Shown here in pieces: positions 1 to 64,000 of a stretch of DNA of 64,000 nucleotides. The notes beneath the pieces were generated by a model. It was not told the origin of the DNA and ran no database searches. It was given only the letters and a program-made list of their open reading frames with translations. Source of the DNA: Armatimonadota bacterium (GTDB taxonomy: Bacteria > Armatimonadota > Fimbriimonadia > Fimbriimonadales > Fimbriimonadaceae); the NCBI GenBank assembly GCA_016789105.1, contig JAEURN010000004.1:186001-250000 (forward strand), written 5' to 3'. Each line of letters begins with the position of its first letter. Position 1 is the stretch's first letter. Position numbers and translations under genes: made by a program.

Positions 1-279
1 TCTCAGCCAATCCTCTTCCGGGATGGAGTAGTACTGCATGGCCATGGGTTTGTCGCCCCCGTTGAAGATAAAAGGGCCTTGGCCAGCCTCCTCAAAATGA
101 TGGCGGCTCTCGTCATCCACCTTGAAATAGCCTTGGTCGACGGCATAGATGGCGTAGATCGGGCCCCCTTCGGAATAGTAGCCCCACCCTCCAAACATTG
201 CCTTGGCCGTTGTCGGCGATATGGCGTCCAGCCGTTCAAGGCACTTTTGGGCCTCCGGGTTTTTGAGCGGGTTGGGCAT
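1..279 (-). CDS. TfoX N-terminal domain protein (3' end outside window)
   Basis: Reading the minus strand from the ATG at 279 gives 93 uninterrupted codons that run off the left edge, so the C-terminus is missing. The motif TAKAMFGGWGYY near residues 22-33, followed by a region of aromatic and glycine residues (YFKVDDESR), is typical of the TfoX N-terminal domain, a small fold found alone or in the competence regulator TfoX/Sxy. Single-domain versions have no firmly established role, so regulation of competence should not be assumed. It is transcribed divergently from the amidohydrolase gene at 411. Family assignment is fairly secure; function is open. Confidence 0.75.
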   Translation of the reverse strand, partial: MPNPLKNPEAQKCLERLDAISPTTAKAMFGGWGYYSEGGPIYAIYAVDQGYFKVDDESRHHFEEAGQGPFIFNGGDKPMAMQYYSIPEEDWLR

Positions 280-398
280 GGGTGGAGTCTACTGTTTGGA
301 TTGTTCGATTTGTCCTCAGCGGCCCCACCGGGCCGCACCATGGGTTGATAGGCCGAGCATGCTCCGGAATCGCATCAACGAGATCCCGGCCATGCCGG

Positions 399-404
399 TA
401 AATT
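399..404 (+). promoter_or_regulatory. -10 hexamer TAAATT, six bases before the start at 411
   Basis: TAAATT ends six bases before the ATG, placing the expected transcription start at or next to the start codon. No Shine-Dalgarno lies in between. One member of a repeated pattern in this window. Confidence 0.5.
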
Positions 405-410
405 GGAAGC

Positions 411-1592
411 ATGTTGCGCAAACGGATCGATTCCGACGCGGCCTACCTGGCTGCCCTCCGCCATGACTTCCACCGGTGCCCCGAGTTGATGTACGAAGAA
501 GTCCAAACGAGCGGGCGGGTTCAGACCGAGTTGACCAAAGCCGGGGTTGCATTTAAGAACGGATTGGCGAAGGGGACCGGGGTTTTGGGCTTCATCCCGG
601 CGACCCGGCCCGGTGGAAAGTGCGTCGCCTTGCGGGCGGACATGGATGCCTTGCCGATCCTGGAGGAAACGGGGCTGCCTTATGCCAGCGAGACCCCGGG
701 CAAGATGCACGCTTGCGGCCACGATGGCCATACAACCATCCTCGTGGGGGTGGCGCGAGCACTCAGCCAAGAAGAAAACAGGCCAAACGATGTGTTGCTC
801 CTGTTCCAGCCTGCTGAAGAAGGTGGTGCCGGGGGCCGAGCGATGTGCGAAGACGGAGCGTTGGATGGCCGCGTTCTCGGCAAGCCCGCAGACATTATTT
901 ATGGGCTGCACGGTTGGCCAGATGAGGCGGCCGGCCAAATCCGGTGGAAGGTTGGCCCGATGATGGCGGCCACAAACTCGTGGACAATCACCGTGAGAGG
1001 GCAAGGAGGGCACGCGGCCGCTCCCCACACGACGGCCGACCCAGTCATTGCCGCCGCGCACATTGTGACGGCGCTGCAATCGATTGCCAGCCGGAATGTG
1101 GACCCGCTCGATTCGGTGGTGGTCAGCACAACCAAGCTCGATGGCGGTTCGGCCCACAACGTGATCCCGGAATCGGTTGAGATTTGGGGGACCTTGCGCA
1201 CCCTCAAAGAGGAGACCCGGCACATGGCGTCGCAGAGGATTCTCGAGATTGCCCAAGGGGTTGCCGCAGCCATGGGTTGTTCGGCGCAAGTGGACATTCC
1301 CGAGGGGTATCCGGTGACCGTGAACGATGCATCGGCCACGGCCAACGTCCGACGCGTTGCCGAGCAGGTCCTTGGCGAGGGTCGGGTGGCGGAACTCGCC
1401 AACCCCGTCATGGGAGGTGAAGACTTTAGCTATTACGGAGCACATGTTCCGGCATCGTTCTTCTTTGTCGGTTTGAATGCTTCAAGCGGGAAGATGGCCA
1501 GCGTGCACACGCCCCGGTTCGATTTTAATGATGCGGTGATTCCAGACTGCGTCGAATTGATGTGCCGGTTGGCGTTGGACACCGAAAAATGA
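411..1592 (+). CDS. M20D-family metal-dependent amidohydrolase
   Basis: A 393-residue zinc/manganese hydrolase of the M20D group (hippurate hydrolase, N-acyl amino acid amidohydrolase, IAA-amino acid hydrolase relatives), expected to cut an acyl or aryl group from an amino acid in the cytoplasm. The family motifs are in order: RHDFHRCPEL near residue 17, ALRADMDALP near 74, the metal-binding MHACGHDGHT near 98, QPAEEGGAGG with the acidic pair near 133, LHGWP near 166 and the late PVMGGEDFSYY. Length is normal and no signal peptide is seen. The start is the ATG six bases after a TAAATT hexamer, with no Shine-Dalgarno. Exact substrate cannot be read from sequence. Confidence 0.9.
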   Translation: MLRKRIDSDAAYLAALRHDFHRCPELMYEEVQTSGRVQTELTKAGVAFKNGLAKGTGVLGFIPATRPGGKCVALRADMDALPILEETGLPYASETPGKMHACGHDGHTTILVGVARALSQEENRPNDVLLLFQPAEEGGAGGRAMCEDGALDGRVLGKPADIIYGLHGWPDEAAGQIRWKVGPMMAATNSWTITVRGQGGHAAAPHTTADPVIAAAHIVTALQSIASRNVDPLDSVVVSTTKLDGGSAHNVIPESVEIWGTLRTLKEETRHMASQRILEIAQGVAAAMGCSAQVDIPEGYPVTVNDASATANVRRVAEQVLGEGRVAELANPVMGGEDFSYYGAHVPASFFFVGLNASSGKMASVHTPRFDFNDAVIPDCVELMCRLALDTEK

Positions 1593-1633
1593 CCGGCGCA
1601 ATTGCCAGGTTGCGCGGATAAGCCAGCTAGGGA

Positions 1634-1639
1634 TACGAT
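1634..1639 (+). promoter_or_regulatory. -10 hexamer TACGAT, six bases before the start at 1646
   Basis: TACGAT is followed by exactly six bases and then ATG. An upstream TTGCGC (1610-1615), 18 bases away, could be a -35 element; it is also one arm of a GCGCAA/TTGCGC inverted repeat (1596-1615). Confidence 0.5.
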
Positions 1640-1645
1640 AGGGGC

Positions 1646-2362
1646 ATGCGTGGCCCCCACCTCGTTACTTGTGCCTTAACGGTGCTACTTGTTGCCCCTG
1701 CTTGCGCCCAAACCGTGGTGGAAGATTTTGAGTCGGCGGCTTTGGATAGTAGCACGATGTTCCAAAAGCCGCGGTTCAGCGGTTCAACAAGCGGCTTGCT
1801 GGAAACCAAATTCAATGCGGGTCATGTGGTGAGAATGCCCAGTCCGGCCTCCAACCTCGCCTTAGCGGGCAGCCAGGTTTTTGAGGCGCAGTTTGAGTTT
1901 ATGTGGCGGCGGGCTGGCCGCTGGTGCCGGTTGACGACATTCAATTCCGCAGGGCGTCCGAATCCTTATCTCGACCTATCCCGCAAGCTCCGGATCGATT
2001 TGTATGTGAGTTCCCCGGTCCGGGTGGCGTTGGGTCTCCGGGAGGTTTCGGGGTTCGGCGCGATCGGGGCCAACGGAGGCACGACGGGCAGCATCGAATG
2101 GGTTGCCAACGGCGGGTTGACCGGATTGAATGGACAGCCCGACGGCCAGTTGTTGGTCGGGGGGGTCTGGCAAACCGTCGAATTCGACCTTGGGGCGATC
2201 CCCAAGGGGGTTGCCGCCCCCGGGCAAGTGTTGAATTTCGCCGGGGGGAACTCGATATTGAATTCCCCGGGTGGCTATGTGTTGGAGCATCTGGCGATCA
2301 GCGGTGTCGATCAGCACTATTCGGTCCAGATGATGGTCGACCGGGTATACCAAGTGCCCTAG
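1646..2362 (+). CDS. Secreted protein of unknown function
   Basis: A 238-residue protein with a clear signal peptide (hydrophobic CALTVLLVAPACAQ, likely cut after ACA-Q or nearby). The mature part is rich in Gly, Ser, Val and aromatic residues in alternating patterns, suggesting a beta-sandwich such as a carbohydrate-binding or jelly-roll domain: it begins VEDFESAALDSS and ends with strand-like segments such as YSVQMMVDRVYQV. No PEP-CTERM tail and no catalytic motif are visible. The downstream epimerase starts six bases after its stop, so the two are probably cotranscribed. I do not recognise the family. Confidence 0.7.
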   Translation: MRGPHLVTCALTVLLVAPACAQTVVEDFESAALDSSTMFQKPRFSGSTSGLLETKFNAGHVVRMPSPASNLALAGSQVFEAQFEFMWRRAGRWCRLTTFNSAGRPNPYLDLSRKLRIDLYVSSPVRVALGLREVSGFGAIGANGGTTGSIEWVANGGLTGLNGQPDGQLLVGGVWQTVEFDLGAIPKGVAAPGQVLNFAGGNSILNSPGGYVLEHLAISGVDQHYSVQMMVDRVYQVP

Positions 2363-2368
2363 CCGGCC

Positions 2369-3463
2369 ATGGAAATCGAGCGCATCCGCCTGTTCCCGTA
2401 TTCGATCCGACGGGAATCTCCTTTCCGGATTGCAACCATGGTCTCGCAGAGCGTGGATGGCGTTTTCGTCTCGGTGGAGTCGGGTGGGCTGACCGGCTGG
2501 GGCGAGGCGATGCCGTTCCACGCGATCAACGGCGAAACCCAAGGGACTTGCCTTGAGGCCCTGAAATTCTTAGCCCCCCACATAACCGGTCGGAAACTAG
2601 GGGGCCCCGGTACCGAAGCAAATCGGCTGAAGTCGCTTTTGCCCACGCAGACGACGGCTCTCTGCGCCCTCGACATGGCAATGCACGATTTGGCAGCGCA
2701 AGCGTTAGGGATTCCGCTCTGGCAATTACTCGGCGGTGAACCGCGCCGTTTGCCAACCGACTTGACGATTGGCATCGTTGATCCCGATACGGCACGGTCA
2801 AAGGCCGAAGCAATCGCCTCAGCGGGATTCCGGGCGGTCAAGGTGAAACTGGGCGACGGCCTTGAAAGCGACATTGGGCGTGTAGCGGCGGTTCGCGAGG
2901 GTGCTCCTGAATCGGCGATCCGGGTCGATGCCAACCAAGCCTACGACCGGGAGACGGCTTTGGAACTTTTGAGCGAGATTGCCGAGTTGGGCATCGAGTT
3001 TTGTGAGCAGCCGGTCCGACGTGGGGATTGGGCAGGGCTGAAATGGCTCCACGACCATGCCCCGGTGCCCGTCATGGCGGACGAGAGTTGTTTTTCGGCC
3101 GAGGATGCGTTCAGCCTACTGCGGGACGGTTGCTGCAATTTGGTGAACGTCAAGCTTTGCAAGACGGCCGGCATTGCTGGTGCGCTGGAAGTCGCGTCGG
3201 TTGTGCGCAACGGGTTTGGGCGGTGCATGGTTGGTGGAATGGCGGAAACGCGACTCGGTGTGACCGCATCAGCGCATGTCGGGTGTAGCGACCCTGCGTT
3301 CACGTTTTTCGATCTGGATGCGCATGTGGGCCACGCCGAGGATCCGATCGACGGTGGGATCAGGATCGAGGAGGGTGAGGTTGTTTTGCCAAATGGGGCG
3401 GGCCTGGGGGCCCGTCCAAAGGACGGCTTTTTATCCACGCTGAACCCGACCGAAGCCCGCTGA
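2369..3463 (+). CDS. Enolase-superfamily dipeptide epimerase (L-Ala-D/L-Glu epimerase type)
   Basis: A 364-residue member of the mandelate racemase/muconate lactonizing branch of the enolase superfamily. The N-terminal capping domain (about 1-125) is followed by a TIM barrel carrying the expected residues: KVKLG (first catalytic Lys, near 157-159), DANQ, EQP and DES as the Mg2+ ligands near 190, 216 and 241, and the second catalytic Lys in NVKLCKTAGI near 265. The Lys-Lys pair and the closing FFDLDAH segment fit dipeptide epimerases acting on murein-derived L-Ala-D-Glu; muconate cycloisomerase or O-succinylbenzoate synthase are less likely alternatives. It may serve peptidoglycan peptide recycling together with the peptidases nearby. 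Confidence 0.8.
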   Translation: MEIERIRLFPYSIRRESPFRIATMVSQSVDGVFVSVESGGLTGWGEAMPFHAINGETQGTCLEALKFLAPHITGRKLGGPGTEANRLKSLLPTQTTALCALDMAMHDLAAQALGIPLWQLLGGEPRRLPTDLTIGIVDPDTARSKAEAIASAGFRAVKVKLGDGLESDIGRVAAVREGAPESAIRVDANQAYDRETALELLSEIAELGIEFCEQPVRRGDWAGLKWLHDHAPVPVMADESCFSAEDAFSLLRDGCCNLVNVKLCKTAGIAGALEVASVVRNGFGRCMVGGMAETRLGVTASAHVGCSDPAFTFFDLDAHVGHAEDPIDGGIRIEEGEVVLPNGAGLGARPKDGFLSTLNPTEAR

Positions 3464-3638
3464 ATGTTTTTGGCCACCAGGTGCTTCGGCAACAATTCTA
3501 AAGGTTCCCAAAACCTTTTGCCTCGATTCCTCGGACAAAGCGCATGACGGAAAATTGACTCTGCGAGGCTCCATCTTTGGGGTCGACTACAACGTGGTGT
3601 GGCCGATCCATTCCGCGGCGTTTTGCCGTCTCAATTGC

Positions 3639-4409
3639 ATGAGAACCCTGCTTGCGGCCGGTCTTCTTTCTTTTGCCTGTTCGGCGTTTTGCGCGGGTGG
3701 CATCACGATCACGGACACGATCAATAATGTTCTGCCCAGCCATCCGAGTTTGGCGGGAACTTATTGGGGATGGAATTTCCGGACAAACCTGTCATCCGGC
3801 TTCAGGACTTATGCAATCACGACGGAGACTCAACTCACGTTCCACCGTTCTTATCTGACGTTGACTAGCTCAGGTGCCTCTGGGGTCGGTGGATATGCAG
3901 TTGTTGAACGCCGCGACCCGACCATCGACTTCAGCCTGGGTTCCGAGGTGCAGGCCAATATTTTGAACAACATCAATTCTTCGATTTTGAGCCTTGCTAC
4001 TTCTCCCGTGCCTGGCGCGATGATCGGAATTCAGGATAAGAATGGGAGGTTCTTCGGGGTCGGTTTTGCGTGGAGCGGCGGCTCGCAGTACGTGCGGCTG
4101 ATCAATAACCCGTTTACCGGTGCCGGGACAGATTGGGTCAACCTCCCGAACAACACGACTTTTTTCAACCTCCCTTCGTTTCAACAGGAATTCTCGATCA
4201 ACCTCAAAATCGCTGGGTCGCGGGCGTCGCTTGTGGTCAGCGGCGTCCAGCTGGCCGACGGCACAGGCAATGCGCTGACTCTGAGCGCAGGCCCGCCGCT
4301 TTCCAGCCTGATTTTCACCGAGTGGGTGAGCTATGGCGGGGTGATTGTGGGGGATTACTGCACAACGGATTCAGGCGGCCTCAATTTGTACAGCCTGAGT
4401 TACTACTAG
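3639..4409 (+). CDS. Secreted protein of unknown function
   Basis: The frame is open from 3555, but the ATG at 3639 begins an obvious signal peptide (MRTLLAAGLLSFACSAFCA), giving a 256-residue exported protein. The mature sequence is Ser/Thr/Asn-rich with repeated hydrophobic strands (for example SSLIFTEWVSYGGVIV), consistent with a beta-rich extracellular domain. It resembles PEP-CTERM cargo in composition but ends ...NLYSLSYY without a VPEP motif, membrane helix or arginine cluster. Neither a promoter nor a strong Shine-Dalgarno is evident. No family recognised. Confidence 0.65.
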   Translation: MRTLLAAGLLSFACSAFCAGGITITDTINNVLPSHPSLAGTYWGWNFRTNLSSGFRTYAITTETQLTFHRSYLTLTSSGASGVGGYAVVERRDPTIDFSLGSEVQANILNNINSSILSLATSPVPGAMIGIQDKNGRFFGVGFAWSGGSQYVRLINNPFTGAGTDWVNLPNNTTFFNLPSFQQEFSINLKIAGSRASLVVSGVQLADGTGNALTLSAGPPLSSLIFTEWVSYGGVIVGDYCTTDSGGLNLYSLSYY

Positions 4410-4525
4410 TGAAGGGAGCCATTCTCAGGCGCGGATTCGAATCTGGGGCATCTCACCAGACCGCCGTTGACCGTCCGGGGTGAGCCACCCGTCCGGCAAG
4501 TGCAACCACCCCTGCGGTCCAAGGG

Positions 4526-4531
4526 TAGAGT
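4526..4531 (+). promoter_or_regulatory. -10 hexamer TAGAGT, six bases before the GTG at 4538
   Basis: TAGAGT, then six bases, then the GTG start of the AAA ATPase; no Shine-Dalgarno between them. Confidence 0.5.
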
Positions 4532-4537
4532 CCGGTT

Positions 4538-6037
4538 GTGGATGCAAAGCGCGAGATCGAAGTGCTTATTCGGGCCAAGTACCCGATTCTTTGGGTGACG
4601 AGTTGGGAGGAGCGCCGGGTTGAAGAGGCGATCAAAGAGATTGCGCAAAAGTTGAACCGCCAGCTGCACACATGGAGCGTGACCCAGGGCATGGTTCCCA
4701 CGGTGCGGCGGGCCAGCGGCCCGGTCAAGGCGACAACCTTGCCCGGTGAGCTGGAGGCATTGGCCCAAATCCACGAAAGCGCCGAGTTCACGGTGTTTTT
4801 GCTGAAAGATTTCCACCCTTACATGAAAGATACGCGGGTGGTGCGGCTCCTCCGCGATTTGGCGGCCCGGCTCCGGGGCAAGGCTCAGACGTTGATTCTG
4901 CTGAGTCCCCAACTCGCCTTGCCAACCGAGTTGGAAAAAGATGTGACCGTTTTGGAATACCCTCTCCCCGGCCGCGACGAAATCAGCAGCCAGCTGGACG
5001 AAGTCACCCAGGCGATGGCCGACACTCCGAATGTTGATACCGCGTTGAGTCCAGAATTGAGGGAGACCATCGTGCGGAGCGCCCAAGGATTGACCACGGA
5101 CGAGATTGAAAGCGCCTTGGCGCGGGCCCTGGTGGAAGACCGCCGGCTCACCGTCGACAAGATCATCGAAGAGAAAAAGCAGATCGTCCGCAAAACGGGG
5201 ATGCTTGAGTTCTATCCCAGCTCCAACTCGATGGACGACATCGGCGGGCACGACTTGCTGAAGGATTGGCTGCTCAAGCGGAGCAAGAGTTTCACCGATG
5301 CGGCCCGGGATTTTGGCATCCCGTATCCCAAAGGGATTTTGATCATTGGGGTTCAGGGGTGCGGGAAGTCGCTGGTCGCCAAAGCGGTCAGCAGCGCCTA
5401 CAACCTGCCCATGCTCAAGATGGATGTCGGGCGGATTTTTGGCAGCTTGGTCGGCCAAAGCGAACAGAACATGCGGCGCGCCATATCGATTGCGGAAAGC
5501 CTTTCCCCTTGCGTCCTGTGGATTGACGAGTTGGAAAAAGGGTTTGCCGGGATGAACGGCGGGGTCAGCGATAGCGGGACAACGGCCCGGGTTTTCAGCA
5601 CATTCCTCACGTGGATGCAGGAAAAGACCAAGCCGGTATTCCTGATCGCGACGGGGAACAACGTGGCCCAGCTCCCGCCGGAATTGATGCGGAAGGGCCG
5701 GTTCGACGAGATCTTTTTTGTGGATTTGCCGGACACGAAAGAGCGGGAGGAGATCTTCCGGATCCACCTGGCCAAGCGCAAGCGCGACCCCAAAAAGTTC
5801 AAGGTTGGCGAGTTGGCATCCATCACTGATGGGTTCAGCGGGGCAGAAATCGAGCAGTTGGTCGTCGGCGCGCTGAATGCGGCATTCTTTGCCGACCGGG
5901 AGGTCACCTTTAAGGACATCAAGTTCGAAGCGGATAACCAGGTTCCGTTGAGTCGGATGATGAGCGAGGACATCGCGGAACTGCGCGAGTGGGCCAGGAT
6001 GCGGGCGCGCCCCAGCGCCAAATATGGGGAAGGTTGA
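4538..6037 (+). CDS. Ycf46-like AAA ATPase
   Basis: A 499-residue cytoplasmic protein. The first ~200 residues form the N-terminal domain typical of Ycf46-type proteins (ILWVTSWEERRVEEAI near the start), followed by one AAA+ module: Walker A GVQGCGKS near 270, Walker B VLWIDELEKG near 326-335, sensor-1 IATGNN and the arginine-finger stretch RKGRFDEIFF. Ycf46-like ATPases occur in cyanobacteria and plastids and in scattered bacteria; their substrate is largely unknown, with a proposed role in carbon-uptake regulation in cyanobacteria. The GTG at 4538 is chosen because it begins the conserved N-terminus and follows TAGAGT by six bases. The next gene starts essentially at its stop codon. Confidence 0.8.
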   Translation: MDAKREIEVLIRAKYPILWVTSWEERRVEEAIKEIAQKLNRQLHTWSVTQGMVPTVRRASGPVKATTLPGELEALAQIHESAEFTVFLLKDFHPYMKDTRVVRLLRDLAARLRGKAQTLILLSPQLALPTELEKDVTVLEYPLPGRDEISSQLDEVTQAMADTPNVDTALSPELRETIVRSAQGLTTDEIESALARALVEDRRLTVDKIIEEKKQIVRKTGMLEFYPSSNSMDDIGGHDLLKDWLLKRSKSFTDAARDFGIPYPKGILIIGVQGCGKSLVAKAVSSAYNLPMLKMDVGRIFGSLVGQSEQNMRRAISIAESLSPCVLWIDELEKGFAGMNGGVSDSGTTARVFSTFLTWMQEKTKPVFLIATGNNVAQLPPELMRKGRFDEIFFVDLPDTKEREEIFRIHLAKRKRDPKKFKVGELASITDGFSGAEIEQLVVGALNAAFFADREVTFKDIKFEADNQVPLSRMMSEDIAELREWARMRARPSAKYGEG

Positions 6038-6039
6038 AT

Positions 6040-6918
6040 TTGGGCCGGACCCTGTTGGTTGGGTCGTCTGGCCACAGTTGGCGGGATTGGTTCGAAGCCG
6101 GAACCCACTCCGATGTGCTGGTTGCTGACCCCTGCCAAGCGGAAGTCGGCCCGCCGGGCCGGTTGGTTCGTTTACAGGGCGGGCGCCCCGTTGCCTGGAG
6201 GTTCATTGGTGCCACCGACTTCCTTCGCAATCCGGTTGGGTGGTTGGCCGGGGCCCTCGACTTAGCTGAGGGCGAGCCGTGCGTGATCCTCCCGGAACCG
6301 TCGGAATCACCGGTTTGCCGCCAGATGATGGTGGCCTTTTCCCAAGTTTGCCGGGCAGAACGGATCCTGGCGGCAGAAGGATGCCTGTCTCTGAGTTGGC
6401 CCTGGCCCGTCGGACCGGAAGAAGTCCCGCTATCCGCCGGATTTCCCCCGCTGGTTCGGGACGCCCAACGCAGGGCGCGTTGGCTGGAGCTGCTTGAAAA
6501 CTGCGCTTTGCACGAAGTCCGGATCGCCGATATCCAAACCCAGGGTTGCCGGCTGGGGACAGGCAGGCGGGTTGAAGTACCTTCGGGCCACGGCGAGGTA
6601 TCGGGCGGGCACCTCCTTTGGGTGACCGCGGAAAAGCCCGATGACGCGGTGGTTTCCCGGCTACTGGACGATGTGCATGCGCATCGTCTCCACTTGGTCG
6701 ACCCCCGCAGCTATCACGGGACGCTATGTAGCTTTGCGCTAGAAAACGGCGAGGACTTTGGCATGGGGGTCATCAAGCGGTTTGACCCCGGCCGGGGCCT
6801 GATGGAGGTTTTGAACACGGCGGTTGTCCCTGCCCCGGTCCGGGTGCTGAAAGTCGGCACACTCCGCATCGATTCGAAGGGCAAAGAGATCGGGGCTCAC
6901 ACGCCGTGGGCGGTATGA
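6040..6918 (+). CDS. Clp1/Grc3-like (polynucleotide 5'-kinase family) protein lacking a canonical P-loop
   Basis: A protein of about 292 residues. I place the start at TTG 6040, six bases after GGGGAAGG, directly behind the AAA ATPase stop; a TTG at 6034 is possible. The segment VLVADPCQAEVGPPG resembles the LDxDPGQPEFxPPG signature of the Clp1/Grc3 RNA 5'-hydroxyl kinase fold, FIGATDFLRNPVGWL resembles the following FxGxxSPxxNP motif, and the C-terminal GVIKRFDPGRGLMEVLNT resembles the family's closing domain. However, the usual GxxxxGKS/T nucleotide loop is replaced by GSSGHSWRD, so kinase activity is doubtful. The homology call is by eye and remote. It is coupled to the Ycf46-like gene. 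Confidence 0.45.
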   Translation: MGRTLLVGSSGHSWRDWFEAGTHSDVLVADPCQAEVGPPGRLVRLQGGRPVAWRFIGATDFLRNPVGWLAGALDLAEGEPCVILPEPSESPVCRQMMVAFSQVCRAERILAAEGCLSLSWPWPVGPEEVPLSAGFPPLVRDAQRRARWLELLENCALHEVRIADIQTQGCRLGTGRRVEVPSGHGEVSGGHLLWVTAEKPDDAVVSRLLDDVHAHRLHLVDPRSYHGTLCSFALENGEDFGMGVIKRFDPGRGLMEVLNTAVVPAPVRVLKVGTLRIDSKGKEIGAHTPWAV

Positions 6919-6930
6919 TCTTCTCCCTAT

Positions 6931-7551
6931 ATGCGGCTGTATATCGTCCGCCACGGCCAAACGACGTGGAACACCCAAGGCATTGCGCAAGGGCATTCCG
7001 ATGTCGATTTGGATGATGTCGGACGGCGTCAGTCCCTCCGGCTGGCGGCCGCATTTGAAAACCAACGTGTTTCCAAGGTCTACACGAGCGACCTGAAGCG
7101 GTGCGTCGAAACTGCCGGCCCGGTTGCTGTCCGTCTTGGCATCGATTTGGAAGCCCGCGGCGATTTGCGCGAACGGACTTTTGGGGAACTCGAAGGCGCG
7201 CACTATACGGACATCCGCACCTGGTTTGCCGCCGAAACCCGGGCCCGAGGGCTTGGGGAACATGAGATCCGCCCCGAACGCGGCGAGTCGATGAAAGACG
7301 TTTGGAACCGGTTGGGCCGGTTCCACCGGTTGATCGACCGGTCGCGTGACAACATGATGGTTGTGACCCACGGCGGGACTGGCGGGCTCTTGATGTCCCG
7401 GCTGATTCGCGGGACGGTTCAAACCGCCAAGAGTTTCCGGCTAGAAAACGCTTCGGTGACGGAACTCATCCGCCGGCCCGATGGTTATTGGCAGGTATTG
7501 CGGCTCAGCGACACCCGCCACCTTTCCGGCCATGAAGACGATTGCTGCTAG
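6931..7551 (+). CDS. Histidine phosphatase (phosphoglycerate-mutase-like) protein
   Basis: A 206-residue member of the histidine phosphatase superfamily, branch 1. The catalytic motif RHGQTTWN lies at residues 7-14, the second Arg in SDLKRCVETA near 56, the acid in RERTFGELEG near 85 and the second catalytic His in VVTHGGTG near 150. This branch includes cofactor-dependent phosphoglycerate mutases and broad phosphatases such as CobC and PhoE; the RERxFGxLEG stretch favours a phosphatase over glycolytic mutase. A TATGAT hexamer lies 12-17 bases upstream. It overlaps the following lnt start by 20 bases, indicating an operon. Confidence 0.88.
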   Translation: MRLYIVRHGQTTWNTQGIAQGHSDVDLDDVGRRQSLRLAAAFENQRVSKVYTSDLKRCVETAGPVAVRLGIDLEARGDLRERTFGELEGAHYTDIRTWFAAETRARGLGEHEIRPERGESMKDVWNRLGRFHRLIDRSRDNMMVVTHGGTGGLLMSRLIRGTVQTAKSFRLENASVTELIRRPDGYWQVLRLSDTRHLSGHEDDCC

Positions 7552-9004
7552 TTGGGTTCCCTGGCTGGCCAGTGCGGCACTCTTGACGCTGGCTTTTCCG
7601 CCTTTTAACCTGTGGCCCCTCGTTTTTGTCGCCTTGGTGCCGTGGCTTGCCACCTTGAAACACACGAGCCCCAAGCACGCTTTTTGGCAAGGCTACGGGT
7701 TTGGATTCGTCTACTTTGGCTATCAGATGTTTTGGCTAATCCCGTTTGTGGGCCGGTGGACGGGGAGCCTGGGGTTGGGGCTCGCCCCTTGGTTTGTGTG
7801 CATGTTTTTGGCGGGCTGGTTTTATGCCCTTTGTGCGTGGCTGATGGCGCGGGGCCTGTCCCGAGGATGGGCGTGGGCGGTGCCTTTGGCATGGGCGGCA
7901 ATCGAGGCGTTCCGGGCATACATTCCGGGGTTGGCCTTCCCGTGGGCAAACATCTCGCTGCCGTTGGCGAAATTTCCGGCCCTTGCGCAACTCGGGGCTT
8001 TTGGAACGATGTTCTTGGTGAGCGCTTGGGTTGTGGTGTTCAACATCGGGGTGGCCGCCCTTTGGAAAAAGGAGGGTTGGGACGAAGGCTGGAAAAGGCA
8101 TGCCCAAACGGCCCTGGCCGTGTTCTTTGTGGGATTGGGAGTATCGCTGGTGCGTTACTCCTTCCCATCGCGGGGGGGCGAGGCCAAGTTCACCTTGGGC
8201 CAGCCGGGTGTGGACATGGCTTTTACGACACCGGACGACGAGCACCGGCAACTGACGGCCGCCACCGCCCAAATTTTGCCAGAAGCCGAGCGGCAAGGTA
8301 CTCGCCTTTTGATCTTGCCGGAAGGCTACGCGGGAGAGGTTTACGGATCGGAACCCGTGACGCCGCTCGGCCCCGCCCCGCTCATCCCCGTTGTGATGGG
8401 GGCTCACCGGATGTTGCCGGAATCCAGCTACCAGACGGCCTTTTTGTGGGACGGCTCAAAATGGAGCTATGCCGACAAAACGCGATTGGTGGTGTTTGGC
8501 GAATATGTGCCATTGCGCGAGCAGCTGCCGTTCCTCAAGGATTTCAATATTGGGGCTGCCGATATTTCTGCGGCACCAGAGCTGAAAACGCTCCGGTTCC
8601 ACGACATGAAGATTGGTCAATTGATCTGTTTCGAGGGCGTTTTCCCCGACCTGGCGGCTTCGCATTGTGATAACGGCGCTCAAGTTTTGGTGCAAATGTC
8701 CATTGACGACTGGTATGAATCGACCCCGGCCTATGAGCAGTTGTGGATGAGCAGCATTTGGCGCTCAATAGAAAGCGGACTGCCGTTGCTCCGCGTGGGC
8801 GCCAGGGGGAAAAGCCTGGCAACGGATAGCCGGGGCAACTTGGTTGCCGATGTCCCGGTTGGGGTGCGGGCAGCCCAAGAAGCCATGGTTATGGTGCCCT
8901 CCGGGAGCGACGCTTTTGGGGGCCGCATGGGGTTCCTGGGTGTTTTTTGGCTGTCGGCGGTTGCCGTGGGCGTTTGGCCCCGTCGGAAACAAGCTATTTC
9001 TTAA
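7532..9004 (+). CDS. lnt: Apolipoprotein N-acyltransferase
   Basis: Lnt transfers the third fatty acid to the N-terminal cysteine of lipoproteins at the inner membrane of Gram-negative-type bacteria. The 490-residue product has about six N-terminal membrane segments (first: ASAALLTLAFPPFNLWPLVFVAL), then a periplasmic nitrilase-like domain with the catalytic triad Glu in LILPEGYAGE, Lys in YADKTRLVVFGEYVP and Cys in IGQLICFEGVFPDL, and a last membrane segment. The frame is open from 7481, but ATG 7532 begins the normal N-terminus. The presence of Lnt fits the lipoproteins at 39626 and 63875. It ends 11 bases inside a convergent regulator gene. Confidence 0.92.
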   Translation: MKTIAASWVPWLASAALLTLAFPPFNLWPLVFVALVPWLATLKHTSPKHAFWQGYGFGFVYFGYQMFWLIPFVGRWTGSLGLGLAPWFVCMFLAGWFYALCAWLMARGLSRGWAWAVPLAWAAIEAFRAYIPGLAFPWANISLPLAKFPALAQLGAFGTMFLVSAWVVVFNIGVAALWKKEGWDEGWKRHAQTALAVFFVGLGVSLVRYSFPSRGGEAKFTLGQPGVDMAFTTPDDEHRQLTAATAQILPEAERQGTRLLILPEGYAGEVYGSEPVTPLGPAPLIPVVMGAHRMLPESSYQTAFLWDGSKWSYADKTRLVVFGEYVPLREQLPFLKDFNIGAADISAAPELKTLRFHDMKIGQLICFEGVFPDLAASHCDNGAQVLVQMSIDDWYESTPAYEQLWMSSIWRSIESGLPLLRVGARGKSLATDSRGNLVADVPVGVRAAQEAMVMVPSGSDAFGGRMGFLGVFWLSAVAVGVWPRRKQAIS

Positions 9005-9623
9005 TTGCCTTTTCCATTCGCCGCCGGCTTTCCACTTGCGTTGGGATCATGACGGTTGTGACGCTCACGCGGACAAACTCTTTGCCTTCCCGCCGTTCGG
9101 GGTCGCCTTCGTTGAGTTGCCTGGCTAGCGTGCTGATCTCGTTCATACGGTCGATGATGATTTTGGCGTTCGCGGGGGAAAGGAAGACATTCTGCCACTG
9201 GTGGTTGAAGTAGCTATAGAATCCGGGATCGAGTTGCCCGGCATTCTGCATGGCCTCGTGTTGGCGGTCGAGGAGCCGCATCATCCCTTTGAATCGGTCG
9301 ACGTACTTTTCGCGGAATTTGAGCGGTTGTCCACTGGTCGGCAGATGGGATTCGAATGCCCGGTGGGCATAGAGGGCTTCGATGCGTGACCGCCGCTTGC
9401 GGGATGCGACTTGAAGGAGGAGTCCACAATCGACCAGCTTTTTGACGTGCTCGCCAACAGAGGCCGACGTCTTTCCGATTTCGATGGCAACCTCCCGGAT
9501 GGCCCGCGATTCGTAGGGCGAAAATGCTGAATAGACTTCGGACGCGGCGTAGGAAGCCAACACGCTGATGTGGCCATAGTCCAGCGACAGGCTCTCCACT
9601 TGGTCGGGATGGATCTTTTTCAT
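8994..9623 (-). CDS. ArsR-like winged-helix transcriptional regulator
   Basis: About 209 residues. The N-terminal ~90 residues form a winged helix of the ArsR/MarR-type: SPYESRAIREVAIEIGKTSASVGEHVKKLVDCGLLL contains the recognition helix (split here: IREVAIEIGKTSASV, then GEHVKKLVDCG), followed by a basic wing (ASRKRRSRIEALY). The C-terminal half is helical and acidic/basic mixed with no known ligand motif. The start is taken as ATG 9623, eight bases after GGAAG; GTG 9701 and ATG 9665 are in frame but lack support. A perfect-arm palindrome lies upstream and suggests autoregulation. Its stop overlaps the lnt stop by 11 bases. Confidence 0.7.
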   Translation of the reverse strand: MKKIHPDQVESLSLDYGHISVLASYAASEVYSAFSPYESRAIREVAIEIGKTSASVGEHVKKLVDCGLLLQVASRKRRSRIEALYAHRAFESHLPTSGQPLKFREKYVDRFKGMMRLLDRQHEAMQNAGQLDPGFYSYFNHQWQNVFLSPANAKIIIDRMNEISTLARQLNEGDPERREGKEFVRVSVTTVMIPTQVESRRRMEKAIKK

Positions 9624-9695
9624 GAATGGAGCTTCCGGCCAGGTCATCCAAATTGGGGCCGACATGCTCGATTTGAGGGCACCTTTTTGACAGAC

Positions 9696-9713
9696 GGACA
9701 CCAGATGGTGTCC
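9696..9713. promoter_or_regulatory. Palindromic operator candidate GGACACCA-N2-TGGTGTCC
   Basis: Eight-base perfect arms separated by two bases. On the minus strand it lies just downstream of a CATAAT hexamer (9718-9723) and upstream of the ArsR-like gene, a normal position for an autorepressor site. Confidence 0.5.
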
Positions 9714-9783
9714 CCGGATTATGGAACCCGATTGCGAGTATGTGGAAGCCCAAAAGGGAATAAAGTTGAAAAAAATGATCGCG

Positions 9784-9871
9784 TGGAGGAGGGAAGGGGA
9801 TTCGAACCCCTGAAGGCTTTCACCTTAGCGGTTTTCAAGACCGCCGCAATCGACCACTCTGCCATCCCTCC
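9784..9871 (-). tRNA. tRNA-Ser (anticodon UGA)
   Basis: On the minus strand a full class II tRNA is visible: acceptor arm GGAGGGA (5' end at 9871) pairs with TCCCTCC (9788-9794); the anticodon arm carries CTTGAAAA between GCGGT and ACCGC, giving anticodon UGA; a long variable arm follows; and the T arm is AGGGG-TTCGAAT-CCCCT. CCA is encoded (9784-9786), and the discriminator base is U. UGA reads UCA and other UCN codons. Confidence 0.95.
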
Positions 9872-9882
9872 GGTCGGGCCGG

Positions 9883-9888
9883 ATTGTA
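9883..9888 (-). promoter_or_regulatory. -10 element TACAAT for tRNA-Ser
   Basis: Reading the minus strand, TACAAT lies 11 bases before the mature 5' end of the tRNA, so the transcript would carry a leader of only a few bases. No convincing -35 hexamer was found. Confidence 0.45.
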
Positions 9889-9916
9889 CCTACCGTCAAT
9901 CAGGCCGGCACTGGGC

Positions 9917-9922
9917 TAGACT
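9917..9922 (+). promoter_or_regulatory. -10 hexamer TAGACT, six bases before the GTG at 9929
   Basis: TAGACT, six bases, then GTG. The GGGGAG in the gap is too close to the GTG to act as a Shine-Dalgarno, so the hexamer decides this start. Confidence 0.5.
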
Positions 9923-9928
9923 GGGGAG

Positions 9929-11197
9929 GTGGTTGGACTATTAGCAATGGCATTAACCGCTCAAACGGCTTTTGGCCCGGTACCCAGCAAGCGGCAACTG
10001 GCGTGGCATGCCCTGCACTACTACGCCTTTGTCCACTTTGGCCCCAACACATTTACGGACAAAGAGTGGGGCACGGGGCTGGAAGACCCCAAGGTGTTTG
10101 CCCCAACGGATTTGGATACCGACCAGTGGTGCCAGGTCTTTAAGGAGGCGGGCATGTCGATGGTGATTTTGACCGCCAAACACCATGATGGATTTTGCCT
10201 GTGGCCCAGCAAGTTTTCGACGCACACGGTGCGAGAAGCTGGTCAACCCGATGTGCTTAAGTTGCTTTCGGCGAGTTGCAAAAAATACGGTTTGAAGCTT
10301 GGGGTTTATCTTTCCCCATGGGATCGCAACCATCCCAAATATGGGACACCTGAATACAACGGCGTGTTCATCCATATGTTGGAAGAAGTGTTGGGGGGCG
10401 CCTTTGGGGAAATCAGCGAAGTGTGGTTCGACGGTGCTAACGGTGAGGGCCCTAACGGAAAGAAACAGGTTTACGATTTCGCGAAGTTCAACCAAACAGT
10501 GAGGAAATTACAGCCGAATGCGGTGATTTTCTCCGATGCGGGTCCAGATATCCGCTGGGTTGGGAACGAATCCGGCATTGCCGGAGAAACCAATTGGTGT
10601 ACGATCGACCGCGACCGTTATGTGCCTGGCACACCGCTTTTTGCAGAGCTGACTGAAGGAAAGATGGGTGGTAAGGATTGGGTTCCGGCCGAATGCGATG
10701 TTTCAATCCGCAAAGGGTGGTTTTGGCGGGCAAGTGAGGATTCAACTGTGAAATCCCCAGAAACCTTGTTCGACATTTGGTTGAAATCTGTGGGCCGGGG
10801 AGCCAACCTTTTGCTCAATGTGCCGCCAGACCGCCGGGGTCGCATAGCAGATGTGGACATCCAGGCTTTGAATGGGTTCAGAGACTTGCGCCAGGGTTTC
10901 CAAAGTCGGCAAATCATGCAAGCCCGGAACGTTGCTCCCCTGGAGCTTGAGTTCAAGCCACAAACGGTATCGGCAGTCACGATCGAGGAAGCCATCGCCC
11001 GCGGCCAAGGTGTCGCAACGTGGATCCTGTCGGCCCGCGTTAACGGCGAATACAAAGAGGTTGCCCGGGGGACGACGGTGGGGGCACAACGGATTGTGCA
11101 GTTCACACCGGTGGTGGCCGACCGCGTGTTGTTGCAAATTACCGGTAAACAGGGTCGATCGCCGGATGTCAAAATGGCAGCGTACCGGGCCGAGTAA
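9929..11197 (+). CDS. Alpha-L-fucosidase (GH29 family)
   Basis: A 422-residue glycoside hydrolase of family 29, which removes terminal alpha-L-fucose with retention. Diagnostic stretches are FVHFGPNTFTDKEWG near 37, ILTAKHHDGFCLWPS near 78-92 with the paired histidines, GVYLSPWDRN near 125 and the catalytic nucleophile region EVWFDGANGEG near 165. Family members often end in a beta-sandwich; here the last ~90 residues look strand-rich. A short hydrophobic N-terminus (MVGLLAMALTAQTAFG) suggests export. The GTG start is chosen from the TAGACT hexamer six bases upstream; ATG 9947 is an alternative. The gene stands alone. Confidence 0.88.
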   Translation: MVGLLAMALTAQTAFGPVPSKRQLAWHALHYYAFVHFGPNTFTDKEWGTGLEDPKVFAPTDLDTDQWCQVFKEAGMSMVILTAKHHDGFCLWPSKFSTHTVREAGQPDVLKLLSASCKKYGLKLGVYLSPWDRNHPKYGTPEYNGVFIHMLEEVLGGAFGEISEVWFDGANGEGPNGKKQVYDFAKFNQTVRKLQPNAVIFSDAGPDIRWVGNESGIAGETNWCTIDRDRYVPGTPLFAELTEGKMGGKDWVPAECDVSIRKGWFWRASEDSTVKSPETLFDIWLKSVGRGANLLLNVPPDRRGRIADVDIQALNGFRDLRQGFQSRQIMQARNVAPLELEFKPQTVSAVTIEEAIARGQGVATWILSARVNGEYKEVARGTTVGAQRIVQFTPVVADRVLLQITGKQGRSPDVKMAAYRAE

Positions 11198-11198
11198 T

Positions 11199-12956
11199 TC
11201 AACCACCCAGTTGGCTGAGTTTGTTCCTGATGTCGGCAAGTTGCAGGTCGGTGGTACTGAAGGCTTGGGCCTGATAAAGGGCCGCGCGGGCGGCGGGCCG
11301 ATCGTTGTTCCGGGCGAGATAGTCGCTGATTTGAATGTATTTCGACCGTGCCCGCTCTTCGAATTCCTGCTTGCGATTGGGTGAGATGATTCCGGCATCG
11401 CGGAATTTCTCGTTGGCATTCCGCCACTTTTCATCCCGGATTTGGGCAATGTCGGTTTGCGCGCCTTCATCCACAAGGGTTTCGGCGTCGAGCATGATCG
11501 TTTCAGGATTGCCGGTGGGTTGGTTGGAGACGTTCACGGTTTCTTTGGGTGCTTGGGCGGGGGATTCTGGCTTAGTGGCGTCTGGTGCAGCTCGTTTTGC
11601 CTGGCCCGAGTCGGGCGAAACACGTTGAGGCTCCGAGGGCAGGGGGGATGTTTTGCCAGTTCCGGCCGATGCGACTTTTCGGCCGTTCATTTCTTGAGTC
11701 GACTTGGCAATGGTGTTGAGCCCAAAGATGAGCAATCCGCAAATGCCGCCGATGATGAGCACGGCCATAAAGAACCGGGCCAAATTGGCACTTGCTTCCG
11801 GCGAAATCGAAATGGAAGGACGGCGCGGCGGTGGTGGATAGTAGACCGGGATCTGCGGCGCTGCCTGACTCGCTCCACCATAAGGTTGGCCATAGTATTG
11901 GGGCACCTGGGCCGTCCCTCCGGGCTGATAAGGCGCATAGATGGGTGTTTGGGGGGCCGCCCCGGCGTAATTGTATTGTTGAGCCGGCGGGGGCGCGGCT
12001 TGGGCCGGCATGCCGGCAAGGGCAGCGTTGTAGAGCGGGTTGGGCGTCCCGTATGGAGTGACCGGGTTGTTGGCCAACTGGCCATATGATGGCTGCGCTG
12101 GTGCGATGTGGGCCTGGATTTGCGGCGGAGCCGAAAGGGCCCTCTGAGCTGCTTTGAGTTCAGCGATAAAGGATTCGCAGTTTGCGTGCCTCAGGTGAGG
12201 CGTTTTGTCCAGTGCCTTGCAAATCACTTGCCAAAGGGGTTGGCTGACACCAGGGATCGGGTCCGGTTGCGCGTTCATGATCGCATAGGTGATCGTGACG
12301 ACGCTATCTCCGGTGAACGGCTTTTTCCCCGAGACCATCTCATAGAGGATGATTCCGAGCGAGAAAATGTCTGACCGGGCATCGATGTCTTTGCCATTGA
12401 TTTGTTCGGGCGACATGTAGCTGGGCGTGCCAAAGACTTGCCCATCCATGGTGATGTTGGGTTCAAACGTCAGCCGGGCGATGCCAAAGTCCGTGAGTTT
12501 GATCGCCCCGTTTTCCAATATTTGGATGTTCTCTGGCTTGACGTCGCGGTGGACCACGCCGTTGGCATGGGCAAAGGTAAGGGCCTTGGCGATTTCGATG
12601 GCGACTTCAATCGCGTTATCGGCCGTCAGTGTCCCCTGCTCCTCGATGGTTTTGCGCAGGGTTTGGCCATCAAGGAATTCCATGGCCAAGTAGTAGCGGC
12701 CAGATTGTTCGGCCACATCGTAAACCGTGACGATATTGGGGTGAACCAGTGATCCGGCGGCTTTGGCCTCCCGCATGAACCGCTTGATCCGGTCTTCCTT
12801 TTGCTGTTGGGTCGCTCCGCCAGGAACTGCCAGCTCTTTGACGGCGACGCGCCGGTTCATCACGGGATCGTAGCCCTCGTAAACGATGTCGTTCGACCGG
12901 GCGATCTCGCGGATGATCTGGTATTTGCCCAGGGTGTCCGGCGGGGATTGGCTCAT
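11199..12956 (-). CDS. PknB-type Ser/Thr protein kinase with transmembrane segment
   Basis: A 585-residue receptor-like kinase. Residues ~10-270 are a Hanks-type domain with VAVKE (ATP Lys), HRDVKPENI (catalytic loop) and TDFGIA (Mg2+ binding), an activation segment (GTPSYMSPEQ) and HRD-linked residues, so catalysis is expected. The glycine-rich loop is abnormal: IAREIARSNDIVY-like sequence (REIARSNDIVY) replaces GxGxxG. A Pro/Gln/Ala/Tyr-rich linker (about 275-375) leads to one membrane helix (FFMAVLIIGGICGLLIFGLNT, about 390-412, given here as FMAVLIIGGICGLLIFGL) and an extracytoplasmic region that is helical at its end. Its stop lies next to the fucosidase stop. Substrates unknown. Confidence 0.88.
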   Translation of the reverse strand: MSQSPPDTLGKYQIIREIARSNDIVYEGYDPVMNRRVAVKELAVPGGATQQQKEDRIKRFMREAKAAGSLVHPNIVTVYDVAEQSGRYYLAMEFLDGQTLRKTIEEQGTLTADNAIEVAIEIAKALTFAHANGVVHRDVKPENIQILENGAIKLTDFGIARLTFEPNITMDGQVFGTPSYMSPEQINGKDIDARSDIFSLGIILYEMVSGKKPFTGDSVVTITYAIMNAQPDPIPGVSQPLWQVICKALDKTPHLRHANCESFIAELKAAQRALSAPPQIQAHIAPAQPSYGQLANNPVTPYGTPNPLYNAALAGMPAQAAPPPAQQYNYAGAAPQTPIYAPYQPGGTAQVPQYYGQPYGGASQAAPQIPVYYPPPPRRPSISISPEASANLARFFMAVLIIGGICGLLIFGLNTIAKSTQEMNGRKVASAGTGKTSPLPSEPQRVSPDSGQAKRAAPDATKPESPAQAPKETVNVSNQPTGNPETIMLDAETLVDEGAQTDIAQIRDEKWRNANEKFRDAGIISPNRKQEFEERARSKYIQISDYLARNNDRPAARAALYQAQAFSTTDLQLADIRNKLSQLGG

Positions 12957-13036
12957 TCCGTCAAAGGGATTATCGGTTGGGTTCCCAGTAGTTTGACGCC
13001 ATGGCGGCCCCGCCGGATGCGTTTCTTAACTTTCCG

Positions 13037-13459
13037 TTAGGCGAGTGTTGCGTCCAGGCTGATTTCGGCGTTGAGGAGTTTGCTAATCGGGCAGTTAGCT
13101 TTGGCTTCCGCCGCGACTTCTTGGAACTTGGCCGGGTCGGCTCCGGGCATATCCACTTTGGTCGTGAGGTGCGACTTGGTGACGGAAAAACCGGTGTCCC
13201 CCTTTTCAAGGGTGATTTCACAGGTCGTTTCAATCTTGACCGGGTTCATGCCGTTGTTGTTGAGGAAGAGGGAGAGGGCCATGCTGAAGCACGAGGCGTG
13301 GGCCGCCGCCACCAATTCTTCGGGATTTGCCCCGTTGACCCCTTCAAACCGGGTCGCGACCCCATAGGGGACGTTTTGAAGCACGCCCGACTGGGTTGAA
13401 ATCGTCCCGCTGCCGTCCTTGATCCCGTTGTTCCAAACTGCACTGGCTGTTTTGACCAT
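13037..13459 (-). CDS. osmC: OsmC/Ohr-family thiol peroxidase
   Basis: A 140-residue protein of the OsmC subgroup, which reduces organic hydroperoxides with two cysteines in the cytoplasm. The paired reactive cysteines are seen in AAHASCFSMAL (near residue 58) and EAKANCPISKLL (near 124), together with the conserved GVNGANPEELVAAAHA segment. Length is normal for the family. The gene stands between the kinase and the glycosidase-like gene on the same strand but with gaps of 80 and 54 bases, and a TAACCT hexamer sits nine bases before the ATG. OsmC rather than Ohr is preferred from the GANPEEL motif, with moderate certainty. Confidence 0.88.
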   Translation of the reverse strand: MVKTASAVWNNGIKDGSGTISTQSGVLQNVPYGVATRFEGVNGANPEELVAAAHASCFSMALSLFLNNNGMNPVKIETTCEITLEKGDTGFSVTKSHLTTKVDMPGADPAKFQEVAAEAKANCPISKLLNAEISLDATLA

Positions 13460-13513
13460 GGTGGCAGGAGGTTACCGATTTGCCCAGTTTGTCGGCGAGC
13501 CTTTCGGCCAGTC

Positions 13514-15298
13514 TCAAAAGCCGGTTCCGGGGGCCCCTTCAAAGAATGGGAAGGGGGGGTCTTTGAATCCGCGGCGGTCGAAATCAGCCCGCTGGTTCCG
13601 GACTTGGGTTAGCAATCCCGGGGATTGATAGGGGGCCTTTTTGCGCAGGGCGAAGGCACGGGCAAAGATCGGTTGGAAGGTGTCGAAATCATGGGAGAGG
13701 TCGAACACCATCACGCCTTGGGTTGTTGCGGCCGCCGCCTGGAGTGCCGGCTCGATTCTCGAGGGATCCTTGGCGAAGTCGGCGGCCTGGATTCCGGCGA
13801 CAGCCCACGATTGGTCTCGTACCAACCGATTGGTGAGGATTCCCCCAGCTTCGACCGTGCGACCGGGTGGTGATCCGTTCACCACTGCTTCAAAGACTGT
13901 GCCGAACGGATAGTAGCACCCTGTAACCAAAAGGTCGATTTTGTTGGCGAAACCAGTCTTCCGGTAGGCCGATGTGAGGAATGGGAACCCAGCATTGGAA
14001 TCCGGGCTGGCATAGTTGTTGCCGTATTTTTGGTAATCGCCGTACCAAGAGCCAGCATAGACACCAAATACCCCGCCTTTCCGGCGCGCGCGGAAGTGTT
14101 TGCCGGCCTGGTCCACCCAATTGGTGAGGCTTTGGGCGCGGAAAGCCATCCAGGCATCGTATAGCCGCCCGGGAACGAGTCTCGGCGTAAGGCTGGGGCT
14201 GAACCGGAACGTGTAAATATCTTCCGGCCAAGTTACCACCTTTTGGTGGATGGATTGTTCGAACAGGGCTCTTGTGGACTCGCTGAAATCCGTGTCGATG
14301 CCGCCGTATCGGAGACGGTCGTCGTAGAGCAGCCCATCGACGTCATACTCCCCGGCCACCTCATCCACAAACGAAAGGGCACGTCGCTGGATCTCCGGGC
14401 TGTGCGGGTTCATCATCAGGGGGATCTGGTTCTGGTCCACACCGCTTGGCACAAACTTGGGGTGGCATCCAAATTCAATGGTGTTGCCGACGCTGAGGGC
14501 TTTGAGGGCTCGGATAGACCTTTCTGCAACCCCGGAGTAGAGTGCCTGCCCGTCCAATTGGTCCGGTTTCTGGTGGCCGGCATACCGGACGACCGATCCG
14601 GAATCGACCGTGACGTAATAGGCGTTGTCGGGGGCTTTGGACGGGTCGGAGCTGTAGAGGATCGCTTCAGGGCCGTTGGGATCCAAGTCCTTTAGAACCG
14701 GGATACCTCCAATCGTCGGCACGGGGACATAACAGGTGGATTGGAGTTCCGGATGCCCATATCCCCAACCGGGTTTGAAGAATTGGTTCCCCGGCTTGCC
14801 GAAGTCACGCTTTCCGTAAGAATGCCCCTCGCTGAACGCGTTCATGGAGACAAAAACCGAAAGGCCGTTCTTGTGGCCTTCTTCCACCATATGGCGGAGG
14901 GGGTCGAACCCGGGCTCCATTTGGGAGTCCCGCCAACTGGTGAGTTGCTCAGAGATTTTTGAGGGGTAAAGCGTGTACCCGTTGATAGGTTTGATATCAA
15001 AGACGATGGTGTTGAATCCGGTTTCTGCGATCCGGCGGCAAAGTGCGGCAATCTTGTCCTGGCTGTTGACCCGCCCCAGGTTGGCAGTGCCGTCGATCCA
15101 AAGGATGCGGGCTTGCAGGTCAAGGCGCCGTGCAGTTGATTGGGCAATCCCGGTTTTGGCGAGGTATTGGTGGATGGGGACTGGGGGAAGGTTGAGCGGG
15201 GCTGTGGATTCAAACCGGCTGTCGGTGGGGATGTTTTGGGGTGCGGCTGTTTGGTGGAACAGTGCGGTGGCCGCGATCGCGCCGAACATGGCAGGCAT
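13514..15298 (-). CDS. Glycosyl-hydrolase-like family 10 (GHL10/DUF187) exported protein
   Basis: A 594-residue protein with an N-terminal hydrophobic segment (MPAMFGAIAATALFHQTAA) suggesting export. The TIM-barrel-type core is recognisable by ARILWIDG, GFNTIVFDIKPINGYTLYPS, a DGLLYDDRLRYGG stretch with acidic residues near the middle and WMAFRAQSLTNWV later, all features of GHL10 proteins, a family thought to act on polysaccharides or peptidoglycan-linked sugars without a defined substrate. Its ATG overlaps the sufE stop by one base, so it is the third gene of the rhodanese-SufE operon, an odd functional pairing that may be only positional. Confidence 0.75.
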   Translation of the reverse strand: MPAMFGAIAATALFHQTAAPQNIPTDSRFESTAPLNLPPVPIHQYLAKTGIAQSTARRLDLQARILWIDGTANLGRVNSQDKIAALCRRIAETGFNTIVFDIKPINGYTLYPSKISEQLTSWRDSQMEPGFDPLRHMVEEGHKNGLSVFVSMNAFSEGHSYGKRDFGKPGNQFFKPGWGYGHPELQSTCYVPVPTIGGIPVLKDLDPNGPEAILYSSDPSKAPDNAYYVTVDSGSVVRYAGHQKPDQLDGQALYSGVAERSIRALKALSVGNTIEFGCHPKFVPSGVDQNQIPLMMNPHSPEIQRRALSFVDEVAGEYDVDGLLYDDRLRYGGIDTDFSESTRALFEQSIHQKVVTWPEDIYTFRFSPSLTPRLVPGRLYDAWMAFRAQSLTNWVDQAGKHFRARRKGGVFGVYAGSWYGDYQKYGNNYASPDSNAGFPFLTSAYRKTGFANKIDLLVTGCYYPFGTVFEAVVNGSPPGRTVEAGGILTNRLVRDQSWAVAGIQAADFAKDPSRIEPALQAAAATTQGVMVFDLSHDFDTFQPIFARAFALRKKAPYQSPGLLTQVRNQRADFDRRGFKDPPFPFFEGAPGTGF

Positions 15299-15714
15299 TA
15301 TGTCAGTTTTGCGGCTTGAGCCCGGATCTGGCGGACCGTGTTGGCCAATCCCATCGCTTTGCCCATGCTCAGCTCCCGGCCAAAGAGGGCGTAAACCAGG
15401 TCGTCATCCAACGAATCGGCGGCCGAGGGGGGCTGTCCTTCAAGCCCTTCTTCCAAGAGTGCAGCCAGGGCCATGGCGGAAAGGCCTTGGGGATTTTCGA
15501 CGGCAACCTCGATTTTGAGTCGGCCGTTTTGCAGAGTGCACCAGGTGAAGACTTCAGATTCACACCCGGGGACCCGTTGGTCTTCTGGATAGGGTTGGGG
15601 ACGGGCGGGTGGTTTGAACGATTTGCCGAGATCGATGAGGGCTTGGATTCGTTCGGGCCGGTCCAGCAAGCCAATGGAATCGACGAATTGTTGGATCGCC
15701 GGAGGGTAAGGCAT
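15298..15714 (-). CDS. sufE: SufE-like sulfur acceptor protein
   Basis: A 138-residue protein that accepts persulfide sulfur from a cysteine desulfurase and hands it to the Fe-S assembly scaffold. The active cysteine is in DQRVPGCESEVFTW (near residue 50), matching the VxGCxSxVW signature, and the length fits SufE. The frame is open from 15753, but ATG 15714 overlaps the upstream rhodanese stop in the ATGA arrangement, indicating translational coupling. Its own stop overlaps the next gene's ATG by one base. Association with a sulfurtransferase suggests a shared sulfur-relay function; no SufS or SufBCD genes are in the window. Confidence 0.88.
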   Translation of the reverse strand: MPYPPAIQQFVDSIGLLDRPERIQALIDLGKSFKPPARPQPYPEDQRVPGCESEVFTWCTLQNGRLKIEVAVENPQGLSAMALAALLEEGLEGQPPSAADSLDDDLVYALFGRELSMGKAMGLANTVRQIRAQAAKLT

Positions 15715-16583
15715 CACGGTTTTTCGATAGGAAGGCCGACCCCGTTGCCCCATTCAGTCCAAGAGCCGTCGTAGTTCTTAACGTTTTCGTGCCCCAAAAG
15801 AAATTTGAGGACAAACCAGGTGTGGGCCGAGCGTTCGCCGATCCGGCAATAGGTGATGGTGGGCAGTCCCGGCTCGATGTCCTTTTGGACTTCATAGAGT
15901 TCAACAAGCTCGGCGCGGGATCTGAATGTCCCATCGTGGGCGTTGACCGACGTGGCCCATGGGATCGATTTGGCTCCTGGGATATGCCCTCCCCTCAGGG
16001 CACCTTCGTTGGGGTATTCGGGCATGTGGTTCCGGGCGCCGCTGAATTCTTCCGGGCTCCGCACGTCCACCATCTGGCCACCCATGCGGCAATGGGCCAA
16101 AACTTCATCCCGGAAGGCGCGGTCGGTTGCGTCATTCCTTTCGCGCACCGGATAGCTGCCGAGATCGCGGTGGGGGAGTTCGTTGGTGACCGGCCTTAAC
16201 TCTTTGAACCACTTTGCGCGGCCGCCATCCATGATGCTGCAGTTGTGGTGGCCAAAAAGGCCGAACACCCACAGGGCGTAGCACGCCCACCAGTTTCCTT
16301 TATCGCCATAGAAAACGATATGCGATTCCGGGGTTGCCCCAATCCGGGTCATGAGTTTGGTAAACTCCTTCCCGCTCAAATAGTCCCGCACGATCTGGTC
16401 GTTGAGGTCAAGCGTCCAATCGACTTCAAAGGCCCCGGGGATGTGGTCTGAGGCGTAGAGCAGCGGATCCTCGTTGGATTCAACGATGATGACGTTGGGA
16501 TCCTGGAGGTGGCATTCCACCCAATCGGTTGTGACAAGCCGCTCGGGGTGCGCGTAGACCTGTTCGTTCGATGCGGTGTCCAT
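15714..16583 (-). CDS. Two-domain rhodanese sulfurtransferase
   Basis: A 289-residue thiosulfate or 3-mercaptopyruvate sulfurtransferase with tandem rhodanese domains (about 15-135 inactive, 155-285 catalytic). The second domain carries the persulfide-forming cysteine in the loop [14 protein letters not shown]; the CRIGERS loop with basic residues favours thiosulfate over mercaptopyruvate, though assignments from the loop are imperfect. The first domain has [11 protein letters not shown] and [10 protein letters not shown] and lacks the cysteine. No signal peptide is seen, so it is cytoplasmic. It heads the operon with sufE. Its upstream region is AT-rich, shared with the divergent GGDEF-EAL gene. 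Confidence 0.88.
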
Positions 16584-16726
16584 ATATTTTATGATGGCTC
16601 AAGGCCGCCTTTGTCCTTGGGGACGTAGTTTCCTGGTAAATCAACTTGAATTCGCGCCTGATTGAGTACAGCTTTTGCGAAAAACAGTTGCATCCACAAA
16701 GTTTGGCGTAGGACGCGCCGAAATCT

Positions 16727-18820
16727 ATGGGTGTGGCACGGGTTGCTGGATGGGCCAGGTTTGAACCGATCCTGAATCTCGACCACCGCTGGATTGCGGT
16801 GGTTGTGGGCCTTATCACGCTCTTGACCTCGCTCCTCTTCGGTTCCGCCATAACCGACAGGATGGAAAGCGGGAAGAAGATTGAGCTCAACCGCCAACTC
16901 CGCTACATTGCCAAGAATGCAGCCCAATTCGTCGATGGGGATTTGCACCGGAAAATCCGGCTTGGGGGTTCGATGGCGTCGGATGACTATGCGGCGGCCA
17001 ACTCCCGACTCCGGAAAGTTCTTGCCGCCAATGAGCAGATCAAGTACGTCTACACCTGCTATTTTGAGAATGGAGCCGTGAAGTTTGGTTTGGATCCGAC
17101 CGAACCCGGCGACCACGACGGCGATGGCCGTGAAGACCAATCGAAGCTTGGGGAAACTTATGCCGACCCGACACCGGAACTGCTCAAAGCCCTGCAAACG
17201 GACACGGTGCAGGTCGAAAGAAAGCCCTCATCCGACGAATGGGGCACGTTCATTAGCGCCTATGCCCCCGTTTTTGATGACAAAGGGGAATTGGAATCCG
17301 TCGTTGGCGTGGATCTTTCGCTCGCGGAGTATCAGCATGAATTGGCGACGGTCTTCGTGTACCGGAGGTTTGCCGTATTCGCCTCGTTCATCCTTGCGAC
17401 TTGCGCCGGCATTGCTTCGCTTTGGATGCTCGGCCGTGTTTATGGCCGGTTGAATGAGCTGTTGCAGGCTAAAGAAGTTCTGCAATCGGCCAACTCTGAT
17501 TTGGAATCCTTGAATATCAAATTGGATTGGCAGAACCGGACGGACGCCCTCACCGGGCTGTTGAACCGGACAGGGTCAATGTTGGCGGTAAAAGAGGCGA
17601 TTGCCGAGGGGCAAGGTCAAGAAATCGCCATCGCCTTGATGGACTTGGATCGGTTCAAAGTGGCAAACGACCACTTTGGGCACGCTTATGGCGACCAATA
17701 CCTGGTTGCCTTTTCAGAGGCCCTGTCTTTGTTCATCCAAGGGGCCATCGTCGGTCGGCTGGGTGGCGACGAGTTCATGGTAGTGCGGATCGGGCCCAAT
17801 GCCACGGAGATCCTGGAGGAAAACCTGGCCGCGTTCCAAAAAAAGCTCTCGGAGGAAGTGATTTTCGTGGGGCTGGTCGCACAGTCGACGACCGCGAGCA
17901 TCGGCATTGCTTCGGGTGTCACTCCAACGGAACCGGAAGAGCTTATCCGGCACGCCGACATCGCGATGTACGAGGCCAAACGGGCGGGGATGGGCCAACT
18001 GCGGATTTATGAAGATTCCATGGGTCGGGAGCTTGAACGCCGGGTCGAGTTGGAGCGGGAACTCCGGCTGGGGTGGGAATCCGGCGAATTCTGGATGGCC
18101 ATCCAACCGATCGTGGAAATCCGCAACGGCATGGTCGTCGCGGGCGAGCTGTTGATGCGGTGGAACCGGGCGGATGGTACGCCGGTGTCCCCGATGGAAT
18201 TTGTCCCTGCCGCCGAAGAGACCGGCTTGATCCATGAGATGGGCCTGTGGGCGATTGAGGAAGCCTGCCGCTATGTTGAAAGGCTCGAACGGGAGCTTCC
18301 CGGCCAACGAATCCACCTTTCGGTGAATGTGTCGGCCAAACAGCTGAATCGGGGGAGCTTTGTTGAGACAGTGCGAGAGATTTTGGCGCGATACGAGTTC
18401 CACCGTGGCGGCCTCTGGTTTGAGATCACGGAGAGCTCACTGATTTCCGAGGGCCCGGAAGCGATCGACAACCTCAGGCGGATCCGGGAAATGGGGATCA
18501 TGGTGGCATTGGATGATTTCGGCACCGGCTATTCCTCTTTGAGCATGCTTATGCACCTTCCTCTGGACTGCCTGAAAATCGACCGTTCCTTCGTCCGGAA
18601 TGTCACCGAAGACCAAAGTAGTGCGGCCCTTGTGCAGACGATCCTCAAGTTGTCCGAACTGTTCGGGCTTTACGTTGTTGCCGAGGGGATCGAACACGCC
18701 GAGCAGGGCCAGCTTGTGGGTTCGATGGGTTGCCAATGGGGCCAAGGGTTCCACTACTCGCGGCCGGTGCCGATTTCGGACTTTGTCGACCATTGCCGTG
18801 CAGGGCAACGCGCTGCCTAA
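16727..18820 (+). CDS. Membrane GGDEF-EAL protein (cyclic di-GMP turnover)
   Basis: A 697-residue two-helix membrane protein. Helix 1 (IAVVVGLITLLTSLLFG, about 23-40) and helix 2 (about 222-240) enclose an extracytoplasmic sensor of roughly 180 residues containing the acidic loop DHDGDGRED, which resembles a calcium-binding loop. The GGDEF domain (about 270-425) has an intact RLGGDEF motif, so diguanylate cyclase activity is possible. The phosphodiesterase domain (about 440-690) keeps the metal and catalytic residues (NVSAKQL, ITESSLI, DDFGTGYSSL, KIDRSFV, VAEGIE), but the signature EAL reads ELL (GELLMRW). It could act as a phosphodiesterase regulated by GTP binding or as a bifunctional enzyme. 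Confidence 0.9.
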   Translation: MGVARVAGWARFEPILNLDHRWIAVVVGLITLLTSLLFGSAITDRMESGKKIELNRQLRYIAKNAAQFVDGDLHRKIRLGGSMASDDYAAANSRLRKVLAANEQIKYVYTCYFENGAVKFGLDPTEPGDHDGDGREDQSKLGETYADPTPELLKALQTDTVQVERKPSSDEWGTFISAYAPVFDDKGELESVVGVDLSLAEYQHELATVFVYRRFAVFASFILATCAGIASLWMLGRVYGRLNELLQAKEVLQSANSDLESLNIKLDWQNRTDALTGLLNRTGSMLAVKEAIAEGQGQEIAIALMDLDRFKVANDHFGHAYGDQYLVAFSEALSLFIQGAIVGRLGGDEFMVVRIGPNATEILEENLAAFQKKLSEEVIFVGLVAQSTTASIGIASGVTPTEPEELIRHADIAMYEAKRAGMGQLRIYEDSMGRELERRVELERELRLGWESGEFWMAIQPIVEIRNGMVVAGELLMRWNRADGTPVSPMEFVPAAEETGLIHEMGLWAIEEACRYVERLERELPGQRIHLSVNVSAKQLNRGSFVETVREILARYEFHRGGLWFEITESSLISEGPEAIDNLRRIREMGIMVALDDFGTGYSSLSMLMHLPLDCLKIDRSFVRNVTEDQSSAALVQTILKLSELFGLYVVAEGIEHAEQGQLVGSMGCQWGQGFHYSRPVPISDFVDHCRAGQRAA

Positions 18821-18884
18821 GAAGTTCTGCCTTCAGCGTTGATTCACGTAGACATTTTGCTAGGGGTCCATCGCCAAGCCGGCG

Positions 18885-18890
18885 TATACT
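18885..18890 (+). promoter_or_regulatory. -10 hexamer TATACT, six bases before the uvrB start
   Basis: TATACT then six bases (tcaaga) then ATG. No Shine-Dalgarno. No recognisable LexA box was seen. Confidence 0.55.
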
Positions 18891-18896
18891 TCAAGA

Positions 18897-20990
18897 ATGT
18901 CCTCTGCGATCGTCCGGTTTGACACGCCGTTGGCGCTCAGCCAAGATTTCACTCCAAAAGGGGATCAGGCGGCTGCGATCGCCGGATTGGTGGAGGGGCT
19001 GGACAGCGGGATCCGTTTTCAGACGCTTTTGGGGGCAACGGGGACGGGGAAGACTTACACGATGGCCAGCGTGATTGCGGAATCGCAACGGCCGGCGTTG
19101 ATCATCGCCCACAACAAGACCTTGGCGGCCCAGCTCTGCCAAGAATTCCGCGCATTTTTCCCCGATAACGCGGTTCATTTTTTCATCAGCTACTACGACT
19201 ATTACCAACCCGAAGCGTACGTGCCGGGCTCTGACCTTTACATTGAAAAGGATTCCAGCACAAACGAGGAGATCGAGCGGTTGCGGCATGCGGCTACTCA
19301 GGCGATGCTGGAGCGGCGGGACGTCGTTGTCATTGCCAGCGTGAGCTGCATCTATGGACTTGGTTCACCGGATGTCTATGCCGATAGCGTGATCACATTT
19401 GAATCCGGGGTGGATTTCCCGATGGACGACGCGATGAAGCGGTTGATCCAAATGCAGTTCACTCGCAACGACTTTGCCCTGGATCGGGGGACGTTCAAGG
19501 TGAAGGGCGATATTTTGGACATCCAGCCCAAGGATGAGGAGATCGTGACCCGGGTGGAATACTTTGGTGACACGGTGGAGCGGATCCGGTTGATCGACCC
19601 CCTGACCCAGCACGTGATTGACGAGCCGAAGCGGTGTTCGGTGTTCCCGGCAACACATTATGTGACCCCGTTCGAACGGATCGACGAAGTCCTTGGGTTG
19701 ATCGAGGCCGAAATGGTTGCGCAGGTCGCCCAATTCGAATCAGAAGGGAAGCTGATCGAAGCGCAACGGATCCGGCAACGCACCGAGTTCGATATGGAGA
19801 TGATCCGGGAGGTTGGGTTTTGCAACGGGATCGAAAACTATTCCCGGTACTTTGATGGGCGCAAACCCGGCGACCCCCCCTACACCTTGTTGGACTTCTT
19901 GCCAAAGGACGCCGTGGTCTTCATCGACGAAAGCCACCAGACTATCCCTCAGATTCGGGCGATGTTCAACGGAGACCGGCAACGAAAATCCGTTTTGGTG
20001 GATTATGGGTTCCGGCTGCCCAGCGCCCTGGATAACCGCCCGCTCCAATTCGAGGAGTTCTTGGAACGGGTACCCCAAGTCATCCACGTGAGCGCCACGC
20101 CGGGGCCGTTCGAATTGGAAAGGGAAGGAAACCGCGTCGAGCAGATCATCCGCCCCACCTATGTCATTGACCCGGATATCGAGATCCGTCCGACGGGGCA
20201 CCAGATTGACGACCTGATTGGCGAAATCCAAAAGCGGGTTGAAAAGAAGGAACGCGTCCTGGTGACAACGCTGACCAAAAAAATGTCCGAAGACCTGACA
20301 GCCTATTTGGAAGATTTGGGGGTGAAGGTCAATTACATCCACTCGGAAGTGCATTCGATGGACCGTCCGGAAATCCTGAAGGACTTGCGTCTGGGGGTTT
20401 ACGACGTCGTGGTCGGCGTCAACTTGCTCCGGGAGGGACTCGACTTGCCCGAGGTGACGCTCGTGGCGATTTTGGATGCCGACAAGGAAGGGTTCCTCCG
20501 GTCGGAAACCTCGCTGATCCAGACCATCGGCCGTGCGGCCCGCAACGCGGGTGGCAAGGTGATCATGTACGCCGACAAAATCACGCGCAGCATGCAAGCG
20601 GCAATCGATGAAACCGACCGCCGCCGCGAGATCCAGCGCGCCCACAACGAGAAATTCGGCCTGGAGCCCGTCACCGTCGCCAAGGCGGTGAGGGAAACCG
20701 TACGGAACTACGACGCGGTCGCCGAGACTACGGCCCAATATTCAGATGAGGTCACCTCCAAGCTTATGGCAGACGGCCAACCGGTGCGGATCGAAGAAAT
20801 CCCCGTGCTGATTTCCGCCTTGGAAAAGAACATGAAGGAATTGGCCAAATCGATGGAATTTGAAAAGGCCGCGGCCGTCCGGGACGAGATTTCGGCATTG
20901 CGCAAGATGATGGGGGTGAGCGACGGCCGTCTTGGGCAAGAAAAACGGAAGTTGCCCGCGGCCCGGGGCCGCTCACGGTACAAACATTAG
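18897..20990 (+). CDS. uvrB: Excinuclease ABC subunit B
   Basis: UvrB, the damage-verification helicase of nucleotide excision repair. The 697-residue sequence has Walker A GATGTGKTYTMA near residue 44, the DNA-inserting beta-hairpin region with YYDYYQPEAYVP near 100, helicase motif VVFIDESH near 340, motif VI QTIGRAARN near 540 and the C-terminal UvrC-binding UVR motif (about 640-675). Length is normal. Its TAG overlaps the stop of the convergent DUF2156 gene in TTAG. The start codon is preceded by TATACT at six bases with no Shine-Dalgarno, pointing to leaderless translation. Confidence 0.97.
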   Translation: MSSAIVRFDTPLALSQDFTPKGDQAAAIAGLVEGLDSGIRFQTLLGATGTGKTYTMASVIAESQRPALIIAHNKTLAAQLCQEFRAFFPDNAVHFFISYYDYYQPEAYVPGSDLYIEKDSSTNEEIERLRHAATQAMLERRDVVVIASVSCIYGLGSPDVYADSVITFESGVDFPMDDAMKRLIQMQFTRNDFALDRGTFKVKGDILDIQPKDEEIVTRVEYFGDTVERIRLIDPLTQHVIDEPKRCSVFPATHYVTPFERIDEVLGLIEAEMVAQVAQFESEGKLIEAQRIRQRTEFDMEMIREVGFCNGIENYSRYFDGRKPGDPPYTLLDFLPKDAVVFIDESHQTIPQIRAMFNGDRQRKSVLVDYGFRLPSALDNRPLQFEEFLERVPQVIHVSATPGPFELEREGNRVEQIIRPTYVIDPDIEIRPTGHQIDDLIGEIQKRVEKKERVLVTTLTKKMSEDLTAYLEDLGVKVNYIHSEVHSMDRPEILKDLRLGVYDVVVGVNLLREGLDLPEVTLVAILDADKEGFLRSETSLIQTIGRAARNAGGKVIMYADKITRSMQAAIDETDRRREIQRAHNEKFGLEPVTVAKAVRETVRNYDAVAETTAQYSDEVTSKLMADGQPVRIEEIPVLISALEKNMKELAKSMEFEKAAAVRDEISALRKMMGVSDGRLGQEKRKLPAARGRSRYKH

Positions 20991-22024
20991 CGCCTGAACA
21001 TCCACCTGAACTCTTGCCGGAGAGAGCGAACTGCGCCTTTGGCCAAGGCAATGCTCAGCGGCTGTTCCGTGAATGCCCTTGAAATGGCGGCCAAATGCCG
21101 AATTCGAAAGCGGTCGTCGTTCACGACGGCATAGAGGTCTTCCCAGTGGTGGGGCCGGAATTTGGATTTGAACCGTTCAAGCCCGTCGAAGTTGTAAAAC
21201 CGATTCCCATGCGCGCGCGTCCACAGGAACACCGCTTGGAGCCAGGCGGGCTTTGGCGAGGCCACCGAATTAGTTGAAAGCGGGACGAGCCCCATTGTCA
21301 GCAGTCCGGCCCCTTCTTCTGCCAGCTTTTCGGCGGCGGTGTTCATCAGGAGCTCCATGGTCCCGTTCGGGGCGCTTTTCCGTCGGGGGAACTGCTCGGT
21401 GAGCCACCCGTTCCTTTTCGGGATCGGGCACAGGTTGAGCCAAGCAACGACCTGCCCCTCGATTTCGGCGACAAAGATCCGCCGGTCGGGGAGGAAATCG
21501 AGGGTGTCGGATTCAACCAAGAAATGGAGCGGGGAGAACCGTCGGTCTTTGAGCCATTCGTCGAGAACTGCCCGCAACTGGGTGTGGGTTTGGCATTCCT
21601 CGATCGGCAATTCCCGGACTTGGACGCGCTTGGCCTTTGCTCTCCGGAACTGTTCCCTCAGGCTGGGCACGGCGCTCACCGTTTGTTTCCAGCGGGCAAG
21701 TTCCCAAACCGGCTGCGATCCAATGGGGACGACGGCGCAGGGATTGCTGGCCCGGCGGCGTGCCACAAAATATTCTTCGGCGCCAAAGTAGCAGACGGAT
21801 CGGCCTTGTTCAAACTTCTTTGCCGCCAGCATGGGGAATGGGGAGACCGGTTCAGTTGCCACGACCTCGATGCCAAAAAACCGAACATATCCGATAACGG
21901 TGAGGCCATCGCCGGAGAACCATTTGCGGATCGAGCCGTTCACGATCTGGTAACAGGCCGAGTTCCTTCCAAACCTCATGACCAGCCGGGCAGCGCGCAG
22001 CGAATCCGAGGTATGTGCCATCAA
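20987..22024 (-). CDS. DUF2156 (phosphatidylglycerol lysyltransferase C-terminal-like) protein
   Basis: A 345-residue soluble protein with the double GNAT-like fold of the MprF/LPG-synthase C-terminal domain. Recognisable parts are the early SIRKWFSGDGLTVIGYVRFFG, the mid FLPDRRIFVAEIEGQVVAWLNL strand region and the late NFDGLERFKSKFRPHHWEDLY stretch, which is very characteristic of DUF2156. Family members transfer aminoacyl groups from aminoacyl-tRNA to lipids; soluble stand-alone versions may use other acceptors. The ATG overlaps the ClC stop by four bases, so the two are cotranscribed and coupled. Function is inferred from family only. Confidence 0.78.
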   Translation of the reverse strand: MMAHTSDSLRAARLVMRFGRNSACYQIVNGSIRKWFSGDGLTVIGYVRFFGIEVVATEPVSPFPMLAAKKFEQGRSVCYFGAEEYFVARRRASNPCAVVPIGSQPVWELARWKQTVSAVPSLREQFRRAKAKRVQVRELPIEECQTHTQLRAVLDEWLKDRRFSPLHFLVESDTLDFLPDRRIFVAEIEGQVVAWLNLCPIPKRNGWLTEQFPRRKSAPNGTMELLMNTAAEKLAEEGAGLLTMGLVPLSTNSVASPKPAWLQAVFLWTRAHGNRFYNFDGLERFKSKFRPHHWEDLYAVVNDDRFRIRHLAAISRAFTEQPLSIALAKGAVRSLRQEFRWMFRR

Positions 22025-23586
22025 TGGTGGGGCGTCCGGGCCATTTCAAAAACGTGGCCCCATTCGTCTTGGTTGGTGACTTCAGACACGATGGTGACGA
22101 TGTCGCCCTCGTTGACCCGGGTTCCTCCGTGGGGGACGACGAATTGTTTTCCGCGGCTGATGTTGACGACCAGGCATCCCTTGGGCAAGTCGAGTTCCCG
22201 GATTCGGCGCCCATCCATGGCCGAGTCCGGTTCGATGAGAAGGTCGACGACCTTGGGCGGTTCGGAGTTCGGAAGGGACTGGTTGTTGACCCGGAGTTCC
22301 CGTTCGACCAGGGCCTCGTAAATTGGGTGGTTCCGCAGCGACTCGGCGACCAAATAGGCGACGAACGCGGCAACCAGGAGCGCATAGAGCAACCGGTACT
22401 CGGTGGTCATCTCAAAGATGAGGACGACTCCGGTCAGAGGTGCCCGGACGGCCGCACTGAGCACGGCCGCCATCCCGATGGCGGCAAAAACAGAAGGGAC
22501 GACCCCAAGGCTGGGGAACCAAGCGTCGGCAACGGTTCCCGTGGCATAGCCCAACAAGGCGCCCAGCACCAACAAGGGGGCAAAGATCCCTCCCGGAACC
22601 CCGCTGCTGAAACTTAAGATCGTCAATAAGAACTTGGCCACGAGGACGGCCGCCAAAAAGCTCAACAGGTGGGGCGAATCAAACAAACCCTTGAGGAGCC
22701 GTTCAGCCGTGTCGTGGCCGCCGCCTGTCGCTGCCGGTATTCCAACCAAACAGAACCCGGCCAGGAGCCCGACCGCGGCCCCATAAGCGAACCGGGGAAT
22801 CTTGATCCGGTCACGGAATTCCAACGCACCCAATATCCCTTTGTTAAACGCCACGCCGAGCAATCCGCCCATGACCCCCAACACCACAACGACTAAGAGG
22901 GCGGGAATGGGGACATAGTTGGCCTGGACGAGTTTGAACGCGGGCTCTTGCCCCAACAGCAACCTCTTTGCCGCCACCGCACAAACCGATGCCACTAAAG
23001 CTGTCCCGTAGGTGAGGGGGGACATTTCGCGCTTCAATTCCTCCATCACGAACAGGAATCCGGCGATAGGGGCATTGAACGCGGCGGCAATGCCGGCACC
23101 CGCCCCGGCCGCAATGAGGGGGGCATAACTCCGCCTGGGGGCTTTGAGGATTTCTGCGGCCTTGTGGCCGATTGCGGCCCCGATCTGGACGGTCGGCCCT
23201 TCTCTGCCAAGCGAAAATCCGGCGGCCAGGGCCATCAAACCGGCCCCGACTTTGACGGGGACAAGCCGTTGCGGTTCGATCTTCCTCAGGTTCATCAAGG
23301 CAAGCTTGGTGTGGGGAATGCCCGATCCGGCGGCTTCCGGTGCAACTCTTTGGGTGATCCATGCGGCCAAGCCTCCGAGTAGGGCCGAAGCTACGGGGAC
23401 AATGAACCAGGCTGAGGTTCCCAACCGGTGGGTGATGCCATGGCTGAATTCGACGGACTTGGCAACGGCGAGTTCGAACAAAACGGCCGCGATCCCGGCC
23501 GCGCATCCGACAACCGCCGCCTGACCGATGAGTTTTTGCCTTCGGACATGGTGGATTTGCGTCAAGCGCCGGTCATGCGAACTCAT
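22021..23586 (-). CDS. ClC-family chloride channel/transporter with TrkA-C domain
   Basis: A 521-residue membrane protein. The ClC core (about 20-425) shows the anion-selectivity motifs GSGIPHT (near 88), GREGP with the gating glutamate (near 128), and GVPGGIFAP (near 330); the proton glutamate of exchangers cannot be placed confidently by eye. It has many hydrophobic helices. The last ~80 residues (GRRIRELDLPKGCLVVNISR, VNEGDIVTIVSE) match a TrkA-C (RCK-C) ligand-binding domain, common in a subset of bacterial ClC proteins. The coupled downstream gene encodes a DUF2156 protein, so a role in envelope homeostasis is conceivable. Confidence 0.92.
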   Translation of the reverse strand: MSSHDRRLTQIHHVRRQKLIGQAAVVGCAAGIAAVLFELAVAKSVEFSHGITHRLGTSAWFIVPVASALLGGLAAWITQRVAPEAAGSGIPHTKLALMNLRKIEPQRLVPVKVGAGLMALAAGFSLGREGPTVQIGAAIGHKAAEILKAPRRSYAPLIAAGAGAGIAAAFNAPIAGFLFVMEELKREMSPLTYGTALVASVCAVAAKRLLLGQEPAFKLVQANYVPIPALLVVVVLGVMGGLLGVAFNKGILGALEFRDRIKIPRFAYGAAVGLLAGFCLVGIPAATGGGHDTAERLLKGLFDSPHLLSFLAAVLVAKFLLTILSFSSGVPGGIFAPLLVLGALLGYATGTVADAWFPSLGVVPSVFAAIGMAAVLSAAVRAPLTGVVLIFEMTTEYRLLYALLVAAFVAYLVAESLRNHPIYEALVERELRVNNQSLPNSEPPKVVDLLIEPDSAMDGRRIRELDLPKGCLVVNISRGKQFVVPHGGTRVNEGDIVTIVSEVTNQDEWGHVFEMARTPHH

Positions 23587-23645
23587 TAGGAAGGTTTACT
23601 CAAGGATACCGGCCATAGCCGTTAGGGCTCGGGTCGCCCTGCCGG

Positions 23646-23651
23646 TAGAGT
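23646..23651 (+). promoter_or_regulatory. -10 hexamer TAGAGT, six bases before the start at 23658
   Basis: TAGAGT, six bases, then ATG, with no Shine-Dalgarno. It would drive the alpha/beta hydrolase-Rieske-DUF423 operon. Confidence 0.5.
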
Positions 23652-23657
23652 GGTGAT

Positions 23658-24503
23658 ATGGCGCAAGGGTCGGGCACTCCCAGATGGATCCCGGAGTCGA
23701 TGCGTGGGCTCGCTTTGAACATGGGCCGCGTGCCGACGCCAGAAGAGGCACTCCGGATTTTTGCGACGCCCACGCGCGCGGCCATGGCCCGCAAGGAAAC
23801 TGAAGTGGCTGGTCGCGGAGACCGTTTTGAATTTGTAAGCGATGCGACAACCTTGACCGGTTGGCGGTGGGGGGCCGGGCCGCGGATTTTGCTGATGCAT
23901 GGCTGGAATGGCCGGGCCCTAAACCTCAGCTCTTTCGTCGACCCCCTGGTGGATGCCGGATTCGACGTCGTGGCGTTTGACGCCCACGCCCATGGGGAGA
24001 GCGGTGGAGATTATTGCTATGCCCCGAGGTTTGCCCGCGCGGTCTTAGATCTGGAACGATTGACCGGCCCTTTTGAGGGCGTTGTTGCCCATTCGTTTGG
24101 CACCTGTGCGGCAACCGTTGCCCAAAAAGAGGGATGGGGGGTTTCGCGAGCCGTTTACCTGAGCACAATGTGCTTTATCAAAGAGCGCTTTTTTGAATTC
24201 GGCGCGGCCCTGGGTTTGGATGAAGGTGGCCAGCAGGCGATGTGGGAGTTCGGCGACCAAGTGTTGGGGCCGGGCTACATTGAAAGTTGCCACGGTGATG
24301 TGGCAGCCCGGGCTTTTTCAAGCCAAGGGCTCGTCTTCCATGATGAGGGCGACCAAGAGATCGGGATCATGCAGTCGGAGGCAATCGTTGAATCTTGGGG
24401 CCGGAGCGAATTGGTCCGCACCACGGGCCTGGGCCACTTCCGACTGATCCGGAGTCCCCAGGTGGTCAGCCGCGCAGTCGGATTTTTTAAGGAAGGCAAG
24501 TGA
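23658..24503 (+). CDS. Alpha/beta hydrolase
   Basis: A 281-residue hydrolase with the nucleophile elbow VVAHSFGTC (Ser near 137), the oxyanion region LMHGWNGRA near 78, a likely acid in HDEGDQEI near 229 and the catalytic histidine in GLGHFRLI near 258. The substrate could be an ester or lactone; nothing more specific is visible. No signal peptide. It is the first gene of an operon with the Rieske oxygenase, whose ATG overlaps its stop by four bases, which suggests the hydrolase and oxygenase act on related compounds. Confidence 0.85.
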   Translation: MAQGSGTPRWIPESMRGLALNMGRVPTPEEALRIFATPTRAAMARKETEVAGRGDRFEFVSDATTLTGWRWGAGPRILLMHGWNGRALNLSSFVDPLVDAGFDVVAFDAHAHGESGGDYCYAPRFARAVLDLERLTGPFEGVVAHSFGTCAATVAQKEGWGVSRAVYLSTMCFIKERFFEFGAALGLDEGGQQAMWEFGDQVLGPGYIESCHGDVAARAFSSQGLVFHDEGDQEIGIMQSEAIVESWGRSELVRTTGLGHFRLIRSPQVVSRAVGFFKEGK

Positions 24504-25594
24504 CGATGAAATTCGAGATGCATCCCGATGTCACCCGGGCTTCGACGATCCCGAGCGCGTTTTACTCGGATCCCGGGGTCTACGAAATAGGCAAGGAGCG
24601 CATTTTTGCGCGGAGCTGGCAATGGTGTGCCTGGTTGGAGCAGATCAAAGTCCCCGGCAGCGTCCTACCGGTCACCGTGTTGCCGGGTTGCCTGGACGAA
24701 CCAGTGCTGTTCACCCGCACGCGGGATGACGAAGTTTGCTGTTTGAGCAACGTGTGCACCCATCGGGGGAATCTGGTTTGCGAAGGCCCGGGGGTCGAAA
24801 ACAGCCTGCGGTGCCGCTACCATGGCCGCCGCTTTGGGTTGGACGGGTCATTCCAGTCCATGCCGGAATTCGAAGGGGTTTGCGGTTTTCCGTCATCGGC
24901 AGACGATTTGCCAAGAGTGGGGTTTTCCCGCTGGCGGCAGTTCTATTTTGCCAACCTCGAACCCGCTGGGTATGGGTTAGACGAGATGCTGGCCGAGATG
25001 GAGGAGCGGATCGGGTGGCTCCCGGTGGAGCATTTTACGTTTGACCCGGATGGCAAGCGCGACTTTTTGGTTAACGGCAATTGGGCGTTGTACGTGGACA
25101 ACTACCTGGAAGGGTTCCATATCCCCTATATCCATGCCGCGTTAAACTCGACTTTGGATTACGGGGCTTACCGCACTGAACTGCTCCGCCACGGCAACCT
25201 GCAGGTGGGGTTTGCCGGGGGCGGGGAAGCGGCCTTTGACCTGCCCGGTTCAAGTCCAGATCACGGCCAGCGGATCGGGGCTTACTACTATTGGTTTTTC
25301 CCGAACCTGATGCTCAATTTCTATCCGTGGGGGCTCAGTGTCAACACGGTGCAGCCGTTGGGGCCAACGCGAACAAAAGTTTCTTTTTGGCCGTTTGTCT
25401 GGCGTCCGGAACTGCGAGCCGATGGGGCTGGCGGCGACTTAGACCGAGTGGAGCGGGAAGATGAAGCCGTGGTCGAGCTCACGCAGCGCGGGGTGAGGTC
25501 CAGGTTTTACGACCGGGGGCGGTATGCGCCAGAGCGCGAAAAGGGCGTGCACCAGTTCCATTGCATGATCGCTGAGGCCATGAACCGTGGGTAA
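24500..25594 (+). CDS. Rieske non-heme iron oxygenase, alpha-subunit type
   Basis: A 364-residue terminal oxygenase component. The Rieske [2Fe-2S] cluster is bound by CTHRGN (near 88-93) and CRYHGRRF (near 108-115). The mononuclear iron site is seen in NWALYVDNYLEGFHIPYIH (near 195-213; bridging Asp and two His), with a late Asp in LDRVEREDEA as probable third ligand. Such enzymes hydroxylate aromatics or demethylate small amines using electrons from a reductase, which is not encoded nearby. No small beta subunit is present, so it is probably an alpha-only enzyme; the relation to carnitine or choline-type oxygenases (CntA, GbcA) cannot be excluded. Confidence 0.88.
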   Translation: MTMKFEMHPDVTRASTIPSAFYSDPGVYEIGKERIFARSWQWCAWLEQIKVPGSVLPVTVLPGCLDEPVLFTRTRDDEVCCLSNVCTHRGNLVCEGPGVENSLRCRYHGRRFGLDGSFQSMPEFEGVCGFPSSADDLPRVGFSRWRQFYFANLEPAGYGLDEMLAEMEERIGWLPVEHFTFDPDGKRDFLVNGNWALYVDNYLEGFHIPYIHAALNSTLDYGAYRTELLRHGNLQVGFAGGGEAAFDLPGSSPDHGQRIGAYYYWFFPNLMLNFYPWGLSVNTVQPLGPTRTKVSFWPFVWRPELRADGAGGDLDRVEREDEAVVELTQRGVRSRFYDRGRYAPEREKGVHQFHCMIAEAMNRG

Positions 25595-25961
25595 GTCCGT
25601 CGCGTGGCCATTGTTCAATTTGGCGTTGGCGGTAGCCCTGGGCGCATTCGGCGCGCACGCGTTGGAATCCAGGCTCGATCCCCATGCCTTTGAGGTCTAC
25701 AAGACTTCCCGGGATTATCACATGTGGCTTGGCCTTGCCTGGTTGGCGCTATCCCTCTCGCCTCTCAGCGAAAGCGGCCGCAAGGCCGTCAATGGGGTGT
25801 TTCCGGTTGGATTGTTTCTGTTTTGCGGCAGCCTCTATGCCTTGGCCTTATCGGGGGTCAAGGTGTTGGGTGCCATCACGCCACTCGGCGGGGTCGCATG
25901 GATTGGCGGATTGGCTTGGATGGGGATGCTGGCGGTGAAAGGGCGGCTCTTGGTAGATTAG
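25587..25961 (+). CDS. DUF423 small membrane protein
   Basis: A 124-residue protein with four predicted membrane segments and the DUF423 signature LGAFGAHALESRLDPHAFEVYKTSRDYHMWLGL (broken here: LGAFGAHALESRL near 19-31, then FEVYKTSRDYHMWLGL near 35). These proteins (YwdK/YgdD relatives) are widespread and of unknown function. It starts with GTG and overlaps the oxygenase gene by eight bases, so it belongs to the same operon. No cofactor motif. Confidence 0.82.
   Translation: MGKSVAWPLFNLALAVALGAFGAHALESRLDPHAFEVYKTSRDYHMWLGLAWLALSLSPLSESGRKAVNGVFPVGLFLFCGSLYALALSGVKVLGAITPLGGVAWIGGLAWMGMLAVKGRLLVD
25954..25959 (+). promoter_or_regulatory. -10 hexamer TAGATT, six bases before the start at 25966
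   Basis: TAGATT covers the end of the DUF423 coding sequence and precedes the ATG at 25966 by six bases, giving the amidase gene its own start of transcription. Confidence 0.45.
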
Positions 25962-25965
25962 TTGG

Positions 25966-26583
25966 ATGCTTGCTGCCACTTTGGCCGCTGTGGTCTTGGC
26001 TCAACAAAAGCCCATGTTCCTTTACTCTCGCGAAGATTGGAAGGCCAAGCCGATGGTTCTCCAACTCGAGCCGCACAAAATCGATCGGATCACGATTCAC
26101 CATACGGGAGTGTCTCAAGATTTCCGGCGTCCGTTCTTCGAAAAATTACGCGGATTGCAGGCGTGGAGCCAGCGGGAAGACAAGCTCGACAGCGGAAAAT
26201 CCAAGCCGCAATGGGCAGATATCCCCTATCATTACTATATCGACTGCCATGGCGACATTGCAGAGTGCCGGCCCATCGGGTTCCCCGGGGATACAAACAC
26301 CAGTTATGATGTGCGCGGCCATGCGCTGGTGGTGGTGGAAGGGACGCTTTCGACAGAAGACTTCAACGACCGCCAGCGCCAAGCCTTGATGGAAACCGTG
26401 CTCTGGCTTGCGGCAAAGTACAATGTACCGGCCGATCGGATCAAGGGCCACATGGATTACGCTCCTGGTGAAACCGATTGCCCCGGCGACAAAGTGATGG
26501 CATTTTTGCCCGAAATCCGCAAAGCGGTCGCAAAATTGCATGGCATCCAGGGAACGATCCCAGGCCAAAGGAGTTCGAATTAA
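25966..26583 (+). CDS. Peptidoglycan-recognition-type N-acetylmuramoyl-L-alanine amidase
   Basis: A 205-residue amidase of the Amidase_2/PGRP fold. A short signal-like N-terminus (MLAATLAAVVLAQQ) suggests export. Zinc ligands are in ITIHHTG (near 46-50), in GHMDYAPGETDCPG (His near 165 and Cys near 173). YHYYIDCHGDIAE and GHALVVVEG are typical family stretches. It should cut the bond between MurNAc and the stem peptide. Its stop lies directly before the thioredoxin gene (four bases, taaGTG), suggesting coordinated expression with the following gene and with the SGNH pair. Confidence 0.85.
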   Translation: MLAATLAAVVLAQQKPMFLYSREDWKAKPMVLQLEPHKIDRITIHHTGVSQDFRRPFFEKLRGLQAWSQREDKLDSGKSKPQWADIPYHYYIDCHGDIAECRPIGFPGDTNTSYDVRGHALVVVEGTLSTEDFNDRQRQALMETVLWLAAKYNVPADRIKGHMDYAPGETDCPGDKVMAFLPEIRKAVAKLHGIQGTIPGQRSSN

Positions 26584-27519
26584 GTGATGTTCACGGCGTT
26601 GATCGCAGCAGTGCTGGCAATCCCCCAACCGATAGTGGAGCGGGGAAAGTGGCTCACCGATTTTGAGCGGGCAAAGCACGACGCCAAAGCCACGGGCCGG
26701 CCGATCATCGCCAATTTCACCGGTTCAGATTGGTGCCCCTATTGCATCCGGCTGGAGAAGGAGGTTTTCCGCACCCAAATGTTCCAGGACTGGGCCTTGG
26801 ACAACGCCATCTTGTTCGAAGCTGATTTCCCGAGGGGCAAGGATCTGCCGGAAGCCCTCAAGAAGCAGAACGACCTCCTCAATTCCGAATACTCGGTTTC
26901 GGCCTATCCGACGATTTTGTTCTTGAACGGGGATGGGGAAATCTTGGGCCGATCCGGCTATCTGCAAACCCCCGGCCCGGTGACGTGGATCAACCATGCC
27001 CAAACCGAAATTGCAAAAGGTCGGGGAATTCTAGCCGAATGCGAAGGAATTCCGGCGATTGCCCAAAAAGAACTAAAAGCCCGCGACTTGCGCGGCTCGC
27101 AGTTCCCGGATTGGGATTTTGGGAAGCCGGCCACCGGGAATTTGCCGGCAAGCCTCAAAGGCAAAACCGTGTTGATCGATTTTTGGGCTACATGGTGCGG
27201 CCCGTGCATTGAAGAAATGCCCAAGTTGAACCGCTGGTACAAAGAATTCGGCGGGGATTTGATCGTGGTGGGGGTCAGCGATGAGGAGCCGGAAAAGGTC
27301 CGAAACTTTGCGTCGCGCCACGGCATCGAATATCCTCTGGTTGCGGACAAAGAGCACAGGCTCCAGGATCTGTTCCAGTTGCAAAGCATTCCGCAAATGG
27401 TGTTGGTCTCAGCGGATGGGGTCGTGCGATGGCAGGGCAGTCCCGGCGATGGCGACCCGCTGACATCTGTGATGATCAGACGCTTGATCGACGCCACTCA
27501 ACCGGAGGTAATGAATTGA
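26584..27519 (+). CDS. Double thioredoxin-domain secreted protein
   Basis: A 311-residue protein with a signal-like N-terminus (MFTALIAAVLAIPQ). Domain 1 (about 20-145) has the active site DWCPYCIRLE near 52; domain 2 (about 175-305) is a TlpA/ResA-type thioredoxin with FWATWCGPCIEEMPKL near 208. Both CxxC centres are intact. TlpA/ResA proteins reduce disulfides outside the cytoplasm. GTG at 26584 is followed at once by ATG 26587, either of which could be the start. The next gene starts at TTG 27516, inside the stop codon region, so the operon continues. Confidence 0.85.
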   Translation: MMFTALIAAVLAIPQPIVERGKWLTDFERAKHDAKATGRPIIANFTGSDWCPYCIRLEKEVFRTQMFQDWALDNAILFEADFPRGKDLPEALKKQNDLLNSEYSVSAYPTILFLNGDGEILGRSGYLQTPGPVTWINHAQTEIAKGRGILAECEGIPAIAQKELKARDLRGSQFPDWDFGKPATGNLPASLKGKTVLIDFWATWCGPCIEEMPKLNRWYKEFGGDLIVVGVSDEEPEKVRNFASRHGIEYPLVADKEHRLQDLFQLQSIPQMVLVSADGVVRWQGSPGDGDPLTSVMIRRLIDATQPEVMN

Positions 27520-28250
27520 TCGCCACCGCCCTGGCCGCATTGATGTTTGGCATGCAAGAGAATCCGGCTTGCGTGCCGGTCGAGAATGAAGCTCCGACCA
27601 AAGCAGGCTCCTACGATTGGATGGCGCGGCATCACGAGGTTCTCGACCTCATCAAAACCGGCCAAAACTTTGAGTTCGCCCTAATCGGCGATTCCATCAC
27701 CCACGGCTGGGGCGGCGTTCCCAAGCCCGGCAAAGATTGGGCGGGCGGCGACCCCGAAGGGTACGACAAGCTGTTTGGCCCCTACCACCCGATCAACCTT
27801 GGTTTTGGCTGGGATCAAACCGGCCATGTGCTGTGGCGCATTCAACATGGCGAACTTGATGGCATCACATTGAAGGGGGCGATGCTCGCCATCGGCACCA
27901 ATAACCTGGGTTGGCACACCAACGAGCAGGTGTATGGTGGGATTGTTGCGGTGGTCGATGCCATCCGCGCCAAACAGCCAAAGGCAAAGATTTTGGTTCT
28001 CGGGATTTTGCCGCGCGCCTATGGTGGCAACAAAGACGACATGGCCAGGGTCAGCGCGGTCAACAAGATGCTGGCGGACAAAAAGTGGGGCAAAGATATC
28101 CGGTACGCCGATACGGGGGCTGGATTCTTGGATGAAAGCGGCCAACCAAAGAAAGCCTTGATGGACGATCTTTTGCACCCTAACCACGTCGGTTACGAGG
28201 TGTGGGGTAAAGCCATTGAGCCGGTTTTGCGCGATATGATGGGCAGATAG
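27516..28250 (+). CDS. SGNH/GDSL-type hydrolase, copy 1
   Basis: About 244 residues. The frame is open from 27429, but the GGAGG at 27504-27508 followed by TTG at 27516 marks the real start, overlapping the thioredoxin stop (ttga). A signal-like N-terminus (IATALAALMFG) follows. Motifs of the PAF-acetylhydrolase branch of SGNH hydrolases: GDSITHGWGG (block I Ser near 60), NLGFGWDQT (block II), GTNN (block III) and LHPNHVGY (catalytic Asp-x-x-His region near 226, DDLLHPNH). Probably an ester hydrolase acting on a sugar or lipid. Copy 2 follows at 28268. Confidence 0.86.
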   Translation: MIATALAALMFGMQENPACVPVENEAPTKAGSYDWMARHHEVLDLIKTGQNFEFALIGDSITHGWGGVPKPGKDWAGGDPEGYDKLFGPYHPINLGFGWDQTGHVLWRIQHGELDGITLKGAMLAIGTNNLGWHTNEQVYGGIVAVVDAIRAKQPKAKILVLGILPRAYGGNKDDMARVSAVNKMLADKKWGKDIRYADTGAGFLDESGQPKKALMDDLLHPNHVGYEVWGKAIEPVLRDMMGR

Positions 28251-28255
28251 GGTTG

Positions 28256-28261
28256 TAGAAT
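28256..28261 (+). promoter_or_regulatory. -10 hexamer TAGAAT, six bases before the start at 28268
   Basis: TAGAAT (right behind the stop of SGNH copy 1), six bases, then ATG; a separate promoter for copy 2 is likely. Confidence 0.5.
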
Positions 28262-28267
28262 GGCGGC

Positions 28268-28975
28268 ATGATCGCTGCCGTTGCCGCCCTCATCGCCCTT
28301 GCCGAAAACACCGCCATCAAGCCGGAACCCCGTGGTGACGCCTGGTGGACTACCCGGCACCAACAAGCCTTGGATTTGATCAAGAGTGGAAGAAAGATCG
28401 AGCTGGCCTTGATCGGCGATTCCATTACCCATGGTTGGGGCGGCCTGCCGCAACCGAACGAAACCTGGAAGGGGGTGGCCCCCGATCTTTACGACAAGCT
28501 TTTTGGCCCCTACAACCCGATCAACCTGGGGTTTAGCGGAGACCGCACCCAGCATGTTTTGTGGCGGTTGGACAACGGCGAACTCGACGGCTACAAACCC
28601 AAGGTGTGCATGGTGATGATCGGCACGAACAACATGGGATCCAACAGCCCGGAAGAAATCGCCGAGGGCGTGACGGCCGTGGTCAATAAGATCCACGCGA
28701 AGGCTCCGGAAGCCAAAGTCCTCCTCTGCTCGATCCTGCCCCGGGAATGGGAAAACGGCGAGATTCGCAAGAAAGTGGCCGCGACGAATGCGATTCTGGC
28801 AAAGCAAAAATGGGGCGATTATGTGGCCTACACACCCTGTTGGGATGGTTTTTTGAATGAAGACAACCGGATGATCGAGGGGCTCATGCCCGACCAATTG
28901 CACCCGAACGACAAAGGGTACGAAGTGTGGGCCGACATGATCCGCCCGACATTGAAACGGCTGATGGGCGGTTAA
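28268..28975 (+). CDS. SGNH/GDSL-type hydrolase, copy 2
   Basis: A 235-residue paralogue of the preceding gene, sharing the whole block order: IGDSITHGWGGLP (Ser near 51), NLGFSGDRTQHVLWR, MIGTNNMG and the closing DQLHPNDKGYEVW. The first copy reads NLGFGWDQTGHVLWR at the second block, so the NLGFSGDRT form here is closer to the PAF-acetylhydrolase consensus. A signal-like N-terminus (IAAVAALIALAENT) is present. The tandem pair probably arose by duplication. The stop overlaps the convergent kynU stop by four bases (TTAA). Confidence 0.88.
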   Translation: MIAAVAALIALAENTAIKPEPRGDAWWTTRHQQALDLIKSGRKIELALIGDSITHGWGGLPQPNETWKGVAPDLYDKLFGPYNPINLGFSGDRTQHVLWRLDNGELDGYKPKVCMVMIGTNNMGSNSPEEIAEGVTAVVNKIHAKAPEAKVLLCSILPREWENGEIRKKVAATNAILAKQKWGDYVAYTPCWDGFLNEDNRMIEGLMPDQLHPNDKGYEVWADMIRPTLKRLMGG

Positions 28976-30156
28976 TCCAGCCGGATTCCTTTCAAAGCCC
29001 GGGCAACCTGTTCGAATTCCTCTTGCGTGTTGAGAGGGTGAGGGCCAAACCGCACAAAGCCGTTGCGCGAATCAACCCGGATGCCCTGTTTTTTCAACTG
29101 GTCGACAACCTCCTTGTGGTTTGCTGCCGGCAACAGTGAGAACGCGCCGAACTGGGTCGGATCCACCGGGTCGAAGACGGGAAGGCCTTGACGGCTGAAT
29201 GCCGCCCGGATCTGTTGCTGCTGCAGGAGGTTGGTGGCCAGTAGCCGGCCGACCTCGAACCGTTCCAAATACTCAAGCCCGGCAAGGGCTTGGTATGCCT
29301 CGATGACCGGCGGGGTCGATTCCCACCAGGCGCGAGGGCCTTCGGCCCGGTCGGCATCGCGTTGGTAGCCGAACAACTCCTTTTTGGCAAACCAGCCAGT
29401 GTCCCGGGTTTGCCACTCGCTGGAGCCAGCCACTTGGGGGCTGATGGCCAGCCAACAGGCCCCCGGCCCCCCGTGGACATATTTGTAGCTGCCGCCGATG
29501 GCAAAATCAGCCCCCGTCCATGGGAGATCCACCACACCGAATGAGTGGTAGGTGTCAAAAAGGACGGCGGTACCGTTCTGATGGGCTGCTTCCACCAATG
29601 CCTCGGCCTCAGGCAGAATTTGGCCCGTGGTGAAGTTCACAAGGCTCGCAACCACAAGGTCGGTGCCCGGTTCCAATGCGGAAGCCAAATCTGCGCCGCT
29701 GAACAGGGGAACACACCCCTCGTGGCCGGTCGGCTCCAAAAAAATGACATCGACAAGGTCTTGGTCGGAATAGGTGCGCAAGATGAAGTCGATGCTGTCG
29801 AACTCCATCGAGGTGGTCAGGATGCGGATTTTCTTCCCGGGCGGGAAGCTATTCAAAACGGCTCTCAGTCCCTGCCCGGCGGATGTTTTCATGACGACAT
29901 GGCCCGGATCGGGGAGGTGGAGGAGGCCCTTGACCTTTAATTGGAAAGCCTCCAAAGCCTTGAGCCACGGTTCCCATGCCGCGTCCAGATCGCCATACCA
30001 ATGGGTCAGGAAGTCATCGATATGCGTTTGGGTGGCGTCAAGGGGCCGGCCCAGGGAATGGTTGGCCAGGTAAATGCCCTTTGGGTCGTGCCGGGAAAAG
30101 AGCGGCGCGATCAGCTCCTGGATTTCTTGTTGGGTGTATGGGATGGCATCGGTCAC
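28972..30156 (-). CDS. kynU: Kynureninase-like PLP enzyme
   Basis: A 394-residue class V-fold PLP-dependent enzyme. The cofactor lysine is in GGSYKYVHGGPG (near 231), preceded by the binding Asp in FDTYHSFGVVD (near 207) and by the phosphate/aromatic contacts near MKTSAGQGLRAV (near 97). Kynureninase is preferred to a general aminotransferase because tryptophan 2,3-dioxygenase lies immediately upstream on the same strand (35-base gap); it would cleave kynurenine to anthranilate and alanine. The opening ...IYLANHSLGRP fits kynureninase. The formamidase step is not encoded here. Confidence 0.8.
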   Translation of the reverse strand: MTDAIPYTQQEIQELIAPLFSRHDPKGIYLANHSLGRPLDATQTHIDDFLTHWYGDLDAAWEPWLKALEAFQLKVKGLLHLPDPGHVVMKTSAGQGLRAVLNSFPPGKKIRILTTSMEFDSIDFILRTYSDQDLVDVIFLEPTGHEGCVPLFSGADLASALEPGTDLVVASLVNFTTGQILPEAEALVEAAHQNGTAVLFDTYHSFGVVDLPWTGADFAIGGSYKYVHGGPGACWLAISPQVAGSSEWQTRDTGWFAKKELFGYQRDADRAEGPRAWWESTPPVIEAYQALAGLEYLERFEVGRLLATNLLQQQQIRAAFSRQGLPVFDPVDPTQFGAFSLLPAANHKEVVDQLKKQGIRVDSRNGFVRFGPHPLNTQEEFEQVARALKGIRLD

Positions 30157-30190
30157 CGGTGGCCTCCGTCAGATGGGTTTGTTTCCGGCG

Positions 30191-31024
30191 TCACAGTTCC
30201 GTCCTGACTGACCAGAGTTCGGGGAATAGCCTGATGTTCACAGCTTGCCGAAGGAACGGCACCCCGGATGATCCGCCGGTGCCGGTTTTGAACCCAATAA
30301 TGCGTTCCACAGTGAGCATATGGCGGACCCGCCACAACGTGAACTGCTCTTCGATGTCAATCAGTTTTTCCGCCATTTCATAGGAGTCCCAATTCACCGG
30401 GGGGTCGGAATAAATCTCTCGGAAGACTTGGGTGATCTCGGGATTTGCTTGGTACGGTTGGGAAAAATCCCGGTTAGCGGCCGAATCGGGGATGGCAAAG
30501 CCCCTGCGTTTGAGGAACAAAAGGAACTCGTCGTAAAGGCTCGGCGCGTGCAACGTTTCCGTCAGTTCTTGGAATATGGCAGCGTTGTGTTTAAAGACGG
30601 AAACGGATTGGGGGTCTTTGTTTCCCAAAAGGAACTCGATGGTGCGGAACTGGTGGGATTGGAATCCGGAAGCCCTCCCAAGAACGCCTCGGAACTGGAC
30701 GTATTCGCTTGGGGTGAGGGTTTGCAAAACGGCCCACTGTTCAAACAGCATTCGCTGGACATGTTTGACCCGGGCCAGGATTTTGAAGCATGGGCTGAGT
30801 TCGTCGCGCTGCACGTGGCCGATGGCGGCCCGCAATTCGTGGATCACGAGCTTCATCCAGAGCTCAGAAGTCTGATGCTGGATGATGAAGAGCATCTCGT
30901 CGTGGTGAACGGGGTTGGAGAGAGGTTCTTGGGCGGCCAGGATGCGGTCAAGCCGCAAGTAACCGCCGTAATCCATCCGGTCGGCAAAGTCTTGATGGAT
31001 GGTGGGCTCGAACGGCCGGGACAT
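30191..31024 (-). CDS. kynA: Tryptophan 2,3-dioxygenase
   Basis: A 277-residue heme dioxygenase opening the indole ring of tryptophan to N-formylkynurenine. Family landmarks: the substrate region [30 protein letters not shown] (near 42-60), [19 protein letters not shown] (near 117-135), and the late [24 protein letters not shown] (near 230-253) containing the heme-ligand histidine and the TGGSSG loop. Length and order match bacterial KynA. It is followed by the kynureninase-like gene. A weak TAAAAC seven bases before the ATG might be a leaderless-type promoter. Confidence 0.95.
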
Positions 31025-31150
31025 GGCTGGGGTTTTACCTGCGGATTTGCCCGTGGAATTACGCTAGTATTTTTACCTGGTGCGACAGATCGTCCTGGAT
31101 TGGGTCACTCCCCGGGGGCAAACTGCCCGATTTTCGAGGGAAATCCCGCA

Positions 31151-31179
31151 TTGAAGTTCCGGCGGGGCCGGGTGATACT
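31151..31179 (+). promoter_or_regulatory. Candidate promoter TTGAAG-N17-GATACT
   Basis: Two four-of-six hexamers at the ideal 17-base spacing. They predict transcription from about 31186 into the inverted-repeat-rich region that follows. Confidence 0.35.
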
Positions 31180-31185
31180 ATCCCT

Positions 31186-31710
31186 GTCGTTGGGAGGAGC
31201 TTGACGGCAACCTTGAAAAGAGAGTGGAGTCAGTCGATCCGGCAGGAGCGCAATTGACGAGAGGAGCGGTGCCAACTGTGGCATCCAACGCTCCTTGCCG
31301 GTCGACTTCACCGAAAGCCCATGTGGCTCAACGGGAATGGATTGAAAAGGAATCCGCAGCGCTAGACGCTGGGGAGTCCTGCACAAGACAGGACGTGAGC
31401 AAACAGCACAAACCTCTCCGATGGCCGGCGATTGTTTTCCTCGTCGCCGGTCGCTTTTTCCCGGTTTGGGCCGGAAAAAAGCGAAACATCTGATTGGTGG
31501 GCTTTCGCCCTCCACCTCGAATCAAAACGCCGGGTTCATCGATCCCGGCAAGAGCACAAACTCAAACCGATGGCACGTCAGGTTGGATCCTTGTGTCCAT
31601 CGGTACGATTATATCAGGCCCTTGCCCCGCCAAGTGTTGGGTTGGGCCGGTAATCGTACGGGGATTGAGCAAAAGAAGTTGGATTGCTGGAACGGCATTC
31701 GTTCTGGCGG
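31186..31710 (+). ncRNA. Candidate large structured RNA, not identified
   Basis: The 791 bases between kynA and the HAF-like gene (31025-31815) hold no credible reading frame: the open frames have composition unlike neighbours and no family motif. Instead successive perfect or near-perfect inverted repeats follow one another: 31233-31306 (outer GTCGA/TCGAC and CCGGCA/TGCCGG, inner GGAGCG/CGCTCC), 31339-31355, 31357-31371, 31376-31394, 31425-31450, 31452-31483, 31499-31510, 31529-31549, 31567-31603, 31604-31658 (TACGATTA/TAATCGTA around GGCCC/GGGCC) and 31686-31708. The strand is assumed from the candidate promoter and the downstream gene. I tested by eye for RNase P, tmRNA, SRP RNA, group II intron and common riboswitches without a match. 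It could also be a long leader of the gene at 31816. Confidence 0.35.
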
Positions 31711-31815
31711 CGGCATGACCGCGCAAAGAGAAGAGCAAAACCGGGGCAGCGGGACAGGCTGCCGAGGCGTGGGTTGGGAAACCGGCCCCGTTTGCCCTTT
31801 CTGATTAAGGATGCA

Positions 31816-32736
31816 ATGAGTTTTGGGATGAACATCGAGCGAAGCTGGAATCGGATCGGTCAAGGCGCCTTGGAAGGCTGGTCTTGGTCGGTGCCGTTGG
31901 GCTTAACCGGGGAGCTGGTCGCCCCGGTTGCGGTGGTCGGCGACACGATTGCCGCAACAGCGACATCCCTTCGCGATGGTTCGGCGCGGGCCGTATTGGT
32001 TTCGGGAGACGCCGTCACCATTGAACTCGAAACGGGAACTTATGTCGCGGCGGGGGCACCGGGAACCTATGTCGTCGGCATGGTGGGCTTTGGCAAAGGG
32101 GGCTTCCGCTTGACGATAGAGGGGGGGAGACACATATTGCCCCTTCCTGCAGGAGCCGAAAGCATGGACATCGATTGCGTCAACGGCTCTGGCATGGTCG
32201 GGGGTTCGGCAGAAATCCGTGGAATCGAATGCGCGGCGGTCTGGTACCCGGATGGGGTGGACGTGATGCCGGAATTCAAGCGTGTCACGGCCATTGGAGA
32301 AAGTGGCGCGATCATGGCCATCAGCCGGAACGGGCATCCGGCACACGTTGCCAAGGGCTCGACTTTCGCGACGCCTGGGTGCGCGATTTCTGTCAACGGA
32401 GTTGGCGATGCCTTGGTCAACGCAGGCGGCTCCATTTCCGTTTGGCGCGAATCCGGTGGGATCGAAGCGGTCCCTATCCGTGGTTACGACCGCGCCACGG
32501 CGATCGGTTGGTCCGCTTCGGGAACGATTTTGGGCTTTGGCGTCGCCAAAACGGGTTTGGTTCAACACTGGCTTTATGACCCACGGCTCGGGTTGACCGT
32601 TCTGAGCGGTCAGGAGATCCATCCTGGCTTGACGATCAAAGAAGTCTCCGCGATCGGGAGTTCTGGCACATTGGCCGGAACCGCGGTGACTCAAACCGGC
32701 CGGTTCCTTGTCCGCCTGGATCCGCCGACACCTTAG
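31816..32736 (+). CDS. HAF-repeat-like beta-rich protein
   Basis: A 306-residue protein starting at ATG 31816 (behind TTAAGGATGCA; AAGG may serve as a weak Shine-Dalgarno; the frame is open from 31684). It has no signal peptide. Repeated units of the type AIGxSGxxxAxS (VTAIGESGAIMAIS, ATAIGWSASGTILGFG, VSAIGSSGTLAGTA) resemble HAF-type extracellular repeats that build a beta-propeller-like structure. Function is unknown. It lies downstream of the structured intergenic region and ends in a four-base TTAG overlap with the convergent LuxR-PAS gene. Confidence 0.6.
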   Translation: MSFGMNIERSWNRIGQGALEGWSWSVPLGLTGELVAPVAVVGDTIAATATSLRDGSARAVLVSGDAVTIELETGTYVAAGAPGTYVVGMVGFGKGGFRLTIEGGRHILPLPAGAESMDIDCVNGSGMVGGSAEIRGIECAAVWYPDGVDVMPEFKRVTAIGESGAIMAISRNGHPAHVAKGSTFATPGCAISVNGVGDALVNAGGSISVWRESGGIEAVPIRGYDRATAIGWSASGTILGFGVAKTGLVQHWLYDPRLGLTVLSGQEIHPGLTIKEVSAIGSSGTLAGTAVTQTGRFLVRLDPPTP

Positions 32737-33512
32737 GCCAACCGGATGCCAGATGGGGAGAGATCGGCATATTCGGTGTGGGTGATGTCGAAAGCGAAAA
32801 CGGATAGGGTTGCCGGGCTACCCTCGGCCGCTTCTTCGTAGATGCACCGGTCAAGCACCAGCCGTTCTTCGCCTCGCTTCGTTATCAGCCGGTATCGGCG
32901 ATCCATGCGGTGGGTGCCCGATTGGATTTGGTCGAGCGCAGCAGCCCACGCAGATTCAAAGTCTTCGGGATGGAACAGCGTGGTGACCGGGATTTCGCCA
33001 TCGGTGAATTCGGTGGGGCGATAGCCAAAGGCGCGGACGGAATCGCTGATGAACAGGCACCGGAACGGGGCTTCGGCCTCTACTTTGAATGCCAGCACGC
33101 TGCCTTTGAGGACGATGGCGTTGAGTTCGGCCTGTTGTGCGGACTGGCTCTTCAATTGGTTCACCTTGGTGTAGAGTTCGTTGATTTCTTGTTGCAACCG
33201 CGCCGACCTGATCCGGGCCTCCCCTTCCAACTGGGCGTGGGAGTCCCGGAGTCGGGCAGTTTCCCCTTGGAGTTGGGCCACCTGGTCGGCAAGCCGGCCG
33301 TTGTGTTCGGCCATTTCGGCCTTTGCCGCCGAGGCCTGTTTCCGGAACGCGTCCGCGACCAAACCGGCCCGATTGGGAATTCCGGTTTGCTCCCGCAGCC
33401 TTCTCCAGTGCCCTTCGACAGTTCGGACGCTGATGCACAAGCGATCCGCGATGTCTTTGTCTGTGAGCCCTAAAGCGGCAAGATGCAGCAGTTCCTCTCC
33501 GCGACCCGCCAT
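32733..33512 (-). CDS. Regulator with N-terminal LuxR-type HTH, coiled coil and PAS domain
   Basis: A 259-residue protein. Residues ~4-60 form a GerE/LuxR-type helix-turn-helix (LLHLAALGLTDKDIADRLCISVRTVEGHW), placed at the N-terminus rather than at the usual C-terminus (motif quoted in parts: LGLTDKDIADRLCISVRTV). A Gln/Ala/Glu-rich coiled coil follows (about 65-125), then a PAS domain (about 130-250) with FISDSVRAFGYRPTEF and HPEDFESAW. No receiver domain is present, so signal input is probably through the PAS fold. A TATACT on the minus strand about 27 bases upstream may be its -10. Target genes unknown. Confidence 0.72.
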   Translation of the reverse strand: MAGRGEELLHLAALGLTDKDIADRLCISVRTVEGHWRRLREQTGIPNRAGLVADAFRKQASAAKAEMAEHNGRLADQVAQLQGETARLRDSHAQLEGEARIRSARLQQEINELYTKVNQLKSQSAQQAELNAIVLKGSVLAFKVEAEAPFRCLFISDSVRAFGYRPTEFTDGEIPVTTLFHPEDFESAWAAALDQIQSGTHRMDRRYRLITKRGEERLVLDRCIYEEAAEGSPATLSVFAFDITHTEYADLSPSGIRLA

Positions 33513-33720
33513 TGTGCTTGTCAGCTTCCAAAAACCAGTATAACAGCCGTTGCCAGGCGTGTCTGTTAAGTTCTGCTACAGTGGTTCCCAATCGACGGGA
33601 TAAGTTCCAAAACCTGGCAAGAATGCCGGTTTTCCTAATCTGTCGCGGTGGGATGCCATAACAAGTTCTTAATATCGAGGCACGATTGTCTCGCACTCGA
33701 CTTGAGAACGGCTCCCTCTG

Positions 33721-33726
33721 TATACT
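33721..33726 (+). promoter_or_regulatory. -10 hexamer TATACT, seven bases before the start at 33734
   Basis: TATACT followed by seven bases and ATG; leaderless-type arrangement. Confidence 0.45.
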
Positions 33727-33733
33727 CGCTTTT

Positions 33734-35464
33734 ATGCGATTTGTGGCCCTAATGGCACTGACAACCGCGCTTGTCTCCCCGGCGTTTGCCCGCGTTGATT
33801 ATTCCGTCCGGATTGTGAAGGGCGGCGATGGCGTGCAGGTTGAAATGACCGTCCCGAGCGACGGGAAGGCGTTCCGTGTTCAAATGCCGAATTGGGCTCC
33901 GGGGTCTTACCGTTTGGCCAACAGCGCCCAATTCGTGGCAGATATATCGGCCCAGCGGTCGAGCCGAAAAGTTTCGGTCACAAAAGTCGACGACAACACG
34001 TGGGAGGTTGGGGCTGGAATGAGCGGCAACGCCGTGATCACCTACACCCGAAAGACCGGGCCGCTGACCGACCGGTTGCACTTGACTGGCCCTTCTTATT
34101 ACCTTTATGCAGTGGGCCGCACCCAAGAGGCCTGCACGCTCGACTTTTCCCTCCCGGAAGGATGGCGGGCAACCAACGGTTTGTTGGAGAAGGACGGTCG
34201 GTTTGTGGCCGAAAGCTACGATGTGATGGCCGACGCGCCAACGACGATCGGGGTGTTCGAATCCGACTTTTACGAAGTCCGCGGGGTAAAGCACGAAATT
34301 GCCTATTTTGGTGGTGACCCTAGCAAGGTAGACCGCCAAAAAGTGAAAGAAACGTGCCAAAAGATTTCTGAAGCCGAAGCATCGTTTTGGGGCGGGTTGC
34401 CGTTCAAAAAGTACGTTTGGCACTTCACGGTTTTGCAAAGCCAAGATGGCGGCTGGGGGCTGGAGCACCTGAGCTCCACAACAATCGGTTTGGCCCAGGG
34501 GTTTGGAAAAGGCACAGTCTCTGTCCTGGCCCACGAACTCTTCCACGCCTGGAACGTCAAGCGGATCCGCTCATCGGTTCTCGGGCCGTTTGATTACACG
34601 AAACTGCCCAAAACCGGCGCGCTGTGGTGGCTTGAAGGCGTGACCGACTATTACGCCGACGTGATCCTCTACCGGTATGGTCTTTACGAGGAGACTGATA
34701 TGCTGGGGAGCATTGTCTCAAACGTCCGGACCACCCGGGCCAACGATCAGCGGATGCAGGTCAGCCCCTACGATTCGAGCTACCGGGTTGGCGAAGCCGC
34801 CAATGGGCAAGGGAACAGTGCCGGTTTTGGCGTCAACTATTACAACACGGGGTGGCTGGTCGGGATCTGCCTTGACATCGAAATCCGGTCTCGCACAAAC
34901 GGCAAAAAGAGTCTGGACGATGTGATCAAAGGGCTCTATGAGCAATGCCGGGACAACAAGCCGGGGTTCGCCGAAGGGGCGATCCGCGACGAATTGGTCA
35001 AGGTCGGCGGCAAAGAGATGGGGCCGCTTTATGACAAATGGGTTCGAGAGCCTGGAGAGCTCCCGGTCGAAGCCCAGTTGGCCAAAATCGGATACACGCT
35101 GCAAACCAAAGTGGAAACTTTCGGCAACCCCGGGTTCGCATTGAGCTGGTTGGCAGACGGCCGGCTGATGGTTGGCCGGGGGGCACGGCCCGAAGGCATC
35201 AACATCGGAGACGAAGTCATTTCGGTTGACGGGATCGCCAAAGTCGCGGATACTGAAGCTCAGAAGGAAGTCCAGGCCCGGTGGAAAGCAGCAATGGCGC
35301 CCGGCAAAACGGTGCACTTTGTGTTCCAGCAAGGCGACATGACCGCGGAGCGTGATTTGGAGGTCAAGGCCACGACATCGACATCCTATTCCGTGATTCC
35401 GGATGAATCAGCCTCTCCGAATGCGGTTCGCCTGCGGAAAGGGTGGCATTTGGGCTCTCAATGA
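33734..35464 (+). CDS. M61-family (glycyl aminopeptidase-like) metallopeptidase with PDZ domain
   Basis: A 576-residue exported peptidase. ATG 33734 begins the signal peptide MRFVALMALTTALVSPAFA; the frame is open further upstream, but TATACT seven bases before this ATG supports it. The beta-rich N-terminal domain is followed by the thermolysin-like domain with zinc motif AHELFHAWNVKRIR (near 266) and the third ligand in WWLEGVTDYYAD (near 300). A PDZ domain occupies the C-terminus (about 455-540, GDEVISVDGIAK). M61 peptidases cleave N-terminal Gly or Ala from peptides. Standalone, probably acts in the periplasm. Confidence 0.9.
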   Translation: MRFVALMALTTALVSPAFARVDYSVRIVKGGDGVQVEMTVPSDGKAFRVQMPNWAPGSYRLANSAQFVADISAQRSSRKVSVTKVDDNTWEVGAGMSGNAVITYTRKTGPLTDRLHLTGPSYYLYAVGRTQEACTLDFSLPEGWRATNGLLEKDGRFVAESYDVMADAPTTIGVFESDFYEVRGVKHEIAYFGGDPSKVDRQKVKETCQKISEAEASFWGGLPFKKYVWHFTVLQSQDGGWGLEHLSSTTIGLAQGFGKGTVSVLAHELFHAWNVKRIRSSVLGPFDYTKLPKTGALWWLEGVTDYYADVILYRYGLYEETDMLGSIVSNVRTTRANDQRMQVSPYDSSYRVGEAANGQGNSAGFGVNYYNTGWLVGICLDIEIRSRTNGKKSLDDVIKGLYEQCRDNKPGFAEGAIRDELVKVGGKEMGPLYDKWVREPGELPVEAQLAKIGYTLQTKVETFGNPGFALSWLADGRLMVGRGARPEGINIGDEVISVDGIAKVADTEAQKEVQARWKAAMAPGKTVHFVFQQGDMTAERDLEVKATTSTSYSVIPDESASPNAVRLRKGWHLGSQ

Positions 35465-35534
35465 CCGCTGCAACATTGCGGCGGCCTTGGGATTGTTGTG
35501 TTTTGCCCGGCACCGGAACCGGAACCTGAGATGG

Positions 35535-35540
35535 TAAATA
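35535..35540 (+). promoter_or_regulatory. Possible -10 hexamer TAAATA before the start at 35547
   Basis: TAAATA, six bases (ggagcc), ATG. GGAG in the gap is too close to serve as a Shine-Dalgarno. Deviates from TANNNT in the last base. Confidence 0.3.
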
Positions 35541-35546
35541 GGAGCC

Positions 35547-36578
35547 ATGTTTTCGGCTCTTTTTTGCCTTGCTGCTCAACCAGATTTGGCGACGGCTTTG
35601 GATTCGATTGCGGACCGGGGCAAAATCCCGGGCTTAGGCGCCATGGTCGTTTCGGCCGACTCGGTTTTGTGGACGCACTACCACGGGGTCAAAAAGTCCG
35701 GCACGGAGACCCCCGTCGACGAATCGACGGTTTGGCATCTTGGGAGTTGCACCAAGGCTTTGACCGCTCTCGTTGTGTGCCGCTTGGCCGACCAGGGCAA
35801 ACTTGACCTTGACAAGCCGGTTTCCCAGGTCTTTCCCGACTTCAAGGTGGATGACGGGTTTGCCGCCGTCACCCTGAGGCACGCCATGGCCCACCAATCG
35901 GGACTGAAGGCCAATTTGGCTTGGTGGCGCTTTTCGGGGGATCAGATCTCGGCCCGCCGCCGGGCGGCGGCGGAAGCATTGTCCCAGCCGCCGAGTTCTG
36001 AAGTAGGAAAGTATGGTTATTCAAACATTAATTTTGTTATGGTCGGAGTGGCCGCCGAACAAGTGACCGGCAAGCTGATCGAGGAGTCGATATCGGGGGA
36101 ATTGGGTGCGTTGGGGATTAAGAGTTTGGGTTTCGGCCCAACCGGCCCGGGCGGAGCCTGGCCCCACAAGGAGGGGGTTCCGATGAAAGACTGGGACAAT
36201 GACAACGCCCCTTCGATGACGGCGGCAGGGCTGGCCCATATGACATTGCCGGACTGGTCGAAATTCGCCCAACAGATGTTGAAATCACTCCAAGGCGAGT
36301 CCGACCGGTTCCCAAAAAGCTATATCGATGGGATTACCAACAACCCCTTGGGAGGCCACTATGCAATGGGCTGGGTGATAGCCGAACAACCGTGGGCCAA
36401 AGGGCGGGCCTATTGGCACAACGGCAGCAACACCATGAACTACTGCATCCTTTGGCTTGCCCCCGCCAAAAACCGGGCGATCCTGCTTGTAGGAAACAAC
36501 GGGTCGGCGACGGTGCAAAAGGAGTTCGACCAGATGGTTCTGCAAATCGGGCGATCCGAATTCGTTCAAGGCGGTTGA
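35547..36578 (+). CDS. Serine hydrolase of the beta-lactamase/class C family
   Basis: A 343-residue protein of the beta-lactamase-like serine hydrolase family (class C PBP/esterase type). Active-site motifs are S67-x-x-K (GSCTKAL, residues 66-72), YSN (KYGYSNINF, near 158) and the third box as HNGS (YWHNGSNTM, near 292). A short hydrophobic N-terminus suggests export. Members include carboxypeptidases, esterases and D-aminopeptidases; antibiotic hydrolysis cannot be inferred. The PEP-CTERM gene on the other strand ends 58 bases later with a shared terminator hairpin between them. Confidence 0.85.
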   Translation: MFSALFCLAAQPDLATALDSIADRGKIPGLGAMVVSADSVLWTHYHGVKKSGTETPVDESTVWHLGSCTKALTALVVCRLADQGKLDLDKPVSQVFPDFKVDDGFAAVTLRHAMAHQSGLKANLAWWRFSGDQISARRRAAAEALSQPPSSEVGKYGYSNINFVMVGVAAEQVTGKLIEESISGELGALGIKSLGFGPTGPGGAWPHKEGVPMKDWDNDNAPSMTAAGLAHMTLPDWSKFAQQMLKSLQGESDRFPKSYIDGITNNPLGGHYAMGWVIAEQPWAKGRAYWHNGSNTMNYCILWLAPAKNRAILLVGNNGSATVQKEFDQMVLQIGRSEFVQGG

Positions 36579-36583
36579 CGTAG

Positions 36584-36619
36584 AAAAACGGGGCCAGCTT
36601 CGTGAGCCGGCCCCGTTTT
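36584..36619. terminator. Bidirectional terminator hairpin
   Basis: AAAAACGGGGCC and GGCCCCGTTTT form a stem between the convergent serine-hydrolase and PEP-CTERM genes, with an A-run before and T-run after, so it can work in both directions. Confidence 0.85.
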
Positions 36620-36636
36620 CGGTTCTGCGCCGCAGC

Positions 36637-37722
36637 TTATTTGCGGCGGCGTCGGGCGGCGATGGCGGCGGCACCGGCGAGAATCAACATGGTTCCCGGT
36701 TCCGGCACGACGCTGACATCGAAGGCTTGCAGACCTTGGTTCGTGGACATGGCGTAAAGGCTCCAGGCACCGGTAGCGTCTTGCCCAAACTTAACTTGGC
36801 CAACCCCGTTGCCGTTCGCGGTGAGCGCGCCGGTGGTGTTGTTGCCTTGAGCGACGAAAACCGGGGCGAGCGGGCTGGTCATGTCGTAGACCTGCACTTG
36901 GCTGCTGACGGTGTCGATGACGGCAAGGAGCGGAACCCCGTTGACGACAGCAAAGTCCATCGGGCGGGCGCTGTTGGTGCCGAGTCCAGTGACTTGGCCG
37001 AGTTGCACGCCGTTTTGGATGACGAACAAGCCGTCGGTGAACAGCCCTTTGGTGCCCATGACGGTGTTTTCATCTGCACCGAAAGTCAAGCCGAGCCGGA
37101 GGCCATCGTTTGTCATGCCGCCGTTGACAACAGCGGAACTGTAGCTGCTGCCGTTGCTTGAGATGTAGGCGTAACCGAACGGGGCGTTGGTGCCCATGCT
37201 GCCGCTGGCGGCAAAGGCGACCCGGCCATTGGCGTCCAAAATCGCATCAAAATCGTCACCGGTCCGGAAGAGCCCGGAAGTCGCGTTGAAGATTTCGGTG
37301 GAAGTTTGGCCAACGGTGGCAGATGCGAATTGATAGATCTTGAACGGCGCGGTGGACGACGTCGCGAGGTTGGCCACAAAGACCTTGCCGCCGACCGAAG
37401 CCACCATGTTGTTAGTGAACGTGCCGCCGGTGAACCCAGATCCGTCCATTGTGCCGTTGAAGGCACCGGTGCTGGCGTTGACAAGGTTCACGTTGTTGCC
37501 GCCGGTCCGGTTGACAATGATCAGTTGGTTGGTGACGCCGTCATAGGCGAAACCGCGGGTGTTGTTGCCTGTGTCCAACAAGGTCGAGGCAGCGGCCGGC
37601 GCAATCCAACCGCCGGTTCCAAAGCCGGCCTTTGCGGTCAGGGTGACTTGGGCTTGGGCGGCGGTGGCCACCAAAGAAAGGGCGGCAACGCCCAACAAGG
37701 TTGTTTTTTTCCTACTCAGCAT
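36637..37722 (-). CDS. PEP-CTERM sorting-domain protein
   Basis: A 361-residue exported protein. The frame is open further upstream, but ATG 37722 follows GGAG by six bases and starts a signal peptide (LGVAALSLVATAAQAQ). The long mature part is Ser/Thr/Gly/Asn-rich with YVTN-like beta-propeller features (FAYDGVTNQLIIVNR, MVASVGGKVFVANL). The C-terminus carries VPEPGTM, a hydrophobic helix (LILAGAAAIAA) and RRRRK, the complete PEP-CTERM signal recognised by exosortase, so the protein is likely delivered to the outer surface or matrix. No exosortase gene is in the window. Confidence 0.9.
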   Translation of the reverse strand: MLSRKKTTLLGVAALSLVATAAQAQVTLTAKAGFGTGGWIAPAAASTLLDTGNNTRGFAYDGVTNQLIIVNRTGGNNVNLVNASTGAFNGTMDGSGFTGGTFTNNMVASVGGKVFVANLATSSTAPFKIYQFASATVGQTSTEIFNATSGLFRTGDDFDAILDANGRVAFAASGSMGTNAPFGYAYISSNGSSYSSAVVNGGMTNDGLRLGLTFGADENTVMGTKGLFTDGLFVIQNGVQLGQVTGLGTNSARPMDFAVVNGVPLLAVIDTVSSQVQVYDMTSPLAPVFVAQGNNTTGALTANGNGVGQVKFGQDATGAWSLYAMSTNQGLQAFDVSVVPEPGTMLILAGAAAIAARRRRK

Positions 37723-37875
37723 CGAATCTCCAAGTCCTACACGACCCTCACCACAGAGAGTATCGCAACATTGCAGGACGTCTTTCAGTCTATCAAATGA
37801 GGGCGGTGAGATGTACGGCAAGAATACGGGGTTCTTTCCGAATGAGTCTAACGGATCACCGGCAAAACCACACCC

Positions 37876-38802
37876 ATGTTGACCAGCATCATCACCTACG
37901 CGTTGATTGGGGCAAGCCCCCTGCAAACGGCCTTGAAACCAAAGTTGGACAGTGTCGCCAAAACATTCCGGGGAAGGTTGGGATATCACCTGATCGATCT
38001 GACCACCGGAGAATCAATCGGGTACCGGGACAGTGAGAGGTACCCCAGTGCCAGCACGATCAAAACCGTTTTGCTGGTCGAGGCGTTCAATCAAATCGAA
38101 GAAGGCCGTTTGAAGTGGGACGAGAAATTGACCGTTCCGCCGATAGGCAAAAGGAACGAAAGCATGTGGGCCGCCCACATGATAGAAGGGACGCAGATCA
38201 ACATCGACGGCCTTTGCCAATTGATGATGAACGTGAGCGACAACACGGCGACCGTGATGCTTGCGGAACGGCTGGGGGTGGAAAACATCGAAAAGCGCCT
38301 TCTCGGATGGGGATTCCATGACACCGCCTGCACGATCCGCCCGCCGGCATCGAACCAGCGCCTGTCCCGGCTCTACACAAGTTTCAAAAACATGGGTGTG
38401 ACCTCGCCTTTGGAGATGGCGCAGATTCTGAAAAAAATCTATGACGGCAAGGCGGCTAGCCCTGCCGCCTGCCGCAAGATCACCCGGATCATGGAAAGCC
38501 AATACTGGGATGACTTCATCGATTTCACGGTGCCGAACGACATATCGGTTGCCGCTAAGGTCGGGGCGTTGGAACGGAGCCGGAGCGATACGGCCATCGT
38601 TTTTGGGCCCCACCCCTACATTCTTACGGTCTACACCGATAACGCCGCCGACCGGTCTTGGGGATTCCACAACGAAGGGCACGACGCCATCCGCAAAATC
38701 GGTTCTATTGTTTGGAACGCATTGAATCCCGGACGCCCGTTCCACCCGTCGCCCGAGGATGAGCGGTGGGCCCCGACGGGTGGCGGGGTGGAAGACAGCT
38801 GA
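37876..38802 (+). CDS. Class A beta-lactamase-fold serine hydrolase without the omega-loop glutamate motif
   Basis: A 308-residue exported protein with the class A fold signature S60-T-I-K63, S121-D122-N123 and a K-V-G third box near 235 in place of KTG. The usual ExxLN omega-loop stretch is not visible; the corresponding region (TIRPPASNQRLSRL) has no obvious equivalent glutamate. Without that general base, penicillin deacylation would be poor, so a peptidoglycan-directed or other acyl-enzyme role is as likely as a beta-lactamase. The N-terminus (MLTSIITYALIGAS) is only weakly signal-like. Divergent from the PEP-CTERM gene. Confidence 0.8.
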   Translation: MLTSIITYALIGASPLQTALKPKLDSVAKTFRGRLGYHLIDLTTGESIGYRDSERYPSASTIKTVLLVEAFNQIEEGRLKWDEKLTVPPIGKRNESMWAAHMIEGTQINIDGLCQLMMNVSDNTATVMLAERLGVENIEKRLLGWGFHDTACTIRPPASNQRLSRLYTSFKNMGVTSPLEMAQILKKIYDGKAASPAACRKITRIMESQYWDDFIDFTVPNDISVAAKVGALERSRSDTAIVFGPHPYILTVYTDNAADRSWGFHNEGHDAIRKIGSIVWNALNPGRPFHPSPEDERWAPTGGGVEDS

Positions 38803-38845
38803 ATCCCCTGGCTTGTAACCGGCCTCTTTCCTAGTGCGTCTTGAT

Positions 38846-38867
38846 AGATACGAAACGTTACGTATCT
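38846..38867. promoter_or_regulatory. 22-base near-palindrome upstream of the ECF sigma factor gene
   Basis: AGATACG and CGTATCT arms flank AAACGTTA; the full 22 bases match their reverse complement except one pair. It lies 79-100 bases before the ATG at 38946, a plausible operator. Confidence 0.55.
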
Positions 38868-38881
38868 AAACGTCCCAGTCG

Positions 38882-38910
38882 AGGAACTCCCGTGCCTGGC
38901 ACGGTGTTCC
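38882..38910 (+). other. 5' leader hairpin of the sigma factor gene
   Basis: GGAAC...CCGTGC and GCACGG...GTTCC can form a stem-loop in the leader; CCGTGC (38890-38895) and GCACGG (38899-38904) pair exactly around CTG. A role in expression is conjecture. Confidence 0.4.
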
Positions 38911-38945
38911 TACCTGCAGAATCTCAACCAGGAGACGAAGAAAAC

Positions 38946-39536
38946 ATGTCCAGCATCCATCTTGAAACTTCCGAACCGCTCGACTTCCAACAACTGATGG
39001 AGAAGAGCTACAAGAAGGTTTTCAACTTGGCGTATCGGCTGAGTGGAAACCGGAGTGACGCTGAGGACTTGACTCAGGAAGCTTTTTACCGGGCGTTCCG
39101 CAAGTTCGACACATTTCAAGGTGACCGCCCCTTTGAAAACTGGATTTTCCGGATTGTGACGCGGTTGTTCTTGGACATGAAGCGGGCGCGCAGCCGTCGG
39201 GTGCAAACCGTGAGCAGCGATGCCCCCCTGCGGGCCGACGGGTACGACGACACGGTGAGTTTTGAAGCCCCGGATGACCGGCCGACGCCATCGCAGGCGT
39301 TGGTTGGGGATACGCTGAGCGAGGAGTTGGAGCATGGCTTGTCTCACCTGACCGAAGACCAGCGGGAATTGGTTTGGCTTGCCGACGTGGAAGGATTGCC
39401 CTACGATGAAATCGCGGTCAAGTTCTCGGCCCCGGTCGGGACGATCCGGAGCCGCCTGCACCGGGCCCACAAGCAGCTGCGGCGAATTCTGGAACAAGTC
39501 CAGAACAAGACGCATGTTTGCGGCGGCTTTGCCTGA
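38946..39536 (+). CDS. ECF sigma factor
   Basis: A 196-residue sigma-70 family factor of the ECF type. Region 2 (about 15-85) includes VFNLAYRLSGNRSDAEDLTQEAF and the DNA-melting part FENWIFRIVTRLFLD; a Pro/Asp-rich linker (about 90-125) follows; region 4 (about 130-185) has the helix-turn-helix VEGLPYDEIAVKF and VGTIRSRLHRA. ATG 38946 is preferred although the frame opens at 38841, because the GGAG at 38931-38934 and the region 2 start fit. No anti-sigma gene is adjacent, which is unusual for this class. A palindrome and a leader hairpin lie upstream, and a strong terminator follows. Confidence 0.9.
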   Translation: MSSIHLETSEPLDFQQLMEKSYKKVFNLAYRLSGNRSDAEDLTQEAFYRAFRKFDTFQGDRPFENWIFRIVTRLFLDMKRARSRRVQTVSSDAPLRADGYDDTVSFEAPDDRPTPSQALVGDTLSEELEHGLSHLTEDQRELVWLADVEGLPYDEIAVKFSAPVGTIRSRLHRAHKQLRRILEQVQNKTHVCGGFA

Positions 39537-39544
39537 ACCTATCC

Positions 39545-39584
39545 AAAAAGAGCCCCCAGGGTGAACCTGGGGGCTCTTTTCTTT
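39545..39584 (+). terminator. Intrinsic terminator after the sigma factor gene
   Basis: AGAGCCCCCAGG/CCTGGGGGCTCT stem with a five-base loop, followed by TTTTCTTT. Confidence 0.9.
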
Positions 39585-39613
39585 GACTCTAGACAGAAAA
39601 TTGTATTGTTTTG

Positions 39614-39619
39614 CATAAT
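39614..39619 (+). promoter_or_regulatory. -10 hexamer CATAAT, six bases before the start at 39626
   Basis: CATAAT, six bases (aacacc), ATG; no Shine-Dalgarno. Confidence 0.5.
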
Positions 39620-39625
39620 AACACC

Positions 39626-40066
39626 ATGCGCTATGGGATCCTTGGGATCGCACTCGGGATGATCCTGATCGGCTGTGGTGGGGCCGGAGACCGCCGGCAC
39701 ACCGTGACGGCAACCCTGACCGGATCATTAACCCCCAGCTTTGGAGTGAGCATCGATGCCTTCAAGCCGGGGCAGAACACGCCGGACGAAGAATGCCGCG
39801 ACGACCACCAAGCCACATGGTGCAGCACCACCCACCTGAGCACGGAAAAGGGAGTGAGCATTTGGTCCAACGACGAATCGACTGATTACGATTACTATGA
39901 GTTTTATCTGAAGAACAGCGACTCACTGGCCGGGACGATCCATTTGACGGTGACAACCGGCGGGTACACGGTTGTTGACCAAGATGTGACCCTTAACGCC
40001 GGGCAAAAGCTTGGGATCGGGTGGTTCGACCGCAACGGGAACTTCAACGGGTGGAACGGCTTTTAG
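39626..40066 (+). CDS. Small lipoprotein of unknown function
   Basis: A 146-residue protein with a type II signal peptide: hydrophobic GILGIALGMILIGC gives the lipobox L-I-G-C with the lipidated Cys near residue 17. The mature part is rich in Asp, Thr and Tyr (TDYDYYEFY near 90) and looks like a compact beta domain. No family recognised. It starts with ATG six bases after CATAAT. Its stop is shared in a four-base TTAG overlap with the convergent orphan gene. Confidence 0.65.
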   Translation: MRYGILGIALGMILIGCGGAGDRRHTVTATLTGSLTPSFGVSIDAFKPGQNTPDEECRDDHQATWCSTTHLSTEKGVSIWSNDESTDYDYYEFYLKNSDSLAGTIHLTVTTGGYTVVDQDVTLNAGQKLGIGWFDRNGNFNGWNGF

Positions 40067-41040
40067 CCGGGGGTCCACATTGAGCTATGGAATGAGTTGG
40101 GCCCGTCGCTCACCTGCACGCCAAACGCAATTCTCGAACTCCGCACCTTGGCGGATTCCAAGGCGACGATCGCATCCTGCTCTGACTTAAATCCGTAGAA
40201 GGCATAATTTGTTGCCACATCCTTGAGGAGTTTTTCCTTTAAAGATGGGTCAAGCTCGCTAAAGTTCTGCCCTATCCCGATGGGCCCGTAGTTGAAGCCG
40301 GGGGAATTTTGCAGTTTTTGCTTGACTAGGCCGTACAATTCTTGGACTTCTCTTGACCGGTTGGCTTTGATGCGACTCAGTTGGTCAGTGAGACGGGCGA
40401 TAGTTTCAACCGTTTGGTCGAATCGGCTGGGGAATCCGATAAATGTGAAAACGCATGGATTGCAGTGAATCCCGGCCAGGAGTTTGATGCCGTTCCACTT
40501 TTGTTGCGGCTCAGGTGCGGGGACTTGTTGGTGGAGCGGGCGCGGTGACTGTGCCTTATCGATCTCTCCGATACTGAACCGCTGAGATTTGCCGTTCATA
40601 TCCAAGGTCAGCTGGTTCTCGCAGATGAGTTCAAACTGGGCACTGCGGTCACCGGAAAGGGCTTGGGCGAGTTGAGGTTGGAACCGCCCGACAATGCTCT
40701 GAATTTGGTTGCGCTGTTCCGCAGAAAGGTCTGAAAATTCAAAAACTAAACCTTTCCCAAGGTTACCCAGGATAAGTTTCATCATATGCCCGGATAATTC
40801 AAGTGACTGGATTCCGAGCACATCATCTTGGTCGTAAGCACAATAGTCTTCATTTTCAATGAGGAACTGGCACGCGGATTCCGATTTGGCCCGAATCGCA
40901 GCCAGATCAAGCTCGCCAAGCAGCTTTGCTTTTTCGGTGGCCAAGTTTTGTGTCGAAAGGACGATCAAGGGCCGAAATTCGGATATCGGCCCTTGATGAG
41001 ATTGCTGTCCTTGAATAATACAAATGAGCGCACTGATCAC
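40063..41040 (-). CDS. Protein of unknown function (orphan pair, gene 2)
   Basis: A 325-residue protein with no recognised domain and no signal peptide of normal type; the start (MISALICIIQGQQ) is mildly hydrophobic. The sequence is mixed alpha/beta with a Pro/Gln-rich hinge near 175-190 (PLHQQVPAPEPQQKW). It overlaps the preceding gene by four bases (ATGA), so both are cotranscribed. Hand-counted lines in this segment run near 38-48% G+C, below the ~60% typical of neighbours, suggesting later acquisition. Confidence 0.5.
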   Translation of the reverse strand: MISALICIIQGQQSHQGPISEFRPLIVLSTQNLATEKAKLLGELDLAAIRAKSESACQFLIENEDYCAYDQDDVLGIQSLELSGHMMKLILGNLGKGLVFEFSDLSAEQRNQIQSIVGRFQPQLAQALSGDRSAQFELICENQLTLDMNGKSQRFSIGEIDKAQSPRPLHQQVPAPEPQQKWNGIKLLAGIHCNPCVFTFIGFPSRFDQTVETIARLTDQLSRIKANRSREVQELYGLVKQKLQNSPGFNYGPIGIGQNFSELDPSLKEKLLKDVATNYAFYGFKSEQDAIVALESAKVRSSRIAFGVQVSDGPNSFHSSMWTPG

Positions 41041-41438
41041 GATCCGCCTCCGGGATCGTCTGGGTCGATCGCTTGCTCTTTGACATCGTTGATTCCGCGA
41101 TAAATCGTCTCGAGCCTAACGGCTACGGTTGCACCGTTTTGTTCGTTCCACCATTCGATAAATTGTCCTTTGGACGTTAATGGCGAAACCATCAATTCTC
41201 TCTGGGCATACACCTCCCCATAGTTCTCGATGTTCCAGACCACTTTATGGATGCGCTCGGTGTTGGCCGCAACGGCATAGCTGGGCGTGTAATCAGTAGA
41301 AACTTTAATTGGATAGACCGCATCCGTGATGGATTCCGTTGTCGGATTTCGGTTAGTGCGGATTCCAAGTGTTTCGGATCCAAACAGGGATTGTTGAAGG
41401 ACGAACGTCCAAGTGCTGAGGCAAACTATTGAGAACAT
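41037..41438 (-). CDS. Protein of unknown function (orphan pair, gene 1)
   Basis: A 133-residue protein. ATG 41438 is chosen because TATCCT precedes it by six bases; a GTG at 41453 is in frame. The N-terminus (MFSIVCLSTWTFVLQQSLFGS) resembles a signal peptide or anchor. A tail rich in Asp and Gly (DPDDPGGGS) follows an even mix of residues. No family recognised. The gene overlaps the next by four bases and lies directly behind atpG, with a nine-G tract (41472-41480) in the gap. Confidence 0.5.
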   Translation of the reverse strand: MFSIVCLSTWTFVLQQSLFGSETLGIRTNRNPTTESITDAVYPIKVSTDYTPSYAVAANTERIHKVVWNIENYGEVYAQRELMVSPLTSKGQFIEWWNEQNGATVAVRLETIYRGINDVKEQAIDPDDPGGGS

Positions 41439-41444
41439 TTGTTG

Positions 41445-41450
41445 AGGATA
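41445..41450 (-). promoter_or_regulatory. -10 hexamer TATCCT, six bases before the start at 41438
   Basis: Reading the minus strand: TATCCT, CAACAA, ATG. Confidence 0.4.
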
Positions 41451-41471
41451 CACTCAATGCTGTTCGGCAAC

Positions 41472-41480
41472 GGGGGGGGG
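41472..41480. repeat. Nine-base G homopolymer
   Basis: G9 (C9 on the minus strand) in the gap between atpG and the orphan gene. Tracts of this length can slip during replication. Confidence 0.9.
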
Positions 41481-41491
41481 TAAAAGTCCCG

Positions 41492-42358
41492 TCAGTTTTT
41501 GAGAGCTTCAGCGCCGCCGACGATTTCCAAGATTTCCTTGGTGATTGCCGCTTGCCGGACGCGGTTGGCGGTCAGCGTGAGTTCGCCGATCATTTTGCCT
41601 GCGTTGTCGGTGGCGTTGCTCATGGCGGTCATGCGGGATCCGTGCTCAGAAGCCGACGATTCCAAGAGGGCCTGGTAGGTGACCGTGAGCAGGTACTTGG
41701 GCAAGAGCAGCGAAAGCAGTTCCTCGGGCTCCGGTTCAAAATCGTACTGTTTGCTGGTGCCGGATTCGGCACCTTCTCCCTGGGGAGGCTCGATGGGCAG
41801 GAGCTGGATCGTCCGGGGTTCTTGGCGAATGGCACTCAGGAATTTGCTGTAGCACAGGTAGACGGCATCGACCTCACCGGAAACGAACATTTGTTCGATA
41901 TGGTTGGTTAGGGCGACGGCATCAGCGAGGTCGGCTCCGGCGGTGGGGACGCTCATGGTGTGGGCGACTTCGTAGCCGCGCTTGCCAAAGAACTGCGCGC
42001 CTTTTTTGCCCACACAAACCAGGCAGGTTTTGACGGATTGCGAATCCAGCCAGGATTTTGCTGTTTTCAGCAGGCTGGTGTTGTAGCTGCCGCAGAGTCC
42101 CCGGTCTGCCGTGATGAGGACGAGGGCCACCTTTTTGACATCGTTCCGCCGGGTGAGCAGCGGGTGCGGCGGCAGATCGCCGGCTCCGCCCACGCTCGAG
42201 ATGAATTCGTACATTTTTTCGCTGTAGGGCCGCGCTTCTTCCACCTTGTTTTTGGCTTTGGTGAGGCGGGCCGCCGCGACCAGCTTCATCGCCCGGGTGA
42301 TGGCCTGGGTGTTTTTGGCGGCGCGGATGCGTTGACGAATTTGTTTGAGCGTGGCCAT
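41492..42358 (-). CDS. atpG: F1 ATP synthase gamma subunit
   Basis: A 288-residue central-shaft subunit of the F1 motor. The N-terminal helix MATLKQIRQRIRAAKNTQAITRAMKLVAAARL (quoted by its core, KNTQAITRAMKLVAAA near 16) and the C-terminal helix (ARQA... here NRVRQAAITKEILEIVGGAEAL) are both typical. Length is normal. It is the last gene of this cluster: beta (atpD) and epsilon (atpC), which usually follow gamma, are absent downstream, where orphan genes begin. It lies 19 bases behind atpA. Confidence 0.96.
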   Translation of the reverse strand: MATLKQIRQRIRAAKNTQAITRAMKLVAAARLTKAKNKVEEARPYSEKMYEFISSVGGAGDLPPHPLLTRRNDVKKVALVLITADRGLCGSYNTSLLKTAKSWLDSQSVKTCLVCVGKKGAQFFGKRGYEVAHTMSVPTAGADLADAVALTNHIEQMFVSGEVDAVYLCYSKFLSAIRQEPRTIQLLPIEPPQGEGAESGTSKQYDFEPEPEELLSLLLPKYLLTVTYQALLESSASEHGSRMTAMSNATDNAGKMIGELTLTANRVRQAAITKEILEIVGGAEALKN

Positions 42359-42377
42359 TCTGGGTGTTGGTGTGTTG

Positions 42378-43925
<1,548 letters not shown>

Positions 43926-43946
43926 GGTCGTATCTGGGATGGTTGT

Positions 43947-44501
43947 TTAAGCTTGTTTGAGCAGGTCGTAGACAAGTCGTTCGCGCATGCGGTTGAGCTG
44001 TCCGCGGACGGATCCATCGAGGACGTAGTCGCCATAGGTGACTTTGACGCCCATGATGAGTTCGGGGTTGACGACGAATTCGGGTTCGAGTTTGTTGCCG
44101 GTTTCGGCTTCGATTTTGGTGATGACGGCCTTGCGTTGGCTGGCATCAAGTTCCGCGGCAGATTCCACGATGGCGCGAACGACGCGCTCGTGGTTCCGGC
44201 GCATTTCGTCAAAAGCGAGTTTGATGCCAGTCAGTTCGTCATCCCGGCCTTTTTCGATCAGCAGCCGGACAAAGGCCATGCTGGTGGCGGTGATTTTGTC
44301 GCCGAAGACCTTTTCGAACAGGGCGAGTTTGTCCTTCTTTTCTGTTTGGGGCCGGCTCAGGAATTCCCGGAAGCCGTCGTTGTCGCGGATCGCGCCGGTC
44401 AGCGCCGCCAAGTCGTCGCTGACACTGGTGACGGTGTTTTGCCCGAGCGCCGTGTTGAACAGGGCTTTGGCATACCGTTTGGCGACCCGCATATCGGACA
44501 T
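43947..44501 (-). CDS. atpH: F1 ATP synthase delta subunit
   Basis: A 184-residue peripheral-stalk subunit linking F1 alpha to the b subunits. The start MSDMRVAKRYAKALFNTAL and the C-terminal signature (VNPELIMGVKVTYGDYVLDGSVRGQL, core GVKVTYGDYVLDGSVRG near 150) are typical OSCP/delta features. ATG 44501 overlaps the atpF stop by one base, indicating coupling. Confidence 0.95.
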   Translation of the reverse strand: MSDMRVAKRYAKALFNTALGQNTVTSVSDDLAALTGAIRDNDGFREFLSRPQTEKKDKLALFEKVFGDKITATSMAFVRLLIEKGRDDELTGIKLAFDEMRRNHERVVRAIVESAAELDASQRKAVITKIEAETGNKLEPEFVVNPELIMGVKVTYGDYVLDGSVRGQLNRMRERLVYDLLKQA

Positions 44502-45133
44502 TAGTTTTTCACCTCGACGGTGGCGAGGAAGTCGTCGATGATTTTGCGGTTGCGGTCGCTGTCCACGTTTTCGCCGAGCAGTTTTTCGGTGGCTTGGAGC
44601 GAAAGATTGGTGACGTGAAGCCGCAGATCGGTGAGGGCCTTGCGCTTTTCGGCGTCAATTTCGGCCATCGCTTGGTTCTTGTATTCATCAGCCTTGCGCG
44701 CGGCATCGGCCATGAGTTCCTTTTTCAGGTCTTGCGCTTCGCGGATCTGGGCTTGGATCTGTTCGCGGGCGCTGGCTTCGGTTTCGGCGATACGCTTTTC
44801 GTAATCGCTCTTGAGTTGCGTCATTTCGGCGCGAAGGTTTTCCGCTTCTCCAAAGGTGCTCTCTAGTTCGTTTGTGCGGCCGTTGATGGCATCGAACAGG
44901 GGGACGAGGAAGAAGCCGTGGATGACTTTGAAGAGGGCGATGAACATCCCGATGGTGCCCACGGTTTTTCCGAGTTCGAGGGGGATGCCCATTTTGTTGA
45001 GCGGCCCTTCGACAGAGGCGAGTGCGTGGTTGGAATCGATCCAGTAGCCGACGTACATGACGATGGCGCCGACCACCGCGAGAACGGCGATTTCTGCGAT
45101 CGACGGCTTTTTGTTGCCTTCGGGTTGACTCAT
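44501..45133 (-). CDS. atpF: Fo ATP synthase b subunit
   Basis: A 210-residue stalk subunit: a cytoplasmic N-terminal stretch, one or two hydrophobic segments (AEIAVLAVVGAIVMYVGYWI near 11-31 and TVGTIGMFIALFKVIHGFFL, about 53-72) and a long charged coiled coil (about 85-195). The two hydrophobic stretches and the longer N-terminus make it longer than the common ~156-residue form. It follows atpE after an 82-base gap containing a strong hairpin. Confidence 0.9.
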   Translation of the reverse strand: MSQPEGNKKPSIAEIAVLAVVGAIVMYVGYWIDSNHALASVEGPLNKMGIPLELGKTVGTIGMFIALFKVIHGFFLVPLFDAINGRTNELESTFGEAENLRAEMTQLKSDYEKRIAETEASAREQIQAQIREAQDLKKELMADAARKADEYKNQAMAEIDAEKRKALTDLRLHVTNLSLQATEKLLGENVDSDRNRKIIDDFLATVEVKN

Positions 45134-45167
45134 TGAGAAAGCTTTGACTGATGCGGGAGTGTCAGGT

Positions 45168-45195
45168 CGGGTGCCCGATTGGGGTCGGGCACCCG
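45168..45195 (-). other. Intercistronic hairpin between atpE and atpF
   Basis: CGGGTGCCCGA and TCGGGCACCCG form an 11-base perfect stem with a six-base loop. No T-run follows on the minus strand, so it is not a simple terminator; it may stabilise or process the atpE message, raising c-subunit yield. Confidence 0.6.
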
Positions 45196-45215
45196 AGAAA
45201 TTGCGGGGCCTGGAC

Positions 45216-45416
45216 TTAGCCCTTGAACTGGCCAGCGCCGACGAAGACGGTGAGCAGGAAGACGAGCTCGACGAACGCGAGGGCGATCAGCATTGCGGTT
45301 TGCAGTTTGCCGATGGCTTCCGGTTGTCGGGCCATGCCTTGCATAGCGCCGTATCCGATGAGGCCGAGACCGATGCCGCAGCCAAGTGCGGAGAGACCGA
45401 GTGCGAATGGGAGCAT
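45216..45416 (-). CDS. atpE: Fo ATP synthase c subunit
   Basis: A 66-residue hairpin of two membrane helices forming the rotor ring. The polar loop is ARQPEA (near 29-34); the ion-binding carboxylate is Glu in FVELVFLL (near 49-50). At the place of the Gln that marks sodium-type rings (GQG before the loop) there is Leu (GLGLIGYG), so proton coupling is expected. GGAGG lies 14 bases before the ATG. High stoichiometry needs may explain the hairpin behind the gene. Confidence 0.95.
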   Translation of the reverse strand: MLPFALGLSALGCGIGLGLIGYGAMQGMARQPEAIGKLQTAMLIALAFVELVFLLTVFVGAGQFKG

Positions 45417-45469
45417 GATTTTTCTAGTTTCCTCCAGTGTGTTCCTTGCGGGGTTGGTTAAACCGTGGT

Positions 45470-46255
45470 TTAGTGTGCCGGCGCGTGGCTTCCTTCGTGC
45501 CCATGGTCGTGCCCGTCGCCGTGGTCTTCATGATGGGTGACCAGGGACAGGTAGACGGCGAGCAGCAAGCAGAAGATGAGCGCTTGCACAACACAGGTGA
45601 GCAGTTTGATCGGCAAAAGGAAGTCGCCAATCGGGAGCCAGGCCATGGGGGTGCCTTCGGTGAGCTTGTTCATGGAAACAACGGCTTCGTGCCCGCCGTG
45701 CATGTTCCCGTAAAGCCGCAGGCTCAGCGAGACGTTTTTCATGGTCTCAGAGATGATTTCGATCACAAAGATCATCAAGGTGATCGGAATCATGAAGATG
45801 GGAAGTTTCGGCCCGGCAAAGTGCCGGAAGTGGCCGACCACACCGTTGGCCCGCATCCCTTCGAACTGGACATACCCTACCGCGATGAGTGCCATACCGA
45901 GGTTAAACCCCAGGTCGGCAGTAGGCGAGGCGTGCAGGAAAAGGGCCGTGAGGTTGCCGACAAAGATGACCATCCAAAAGGTCATCAGCATCGGGATGTA
46001 TTTGCGGCCGTGGGGGCCGACGATCCCGACCGCCATCCCTTCAATGAAGATGAAGAGTTGCTCGATCAGCTGGGTCGCCGGTTTTTTGAAGAACCGGGTG
46101 TTGAGGCCAGATTTTGCGATGGCGAGGAATCCGCAGATTACGGCGACGATGAAAAAGATGTAAGCCATCAGCCCAATGTAAGAGAGCCCTTCATGTGCCC
46201 CGCCCGATTCGGATTCGGCGGCCAGCAGGGTGCTCAGGCGTAAGATGGCGTCCAT
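45470..46255 (-). CDS. atpB: Fo ATP synthase a subunit
   Basis: A 261-residue stator membrane subunit. ATG 46255 is taken as start because the ~26 residues upstream are out of character. Several membrane helices follow; the essential arginine is in SLSLRLYGNMHGG (near 180), next to the helix lining the c ring. The C-terminus is histidine- and aspartate-rich (THHEDHGDGHDHGHEG), unusual for AtpB, and might bind metal. It follows the atpI-like gene by 13 bases. Confidence 0.95.
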   Translation of the reverse strand: MDAILRLSTLLAAESESGGAHEGLSYIGLMAYIFFIVAVICGFLAIAKSGLNTRFFKKPATQLIEQLFIFIEGMAVGIVGPHGRKYIPMLMTFWMVIFVGNLTALFLHASPTADLGFNLGMALIAVGYVQFEGMRANGVVGHFRHFAGPKLPIFMIPITLMIFVIEIISETMKNVSLSLRLYGNMHGGHEAVVSMNKLTEGTPMAWLPIGDFLLPIKLLTCVVQALIFCLLLAVYLSLVTHHEDHGDGHDHGHEGSHAPAH

Positions 46256-46268
46256 GGGAGATTCGTGG

Positions 46269-46556
46269 TCATCGGCGCCCGCCCCGGATGGCCAGGAGGG
46301 CGACCGCGAGGGAGTATACCAACACAATCCCAAGACCGAAAGACCGCAGGCCTGGGGTCCCTAATGCCGCGCAAAACCACCAGCCCATGAGCAGGGCCGG
46401 AACTTTCAATACCAGTGCAATTAGGAATACGCCAGGATGGATCGGGGGTTGCGTTTCAGGTTCAAATCGTTTGGCCAAAAGGTACGAGATCCCCCACAGG
46501 CCGACAAAGCTGACCGCTCCGGAAACGACTCCGACGAATAGGGCTAGAAGACTCAC
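46269..46556 (-). CDS. AtpI/AtpR-like small membrane protein of the ATP synthase operon
   Basis: A 95-residue protein with about three hydrophobic segments (VSLLALFVGVVSGAVSFVGLWG at the start). GTG 46556 overlaps the preceding gene's TGA by four bases (GTGA), which fixes the start. Position between an AtpZ-like gene and atpB is that of AtpI (subunit I), which assists c-ring assembly; sequence motifs are few, so the name rests mainly on context. Confidence 0.65.
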   Translation of the reverse strand: MSLLALFVGVVSGAVSFVGLWGISYLLAKRFEPETQPPIHPGVFLIALVLKVPALLMGWWFCAALGTPGLRSFGLGIVLVYSLAVALLAIRGGRR

Positions 46557-46954
46557 CGGTTTTGTTTTGCCGTGGCAAAAATCGCGAACCCAATGCCGAG
46601 GCATCCGCCCACCATGGCCAAAAGCCCGGCCCAGGTCATGCCGCCTGGGATCGGTTTGGCGAACCGGTCAACGGCCAGGCCGACAACATACATAGCGATG
46701 GGCATGCCGATGACGGCATAACCGACGGTGAACCCGTAGCCCATCCCTCTCGCTTCTTCGGGGTTCATCCCAGCGATGTTGTTGGCTTCGGGCTCGAACT
46801 GTTTGGCGCGGCCCCTGGCGGTTTTAACTCGGTCGCCCAAATCGGCGAGTTTGCCTTCGAAGTCGCGGTCGATCTCGGCCATTTTCTCCCTGGCAGATTG
46901 GGCGATCTCCTCGGTTTGGCTTTTCAGGCTGTCTCCGGGGCCGTTGTTTTCCAC
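46553..46954 (-). CDS. AtpZ-like (AtpQ/ putative F0F1-ATPase subunit) protein
   Basis: A 133-residue protein with a charged helical N-terminal half (EEIAQSAREKMAEIDRDFEGKLADLGDRV, core REKMAEIDRDFEGKL) and two membrane helices in the C-terminal half (GYGFTVGYAVIGMPIAMYVVGL and a final one), the arrangement of AtpZ/AtpQ proteins encoded at the head of ATP synthase operons and thought to carry magnesium or assist assembly. GTG 46954 is chosen because TACACT lies seven bases upstream; GTG 46984 is in frame. First gene of the operon. Confidence 0.6.
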   Translation of the reverse strand: MENNGPGDSLKSQTEEIAQSAREKMAEIDRDFEGKLADLGDRVKTARGRAKQFEPEANNIAGMNPEEARGMGYGFTVGYAVIGMPIAMYVVGLAVDRFAKPIPGGMTWAGLLAMVGGCLGIGFAIFATAKQNR

Positions 46955-46961
46955 AAACCGT

Positions 46962-46967
46962 AGTGTA
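46962..46967 (-). promoter_or_regulatory. -10 hexamer TACACT for the ATP synthase operon
   Basis: On the minus strand: TACACT, seven bases, GTG 46954. It faces the recG promoter on the other strand. Confidence 0.4.
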
Positions 46968-47012
46968 TCCGGCCCTGGCCCCACGCTCCGACCGGGCCCC
47001 GCCGGGAGTCTT

Positions 47013-47018
47013 TAGGAT
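47013..47018 (+). promoter_or_regulatory. -10 hexamer TAGGAT, six bases before the recG start
   Basis: TAGGAT, six bases (ttggac), ATG 47025. The embedded AGGA could also act as a weak Shine-Dalgarno, so the two readings cannot be separated by eye. Confidence 0.4.
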
Positions 47019-47024
47019 TTGGAC

Positions 47025-49178
47025 ATGGCGGGTGTGGAAGGCGGACAGGGTTTGCACATGGAGGCCCAGTTTCTGAAAGGGGTCGGCCCCAAGCAAGCCA
47101 TGTTGCTGGCCAAGCTGGGCTTGCACACGGTGGCCGACGTCTTGTGGTATCTGCCCCGCCGTTACGACGACCGAACCAACCTCCCCAAGCTGGTTGCCCT
47201 CCGGCCCGGCGAATCCCAAAGCGTCCGCGGCCGGCTGCGCGGGGTGCAAACGCGCCAGTTGCGGGGCGGCAAAGTTATGATCCAAGCGATCCTGGACGAC
47301 GGCACCGGGCAAGTTGTGCTCACGTGGTTCAACCAACCTTGGATAGCGCGCCAACTGCAAAAGGTGGAGGGGGAGGTGATGGCTTATGGCGCGGTGAAGG
47401 AAGGACTGAACCGGCGCCTTGAAATTGCTAGTCCCGAATGGGAAGAGGTAGACGAGGACGACGATTCGGCGGATTTTGCCCGCATCGTCCCCGTTTATGC
47501 GCTCAGCGAGGGTATCCCGCAGCGCACTGTGCGCAAGGCGGCAGCCAGCGCGGTCGAATTTTTCGGCCATATGGTTGAAGACCCATTGCCGGAAGAATTT
47601 TTGCGGGCGAACCGGTTGATCCCGCTCCGGGCAGCGTTGAAGGAGATGCACCGCCCGGAAAGCCTCGACCGTTTGGAGAGGGCTCGGCACCGTTTGGTCT
47701 ATGACGAGTTCCTCTATCTGCAGTTGGTTTTGCAGATGCGCCGGAATGCCGTCCAGCAAGAGGTAGGCATCGGATTCCCTCTCAGCCGAATCGGCAGCTT
47801 GGACGTTACGGGCGGGGGAGGGCTCTTTGCCCAAGGTGAACCCGACCGACGCCCATTGCGCGAACAATGCGCGGCGCTGTTGCCGTTCGAATTGACCGGG
47901 GCCCAGCAGCGGGTTGTGGATGAAATTTGGCGCGACATGGAACGGCCGTTCCCAATGAACCGTTTGGTTCAAGGCGATGTGGGGAGCGGCAAGACGGCGG
48001 TGGCGGCTTGCGCCATCTTGGGGGCTGTGCGTTGCGGGTACCAGGCCGCGCTGATGGCCCCGACGGAGATCTTGGCCGAGCAGCACTACATCAACCTGCG
48101 GCGGCTGTTCGAACCAATGGGGATAGCGGTGAACCTTTTGGTGGGGAAGCTGGGGGCAAGGGACAAGCGGAGGGCTTTGGAAAGGGCGGCATCCGGAACG
48201 GCCCAGCTCACAGTGGGAACCCATGCCCTAATCAGCGACGGGGTGGCCTTTGCCCGGCTGGGATTGGTCGTCATTGATGAGCAACACCGGTTCGGCGTCA
48301 TGCAGCGGCTGAGTTTGCGGCAAAAGGCCGTTGAAAACCCGGATGTCCTGGTGATGACGGCGACCCCCATCCCGCGGACGCTGACCATGAGCCTCTATGG
48401 CGATTTGGACTTGAGCGTGATCGACGAGTTGCCGCCGGGACGCAAACCGGTCAAAACCCACTGGAAATCGCCGGCCCACCGCGATCAAGTTTACGAAACG
48501 GTCCGCGACTTGGTGAGGCAAGGCCGACAAGCCTACTTCGTCTGCCCGATGATCGCCGAGAGCGACAAGATGCAGACCCAAGCGGCCGAAGACCTCCACT
48601 ACCGGTTGAGCTCTCAGACTTACCCCGAGTTGAAGGTCGGGTTGCTCCACGGGCAGATGAAGGCCCCGGAGAAAGAGTCGGCAATGGACCAATTCCGATC
48701 CGGGGAAACGGATGTTCTGGTGAGCACAGTCGCCATCGAAGTGGGGGTGGATGTGCCCAACGCCTCGGTCATGGTGGTGGAGGATGCCAACCGGTTTGGG
48801 CTTTCCCAGTTGCACCAGCTGCGGGGCCGGGTCGGCCGGGGCGCGCACCAAAGTTACTGCATCTTGATCGCCGACGCCACCAACCCAGAAAGCGAAAGGA
48901 GACTTGCCGTTTTGCAGCAAACATCCGATGGTTTCCGCATCGCCGAAGAAGATTTGAAGATCAGGGGGCCGGGAGACATGTTGGGGACGCGCCAAAGCGG
49001 GATGCTGGAATTCAAAGTGGCGGATTTGTTGCGGGATGGGTCAGTTTTGGAGCAGGCCCGGCAGGGGGCGATCGCCATTTTGGAAACAGATCCGGATCTT
49101 TCGCAACCCCGGCACCGCTTGATTTTGGAAGAGATCCGCAAGCGGCGGAGCGACGAGGCGATGGTCTCGGTCAGCTGA
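47025..49178 (+). CDS. recG: ATP-dependent DNA helicase RecG
   Basis: A 717-residue monomeric helicase that remodels stalled forks and Holliday junctions. The N-terminal wedge domain includes LKGVGPKQAMLLAKLGLHTV near 16 and LPRRYDDRTN near 42. Helicase motifs are I GDVGSGKTA (near 319), Ia APTEILAEQH, II VVIDEQHRFGV (near 418), III MTATPIPRT (near 443) and the VI region QLRGRVGRG (near 605). ATG 47025 is used; TTG 47019 is in frame. Length fits RecG. It stands alone. Confidence 0.96.
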   Translation: MAGVEGGQGLHMEAQFLKGVGPKQAMLLAKLGLHTVADVLWYLPRRYDDRTNLPKLVALRPGESQSVRGRLRGVQTRQLRGGKVMIQAILDDGTGQVVLTWFNQPWIARQLQKVEGEVMAYGAVKEGLNRRLEIASPEWEEVDEDDDSADFARIVPVYALSEGIPQRTVRKAAASAVEFFGHMVEDPLPEEFLRANRLIPLRAALKEMHRPESLDRLERARHRLVYDEFLYLQLVLQMRRNAVQQEVGIGFPLSRIGSLDVTGGGGLFAQGEPDRRPLREQCAALLPFELTGAQQRVVDEIWRDMERPFPMNRLVQGDVGSGKTAVAACAILGAVRCGYQAALMAPTEILAEQHYINLRRLFEPMGIAVNLLVGKLGARDKRRALERAASGTAQLTVGTHALISDGVAFARLGLVVIDEQHRFGVMQRLSLRQKAVENPDVLVMTATPIPRTLTMSLYGDLDLSVIDELPPGRKPVKTHWKSPAHRDQVYETVRDLVRQGRQAYFVCPMIAESDKMQTQAAEDLHYRLSSQTYPELKVGLLHGQMKAPEKESAMDQFRSGETDVLVSTVAIEVGVDVPNASVMVVEDANRFGLSQLHQLRGRVGRGAHQSYCILIADATNPESERRLAVLQQTSDGFRIAEEDLKIRGPGDMLGTRQSGMLEFKVADLLRDGSVLEQARQGAIAILETDPDLSQPRHRLILEEIRKRRSDEAMVSVS

Positions 49179-49244
49179 CTTGGCGGGAACGCGGTCCCAG
49201 CCGTCCTGAATCCGATTTTGCGAAAGGAGGCACTTTATCTGGTG

Positions 49245-49568
49245 ATGGCTGTTCCCGAAACATCGATCCATACCGTGAAGCGCAAATTGGACTCCGGGGA
49301 AAAGGTGGTCCTGGTGGACGTGCGCGAGGCCGAAGAGTTGGAGAACGGCGCATTGCCAGGCATCGTCCATATCCCGATGGGAGACATCATGGATCGGATC
49401 GGCGAGCTTGACCCATCGGCGGAAACCGTGATCGTCTGCCGCACGGGGAACCGCAGTCGGAAGGTTGCCGAATACCTGGCCCGCCAAGGATTTTCGAATG
49501 TGGCCAACCTCACCGAAGGCATGAACGGTTGGGCGGAAGTGATCGGCGACGGCTACCGGATCTATTGA
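49245..49568 (+). CDS. Single-domain rhodanese-like protein
   Basis: About 107 residues. The catalytic loop CRTGNRSRK (near 66) carries the persulfide cysteine, and the flanking VDVREAEELENGALPGIVHIPM is the canonical rhodanese opening (quoted by LVDVREAEELENG). An AAGGAGG at 49223-49229 suggests translation beginning nearby; ATG 49245 is 15 bases downstream, GTG 49242 and CTG 49239 are closer, so the start is uncertain by two codons. Probable cytoplasmic sulfur carrier or detoxifying enzyme; it ends one base before the convergent topA stop. Confidence 0.8.
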   Translation: MAVPETSIHTVKRKLDSGEKVVLVDVREAEELENGALPGIVHIPMGDIMDRIGELDPSAETVIVCRTGNRSRKVAEYLARQGFSNVANLTEGMNGWAEVIGDGYRIY

Positions 49569-49569
49569 A

Positions 49570-52230
49570 TTACTTTTTGCGGGTAACCCGGCGCTTGGGC
49601 TTTTTCTTGGCCGGACCGGCCGCGGCACGGGCTTTGATCAATTCGGCGGCTTGAGCCAACGTGATGGATTCGGGATCTGTGCCTTTGGGGATCGTCGCGT
49701 TGGTGCTGCCGTCGGTCACGTAGGGGCCGTAGCGCCCGCTCATGACTTTGACCGGCCCGGCCAGGCCATCTGCCTCGCCGAGTTCTTTGAGCGGTTCTGG
49801 GGCGCCGGATTTCCGCCCTTTCCCCCCTTCGGCCAGCATGGCTACTGCCATTTCGACGGTCATGCCGATAGCTTCCCGCCAATCGCCGGCATTCGCATTC
49901 TGCCCTCCAGATTGTAGGTAAGGCCCATATCGCCCCAGCAGCAGGGTGATGGGCTCGCCGGTTTGGGGATGGTTGCCAAGCACTTTGGGGTAGCTGGTGA
50001 GGATTTCCAGATCCCCGGCTGCCAACTGGGCGGGGGAAACCCCGGGTGGGAGCCCGACCCGGGTCGGCTTGGTTCCGGCGGCCACCTCTTCTGGGGTTTG
50101 CTCCAGTTCAAGGTAAGGACCGAACCGTCCAGATTTGCTCAATATGGCCCGTCCGGTTTTGGGGTCGGTGCCGATGGCTTCTGGCCCCTTTGCCTTTTGT
50201 TCCAAGAGCTCGGCGGCCTTGGCGGCGTTCAAGTCGGCAGGGGCCAGGTCTTCGGGGATGGAAGCCGTATTGCCCGGTCCACCTTCGCCCCGCTGCACAA
50301 AGGGCCCGTTCCGGCCAATACGGACCACAAGCCCCTCATCCAACGGGATGTGGGGGAACGGGATCTCAGGCCCCTTCTTTTCGACTTTCTCCAGGATTCC
50401 AGGAGTTTTGTCGCCGAAATAGAATTCTTTGAGGTGGGCGACCATGTCGCGTTTGCCGCTGGCGATCTCGTCCAATTCGTCCTCCATTTCGGCTGTGAAC
50501 CCAATATCGACCAAGTCGGGGAAACTGCCTTCCAACAACTGGGTAACGGCAAAAGCGGTGAAAGTGGGAACCAGTTGGTTGCCGGATTTGAACACGTACC
50601 CCCGGTCTTGGATGGTGCCGATGATGCTGGCATAAGTGGATGGCCTGCCGATCCCTTCGGCCTCCAGTTTTTGGACGAGCGACGCCTCGGTGTACCGGGC
50701 CGGCGGTTTGGTGCTGTGTTCGGTGGCCTGGACGCCTTGGACGGATAAGCCTTGCTCATGAGTTTGAGCGACCGTAGAGACTTGTGTTTGCTCGCCGACC
50801 GTGAGTTCGGGCAGGAGCGTTTCTTTGTCTCCGAGTTCGGCATCGGGGTCATCGAATCCCTCGACATAGACTCGCAGGAATCCGGGGAAGATGATTCGCT
50901 TCCCGGTCGTCGCAAAGGTGTATTTGCGGGAATCCGCTTGGGTTTCGAGCTCGGCGCGAGTGCGCTCGACCTGGGCGGGGTTCATTTGGCAGGCGATCGT
51001 CCGCTTCCAGATGAGGTCGTAGAGCTTGAATTGCTCGTCGGTGAGCTTGGACTTGATGCTGGCCGGAGTGCGGCCGAGGTCAGTGGGCCGGATTGCCTCG
51101 TGGGCTTCCTGGGCGTTTTTGGCTTTGGATTTGTAGACTTTAGGTTGGGCCGGCAGATACTCCTTGCCGTACATGTCTTGGATGACTTGCCGGGCTTCGG
51201 CAATGGCCCGGTCGGCCAGGCTGAGCGAGTCTGTTCGCATGTAGGTGATCAAACCGGTAGAACCCCCACCGATGTCGATCCCTTCGTAAAGGTTCTGGGC
51301 AACCTGCATGGTTCGCCGGGCTGAAAAGCCGAGTTTGCGGTTGGCTTCTTGCTGCAGGGTGGAGGTCATGAACGGTACGGGCGGATTTTCGATTCCCGGT
51401 TTGGTTTCAACCTGGGAGACCGTCCACGGTTGGTTCTTCTTGAGTTTTTCGGCAAGCGGTTGGGCCTCGCCGATTGTGAGCCAGGTGTCCTTGGCCTTGA
51501 CCAATTGCCCTTCGCTGGAAAACGATTGGCCATCGGCAATGTTGCTGGCATCGACCTTCTCGAGACGAGCTTTGAACGCCGTGCCCCCTTTGGCCAACTG
51601 GGCGGTGATTCCGGCATATTCGACGGTGACGAAGTCGCGCCGTTCGCGCTCCCTCATGACGACCAACCGGACGGCGACGGATTGCACGCGGCCAGCACTG
51701 AGTTTGGGGGCGACCTTTTTCCAAAGAAGTGGGCTCAGCGTGTACCCATAAAGGCGGTCGAGGATTCGGCGGGTTTCTTGGGCCTTGACGAGCGACTCGT
51801 CGAGGTCCCTGGGGTTTTTGATCGCCGCCTCAATCGCCTCGGGGGTGATTTCGTGGAAGACGATTCGCTGGATCCGGACGTCTTTCTTGGGTTTCAGGAC
51901 TTCTAAGATATGGTAACTGATCGATTCGCCTTCCCGGTCTTCATCCGTTGCCAGCAAGAGCCGGTCGGCACCCTTGGCCGCGTCCTTGAGCTCGGTGACA
52001 TGCCTCTTCTTTTCTGCCGGCACAATGTAAAGGGGTTCAAAAGCGCCATCGACGTTGACGCCGAGCTTGGCCCATTTTTTGTCTTTGTGCGAAGCGGGGA
52101 TATCGGCGGCTTTTTCTGGGAGGTCGCGGATGTGGCCGAAGCTGGCTTTGACTTCGTACCCCTTGCCGAGGAAGCGGGAGATAGTCCTTGCTTTGGCAGG
52201 GGATTCGACGATGACGAGCGTTTTGGCCAT
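49570..52230 (-). CDS. topA: DNA topoisomerase I
   Basis: A 886-residue type IA topoisomerase that relaxes negatively supercoiled DNA. The Toprim domain starts LVIVESPAKARTISRFLG, with ATDEDREGESISYH near 114-127 (metal site). The active tyrosine is in GLITYMRTDSL (near 327). The C-terminal part lacks the Cys4 zinc ribbons of many TopA proteins and instead repeats SGRFGPYLELE, LGRYGPYLQSGG and SGRYGPYVTDG units, ending in a Lys/Arg tail (AKKKPKRRVTRKK). Length normal for this subtype. Convergent with the rhodanese gene. Confidence 0.96.
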   Translation of the reverse strand: MAKTLVIVESPAKARTISRFLGKGYEVKASFGHIRDLPEKAADIPASHKDKKWAKLGVNVDGAFEPLYIVPAEKKRHVTELKDAAKGADRLLLATDEDREGESISYHILEVLKPKKDVRIQRIVFHEITPEAIEAAIKNPRDLDESLVKAQETRRILDRLYGYTLSPLLWKKVAPKLSAGRVQSVAVRLVVMRERERRDFVTVEYAGITAQLAKGGTAFKARLEKVDASNIADGQSFSSEGQLVKAKDTWLTIGEAQPLAEKLKKNQPWTVSQVETKPGIENPPVPFMTSTLQQEANRKLGFSARRTMQVAQNLYEGIDIGGGSTGLITYMRTDSLSLADRAIAEARQVIQDMYGKEYLPAQPKVYKSKAKNAQEAHEAIRPTDLGRTPASIKSKLTDEQFKLYDLIWKRTIACQMNPAQVERTRAELETQADSRKYTFATTGKRIIFPGFLRVYVEGFDDPDAELGDKETLLPELTVGEQTQVSTVAQTHEQGLSVQGVQATEHSTKPPARYTEASLVQKLEAEGIGRPSTYASIIGTIQDRGYVFKSGNQLVPTFTAFAVTQLLEGSFPDLVDIGFTAEMEDELDEIASGKRDMVAHLKEFYFGDKTPGILEKVEKKGPEIPFPHIPLDEGLVVRIGRNGPFVQRGEGGPGNTASIPEDLAPADLNAAKAAELLEQKAKGPEAIGTDPKTGRAILSKSGRFGPYLELEQTPEEVAAGTKPTRVGLPPGVSPAQLAAGDLEILTSYPKVLGNHPQTGEPITLLLGRYGPYLQSGGQNANAGDWREAIGMTVEMAVAMLAEGGKGRKSGAPEPLKELGEADGLAGPVKVMSGRYGPYVTDGSTNATIPKGTDPESITLAQAAELIKARAAAGPAKKKPKRRVTRKK

Positions 52231-52427
52231 GGTTCCAGCGCAGAGGGGCGGCGCGGTTTTACCGGTGGAGTGCGCCGGATATCAAGCCCGGGCTCGCAAG
52301 TTGCCCCAGTTGGCAGACGCGGATTGCGGATTGAAAAGCGCGATTTGAGAAAATCGTTAGGTCAGAGTGTTCAGTTCGGCCCGGCATTTGCGTGGATTGA
52401 TGCGTCTGACCTGTAAGGTAGAGAAAG

Positions 52428-53840
52428 ATGGTTTTAGGATCATTGCACCGGATGCGGCTGTGGTTTGCCGCGGCATTTGCCTTGTTGGCGGTTGGGGCGT
52501 TTGCCCAGACCGAATGGCTCGGCATTTATTTGCAAGGCCAAAAGGTGGGATACAGCGTCAGCAAGACCACTACCGATTCCAAACCTGGGCGGGAAGTGCA
52601 AACAACCGAATCCAAAATGGTGATCGGCACCCAGATGTTGGGGAGCGAGATGAAGATCATTGTGGATAGTTCGGTGACGGTGGAGAACGGAAAGATCGCC
52701 CGCAGCTATTACAAAATGGCGAGCGGGGGGAGGACGATGGAAGTCAATGCGGTCTATTCAGCCAAACAGATTGCCGCATCGCTCGTCACCGAATCCGGGG
52801 AAGAGCAAAAAACCATCTCGATTCCGGCGGGCAAGCAGGTCTTGACCGATCCCACGGACTTATTGGTTTCTGGCCGCCTCCCGCCGCCGGGCAAAAAATT
52901 GGAAGTCTTGTTGTTCAGCCCCGAGAGCCTGGACTTGGTGAGCGCGACGGTAGAAGTTCGTCCTTCACAAGAGGTGATGGTCCAGGGCCGCAAAGTGCAG
53001 GCCCAGGTTGTTTTTGTTGATGATCCGCGCGCGCCGAGCACCCTATACCTTTCCGCAAAGGGCGACCTAATCAAAATGACCGGTCCGCTGGGCATCGAGA
53101 TGGTGCCGGAGACCGAGGAAGAAGCCAAAAAGTTCAGCGGGTCGGCCGAGATTGATTTGGCGGCAGCAAGCCGTCTCACGCCAGACAAGCAAGTTTCTTG
53201 GGACGATCAAAAGGTGGTTTTGGAGTTTTCGGGAATCGATCTCTCGCAAATGCCGTCCGACGGTCGGCAAAAAGTTGCCAAATCTGGCGGGAACTGGCTG
53301 GTGACCTTGACTCCGGACCGGGCAGCCAACCCAGGGACAACCGTGGCGGCGGCCCGGCTCGCGCAGCCTGAATGGGTTAAGGCCGATACCCGCGTGCCGG
53401 TCAACGACCCGGCCATCCTTAGTTTGGCAGCAGAGATCGCGGGGGGAGAGAAAACCGTTGCCGGTGTCGCCAAACGGGTTCATGCCTATGTGTTTGGCCA
53501 TATGGGGGTGAATGCCGGAATCGGGGTGATGCGGGATGCCCGAGAGATCCTCAAAACCAAAGAAGGCGTGTGCCGAGACCACGCGATTTTGGCGGGAACG
53601 CTCCTGCGTGCGGCGGGTGTACCGACCCGGTTTGCCAACGGTCTGGTTCTTTACGCTGGGTCGTATTACTACCACGCTTGGGTTGAATATTGGGATGGCG
53701 ACGGTTGGGTCGGCCTCGATACCACGCGCCCGGCGTTGACTTTGGGCACCGGATACATCAAAACGTCCCAAGGGACGGTGGGACAAGCTTTGCAGGGATT
53801 CCTCTTGGAAGGGGCGACCGTCCGTGTTGTGACGCACTGA
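52428..53840 (+). CDS. Exported transglutaminase-like protein
   Basis: A 470-residue protein with a signal peptide (MRLWFAAAFALLAVGAFAQ from the in-frame ATG 52452; the listed ATG adds eight residues). The first ~330 residues are beta-rich and unassigned. The C-terminal domain is a transglutaminase/protease fold with Cys in KEGVCRDHAIL (near 380), His in YYYHAWVEYWDGDGW (near 410) and Asp in GLDTTRP (near 427). Such proteins cut or crosslink envelope peptides. The next gene follows by eight bases, with AGGA overlapping the stop. Confidence 0.85.
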   Translation: MVLGSLHRMRLWFAAAFALLAVGAFAQTEWLGIYLQGQKVGYSVSKTTTDSKPGREVQTTESKMVIGTQMLGSEMKIIVDSSVTVENGKIARSYYKMASGGRTMEVNAVYSAKQIAASLVTESGEEQKTISIPAGKQVLTDPTDLLVSGRLPPPGKKLEVLLFSPESLDLVSATVEVRPSQEVMVQGRKVQAQVVFVDDPRAPSTLYLSAKGDLIKMTGPLGIEMVPETEEEAKKFSGSAEIDLAAASRLTPDKQVSWDDQKVVLEFSGIDLSQMPSDGRQKVAKSGGNWLVTLTPDRAANPGTTVAAARLAQPEWVKADTRVPVNDPAILSLAAEIAGGEKTVAGVAKRVHAYVFGHMGVNAGIGVMRDAREILKTKEGVCRDHAILAGTLLRAAGVPTRFANGLVLYAGSYYYHAWVEYWDGDGWVGLDTTRPALTLGTGYIKTSQGTVGQALQGFLLEGATVRVVTH

Positions 53841-53848
53841 GGATTTTC

Positions 53849-55219
53849 ATGAACCATCGCGGGAAACTGGCTTTCATCCTCATGTTCGGCATTGTGGGTG
53901 CCGTGCTGAGCCTTTGGCTGTTGCCCCCGGTGGTCAACGATTTTGGCCAGCGGCTGGCCCGCAACATGTCCCAACCGGTTCCTTCAAAGGTGGATCCCAC
54001 GATCCCCGGGCCAGTCAAACCCAAAAATGACCGGAACACGGCGGTTACTGGCGGATCGGCGGGGCAGGCATCTCCTGATGCCTCGGCCGAGACGGGCCAA
54101 TTGCCTCCGGTTTCAATCCCCGGATCCTCCCAATCGCCAAACGCTCCAAACCAGCCGGCCAAGTCAGAAAGTGCCGCCGACCGTTTCCCGCTGCAATCGA
54201 CTCAGGCGATTTTGGATGAATCGGTGGCTTCGACCCGGTTCGCCGCAAACCCGTTTGCCCTGGCCCTATTCGGATTCATCGTGGGAATGGCCATTGGCAG
54301 TTTTGTCCAGCGGCAAGGCGAGCGGTTAGGCGACAAGTGGGAAAAATCCCCGACCGGGAACAAGGTCACCCTCATCCTCGGCACGTTGGCCGGGGCGTTT
54401 GCCGGGATCTTGGTGAGCATGCCGTTCTTGATCTCGCTCCAGGGGCGTCCGGAGGGGGCCTTGCTGACCTTGGGGATGGTTCTGGGGTGCAGCGCGGCCA
54501 TGATCTACCTTTTGCGGTCGATCGGCCCCTACTTGCCTTGGGAAACCGCCTCGCCGAGCCGGCGCACTGGCCTAAAAGTGTTGGACACCAACGTCTTGAT
54601 CGATGGCCGGGTCTATGACCTGATCCGCACGGGGTTCTTGGATGGCGACCTTTATGTCCCGCAATTCGTGTTGCTAGAGCTGCAGCACATTGCCGATTCG
54701 TCGGACGGGTTGAAACGCCAACGGGGCCGCCGGGGGTTGGAAGTGCTCAACCGCATCCGCAGCGAGTTTTCGTTGGAAGTGGGCACGCGCGACCGCTATG
54801 CTGGCACGGAACGCGACCAGGTGGACACTCGGTTGATGAAGCTTTGCAAAGCTACTGGGGCCGACCTGGTGAGCAACGATTTCAATTTGAACCGCACGGC
54901 GACCATCCAAGAGATCAAGGTTCTCAACATCAACGACTTGGCCCTTGCCCTCCGGCCCAACGTCTTGCCGGGCGAGACCATGGAAGTCCAGGTGATCAAA
55001 GATGGCAACCAAGTTGGCCAGGGCGTCGGCTATTTGGATGACGGAACGATGGTTGTTGTGGAAAGCGGCCAGGCGCTGATCGGCCAAGGACCGGCCGAAG
55101 TCATCGTCACCCAGGTCATTCAAACCGAGCGGGGCAAGATGATTTTTGCCGACGCAAGCGGAGACGCATACCCGCCCGATCCCCAGTCGCGGAGGCGTGT
55201 GGTCCGTGGGAACCGGTAG
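53849..55219 (+). CDS. Membrane PIN-TRAM domain protein (YacL-like)
   Basis: A 456-residue protein. ATG 53849 follows AGGA by five bases. One N-terminal helix (FILMFGIVGAVLSLWLLPPVV) leads to a Ser/Pro/Gln-rich linker (about 45-125), then further helices (about 130-225). The PIN nuclease domain begins at KVLDTNVLIDGRV (near 245) with further acids in LLELQHIAD, DTRLMKLC and SNDFNLNR, all needed for metal binding. A TRAM domain (about 370-440) follows, as in the YacL/PilT-N membrane family. RNA cleavage is likely but the target is unknown. ispDF starts within its last codons. Confidence 0.85.
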   Translation: MNHRGKLAFILMFGIVGAVLSLWLLPPVVNDFGQRLARNMSQPVPSKVDPTIPGPVKPKNDRNTAVTGGSAGQASPDASAETGQLPPVSIPGSSQSPNAPNQPAKSESAADRFPLQSTQAILDESVASTRFAANPFALALFGFIVGMAIGSFVQRQGERLGDKWEKSPTGNKVTLILGTLAGAFAGILVSMPFLISLQGRPEGALLTLGMVLGCSAAMIYLLRSIGPYLPWETASPSRRTGLKVLDTNVLIDGRVYDLIRTGFLDGDLYVPQFVLLELQHIADSSDGLKRQRGRRGLEVLNRIRSEFSLEVGTRDRYAGTERDQVDTRLMKLCKATGADLVSNDFNLNRTATIQEIKVLNINDLALALRPNVLPGETMEVQVIKDGNQVGQGVGYLDDGTMVVVESGQALIGQGPAEVIVTQVIQTERGKMIFADASGDAYPPDPQSRRRVVRGNR

Positions 55220-56306
55220 GGTTTTTGCGATTCTGGCGGCATCGGGGGGTTCCAGCCGGTTTGGGGCCGACAAGCTGGAGCTGGACAGCTCCAGCGAGCC
55301 CGTGTGGTTGAAGTCTTACCGGGCGCTCGCGGAATCGCGGTACATCGACGCCGTGGGGGTGGTCACGCAGGCCCCCAAGGTGGCCCGCGTGCTTGCACAA
55401 GCTCCCGGTGCGATGTTCGTCGTGACGGGCGGGGCGACCCGCGATGAGAGTGTGCGCCACGGCCTAGATGCTGTTCCGGAAGGGTACGAATTTGTACTCG
55501 TCCACGATGCCGCCCGCCCGAGTTTGAGCGAAGAGGTGATTGGGCGCGTTGTCGAGGCAATCCGGCGGACTGGGGCCGCCTACCCGGCGATCCCCGTCAC
55601 CGACACGGTGAGGTTGGATGGTGAACTGCTAGACCGGAGCCGGCTTTTGGCCGCCCAGACCCCGCAGGGCTCCCGCTTAGACTGGCTCAGGGCAGCCATG
55701 CAGTCTCCGTCCAGCCTAACCGATGAGGCTGCCTACCTCCAAGCGGCGGGACGCCCCGTCGAACCGGTTGCCGGCGATCCGGCCAACAAGAAAATCACAT
55801 ACCCAAGCGACACCGTGATGGAACATGAAACCCGCACCGGATTCGGCTATGACATCCACCGGTTCAGCACCGACCCGGCGCGCCCGATGTGGCTGGGCGG
55901 GGTGGAGTTCGACGACCGTCCCGGGTTGGAGGGGCATAGCGACGCCGATGCGTTGCTCCACGCGGTGGTCGACGCATTGCTGGGGGCGGCCTCGCTTGGC
56001 GACATCGGAGTGCACTACCCACCGAGCGACCCGCAGTGGAAAAACTGCCCGTCGATTCGCTTTTTGACCGAAACCGGAATTTTGCTTTCACGGGCCGGTT
56101 GGCGTATATCAAATATAGACGCGACGGTGGTTGCAGAACGCCCGCGGGTGATGCCCAGGGCGGCGGAAATCCGGCAGACCATCGCCGATGCCCTGAGAAT
56201 CGAAGTTTCGCGCGTCAGCGTCAAAGCGACCACGAACGAAGGCCTTGGGGCAATCGGAAATTCTGAGGGAATTGCCGGATATGCCGTGGCAACGATCCGC
56301 CGATGA
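55206..56306 (+). CDS. ispDF: Bifunctional IspD-IspF (MEP isoprenoid pathway)
   Basis: A 366-residue fusion. The IspD half (about 1-205) transfers CMP to MEP and shows AILAASGGSSRFGADKLEL at the start, VHDAARPSLS near 100 and AQTPQGSRLDWL near 155. The IspF half (from about 208) cyclises CDP-ME2P and has GFGYDIHRF (metal Asp and His), GHSDADALLHA near 245 and GIGVHYPPSD-like DIGVHYPPSD near 268, with the end VSVKATTNEGLGAIG. GTG 55206 is chosen (ten bases from GGAGG); it overlaps the PIN-TRAM gene by 14 bases. The fusion skips the intervening IspE step. Confidence 0.93.
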   Translation: MGTGRVFAILAASGGSSRFGADKLELDSSSEPVWLKSYRALAESRYIDAVGVVTQAPKVARVLAQAPGAMFVVTGGATRDESVRHGLDAVPEGYEFVLVHDAARPSLSEEVIGRVVEAIRRTGAAYPAIPVTDTVRLDGELLDRSRLLAAQTPQGSRLDWLRAAMQSPSSLTDEAAYLQAAGRPVEPVAGDPANKKITYPSDTVMEHETRTGFGYDIHRFSTDPARPMWLGGVEFDDRPGLEGHSDADALLHAVVDALLGAASLGDIGVHYPPSDPQWKNCPSIRFLTETGILLSRAGWRISNIDATVVAERPRVMPRAAEIRQTIADALRIEVSRVSVKATTNEGLGAIGNSEGIAGYAVATIRR

Positions 56307-56326
56307 TTCTAGGACGGTAACAATCC

Positions 56327-56875
56327 ATGCTGGAACTCTTGGTACGGAACGCAAACGGGAATTTGTCCATAAAGAACCGCGACTACGCTTCAAAGAAGCT
56401 CGGGAAACTGGATCGCTATTTCAATGCGGCCAGCCGGGTGGAACTTGCCCACACGGAAGATAAACGCGGCCTGCACAAGATAGAGGTCACGGTTTTTGCG
56501 GACGGGGTGATGCTGCACGGCACAGAAAACGACTCCGATTTGAATGCCGCGATCGACAAGGTTGCCGACAAATTGGAATCCCGGCTGAGGAAGTTCAAGT
56601 CCAAGCTGGTCAAGCGCCACCGCGGCAGTGGGTCACAGATCCCGGCCGGATTGGCCGATTGGCCAGATTCCGAGCCTGACCTGCCCGAAATGAGCGGGCA
56701 CATTGCGGAGCACCGGTCATATTCGCTAAAACCGATGAGCCTTGAAGAGGCAACGCTCCAGTTGGAGCTCACTGACCACAACTTTTTTGTGTTCCGGAAC
56801 GAGAAGTCGAATGCCATCGAAGTGCTTTACCGGCGGGGCAAAGGGGGGTTCGGGGTGATGGCCCCGGCCAGCTAG
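56327..56875 (+). CDS. hpf: Long-form ribosome hibernation promoting factor
   Basis: A 182-residue protein. The N-terminal S30AE domain (about 1-100) binds the decoding centre (LVRNANGNLSIKNRDYASKKLGKLDRYF; core DYASKKLGKLDRYF near 20). A linker rich in Ser and Pro (about 100-125) leads to the C-terminal dimerisation domain with MSLEEATLQLELTDHNFFVFRNE (core LTDHNFFVFRN near 150). This long form dimerises 70S ribosomes into 100S particles in resting cells. Its stop overlaps the convergent comF stop by four bases (CTAG). Confidence 0.95.
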   Translation: MLELLVRNANGNLSIKNRDYASKKLGKLDRYFNAASRVELAHTEDKRGLHKIEVTVFADGVMLHGTENDSDLNAAIDKVADKLESRLRKFKSKLVKRHRGSGSQIPAGLADWPDSEPDLPEMSGHIAEHRSYSLKPMSLEEATLQLELTDHNFFVFRNEKSNAIEVLYRRGKGGFGVMAPAS

Positions 56876-57498
56876 TCTGGCTTTTCTTGGTAGGCAAACG
56901 CCAGCAGTCGGACTTCGGATGCTCCGGCATCCAACAAGGCCTGGGTGCAGGCAATGGCGGTTCCCCCGGTCGTGGTGACGTCATCAACCAGCAGCACCTT
57001 GGCCCCGTCAAGGGGGTGCGGGGCAACAAATGCGCCGCGCAGGTTTATCAGCCGGTCGGGAGCGCTTAGGCCTACTTGCGGCTTGGTGTATCTGATCCGT
57101 TTGAGATAGTCGCGGTGGACGATATGTTTGGGGAACCCTTCCGCCAGCAGTTCGGCTTGGTTGAATCCCCTTTCGGCGCGCCTTGCCCGGGCAATGGGCA
57201 CGGGGACGACGACATCAAAAGGGATGGCCTTAGCTTTTTGGGCAAGGATGGTGGCCATGGGCCCCGCCAATGGGGTAACTCGTTCGAACTTCAGCAACCG
57301 CACGGCGAGCGCAGCCTGTGATTCATAGAGATAGGCCGCGTCGATCGCCGAGATCGGATTGGGTGAGGCGATCTGTTGGGGCGCCGGGATGAACTTTGAC
57401 CGGCATCCGTCGCAAAGCCCGCGGGGACCGAGCTTGCCGCAAATTCCACATTTAGGGGGGTAGACCAGGTCGAGCAGGGCGTCGAGGATGCGGGAGAT
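56872..57498 (-). CDS. comF: ComF-family phosphoribosyltransferase-like protein, probable AUC start
   Basis: About 208 residues if translation begins at ATC 57498. The N-terminal zinc-finger region with paired CxxC motifs (YPPKCGICGKLGPRGLCDGC) lies between 57498 and 57303 and has no ATG, GTG or TTG in frame; an in-frame stop lies at 57508-57510. A strong GAGGGG (57504-57509) ends five bases before the ATC, exactly at the family's usual start (ISRILDALLDLVYPPK). The PRT core VLLVDDVTTTGGTA (near 165) follows a basic RARRAERGFNQAELL region. ComF proteins aid DNA uptake in competent bacteria. Confidence 0.75.
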   Translation of the reverse strand: MSRILDALLDLVYPPKCGICGKLGPRGLCDGCRSKFIPAPQQIASPNPISAIDAAYLYESQAALAVRLLKFERVTPLAGPMATILAQKAKAIPFDVVVPVPIARARRAERGFNQAELLAEGFPKHIVHRDYLKRIRYTKPQVGLSAPDRLINLRGAFVAPHPLDGAKVLLVDDVTTTGGTAIACTQALLDAGASEVRLLAFAYQEKPD

Positions 57499-57520
57499 TT
57501 TATCCCCTCAAATGCCAAAA

Positions 57521-57546
57521 GCCGCCTTCCATCCGTGGAAGGCGGC
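57521..57546. terminator. Terminator hairpin behind the LuxR-type gene
   Basis: GCCGCCTTCCA and TGGAAGGCGGC pair exactly with a four-base loop; on the minus strand TTTTGG follows. Confidence 0.75.
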
Positions 57547-57591
57547 TTAGGACCGGGGGCGCCGGTGCCCCTGGCCGAATGCGGCACGGCG

Positions 57592-57864
57592 TTAGGATTC
57601 GCCTTGGGTGTGGCCGAAGAACGGCTCAAACGGGATGAGGCCGAGCCGGGTTGCCGCGCGGAGCGCTTGAACTCGGTTGTTGACCTGCAGTTTTTGGTAG
57701 ATGTTGGCCAGATGGAAGTCCACAGTGCGCTTGGAGACGACCATTTTGTCGGCCGCTTCCTGGCTGCTGTGTCCTTGCGCAATCAGGCTCAAGACTTTGA
57801 CTTCGGTCGGCGTCAGTCTGACGCCCCGGGGAGATTCGCTTCGTGATGTTCCAGGCATTGCCAT
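57592..57864 (-). CDS. Stand-alone LuxR-type HTH protein
   Basis: A 90-residue protein that is almost only a GerE/LuxR DNA-binding domain: LTPTEVKVLSLIAQGHSSQEAADKM (core LTPTEVKVLSLIAQG near 17) and the recognition helix VSKRTVDFHLANIYQKLQV. No receiver or ligand domain is present, so it must be controlled by expression level or by a partner. A GAGG about ten bases before the ATG could be its Shine-Dalgarno. A terminator hairpin follows. Confidence 0.85.
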   Translation of the reverse strand: MAMPGTSRSESPRGVRLTPTEVKVLSLIAQGHSSQEAADKMVVSKRTVDFHLANIYQKLQVNNRVQALRAATRLGLIPFEPFFGHTQGES

Positions 57865-57950
57865 TTAACCCATTCCTCGCAGTAGTGTTTGCCGCCTGTT
57901 GATCTCTTTCCACACGGCAGATTTTTTTTGAGATGGCTGGGACGGAATTC

Positions 57951-59102
57951 TCACAAATTCACCTTTGGCCTATCCATTGCAACGATGTGGGCCCCCTGGG
58001 AAGCCTGGCACGCGAAAAATGTTCGGTTAACTCCTTTGACTCCCGGGGCCGGATATTGTTCTACGGAATGCAAAAAGCGGGTGACGTGTTCGGTTTCAAC
58101 GAGTGCGACGGCGGCGCCGCCGAATCCGGCGCCCGTCATCCGGGCCCCGATGCAACCGGGCGCGGCATAGGCCGCGGAGACGATTTCATCAAGTTCGGGG
58201 CAGCTGACTTCGTAGTCGTCGCGGAGTGAAGCGTGGCTGGCAGCCATGAGTGAACCGATCCGATCCGCGTCGCCGGCAGCCAGGGCGTCCCGGAAATCCC
58301 ACACCCTTTGGATTTCTGTTACGACATGGCGGGCTCGCCGCTTGACGGTCGGGTCAAAGATCAGATCTAGGAGGGGGAGATTGGCTTCGCGCAGGCTGGG
58401 GAGGTCGAGGATGCGGCAGGCTTCTTCGCATTGGGCCCGCCGTTCGTTGTAGCCCGACTCGGCGAGGGAGCGCGGCACGCCCGTGTCCAAGACGGCGACG
58501 GAAATGCCTTCCGGGACGGGAACCGGGGTGATCTCTAATGTGGGGATGTCGATGAGGAGGGCATGGCCTTCCACCCCGCAGGCCGAAGCCATTTGATCCA
58601 TGATGCCGCAATTGACGCCGACGTAATGGTTTTCCCCGAGCTGGCAAAGCTGGGCAAGCTTGGTGGGGGTATGCCCAAGCCGGTCAACGTGGTTCCAGGC
58701 AGTGGCGGCAGCCAACAGCAGGGCTGCCGAAGAAGAAAGACCGCACCCGGCGGCGGGCAAAGTGGATGAAACGGCGATGTTGAGCGGGGATTTGGCACCA
58801 ATGGCCCAAGCAGCAGCGGCGGGATACCGGCTCCAGGAACTGTTTGCCGGAAGCTCTGGCGGCAGACTGAAGGGCCCTCCTTCGCCGAGTTCGGCGGAAA
58901 TCGCGTGGGTTTGGCTATCAGCCGATGGGCCGGCACAAAGGGTGATCCCCAGGTTGATGGCAGCCGGGAAGACCGGCCCGTTGTTGTAGTCAATGTGTTC
59001 GCCGATGAGGTTGACACGGCCCGGGGCGAAGACGGTTGTTTGGGGCTCGGTGCCGAACCGCCTTCGGTAAAGCGAGGCGGCGTCGTCGGAAATGGTGGCC
59101 AT
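57951..59102 (-). CDS. galK: Galactokinase
   Basis: A 383-residue GHMP kinase that phosphorylates galactose at C1 in the Leloir pathway. Motifs: APGRVNLIGEHIDYNNG at residues ~25-41 (signature of galactokinase), the ATP loop PAAGCGLSSSAALL near 117 and MTGAGFGGAAVA near 331, with the catalytic aspartate in GIMDQMASA near 170. ATG 59102 places the signature at the expected distance; GTG 59120 is in frame. It is isolated from other gal genes. Substrate is inferred from the GRVNLIGEH signature. Confidence 0.94.
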   Translation of the reverse strand: MATISDDAASLYRRRFGTEPQTTVFAPGRVNLIGEHIDYNNGPVFPAAINLGITLCAGPSADSQTHAISAELGEGGPFSLPPELPANSSWSRYPAAAAWAIGAKSPLNIAVSSTLPAAGCGLSSSAALLLAAATAWNHVDRLGHTPTKLAQLCQLGENHYVGVNCGIMDQMASACGVEGHALLIDIPTLEITPVPVPEGISVAVLDTGVPRSLAESGYNERRAQCEEACRILDLPSLREANLPLLDLIFDPTVKRRARHVVTEIQRVWDFRDALAAGDADRIGSLMAASHASLRDDYEVSCPELDEIVSAAYAAPGCIGARMTGAGFGGAAVALVETEHVTRFLHSVEQYPAPGVKGVNRTFFACQASQGAHIVAMDRPKVNL

Positions 59103-59229
59103 GTCTTTGAAAAAACCCACCCACGACCTGGTAACCGTACGTGGCTCCTTCTTAATGATACTGGGAATACAGGTTGTGGTGCGGGGTGGCCCTTGCCGCC
59201 TATTAGGGCTGCCCGCACCCGTTATTCAG

Positions 59230-59235
59230 TAAGAT
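59230..59235 (+). promoter_or_regulatory. -10 hexamer TAAGAT, six bases before the start at 59242
   Basis: TAAGAT, six bases (ggcggc), ATG; no Shine-Dalgarno. Confidence 0.5.
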
Positions 59236-59241
59236 GGCGGC

Positions 59242-60651
59242 ATGTCCCAGCAGGAAATCGTGAGCCAGGTTCAGGCCTGGCTCCGAGCCCACGAATCCGA
59301 GATGCTCGCCGACTACCGGGCGATGCTCCAAATCCCTTCACTAGAAGACGCTCCGCAGCCAAACGCCCCCTTTGGTGCCGAAAACCGGCGAGCCCTTGAC
59401 CTGGCCCTTGATTGGGCAAGGCGGGCAGGCATGGAGACCACCGACATGGAGGGTTATTGCGGGTACGCGGATTTTGGGTCGGGGCGCGGTTTGGTGATGA
59501 CCCTTGGCCACTTGGACGTAGTTCCCGTAGGCCCAGGCTGGAAGCACGAGCCGTTTGGGGCAGAGGTTGACGATGGCTACGTTTATGCCCGGGGAGCCAA
59601 CGACGACAAGGGCCCAACGGTGGCCATGTTTTATGCGGCGCGGGCGGTCAAAGAGTGTTGGCCGGATGTCCCAGTCCGGATCCGGAGCTTGTTTGGGTGC
59701 AACGAGGAGAGCGGGTTCCAATGCGTCGCGCACTATATGAAAACAGGCGAGCACCCGACACTGGGTGTCGCGCCAGACGCCGGTTGGCCTTGCATCCATG
59801 GGGAGAAAGGGATCTCCAACCTGATCGTTGCCAAACCCCTCCCCACCGGGGATCTCACCGTTCTTGAATTGTCGGGGGGGCAACGCCCTAACATCGTCAT
59901 TGATTCGTTTCTGGCGCGGGTCAGGGTCGCCGCCGGGTGCCGGCCAGCGATGGAAATGGCCGTGGCTGAATCGTGGGACAAGAACCTCTCGTTTGGTTGG
60001 GAGGGAGACGTGATCGCCATCCGGGGCACCGGAAAGGCGGCGCACGGGGCAAATCCCTTTGCCGGGGACAGCGCCGCGATCCGGGTGCTGAGGTTCCTTA
60101 AGGAACATGCGCCGCTCGCCCAACAACGCGAATTTGAAGCCATGCACGAACTGCTCCATATTGGCGGGGACGGGGTTGGCATTTCGGGTTCAGATGAGCC
60201 CAGCGGACCCCTCACCTTGAACTGCGGGGTGGTGGAGACCGCCGCTGGCGAGGCTTTGTTCACTCTCAACGTCAGATACCCGGTGACATGGGACGGATCA
60301 GAATTGAAAGCCCGGGCAGAAAAGCACCTCGGCTCCTTGCCCGGCGGGTTCCGCTTGGCTGAATTTTCGGACAGCAAACCCCTTTATTTCCCGCTCGACC
60401 ACCCCTTGGTCAAAGCTGTCACCGAAGTCTATTCAGCGGAGACTGGGGAAGATAAAAAGCCAGGAACAATGGGCGGTGGAACCTATGCCCGGGCGATCCC
60501 GAATTGCGTGGCCATCGGCACCGGTTGGGATGGCGATGGCCCGGCGCACGAGACCGACGAGCGGTTGGCGATATCCAGTCTGAACAAGATGGCCCAAATC
60601 TATGGCCATCTGCTGGTGAGGCTGGCCAGGGAAGCCGCGAAGCTGGTTTGA
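59242..60651 (+). CDS. M20-family dipeptidase/peptidase
   Basis: A 469-residue zinc peptidase of the ArgE/DapE/CPG2 branch. Metal ligands: GHLDVVPVG (His near 94), GANDDKG (bridging Asp near 126), CNEESG (catalytic Glu pair near 160), APDAGW (Asp near 186) and the late GPAHETDE (His near 437). The lid domain lies about 200-330. It probably cleaves dipeptides or N-acyl amino acids in the cytoplasm; the ordering of motifs fits PepV-like dipeptidases. The next gene follows after four bases. Confidence 0.9.
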   Translation: MSQQEIVSQVQAWLRAHESEMLADYRAMLQIPSLEDAPQPNAPFGAENRRALDLALDWARRAGMETTDMEGYCGYADFGSGRGLVMTLGHLDVVPVGPGWKHEPFGAEVDDGYVYARGANDDKGPTVAMFYAARAVKECWPDVPVRIRSLFGCNEESGFQCVAHYMKTGEHPTLGVAPDAGWPCIHGEKGISNLIVAKPLPTGDLTVLELSGGQRPNIVIDSFLARVRVAAGCRPAMEMAVAESWDKNLSFGWEGDVIAIRGTGKAAHGANPFAGDSAAIRVLRFLKEHAPLAQQREFEAMHELLHIGGDGVGISGSDEPSGPLTLNCGVVETAAGEALFTLNVRYPVTWDGSELKARAEKHLGSLPGGFRLAEFSDSKPLYFPLDHPLVKAVTEVYSAETGEDKKPGTMGGGTYARAIPNCVAIGTGWDGDGPAHETDERLAISSLNKMAQIYGHLLVRLAREAAKLV

Positions 60652-60655
60652 TCCC

Positions 60656-61183
60656 ATGTACAAGGGCCTGAGGAACCTGCACAAATGGGCCGGCTTGGCC
60701 GGCTGCCTGTTTTTGATGGTTATCTCGGTCTCAGGATTTTTCCTTTCGGTGAAAGGCAAGGTCGACTGGATGAGGCCGAAAACACAGCTTGGATCCCGTT
60801 ACGCAAATCCCAGCGAGTTGATCCCCGTCGGCCAAGTGATGGACGCGGCGTTCGGCGCCGGATATGGGGAGTTGAAGACCCTGGATGACATCGACCGAAT
60901 GGAGTTCCATGCCGAGGACAGGATCTGGAAGGTACTCAGCAAATCCGGCTATCGCGAGGTGCAAATCGATGCGGTAACGGGCCAGATCCTGAGCCGTGGA
61001 CAGCGTAACGACCAGATTTTCGAGGACATCCACGATTTCAGCCTGCTTGCCGACTTCTTGCACGAATGGGGTTTGCCGGCGGTTGCATTCGGGCTCTTCT
61101 TTTTGAGTCTGAGCGGGGTCGCCATGTTCTTTGTACCGGTACTCAGACGGTGGAAACACAAGCGGTCTGCCGCAAAGGATTGA
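60656..61183 (+). CDS. PepSY-associated membrane protein
   Basis: A 175-residue protein: helix 1 (AGCLFLMVISVSGFFLSV, about 14-32), an extracytoplasmic PepSY-like domain (about 50-125, with WKVLSKSGYREVQIDAVTGQIL) and helix 2 (VAFGLFFLSLSGVAMFFVPVL). It resembles small members of the PepSY-associated TM family, some of which take part in iron or siderophore reduction. It is probably cotranscribed with the M20 dipeptidase. Confidence 0.8.
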   Translation: MYKGLRNLHKWAGLAGCLFLMVISVSGFFLSVKGKVDWMRPKTQLGSRYANPSELIPVGQVMDAAFGAGYGELKTLDDIDRMEFHAEDRIWKVLSKSGYREVQIDAVTGQILSRGQRNDQIFEDIHDFSLLADFLHEWGLPAVAFGLFFLSLSGVAMFFVPVLRRWKHKRSAAKD

Positions 61184-61322
61184 ATCTCTGGATCAGGTTT
61201 AGGGCTTTCCCTGATACGTGCGGGTCATTCGGGGGCGGCGAGGAATTTTTGGGTTCCGTGAAAGAATCTTTCAAGACATCATCCAGATAGCCAAACTTGT
61301 AGCCAGGGTACAAAGACATGCC

Positions 61323-61354
61323 TTAACTCACTCTTAACTCTCGCTTTGTTAACT
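61323..61354. promoter_or_regulatory. Three TTAACT direct repeats upstream of the PEP-CTERM gene
   Basis: TTAACT at 61323, 61334 and 61349 (centre-to-centre 11 and 15 bases), about 50-80 bases before the ATG at 61401. The 11-base phasing resembles response-regulator direct-repeat boxes such as the PhoP-type TTAACA box. The binding protein is unknown. Confidence 0.4.
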
Positions 61355-61400
61355 AGGCGGACATCATCCGGGGCTCTCTGGATGCTATTGGAGAATCAAC

Positions 61401-62084
61401 ATGAAAAAATCCATGCTCGTGACGGTTATTGCCGTTGTTGCCGCCACTTCCCATGCTGCCACCGTGGCCCTTTGGGACTTCAACGACTCCAACACCGTTC
61501 CGGAAATCGGTACGGGTTCGATTGCCTTGCTCGGCGGTGTGACCAACCCGGGTTACAACAGCGGAGTCGGCTCTTCTGACCCGGCCGCTTCGGGCAACCT
61601 TGGCTTCCAAACCACGACCTATGCAGCGCAGGGGACGGAAAGCGGCCTTCGCGGCGTGCAGTTCAATGCCTCGACAGTTGGATTCACGAACATCCGGTTC
61701 CAATTCGACATCCGCAAAAGCAACACGTCGTCCCGTTTCGTCGAAGTGTTTTACACGCTCGACGGCACCAATTTCACCACCCTTGGCACGTTGGATCAAA
61801 ACCAAGGTGACACTTGGTTCAACAACAACTTTTTCGATGTGAGCGGCGTTGCCGGATCGGCCAACAATGCCAACTTCGGCTTCAAGGTGGTCACCGTTTT
61901 CGACCCGAACATCGTGACAGCTGGACAGTATTCGGCTTCTAACCCAGCAAGCACCTATGCGGCAACCGGGACACTGCGATATGACATGGTGACCGTTCTG
62001 GGCGACGCCGTTCCTGAACCGGCTACGATGACCCTGCTTGCCGGAATTACCCTTGCGGCCATTGCCCGGCGCCGAAAGAACTGA
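61401..62084 (+). CDS. PEP-CTERM sorting-domain protein (second)
   Basis: A 227-residue exported protein with the signal peptide MLVTVIAVVAATSHAA, a Ser/Thr/Asn-rich beta-domain (LWDFNDSN, FQFDIRKSNTSSRFVEV, FYTLDGTNFTTL) and the C-terminal sorting signal VPEPATM, helix LLAGITLAAIA and RRRK. GGAG nine bases before the ATG is its Shine-Dalgarno. The fold resembles a jelly-roll found in secreted matrix proteins. The gene has its own upstream region of 217 bases and a strong terminator behind it. Confidence 0.9.
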   Translation: MKKSMLVTVIAVVAATSHAATVALWDFNDSNTVPEIGTGSIALLGGVTNPGYNSGVGSSDPAASGNLGFQTTTYAAQGTESGLRGVQFNASTVGFTNIRFQFDIRKSNTSSRFVEVFYTLDGTNFTTLGTLDQNQGDTWFNNNFFDVSGVAGSANNANFGFKVVTVFDPNIVTAGQYSASNPASTYAATGTLRYDMVTVLGDAVPEPATMTLLAGITLAAIARRRKN

Positions 62085-62104
62085 TCCAGTCCGGTATTGA
62101 TGTG

Positions 62105-62133
62105 AGGCAGGCCCCCATGGGGCCTGCTTTCTT
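62105..62133 (+). terminator. Intrinsic terminator after the PEP-CTERM gene
   Basis: GCAGGCCCC and GGGGCCTGC pair with a three-base loop, followed by TTTCTT. Confidence 0.88.
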
Positions 62134-62177
62134 GTGAGTCCCGGCTGACCTGGCCCGCATTAGGAGAGACTTCTTTC

Positions 62178-63275
62178 GTGAGGCTCCGCTTTCAGTTGTT
62201 GGCGACCTGTCCGCACACGGGGGCGCGGCGGGGCCGCATCCACACCGCGCATGGCACGGTGGAAACGCCGTGCTTCATGCCGGTTGGGACTCAGGGCAAC
62301 GTCAAGACCGTCGGCAGCGAGGATTTGGAGCCGATGGGTTTTGAACTGGTTCTTTCCAACACCTACCATTTGAGCCTCCGGCCGGGCGAAGACCTTGTCC
62401 ACCGTTTCGGCGGCCTCCACGATTTCATGGGTTGGCGGGGCGCAATTCTGACGGACAGCGGCGGCTACCAGGTGATGAGTCTCAGCGACCGGAACCTGAT
62501 CGATGACGACGGCGTGACCTTCAAGAGCCATTTGGACGGCCGCGAGATCCACCTGACCCCGGAGCGCAGTATGGAGATCCAATCCAAACTCGGCGTGGAT
62601 ATTGCCATGTGTTTGGACCAATGCCCGCCTTACCCTTGCTCCCGAGATGAAGCGGCCAGGGCCATGGCGCGCACCCACAAATGGCTTCCGCGCAATTTGG
62701 CCGCCAAGGGCGGGCGAACCAACCTGTTTGGCATCGTGCAGGGGGGAGTCCACGAAGACCTCCGCCGGGAAAGCGCCGAGGTGGTCAGTGGCCTCGACTT
62801 CGACGGTGTGGCCATCGGAGGCGTGAGCGTGGGCGAGCCCACAGAGATGCAGTACCCGGTCGTGCAGTTTACGGCCCCTCTGCTTCCAAAAGACAAACCC
62901 CGGTACTTGATGGGCGTTGGGCACCCGCAAGACATCCTTCATGCCGTTTCGTGTGGAGTGGACATGTTCGACTGCGTCTTGCCAACCCGGATGGCCCGCC
63001 ACCACTGCCTTTATACGCTGCAGGGAAGGGTAAACGCGCTCAACCAAAGGTGGGCAGAACACAAGGGTTGGTTTGATGAAGGCAGTGTCTTCCCAGTGGC
63101 AGAGCGGTACTCGGCCGCCTATCTCCGCCATTTGTTCAAGGCTGGCGAACCGTACGGTGCCCGGCTTGCGAGTCTGCACAACCTCTCGTTTTATGCCCGC
63201 ATGATGGCGGAGGTTCGGAGCGCCATCGAGTGTGGGACGTGGCCCAGCCTAATGGCCCGTTACGCCCAGGCGTGA
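62178..63275 (+). CDS. tgt: Queuine/preQ1 tRNA-ribosyltransferase lacking the zinc cysteines
   Basis: A 365-residue Tgt that exchanges guanine 34 of GUN tRNAs for preQ1. Nucleotide and substrate motifs are intact: LTDSGGYQVMSL near 88-101, FGIVQGGVHEDLR near 186 and the nucleophile in GVDMFDCVLPTR near 262-273. Aligning the C-terminus without gaps to E. coli Tgt puts S, F and A where the CxCxxC zinc cysteines belong (DEGSVFPVAERYS), while the fourth ligand His (SLHNLSFY) remains. A TAGGAGAG before the GTG start is the ribosome-binding site. Missing zinc may alter stability or specificity. Confidence 0.92.
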   Translation: MRLRFQLLATCPHTGARRGRIHTAHGTVETPCFMPVGTQGNVKTVGSEDLEPMGFELVLSNTYHLSLRPGEDLVHRFGGLHDFMGWRGAILTDSGGYQVMSLSDRNLIDDDGVTFKSHLDGREIHLTPERSMEIQSKLGVDIAMCLDQCPPYPCSRDEAARAMARTHKWLPRNLAAKGGRTNLFGIVQGGVHEDLRRESAEVVSGLDFDGVAIGGVSVGEPTEMQYPVVQFTAPLLPKDKPRYLMGVGHPQDILHAVSCGVDMFDCVLPTRMARHHCLYTLQGRVNALNQRWAEHKGWFDEGSVFPVAERYSAAYLRHLFKAGEPYGARLASLHNLSFYARMMAEVRSAIECGTWPSLMARYAQA

Positions 63276-63327
63276 TCTGGGCGGCTCAGTGACCTGGAGG
63301 GCGGGGTTGGTACCATCCCGCCAAGCC

Positions 63328-63840
63328 ATGGGTTTGCGCGACGTGCCGCTGGGGAAAAACGCCCCCGAAGAAGTGAACGTGATCATCGAGATCCCGCGCT
63401 TTAGCACGAACAAATATGAATACGACCCGGACATGGATGCCATGAAGTTGGATCGGGTGCTGTATTCACCGCTTTTCTATCCTTGGGATTACGGGTTCTT
63501 GCCCCGCACAACCTATTTGGACGGCGACCCGATCGACGCTTTGGTGCTGGTTAGCCACCCTACCTATCCGGGCATCGTCGTCGAAGCCAAACCCATCGGG
63601 GTTTTGGAGATGATCGACCAAGGCATGCCGGATGAAAAGCTCCTTTGTGTGGCCAGCAAGGATCCGCGGTTTGGAAACCGGGAGCGGATGAAAGACATCC
63701 ACCAACACACATTGGACGAAGTCGTCCACTTTTTTGAGATTTACAAGCAGTTGGAGAACAAAGCCGTCGAGATCAAAGGGTGGAAAAAGCGCGAATTCGC
63801 CTACGAGATCATTGAGAAGTTTAAACACGAAGGCGAATAA
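63328..63840 (+). CDS. ppa: Inorganic pyrophosphatase (family I)
   Basis: A 170-residue soluble pyrophosphatase. The active-site order is typical: EIPRFSTNKYEYD near 22-34 (Glu, Lys and Tyr contacts), YGFLPRTTYLDGDPIDALVLV near 53-73 with the metal aspartates, and KDPRFGNRERMKDI near 112. ATG 63328 gives the usual length; an open frame extends further upstream without support. A TACCAT hexamer lies 11-16 bases before the start. Provides pull for biosynthetic reactions by removing pyrophosphate. Confidence 0.94.
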   Translation: MGLRDVPLGKNAPEEVNVIIEIPRFSTNKYEYDPDMDAMKLDRVLYSPLFYPWDYGFLPRTTYLDGDPIDALVLVSHPTYPGIVVEAKPIGVLEMIDQGMPDEKLLCVASKDPRFGNRERMKDIHQHTLDEVVHFFEIYKQLENKAVEIKGWKKREFAYEIIEKFKHEGE

Positions 63841-63862
63841 GTTGTTCACCGCCGGTGGGCTG

Positions 63863-63868
63863 TAGAAT
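63863..63868 (+). promoter_or_regulatory. -10 hexamer TAGAAT, six bases before the GTG at 63875
   Basis: TAGAAT, six bases (gccggt), GTG; no Shine-Dalgarno. Confidence 0.5.
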
Positions 63869-63874
63869 GCCGGT

Positions 63875-64000
63875 GTGAAACCGATCATCGCCCTCTGCTC
63901 GTTTTTAACCGTGGCGATAGGGTGCGGGCCTATGGCCGGTTCTGGCCCACGGGCGCGATTGACGGATGGGGCCCCCGCGCAGGGATCGCTGGCGGAGAGC
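63875..64000 (+). CDS. Lipoprotein, N-terminal part only (runs off the window)
   Basis: Forty-two codons from GTG 63875 to the right edge. The opening VKPIIALCSFLTVAIGCGPM has a basic n-region, a hydrophobic core and a lipobox A-I-G-C with the lipid cysteine at residue 17, followed by a Gly/Ser/Pro-rich stretch. Family unknown because most of the protein is missing. The GTG follows a TAGAAT hexamer by six bases. Confidence 0.6.
   Translation, partial: MKPIIALCSFLTVAIGCGPMAGSGPRARLTDGAPAQGSLAES

Follow-up and report, generated by a model that had tools for sequence, protein, structure and literature searches.

A large structured RNA predicted between kynA and a beta-propeller gene in a single genus of Fimbriimonadaceae (Armatimonadota)

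The question raised by this locus was whether an apparently empty gap beside kynA encodes a functional RNA, and what such an RNA would do for the gene downstream of it. The gap lies in the window, a stretch of 64,000 nt from a Fimbriimonadaceae (Armatimonadota) genome of the same genus as 'Armatimonadetes bacterium Uphvl-Ar1', whose genome paper is PMC5629041. The original prediction described the gap as gene-free and rich in inverted repeats, and indeed kynA (minus strand) ends at 31024 and the following open reading frame (ORF) starts at 31816, or at 31828 by homology. The order across the locus was kynU-kynA, the RNA, the propeller ORF, a LuxR-PAS gene (minus strand) and an M61 peptidase gene, with the following main features:

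30191-31024, minus strand: kynA (tryptophan 2,3-dioxygenase), left border of the gap
31025-31827: gap region, between kynA (minus strand) and the plus-strand ORF
31151-31179, plus strand: promoter-like pair, TTGAAG (31151-31156), 17 nt, GATACT (31174-31179), start expected near 31187
31187-31790, plus strand: the entire predicted structured RNA, by fold z-scores in six species and covariation
31828-32736, plus strand: propeller ORF, predicted acidic beta-propeller of 302 aa
32733-33512, minus strand: LuxR-type HTH and PAS protein (Pfam PF00196 and PF08447), convergent with the propeller ORF

The 5' end of the RNA (31187) was placed from the promoter and the 3' end was set past the last conserved hairpin; the transcript may extend into the ORF beyond 31790. 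We conclude with high confidence that this element is a functional RNA that is real, new, genus-restricted, large and structured.

The case for an RNA was carried by the folding-energy test and the aligned core. The segment 31187-31790 folded far below shuffled controls (z about -6.5), with -278.6 kcal/mol for the plus-strand transcript from its likely start against about -235 in shuffles, and z-scores of -6.2 with 20 shuffles and -6.6 with 60. The 162 bases upstream, including the promoter, gave a z of about 0 in the window, so that the score jumped at the promoter from about 0 to -6.6. Across the six species that carry the element, plus-strand z-scores were -6.6, -8.3, -10.0, -8.4, -6.3 and -11.5, the segment from kynA to the presumed RNA start stayed near 0 in all six, and the minus strand folded less well than the plus strand in five. 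For the core by itself z ranged from -4.2 to -7.1, and for the 5' domain by itself from -0.9 to -5.2.

Hairpin density, which had been put forward as far above that of the other gaps in the window, was high without being unique. Counting perfect hairpins with arms of at least 6 and loops of at most 50 within 31233-31708 yielded 13, against 5.6 ± 2.2 in shuffles (none of 200 reached 13); however, among 267 tiles from the rest of the window 3 likewise reached 13, so the count alone does not single out the region. Among 639 tiles of 200 nt in the window, the five consecutive tiles starting from 31201 to 31601 ranked 6, 32, 10, 5 and 23, while flanking tiles (starts 30901-31101 and 31701-31801) had ordinary ranks. 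The best tile (39401) was explained by an intrinsic terminator at 39551-39580, AGAGCCCCCAGG/CCTGGGGGCTCT followed by TTTTCTTT, which lies behind a sigma-factor gene (38841-39536) and folds better than any other spot in the window; canonical terminators are therefore in use in this genome.

A DNA search recovered the region in five more species of this genus, with identical gene order in each. We thus describe a predicted plus-strand structured RNA of about 600-740 nt between kynA and the propeller gene in six species, the structure resting on six distinct sequences, two of them nearly identical. A covariance model of the core matched six genomes at one locus each in searches of 85 family, 113 order and 291 phylum genomes, and no relative was found beyond the genus among the 291. 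One extra weak match (20 bits, genome G194) was dismissed as an unrelated hairpin. A pattern scan over GTDB genomes returned five records, all of the same genus, and none among viral contigs; phages and plasmids likewise yielded no relative, and no report of such an RNA was found in the literature on Armatimonadota RNAs. The aligned core contained these features:

31374-31615, plus strand: aligned core, 34 pairs in four helices, 92% paired over six species
31376-31394, plus strand: helix P4, GTCCTG/CAGGAC, 36 of 36 cells paired, changes of the G-U type
31405-31424, plus strand: motif copy 1, AGCACAAACCTCTCCGATGG, 19 of 20 bases identical in six species
31423-31452, plus strand: helix P5 around the invariant loop GTTTTCCTCG, all 9 pairs kept (100%) across the six species
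31453-31482, plus strand: helix P6 (the CGCTTTTTCCCGG hairpin), both-side changes in six pairs

Compensatory substitutions were found in the relatives, with nine pairs changed at both sides, and the covariation score of the aligned core was reached by none of 500 shuffles, while all slid versions of the alignment failed. The clearest helix was P5, whose arms read GGCCGGCGA/TCGCCGGTC, GGCCGGCAC/GTGCCGGTC, GGCCGACGA/TTGTCGGTC, GGCCGACAG/CTGTCGGTC and GGCCGGTGG/CTGCCGGTC around the loop GTTTTCCTCG, and which held three pairs with both-side change (GC/AU; AU/GU/GC; AU/CG/GC). The G-U pairs in P4, P5 and P6 would be A-C mismatches on the other strand, which indicated the plus strand as the folding strand.

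These results bear on two readings that require no RNA. A gene for a small protein, or a coding gene that evolves rapidly, with the hairpins incidental in the DNA, would be in keeping with the presence of some ORFs of 80-150 codons; yet no reading frame was conserved across the relatives, short matches occurred in all six frames with none favoured, the core varied in length by non-multiples of three (79-99 nt), and both fold z-scores and covariation were RNA-like, making a coding gene highly improbable. An element acting at the level of DNA, such as protein-binding or mobile-element palindromes, would account for the inverted repeats, and we give it just as little credence, as the plus-strand helices are kept through G-U pairs, the element is single-copy at one locus per genome, and phages and plasmids showed no match.

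Outside P4-P6, conserved motifs and helices extended across the remainder of the RNA:

31232-31307, plus strand: helix P1 of the 5' domain (31232-31250/31289-31307), enclosing GAGAGGAGC and P1b
31259-31267, plus strand: conserved single strand GAGAGGAGC, inside P1
31268-31274/31279-31285, plus strand: small hairpin P1b, inside P1
31357-31371, plus strand: hairpin P3, directly 5' of GAGTCCTGC, 5-7 pairs in six of six species with unrelated sequences
31413-31418 with 31259-31264: candidate long-range pseudoknot, CCTCTC with GAGAGG
31529-31549, plus strand: helix P8, GCCGGG/CCCGGC, replaced by GCTGGA/TCCAGC in three relatives and by other perfect stems in two
31553-31603, plus strand: motif copy 2, AGCACAAACTCAAACCGATGG, and helix P9, the motif being present in six of six species
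31567-31573/31597-31603: helix P9, CCGATGG/CCATCGG, full or with 5-6 pairs in five species, bulged in G001
31607-31615, plus strand: conserved strand GATTATATC in four species, TATTATATC in G007 and GATTGTAGC in G002
31647-31662, plus strand: bulged hairpin P10, CC-G-GTA-ATCG-TAC-G-GG, overlapping the species-specific TAATCGTA arm
31771-31788, plus strand: last hairpin P12, GGGTTGG/CCGGCCC, 7-11 pairs in six of six species

The hairpins named in the original prediction all lay at the coordinates given there, and the stems CCGATGG/CCATCGG, GCCGGG/CCCGGC and CGCTTTTT/AAAAAGCG were conserved in relatives. Its headline hairpin, TACGATTA/TAATCGTA, proved to be species-specific and absent from the relatives, in which the bulged hairpin P10 is conserved instead; P10 (CC-G-GTA-n4-TAC-n-GG) occupied RNAalifold columns 894-909, and several species showed changes on both sides of its stem. 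P1, P1b, P3, P8 and P12 recurred at matching places with differing sequences, and no column-by-column score is possible for them. For P1, a like fold was predicted from single sequences in five species with largely differing arms, and G001 may rearrange the outer helix. When a strict test scored the longest uninterrupted Watson-Crick helix, the result was weak in several individual species for P1, P3 and P12, with P3 above shuffles in just three of the six; bulges and G-U pairs within these helices explain part of this.

Among the single-stranded elements, GAGAGGAGC was found again, in a less regular form, close to the 3' end, and AGCACAAAC followed by CCGATGG formed an invariant motif in two copies. 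The sole variable base of motif copy 1 is C/T, and the CCTTTC of G001 would still pair through G-U. Since the GAGAGG/CCTCTC pairing hardly varies, covariation cannot prove it, and the pseudoknot is put forward as a candidate. In G001 (L037 4572-5580), which has diverged furthest among the relatives, four CACAAA elements occur where 0.4 are expected; one of them, near the 3' end (GAGAGGAGCACAAACAGG), fuses the two conserved single-strand motifs.

The promoter proposed upstream of the RNA held up across the genus, as TTGnAN-17-GATACT or TATCAT occurred with a spacing of exactly 17 nt in six of six species. A strict sigma-70 scan did not report the pair at 31151-31179. We infer that the RNA is transcribed from this promoter. 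Between kynA and the promoter, the block TTACGCnAGTATTTTTACC (31059-31080) recurs in similar form in four or five of the species and may serve kynA as a minus-strand promoter or operator. At the 3' end, no proper canonical U-run followed P12; in a terminator scan of the window, G001 and G006, P12 was terminator-like in G006 alone. The distance from P12 to the ORF was about 25-60 nt, leaving little space for another promoter, and the bases in between were not conserved.

The downstream gene had been labelled a 'HAF-repeat' gene, a label that Pfam and NCBIfam did not support, as no family from either was found for its product. The AlphaFold2 model (mean pLDDT 89.7) and Foldseek matches, which were propellers, place the product with high confidence as a predicted beta-propeller. 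The protein evolves fast (20-41% identity), has a pI of 4.5-5.4 and lacks an obvious signal peptide. General RNA binding would be unlikely for an acidic propeller, which disfavours a dedicated ribonucleoprotein partner.

In two further species of the genus, G003 and G004, kynA directly adjoins the M61 peptidase gene (loci L042 and L043), and no match to the RNA, the propeller gene or the LuxR-PAS gene was found anywhere in either genome. Because all three are missing together, they behave as one module. In the kynA tree, G003 and G004 were sister to the window's group (support 90/85), and the RNA-bearing G001 and G002 appeared, though not firmly, to branch deeper; a joint loss of the RNA, propeller and LuxR-PAS genes in G003 and G004 would be the simplest reading.

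The proposal of a long noncoding RNA or large leader was borne out in so far as compensatory changes were present, a conserved frame was absent and no Rfam family matched the window or four relatives at gathering or lax thresholds. Three weak matches were set aside as chance. As had been suggested, the element is not RNase P RNA, which this genome encodes on another contig (G000:C8), the model finding no match here. Rfam covariance models including OLE, ROOL, GOLLD, raiA and HEARO had no match, and models of defence systems gave no credible match. A CsrA-type sponge was rejected, with 13-21 GGA sites seen against 16-20 expected and hence no excess.

By size and style, the closest kind would be the large ornate RNAs such as OLE, ROOL and GOLLD, although membership by model match is lacking. 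Known ornate RNAs are of like size (PMC12286853). OLE (PMC12286853) is similarly a large structured RNA of about 580-600 nt with dense conserved helices, but it has other motifs, occurs in another phylum and has no Rfam match here. ROOL and GOLLD (PMC12286853) are likewise large, ornate and of unknown function, but no sequence or model match and no phage relative linked them to the window RNA. The raiA motif RNA, also a large structured bacterial RNA, differs in gene context and had no model match. Riboswitches and long 5' leaders resemble the window RNA in having their own promoter, one same-strand ORF downstream and no strong terminator before it; in contrast to riboswitches, the window RNA is several times longer than typical, has a single gene context and has no recognisable expression platform. 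The size range and density of structure would suit a divergent representative of one of the known families (RNase P, tmRNA, group II intron, OLE, raiA or a riboswitch), but this is improbable given the lack of an Rfam match in the window or four relatives, even at lax limits, the RNase P RNA elsewhere in the genome, and the two species of the genus that manage without the RNA.

The sequence would fit either a leader or an independent RNA, and the RNA itself is a predicted transcript. The favoured reading, with chances about even, is a cis-acting RNA that forms the 5' part of the transcript of the propeller gene. Transcription would begin at the conserved promoter and, as there is no canonical terminator and scant space for a second promoter, would continue through the RNA into the propeller ORF, which very likely relies on that promoter. 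The GAGAGG strand in the 5' domain would then pair with CCUCUC of the core, and the paired fold would set the extent of elongation or translation into the propeller protein, with a ligand or protein as the trigger. This reading was suggested by low fold energy in six species starting sharply at the promoter, by compensatory changes and the conserved helices P1-P12, by the 17-nt-spaced promoter and the synteny and strand shared with the propeller ORF in all six, by the joint absence of the RNA, propeller and LuxR-PAS genes in two species, and by P12 lacking a canonical terminator though the genome has one at about 39551-39580. Counting against it, a search for an alternating structure that masks the start codon or the ribosome site gave none, the bases from P12 to the ORF lack conservation, and a leader of 600-740 nt would be exceptionally long.

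A close rival, somewhat short of even chances, is a free-standing ornate RNA acting in trans, like OLE, ROOL or GOLLD, with the propeller gene merely a linked partner. The folded RNA would then be the product, possibly assembling into a multimer by way of its GAGGA and UCCUC strands, or working together with proteins. Its size and helix density fit the ornate class; the core (P4-P6, AGCACAAACCTCTCCGATGG and loop GTTTTCCTCG) is better conserved than the adjoining protein; P12, present in all six species, could end or protect the RNA, with the one terminator-like match in G006; and GAGAGGAGC and the loop GTTTTCCTCG are complementary invariant elements. However, a canonical terminator is missing in most species, the RNA always lies right upstream of the one ORF on the same strand (six of six), and it occurred nowhere else in any searched genome. 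At a slightly lower probability, the RNA may constitute a new ornate class of one Armatimonadota genus, a machine or multimer held together by GAGAGGAGC with CCUCUCC / UUUUCCUCG and accompanied by a dedicated propeller and LuxR-PAS regulator.

Large structured bacterial RNAs are few, and every new class so far has been informative. The window RNA has no catalogued relative, and its host phylum is poorly studied. With a structural model, natural deletions in two species and a linked pair of proteins at hand, its role is directly testable, and the finding indicates that genus-limited RNA classes are discoverable by reading one genome.
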